Source: a bacterium (GTDB lineage Bacteria > ARS69). From it: a stretch of 6,038 bases of DNA. The stretch covers positions 1 to 6,038 of the forward strand of contig JALGZO010000124.1 of the NCBI GenBank assembly GCA_025774865.1, given 5' to 3'. A program made the position numbers and the translations under genes. Below the pieces are notes generated by a model. That model was not told where the DNA came from and searched no databases. It saw nothing but the letters and a program-made list of their open reading frames with translations. Below, in pieces: positions 1 through 6,038 of this stretch (position 1 is its first letter; each line of letters opens with the position of its first letter).

Positions 1-494
1 CCGCGCCGGGACTCGTTCGCCTCGGCGGGTTCGGCGGGCAGATGGCCTTGCGCTCGGAGGAGTGGACCGATCTCGGCGTCCTCGTGGTGCGGGCGCGCTC
101 GGATGCATCCGCCACGGAGCGCTTCGACCTTCACGCGAGATTCGAGAACCTAGAACGGGCGGCCTTCGAGGGAGGCGAGATCCGCGTCCAGTCCCAGGCC
201 AAGCTCCCGAGCGAGCTCTCGCTGGGGGCGGCGCGCCCGAACCCCTCGAGCCACTCGGTCCGAATCGACTACACGATCCCGGCGGGTCCGGCGCAACACG
301 TGGAAATCGGCGTCTACAACGTGCGAGGACAGGTGGTGAAGACGCTCGTCGACGGAATCCGCGACGCCGGGCGGCACGAGACTGCCTGGAACGGCCAGGA
401 CGAGGCGGGGCGGGGAGTCGCTTCGGGGACGTATTTCTACCGGATGAGAGCCGGCTCGTTCGACGTCACGCGAAAGATCGTACGCACCCAGTAG
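1..494 (+). CDS. C-terminal part of a secreted/surface protein ending in a FlgD-Ig-like (T9SS-type) sorting-like domain; 5' partial
   Basis: The reading frame is open from the left edge (first full codon at base 3) to TAG at 492-494, giving 163 visible residues. The true start lies outside the window; the ATG at 42 is internal to the open frame and has no ribosome binding site. The last ~90 residues (about bases 219-491) form a FlgD-Ig-like beta domain: an 'RPNPSS' segment, then 'VYNVRGQVVKTL', then 'WNGQDEAGRGV' and 'SGTYFYRM', ending in a basic tail 'TRKIVRTQ'. In FCB-group and related candidate phyla this domain closes very large exported proteins and resembles type IX secretion sorting domains; an export or surface-anchoring role is inferred from that. 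The upstream ~70 residues look like ordinary beta-rich extracellular sequence and I cannot assign them. What the whole protein does cannot be told from this end. A strong terminator follows 34 bp after the stop. Confidence 0.8.
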   Translation, partial: APGLVRLGGFGGQMALRSEEWTDLGVLVVRARSDASATERFDLHARFENLERAAFEGGEIRVQSQAKLPSELSLGAARPNPSSHSVRIDYTIPAGPAQHVEIGVYNVRGQVVKTLVDGIRDAGRHETAWNGQDEAGRGVASGTYFYRMRAGSFDVTRKIVRTQ

Positions 495-504
495 TCACTC
501 GTCC

Positions 505-528
505 GGGAATCACGAAGTGGGAATCACG
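505..528. repeat. Short direct repeat (10 bp x2)
   Basis: The 10-mer GGGAATCACG occurs at 505-514 and again at 519-528, separated by 4 bp, between the first stop codon and the terminator stem. It is exact but short and could be chance or a small duplication. Confidence 0.45.
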
Positions 529-565
529 GAGCGGCGGCACGCACACGGTGCCGCCGCTCTTCCCG
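529..565 (+). terminator. Hairpin terminator after the secreted-protein gene
   Basis: A perfect 12-bp inverted repeat, GAGCGGCGGCAC at 529-540 and GTGCCGCCGCTC at 548-559, encloses a 7-nt loop. It is followed by a short pyrimidine run (TTCCC, then GTTT). The stem is very GC-rich and lies 34 bp past the stop of the upstream gene, so it is placed as a Rho-independent terminator. The U-tract is weak, so termination may be partial, and the symmetric stem could also act on minus-strand transcripts. Confidence 0.75.
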
Positions 566-594
566 TTTGCGGCGGTCGAGAGTGGTCCGATCGG

Positions 595-618
595 AGTTAC
601 CCCGGAAGTTACCCCGGC
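595..618. repeat. Tandem 12-bp repeat upstream of the isocitrate lyase remnant
   Basis: AGTTACCCCGGA (595-606) is followed directly by AGTTACCCCGGC (607-618), an 11/12 match with 12-bp periodicity, 76 bp before the isocitrate lyase ATG. The spacing approximates one helical turn, so a repeated operator is conceivable. No regulator can be named from the sequence. The rest of 495-693 shows no gene and no convincing promoter. Confidence 0.5.
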
Positions 619-693
619 CCGAAGGCCGCTGGACCCCGTCGCTGGAAGCTGGTACGTTGCGCGCACTTAGGATGAAGGGCGCGCGCCGGGCAC

Positions 694-1665
694 ATGTATC
701 CGGATCAAAGCCTCTACCCGGCCAACAGCGTGCCGCAGGTCGTCAAGCGCATCAATCAGGCGCTCATGCGCGCGGACCAGATCGACCACCTGGAGGGTCG
801 GAGCGGCACGCACTGGTACGCGCCGATCGTCGCCGACGCCGAGGCCGGCTTCGGTGGTCCGCTGAACGCGTTCGAGCTCATGAAGGGCATGATCGAGGCC
901 GGGGCCGCGGGCGTGCACTTCGAGGATCAACTCGCGTCCGAGAAGAAGTGCGGCCACCTCGGAGGCAAGGTCCTCGTCCCGACGCAGACGTTCGTTCGCA
1001 CTCTGAACGCGGCTCGGCTCGCCGCGGACGTCTTGGACGTCCCGACGATTCTCGTCGCCCGCACGGATGCCGACGCCGCGTCGCTCTTGCTGTCCGACGC
1101 GGACGAGCGCGACCACCGCTTCATGACGGGCGAGAGGACGCCGGAAGGCTTCTTCAAGATCAAGAGCGGCCTCGAATCGGCGATCGCGCGCGGCCTCGCG
1201 TACGCGCCGTACGCAGACCTCGTCTGGTGCGAGACCTCGAGGCCGGACCTCGAGGAGGCGAAGGTATTCGCGGAGGCGATGCACACCGAGTATCCGGATC
1301 AGATGCTCGCGTACAACTGTTCGCCATCGTTCAACTGGAAGGCGAACCTGGACGACGCGACGATCGCGAAGTACCAGCGCGAGATCGGAGCGATGGGCTA
1401 CAAGTTCCAGTTCGTCACGCTGGCGGGATTCCACGCGCTGAACCACAGCATGTTCAGCCTGGCTCGCGGCTACCGGGATCGCGGGATGGCGGCGTACTCC
1501 GAGCTGCAACAGGCGGAGTTCGCGATCGAAGAGGACGGCTACACCGCGACCCGTCACCAGCGGGAGGTGGGCACCGGCTACTTCGACGCCGTCTCTCAGG
1601 CGGTCAACGGCGGGCGGTCGTCCACGACGGCGATGGAGGGCTCCACCGAGGAGGCGCAGTTCTAA
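694..1665 (+). CDS. aceA: Isocitrate lyase, N-terminally truncated (about 104 residues missing)
   Basis: Isocitrate lyase cleaves isocitrate to succinate and glyoxylate in the glyoxylate shunt. The 323 residues match the family closely from YPDQSLYP to the usual STxxxxGSTEExQF C-terminus. The catalytic loop KKCGH is at 84-88 (Cys86), the Mg-binding segment [10 protein letters not shown] starts near 46, and FEDQ is at 76-79. R123 in ARTD, N208/S210/S212 in YNCSPS and T242 in FVTLAGFH correspond to known substrate-binding residues. Family members are usually ~430 residues, and this one begins where about 104 have already passed, so the N-terminal helices and the SGW substrate-binding motif (91-93 in the M. 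tuberculosis enzyme) are absent. In-frame sequence before the ATG reads RARAGH and then a TGA stop at 673-675; AGH still resembles the family's 'AGH/AGQ' before YPDQ. No other frame of the 199-bp upstream gap encodes the missing part, and no good ribosome binding site precedes the ATG. A decayed gene, a rearrangement or an assembly deletion are all possible. Its stop overlaps the stop of the convergent epimerase gene. Confidence 0.88.
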
Positions 1666-2591
1666 CCCAGCACGTGCCGCAGCGCCGTTTCCGGCTCTCT
1701 GAACCGGAACTCGAACCCGGATTCCGAGAGCCGCTTCGGGGCGACTCGTTGGCTCGCGAGCAGCGTCTCGCGAGCCATCTCGCCGAGCGGCTTCAGGGCG
1801 AACTTCGGCGCCATGAGGAATGCGGGGCGACCGAGCGCTCTCGATAGCGCTCTCGTGAACTCCCGGTTCGTGACGGCAGCGGGCGCCACCACGTTCAACG
1901 GACCCTCGAGCTCGGAGTCGAGCACGTGAAGGACGGCGGCCACCGCGTCGCCGAGCTCGATCCAGCTCATGAACTGACGACCGTCGCCGAGTACGGCCCC
2001 GAGCCCCAGCCGGAAGGCGGGCAGCATCTTGGCGAGAGCCCCGCCTCGGCCCAGAACGACCCCGAAGCGAAGCGCGGCCCAGCGGATGCCGGCCTCGCGC
2101 GCCGGGGCGGCCGCCTCTTCCCATTCGCGACAGAGCTCGGCGAGAAAGCCGGTGCCGGCGGACGAGCTCTCGTCCAGTCGCTCGTCGCCGCGGCTGCCGT
2201 ACCAGCCGACCGCCGACGCGGTCAGAAACGTCGCCGGTGGGGCGTCCAGCCGGGCGAGCGTTTCCGCGAGCATCCGCGTGCTTCCGATTCGACTCTCGCG
2301 CAGTCGACGCTTCCTCGCCGCCGTCCACCGTCCGCTCGCGAGGCCCTCGCCCCCGAAGTGGATCGCGGCGGTGGCCCCCTCCAGGGCCGAAGTGTCGTCG
2401 ACGCCACGGGCCGGATTCCACGAAACGAGATCCCGCTCTTCGGCCACGGGTCGCCGGACGAGACGCACGACCTGGACGCCCCGTTCGTCCAGGGCGCGCA
2501 CGAGGGCACGCCCGACGAACCCGACGCCCGAGACGACGATCCGCGGTCGGTCAGCGTGCCCACCACGGCGGGATTCCGCCGAATGCGTCAT
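1662..2591 (-). CDS. TIGR01777-family NAD(P)-binding epimerase/SDR protein (YfcH/SulA-like)
   Basis: This 309-residue protein is an extended short-chain dehydrogenase-like nucleotide-sugar epimerase homologue of the TIGR01777 family (E. coli YfcH type), whose substrate is generally unknown. Visible landmarks are the N-terminal Rossmann loop SGVGFVG (21-27), [14 protein letters not shown] (81-94), [12 protein letters not shown] (126-137), LRFGVVLG (174-181), GRQFMSWI (204-211), [13 protein letters not shown] (233-245) and the C-terminal DUF1731 part GRPAFL...PKRLSESGF (254-293). Length and motif order are normal. One oddity is Ser21 in place of the first glycine of the usual GGTGFIG loop. The ATG at 2589-2591 overlaps the TGA of the upstream clp gene (ATGA) with no obvious Shine-Dalgarno, so translation is probably coupled. 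It is the last gene of the FHA-clp-epimerase operon. Family assignment is secure; the reaction is not known. Confidence 0.92.
1692..1733. other. Strong imperfect hairpin inside the epimerase 3' end, just past the isocitrate lyase stop
   Basis: CGGCTCTC (1692-1699) pairs with GAGAGCCG (1726-1733). Inside this, GAA (1701-1703) pairs with TTC (1722-1724) and CCGG (1704-1707) with CCGG (1717-1720), leaving one mismatch, one bulged A and a 9-nt loop. It begins 27 bp after the isocitrate lyase stop and lies in epimerase coding sequence. No U-tract follows on either strand. It may reduce readthrough between the convergent units or be a by-product of repetitive FEFRFREP codons. Confidence 0.4.
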
Positions 2592-4696
2592 TCGAATCGG
2601 ATTTGATTGTCGCTGAAGGTCAATCGGATCAAGGAGGCCGAGTCGCCGCGGCGAATGAGCTCCTCCGCCAGCGGCTGCCGCACGTACCGGTCGATGACCC
2701 GACGGAGCTCGCGAGCGCCGAATTGCTCGCTGACTCCGTGCGCGATGAGGAATTCGTAGACCTCTTCAGTGAGTTCGATCCGCAGCTCTCGGGCCGCCGC
2801 GAGCCTCTCGAGATCCTGCACGTAGCGATCGATGATGAGGCGGAGCTCCGTTTCGCCCAGCGAATTGAACACGAGGATCTCGTCGATCCGATTGACGAGC
2901 TCCGGCCGAAAGTAGCCCGTCAGCAGCTCGCGCGGCTCGACCGGGGGCTCGGGGGCCGCCGCCTGCGCGGCGAAGCCGAGAGTCTTCGGCGCCTCGGTCG
3001 GTCGGATCTGGAGATTCTCATCGAAGAGGACGACGCAGTGCGGGTGGGTACGAACCGCGGCGACGAGCTGTCCCTCCTGCTCGTGTCCGACGTAACCGGG
3101 CGGTGCGCCGATGAGCTTCGCGACCGAGTGCGGCTCCATGTACTCCGACATGTCGAATCGGACGAGACGCTTCTCGTCGCCGAACAGGTGATGGGCCAGG
3201 CTCTTCGCGAGCTCCGTCTTTCCGACGCCGGTGGGACCGAGAAACAGGAACACCCCGGACGGCCGTTCGGGATCGGACAGGCCGGCTTTCGACGTCATGA
3301 CCGCGCGTGCGATCGCCGAACAGGCGTGATCCTGTCCGAGAACTCGGGATCGGAGCTGCTCCTCCAATTCGAGCAGGTGGCCGACGTCTTCGCCCGAGAG
3401 CCGCTCCAGCGGGATCCCCGTCCACTGGGAAACCGTGCAGGCGACGCTCTCCCGATCGACCGTCCGCGTCGGTGATGACTCGCCGCGGCCTGCGGACAAC
3501 GTCCGGAGCCGGATCCTCGCGCCGCACTGGTCGAGCGCGTCGATGGCCTTGTCGGGCAGGCGGCGGCCGGGCACGTAGCGGACGGTCAACTCGACCGCCG
3601 CCTCGATCGCCTCCGGCGCGATCTCGACCCCATGGTGCAGCTCCAGCGAGGGCGCGAGCCCCTGGAGGACGAGTTTCGTTTCCGACGGCGTCGGCTCCTC
3701 GATCATGACGGGCTCGAACCGGCGCTCGAGGGCGGAGTCCCTCTCGATGTGGCGCCGGTATTCCTCGATGGTCGTCGCGCCGATGCAGCGCAGGTCGCCG
3801 CGGGCGAGCGCCGGCTTCACGATCTCGGAAGCGCCGACCGCCTCGCCCGAACTGGAACCGGCCCCGACCAAGGTGTGGATCTCGTCCAAGAACAGGATCA
3901 CGTCCGGATCGCTCGAGGCCTCCTTCAGGATGCCGAGGATCCGCTCCTCGAAGTCGCCCCGATACTTCGTTCCAGCCACGAGGGAGGCGACGGAGAGCTC
4001 GATGATGCGGCACCCCCGGAACGGATGGCCCTCGTCTTGGTCGAGGAGATGGTTCGCGAGCCCTTCGACGACGGCGGTCTTCCCCACGCCCGCCTCCCCC
4101 ACGAGAACGGGGTTGTTCTTTCTCTTTCGCAAGAGAACCTCGGCGAGCTGGGTCATCTCCTTCTCGCGTCCGATCACCGGCATGAGGGCGCCGTCCTGCG
4201 CCTGGGCCGTGAGGTCGCGCCCGAATCGGGCGAGAAGCGGGTGCTCGGCGTCGGAGGGCTTGACCGGTGCCGGCGCGAACGTCTCGTACAGCTCGGCTAC
4301 CTGAACGTCCTGCGTTCTCAGCAGGCGGATCGGAACGCTGCGACCCTCACGGAAAATGGCGTCGAGAATGTGTTCGTCGCTGATCTGGGGTTTGCGATTC
4401 CGCACCGCGATCTTCGCGGCCAGCCGCAACACCTGCTGACAGCGAGGCGTGACGAGAATCTCCGATCCCCACGGAGAGTGCTCGAGCGGTTCGATTCGGG
4501 AGCGGAGCTGCTCGGTGAATACCGGCAACTCGAGCTTCTGGCTCTCGAACGCGTCGGCCAGCTGATCTTCGCGCGTTTCCGCCAGGGCCATGAACAGATG
4601 CTCGACTCCCAGGAACCCATGGCCGGAGCGGGTACTCTCCTCCGCCGCTTGGCTCATCATGGCCTGCGCAGAGGAAGAGAGGGGGAGTGATTCCAT
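2588..4696 (-). CDS. ClpA/ClpC-like Hsp100 AAA+ unfoldase with an internal deletion in the second AAA+ module
   Basis: This is an ATP-dependent hexameric protein unfoldase, 702 residues. The N-terminal Clp_N domain has two repeats (~8-70 and ~82-135). AAA1 carries Walker A GEAGVGKT (200-207), Walker B VILFLDE (266-272), pore loop KYRG (244-247) and the arginine-finger segment ALERRF (322-327). There is no long ClpB-type coiled-coil middle domain, so the layout is ClpA/ClpC-like. AAA2 has Walker A GPTGVGKT (487-494), pore loop GYVG (534-537), Walker B VVLFDE (555-560), FRPELVNRID (596-605) and sensor-2 GAR (660-662). A 'TLGF' (572-575) sits where ClpC/ClpA carry the ClpP-docking IGF/LGF loop, suggesting a ClpP partner, which is not in this window. 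Between E560 and N561 about 40 conserved residues are missing (the IEKAH helix, the GRLTDGQGR segment and the strand before sensor-1 Asn) with the frame kept. The ATG has AGGAG four bases upstream, 17 bp after the FHA gene. The family is certain; activity of the second ring is doubtful. Confidence 0.93.
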   Translation of the reverse strand: MESLPLSSSAQAMMSQAAEESTRSGHGFLGVEHLFMALAETREDQLADAFESQKLELPVFTEQLRSRIEPLEHSPWGSEILVTPRCQQVLRLAAKIAVRNRKPQISDEHILDAIFREGRSVPIRLLRTQDVQVAELYETFAPAPVKPSDAEHPLLARFGRDLTAQAQDGALMPVIGREKEMTQLAEVLLRKRKNNPVLVGEAGVGKTAVVEGLANHLLDQDEGHPFRGCRIIELSVASLVAGTKYRGDFEERILGILKEASSDPDVILFLDEIHTLVGAGSSSGEAVGASEIVKPALARGDLRCIGATTIEEYRRHIERDSALERRFEPVMIEEPTPSETKLVLQGLAPSLELHHGVEIAPEAIEAAVELTVRYVPGRRLPDKAIDALDQCGARIRLRTLSAGRGESSPTRTVDRESVACTVSQWTGIPLERLSGEDVGHLLELEEQLRSRVLGQDHACSAIARAVMTSKAGLSDPERPSGVFLFLGPTGVGKTELAKSLAHHLFGDEKRLVRFDMSEYMEPHSVAKLIGAPPGYVGHEQEGQLVAAVRTHPHCVVLFDENLQIRPTEAPKTLGFAAQAAAPEPPVEPRELLTGYFRPELVNRIDEILVFNSLGETELRLIIDRYVQDLERLAAARELRIELTEEVYEFLIAHGVSEQFGARELRRVIDRYVRQPLAEELIRRGDSASLIRLTFSDNQIRFE

Positions 4697-4713
4697 CGTT
4701 CTCCTGGGGGCGC

Positions 4714-5118
4714 CTAGCCGGGCGTGAACTCGACGCAGGTGTTGCCGAGAACGAAGAGGCTCCCTGGTCCGATCAGCGTGCGGTCCTCGATTCGCTGCTC
4801 ACCGATGTACGTGCCGTTCCGGCTGCCGGCATCTTCCAGGTAGAAGGAGTTGCCCTCGCGAACGATGCGTGCGTGTCTCGTCGAGACGAGCGGGTCGAGG
4901 CGCAGCGGGAGGTCGCACTGGGCAGCCCGGCCGAGCGTGAGGACGTCGTTCGTCACGCGTGCGGTGACGCCGTCCATCGGTCCCCCGACGACCTCGAGAT
5001 TCATGAAGGACAGGCGCTCGGGCTCGAGCTGGCGGTCCGGGCGTGGGCGCACCGGAACGACACGGGTCGCCGAGAGGTCTTCGCGGGGGGGCCGGCCTTC
5101 AGGAGGGGGAGATTCCAT
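4714..5118 (-). CDS. Small FHA-domain protein (phosphothreonine reader)
   Basis: The protein has 134 residues. An N-terminal Pro/Arg-rich, probably disordered tail (1-~38) precedes one forkhead-associated domain (~40-134). The conserved FHA loops are present: LGR (62-64), STRHARI (79-85) and SRNGTYIG (99-106), which in this family bind phosphothreonine peptides. The start at 5118 is chosen because AGGAG lies 8 bases upstream; the frame stays open to an ATG at 5394, but that extension would overlap the well-supported divergent PPC gene and its sequence is unlike protein. There is no signal peptide or membrane segment, so the protein is cytoplasmic. It is the first gene of the operon with clp, 17 bp before it. 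A Ser/Thr kinase starts about 600 bp away on the other strand and is a candidate writer. Thr18, in the flexible tail (SATRVVPV), could be a phosphorylation site for self-binding as in GarA-type proteins; this is inference. Confidence 0.9.
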   Translation of the reverse strand: MESPPPEGRPPREDLSATRVVPVRPRPDRQLEPERLSFMNLEVVGGPMDGVTARVTNDVLTLGRAAQCDLPLRLDPLVSTRHARIVREGNSFYLEDAGSRNGTYIGEQRIEDRTLIGPGSLFVLGNTCVEFTPG

Positions 5119-5126
5119 CGACGAAA

Positions 5127-5131
5127 CTCCT
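5127..5131 (-). promoter_or_regulatory. Ribosome binding site fixing the FHA gene start
   Basis: On the minus strand AGGAG stands 8 nt before the ATG at 5118-5116. It supports this start rather than the far-upstream ATG at 5394 in the same open frame. Confidence 0.75.
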
Positions 5132-5273
5132 GCTGCGGTGGGGCGAGGATAGCGCAATTCCCACGAGGAAGGAAGACACCCTCGGACGCGGGAGCGTGAC
5201 GAAAGGGGATCGAACTTTTGCCGGACTCGCGCTACGGTGCCTCCCCCGAAAGCGATATCGAACCCGTCAGGCG

Positions 5274-5278
5274 GGAGG
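5274..5278 (+). promoter_or_regulatory. Ribosome binding site fixing the PPC-domain gene start
   Basis: GGAGG lies 6 nt before ATG at 5285-5287. It decides for this start over the in-frame ATG at 5237, which lacks a Shine-Dalgarno and would add 16 residues unlike the family N-terminus. Confidence 0.8.
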
Positions 5279-5284
5279 AAGCAA

Positions 5285-5704
5285 ATGGGTTCCGTGAGAG
5301 TCGAAGGGGGCTGGCTTCTTCGGTTGGAGGTGGGCGAGAAGCTCCCCGACGCGCTCGCCGAGTTCTGCCGAGCGCAGCGCCTACCGTCGGCCACCGCGGA
5401 GGGGCTCGGCGCGCTGCGAGACGTCGAGCTCGGTTACTACGACGTCGATGCGAAGACCTACCGGCGCACGAAGCTCGAGGGCTCTTGGGAGCTCCTGAGT
5501 CTCTGGGCCGACGTCGCCGACTGGGAAGATGGTCCATTCGCGCATACGCATGTCGTTCTGTCCGGTCCCGACTGCGTTGCGCGGGGAGGTCACCTGTTCG
5601 AGGGAACCGTCTCGGTGACCGCCGAGCTCCGGATCTGGGAAACGGGGCGGCCGCTACGGCGCAAGATGAACGACGAGATCCGACTTCACCTTCTCGACCT
5701 CTGA
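5285..5704 (+). CDS. PPC/DUF296-domain protein (COG1661-like)
   Basis: The protein has 139 residues and is made almost entirely of one PPC (plants and prokaryotes conserved) domain. The N-terminus [18 protein letters not shown] is followed by the helix leading to [12 protein letters not shown] (42-53), then the [13 protein letters not shown] stretch, and the conserved histidine motif [12 protein letters not shown]...[15 protein letters not shown] (85-115). His87, His89 and His103 form the family's conserved cluster, probably a metal or ligand site. In plants the domain follows AT-hooks in DNA-binding AHL proteins. There is no AT-hook here, so DNA binding should not be assumed even though database names often say 'DNA-binding protein'. 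Length and motifs look complete. The kinase gene begins 25 bp after its stop, so the two are probably co-transcribed. The cellular role is unknown. Confidence 0.9.
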
Positions 5705-5729
5705 CTCGCGGGCGTGGGATGATGCCGCG

Positions 5730-6038
5730 ATGACTGCGTGTCCTTTCTGCCAATCTCCGATCCCGGTCGGCGGCCGCTTCTGCCCGGCGTGTGGATCACC
5801 GACCGATGAACACCCCCCGACCGCGGGGGCGACGATCGCGGTGTCTCGTTCGTCGACACCCTCCGGCCGGACACCATCCTCGACTCCGCTGCCCGGGGCC
5901 GGCGCGTACGCCGCGGGCACCACGATCCAGGACCGGTACCGGATCGTCGGGTTGCTCGGCCGGGGAGGCATGGGCGAGGTCTACCGGGCCGACGATTTGA
6001 CGCTTGGCCAACCGGTGGCGTTGAAGTTCCTGCCGGAA
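5730..6038 (+). CDS. Zinc-ribbon Ser/Thr protein kinase (PknB-like), 3' partial
   Basis: The frame is open from ATG at 5730 to the window end (103 residues, no stop). The N-terminus holds a zinc-ribbon with two CxxC knuckles, CPFC (4-7) and CPAC (18-21). A Ser/Thr/Pro-rich linker (~24-62) follows, then the start of a Hanks-type kinase domain: [20 protein letters not shown], with the Gly-rich loop at 77-82, and the VALKF segment with the ATP-binding Lys99. Kinases of this build phosphorylate Ser/Thr on cytoplasmic partners and often have C-terminal sensor, TPR, WD40 or membrane parts, which are outside the window. The two other ATGs just upstream (5719, 5722) are out of frame. The Shine-Dalgarno is weak (GGGA about 10 nt upstream), and coupling to the PPC gene 25 bp before is likely. 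Proximity to the divergent FHA gene suggests the FHA protein may read its products. Confidence 0.9.

Follow-up and report, generated by a model that had tools for sequence, protein, structure and literature searches.

A Clp-type unfoldase gene of a draft MAG lacking 40 residues of its second AAA+ ring, most likely through an assembly error

Architecture of the Clp unfoldase

Among the described two-ring Clp unfoldases, ClpA of E. coli (equivalog TIGR02639) has two AAA+ rings, a complete D2 and no M domain, and ClpC (B. subtilis ClpC/MecB, PDB 7abr and 3j3s) carries between D1 and D2 an M domain of ~50 residues, its D2 being complete as well. For the NBD2 of T. thermophilus ClpB the Walker B Glu has been assigned to E668 and the sensor-1 Asn to N709 (PMC3940203), so that exactly 40 residues lie between these two positions. 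Here we describe a Clp/Hsp100-type gene in which this part of D2 is shortened. The stretch of DNA that was analysed (the window) corresponds to contig C125 in its full length of 6038 bp and belongs to a MAG of 4.72 Mb in 785 contigs, which is 92.65% complete and 8.3% contaminated. The features discussed below are collected in Table 1.

Table 1. Coordinates of the Clp gene, its internal junction and the interrupted isocitrate lyase gene in the window
Feature	Position	Strand	Basis
Isocitrate lyase gene without its N-terminal part	694..1665	+	Matches model positions 105-428 of 430
24-nt exact match to contig C39 of the same MAG; isocitrate lyase is split there (misjoin in the window contig)	684..707		Contig comparison
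Clp/Hsp100-type two-ring AAA+ unfoldase gene, 702 aa, without M domain, D2 internally deleted	2588..4696	-	ORF list; Pfam; PDB phmmer (ClpC/ClpB/ClpA)
Junction, ~120 bp (40 codons) absent	2998..3019; after E560 (3016/3017), at latest after P566 (2998/2999)	-	Alignment with 159 D2 modules; alternative register

Using Pfam we found the domains Clp_N, AAA, AAA_lid_9, AAA_2 (half) and ClpB_D2-small in the Clp protein. Clp_N, a D1 with Walker A and Walker B and AAA_lid_9, as in two-ring unfoldases, are present above the Pfam cut-off. The second ring is incomplete: D2-small is present and 40 residues are absent, the AAA_2 match covering only positions 1-83 of the 166 profile positions and ending, at position 83, with E560. 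The linker alignment shows that the D1-D2 linker is short and that the M domain is absent as in ClpA, with a shortfall of 51 residues compared to ClpC homologues. For TIGR02639 the window protein scores 603.8 bits, below the cut-off of 993.15 bits and partly so because of the D2 gap; the model matches 7-560 in a single stretch, and the complete D2 distinguishes ClpA from the window Clp. The best solved relatives by sequence are the ClpC structures, which share with the window Clp the motifs of both rings, whereas both the M domain and the complete D2 of ClpC are lacking here. By architecture the closest protein is that of locus L009 from a Chloroflexi MAG (JACQUR010000306.1), which has a short D1-D2 linker and no M domain, as in the window Clp, and shares with it 32% identity in the N domain, 57% in D1, and 55% before and 38% after the gap in D2. 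The D2 of L009 is complete, however, and contains 43 residues where the window Clp has nothing.

Directly upstream of the Clp gene and on the same strand lies a gene for an FHA-domain protein (window 4714-6038). A cut-off reading frame at the window end, within the same interval, begins with a zinc ribbon and then resembles the start of a serine/threonine kinase. Neither Rfam families nor tRNA genes were detected in the window.

Size, position and distribution of the gap

The Walker B region of D2 reads ...CVVLFDE560 (codon 3019-3017) and is followed directly by N561 (3016-3014) LQIRPTEAPKTLGF, from where the protein continues as N561LQIRPTEAPKTLGF. The window Clp has 35 residues between DE and the FRPE motif; the range is 71-89 among 51 other distinct homologues, and further relatives have 66-79. 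Measured in the alignment from DE to the TLGF position, the distance is 11 residues in the window and 49-51 residues in all 159 homologous D2 modules, 154 of which have 51. Judged from these alignments, what is missing from the window D2 is 40 residues in nearly every comparison. The sequence-only reading had placed a deletion immediately after the Walker B FDE; this observation is confirmed for the assembled sequence, and its coordinates are right. The break can be placed only to within a few codons. With MAFFT and HMMER, NLQIRP is set against IEKAHP, in which case the gap would follow P566 (codon 3001-2999) and the sensor-1 Asn would be lost too; in the alternative register the N-L before TLGF fits the TSNL...LGF of relatives. 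In both registers the segment has lost its alignment-invariant residues E-K-A, L-Q, D, G and F.

We searched for homologues sharing the gap in species-level genome contigs (best 80 loci), in viral contigs, in 60 and then 386 whole genomes, and within the phylum, which is represented by five genomes in the compared set. None of the 159 aligned homologous D2 modules, those of viral loci included, has the gap, and in the further whole-genome relatives D2 was found to be complete as well. In the viral contigs 80 Clp-like loci were found, of which the nine measurable by motif pattern have 75-80 residues in the DE-FRPE stretch and no gap. No orthologue of the window Clp was found in the other four genomes from its phylum. 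The proteins of two genomes, G130 and G266, gave a single matching segment that spanned the junction and were considered as candidates for sharing the gap, but both hold the full IEKAH...TSN stretch and were rejected. Several independent homologues with the same gap, which according to the sequence-only reading would refute an artefact, were thus looked for within this set and not found.

Predicted structure of the shortened D2

The lost piece comprises helix alpha3, the pre-sensor-1 hairpin and the central strand beta4, and the earlier structural reasoning that a core beta strand and the pre-sensor-1 segment are removed proved right. Since beta4 sits between beta1 and beta3 in the AAA+ sheet (PMC5039278), the window D2 would be without its middle strand. 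We compared AlphaFold models of the window D2 and, as control, of the intact L009 D2, which was predicted with nearly the same alignment. The mean pLDDT was 78.8 for the window D2, with values below 50 at module residues 138-162, and 89.6 for the control; such lower pLDDT is a matter of prediction and no proof of misfolding. Over residues 91-140 the block means were 52-69 in the window D2, in which four core strands are left, and 72-97 in the control. The L009 model has a helix at 145-157, the hairpin strands and a strand at 173-179, all of which are absent from the window D2. When both modules were compared to the PDB with Foldseek, the window module gave TM-scores of 0.70-0.78 among the Clp matches listed, and the L009 control gave 0.78-0.89. 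Taken together, nothing in these predictions suggests a closed core for the window D2.

These results bear on a functional reading of the gap, namely a lineage-specific ring variant in which D1 would be the sole motor while the shortened D2 would still assemble as a passive ring or docking platform. Such a variant would agree with the open frame, with the small C-terminal domain, which is still recognised and confidently modelled, and with the retention of the LGF loop region and FRPELVNR. However, a perfect Walker A and Walker B are not expected to last in a long-dead site, the middle strand of the sheet would be absent, both the pLDDT values and the TM-scores fall below those of the intact control, and no second example was seen in any homologue examined. 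We therefore regard a functional one-motor ring as very improbable and rank it last among the readings. According to the sequence-only reading the gap was either a new ring variant, one module of which is inactive, or a deletion of 120 bp that is real or due to assembly. The ring variant is not supported, given that no homologue shares the gap, that the other four genomes of the phylum yielded no orthologue and that no closed module is predicted; the deletion is supported, and the misjoin on the same contig and the lesions on other contigs that are described below favour its assembly form.

Assembly faults in the draft genome and the origin of the gap

The window also contains an isocitrate lyase gene whose beginning is missing, and the point at which it is broken lies 2.3 kb from the Clp gap. 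The window DNA is 82% identical to the isocitrate lyase gene of genome G004 from window position 686 only, and no similarity was found earlier. The N-terminus of isocitrate lyase is located on another contig of this MAG, C39 (L350), immediately behind malate synthase, and the order malate synthase followed by isocitrate lyase was also observed in the genomes G002 and G004. Contig C39 reads ...DANLAGHMYPD and then continues with unrelated sequence, while the window comes from unrelated sequence and enters the gene at the same place; only the 24 nt at window 684-707 are common to both contigs, and these are identical. According to the simplest reading of the two contig sequences, a single gene was broken in two at the 24-mer and its halves were each joined to something else. 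The split of isocitrate lyase over C125 and C39 provides evidence of misassembly on the Clp contig that is independent of the Clp gap. A FlgD-like gene lies at the start of the window and may not be a true neighbour of isocitrate lyase.

Gene-corrupting local assembly errors are a documented problem of uncurated MAGs (PMC7111523). We compared ~431 kb of this MAG with 1.2 Mb of the relative G003 and with other loci. In the comparison of indels between the MAG and G003, made in both directions, most indels were found in low-identity alignments of paralogues and are uninformative. The only case with strong flanks is located on contig C480 (L201, 447-2430, junction ~1142), where a gene for a cytochrome-type membrane protein shows an 89-bp out-of-frame deletion, flanked on each side by 20 residues, which are 75% identical to G003 on one side and 95% on the other. 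No case with comparably conserved flanks emerged from the reciprocal test on G003, so that the genome-wide comparison, which is a sample of ~431 kb, amounts to one clear frameshifting case versus none in the control. On contig C67 (L121, 10412-11086, minus strand) we found a Clp remnant of 224 aa that lacks D1 and ~37 residues around Walker A, as well as 65-77 residues after ...DVFNILL; either decay or a further assembly loss would account for it. Contig C471 (L119) has a scaffold gap of six N at 7728-7733 inside a coding frame resembling ATP:guanido phosphotransferase, and three pairs of contigs (L138/L180, L121/L165 and L131/L163) have unmerged overlaps of 61 to ~137 nt at their ends. An excess of short words shared between MAG contigs, as a sign of misjoins, was not evident, as the counts did not exceed those in G003.

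The MAG contains at least two further Clp unfoldase genes whose D2 is complete (on C471 and C584). These two paralogues have in common an exact 33-mer over DEIEKAHPDVF, of which the copy on C67 has 25 nt. Among the Clp copies, DNA identity is highest in the stretch where the gap of the window Clp starts, a place in which an assembly graph would be most likely to tangle. We also considered that the junction might be a join of two different Clp genes and rejected this, as the sequences on either side match L009 best or nearly best and the other Clp copies of the MAG are no closer. With both sides of the gap nearest to L009, the sequence appears to be one gene with a piece missing.

The main rival of an assembly error is that 120 bp were really and recently deleted, in the organism itself or in a single strain; this would have left a pseudogene or a dead second ring, and the loss would have no selected function. 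The open reading frame and the conserved motifs on either side of the gap are what would be expected soon after a deletion, this Clp copy could be dispensable given the paralogues on C471 and C584 with their complete D2, and the remnant on C67 could likewise be real decay. Gene decay cannot explain the misjoin on the Clp contig, however, because the missing half of isocitrate lyase is intact on another contig, and for decay to have produced three lesions with strongly conserved flanks in so small a sample, it would have to be both recent and unusually active. On balance we consider a real deletion unlikely.

To the reading that the Clp gap arose by a local error in the assembly of this fragmented draft MAG we assign a probability of roughly 0.78. 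In this reading ~120 bp would have been lost by the assembler, the scaffolder or the gap-closer where the Clp paralogues share near-identical DNA, at the DEIEKAHPDVF codons, and the join would have stayed in frame by a one-in-three chance. The real gene would then most likely encode an ordinary ClpA/ClpC-like unfoldase with no M domain and two intact rings. The misjoin on the same contig and the lesions on other contigs favour an assembly error, and we infer a common technical cause for the Clp gap and the other faults of this MAG. Other observations count against an artefact. The Clp deletion is in frame, introduces no stop and has a length that corresponds exactly to the distance from E to N, which is tidier than most artefacts; and the missing 120 bp, unlike the missing piece of isocitrate lyase, were not found on any other contig of the MAG, where we recovered only the paralogues on C584 and C471 and 13 residues on C67.

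If the deletion were real and selected, a Clp ring could function with the central strand absent from one AAA+ core, a result that would come as a surprise for structural biologists. Searching the contig for faults independent of the gap, of which the split neighbour gene is one, proved to be the most informative test that can be made without reads. Faulty assembly, rather than a new kind of machine, most likely accounts for the gap, and the case serves mainly as a warning that an in-frame loss, however precise, may be mistaken for biology in a MAG that is uncurated.
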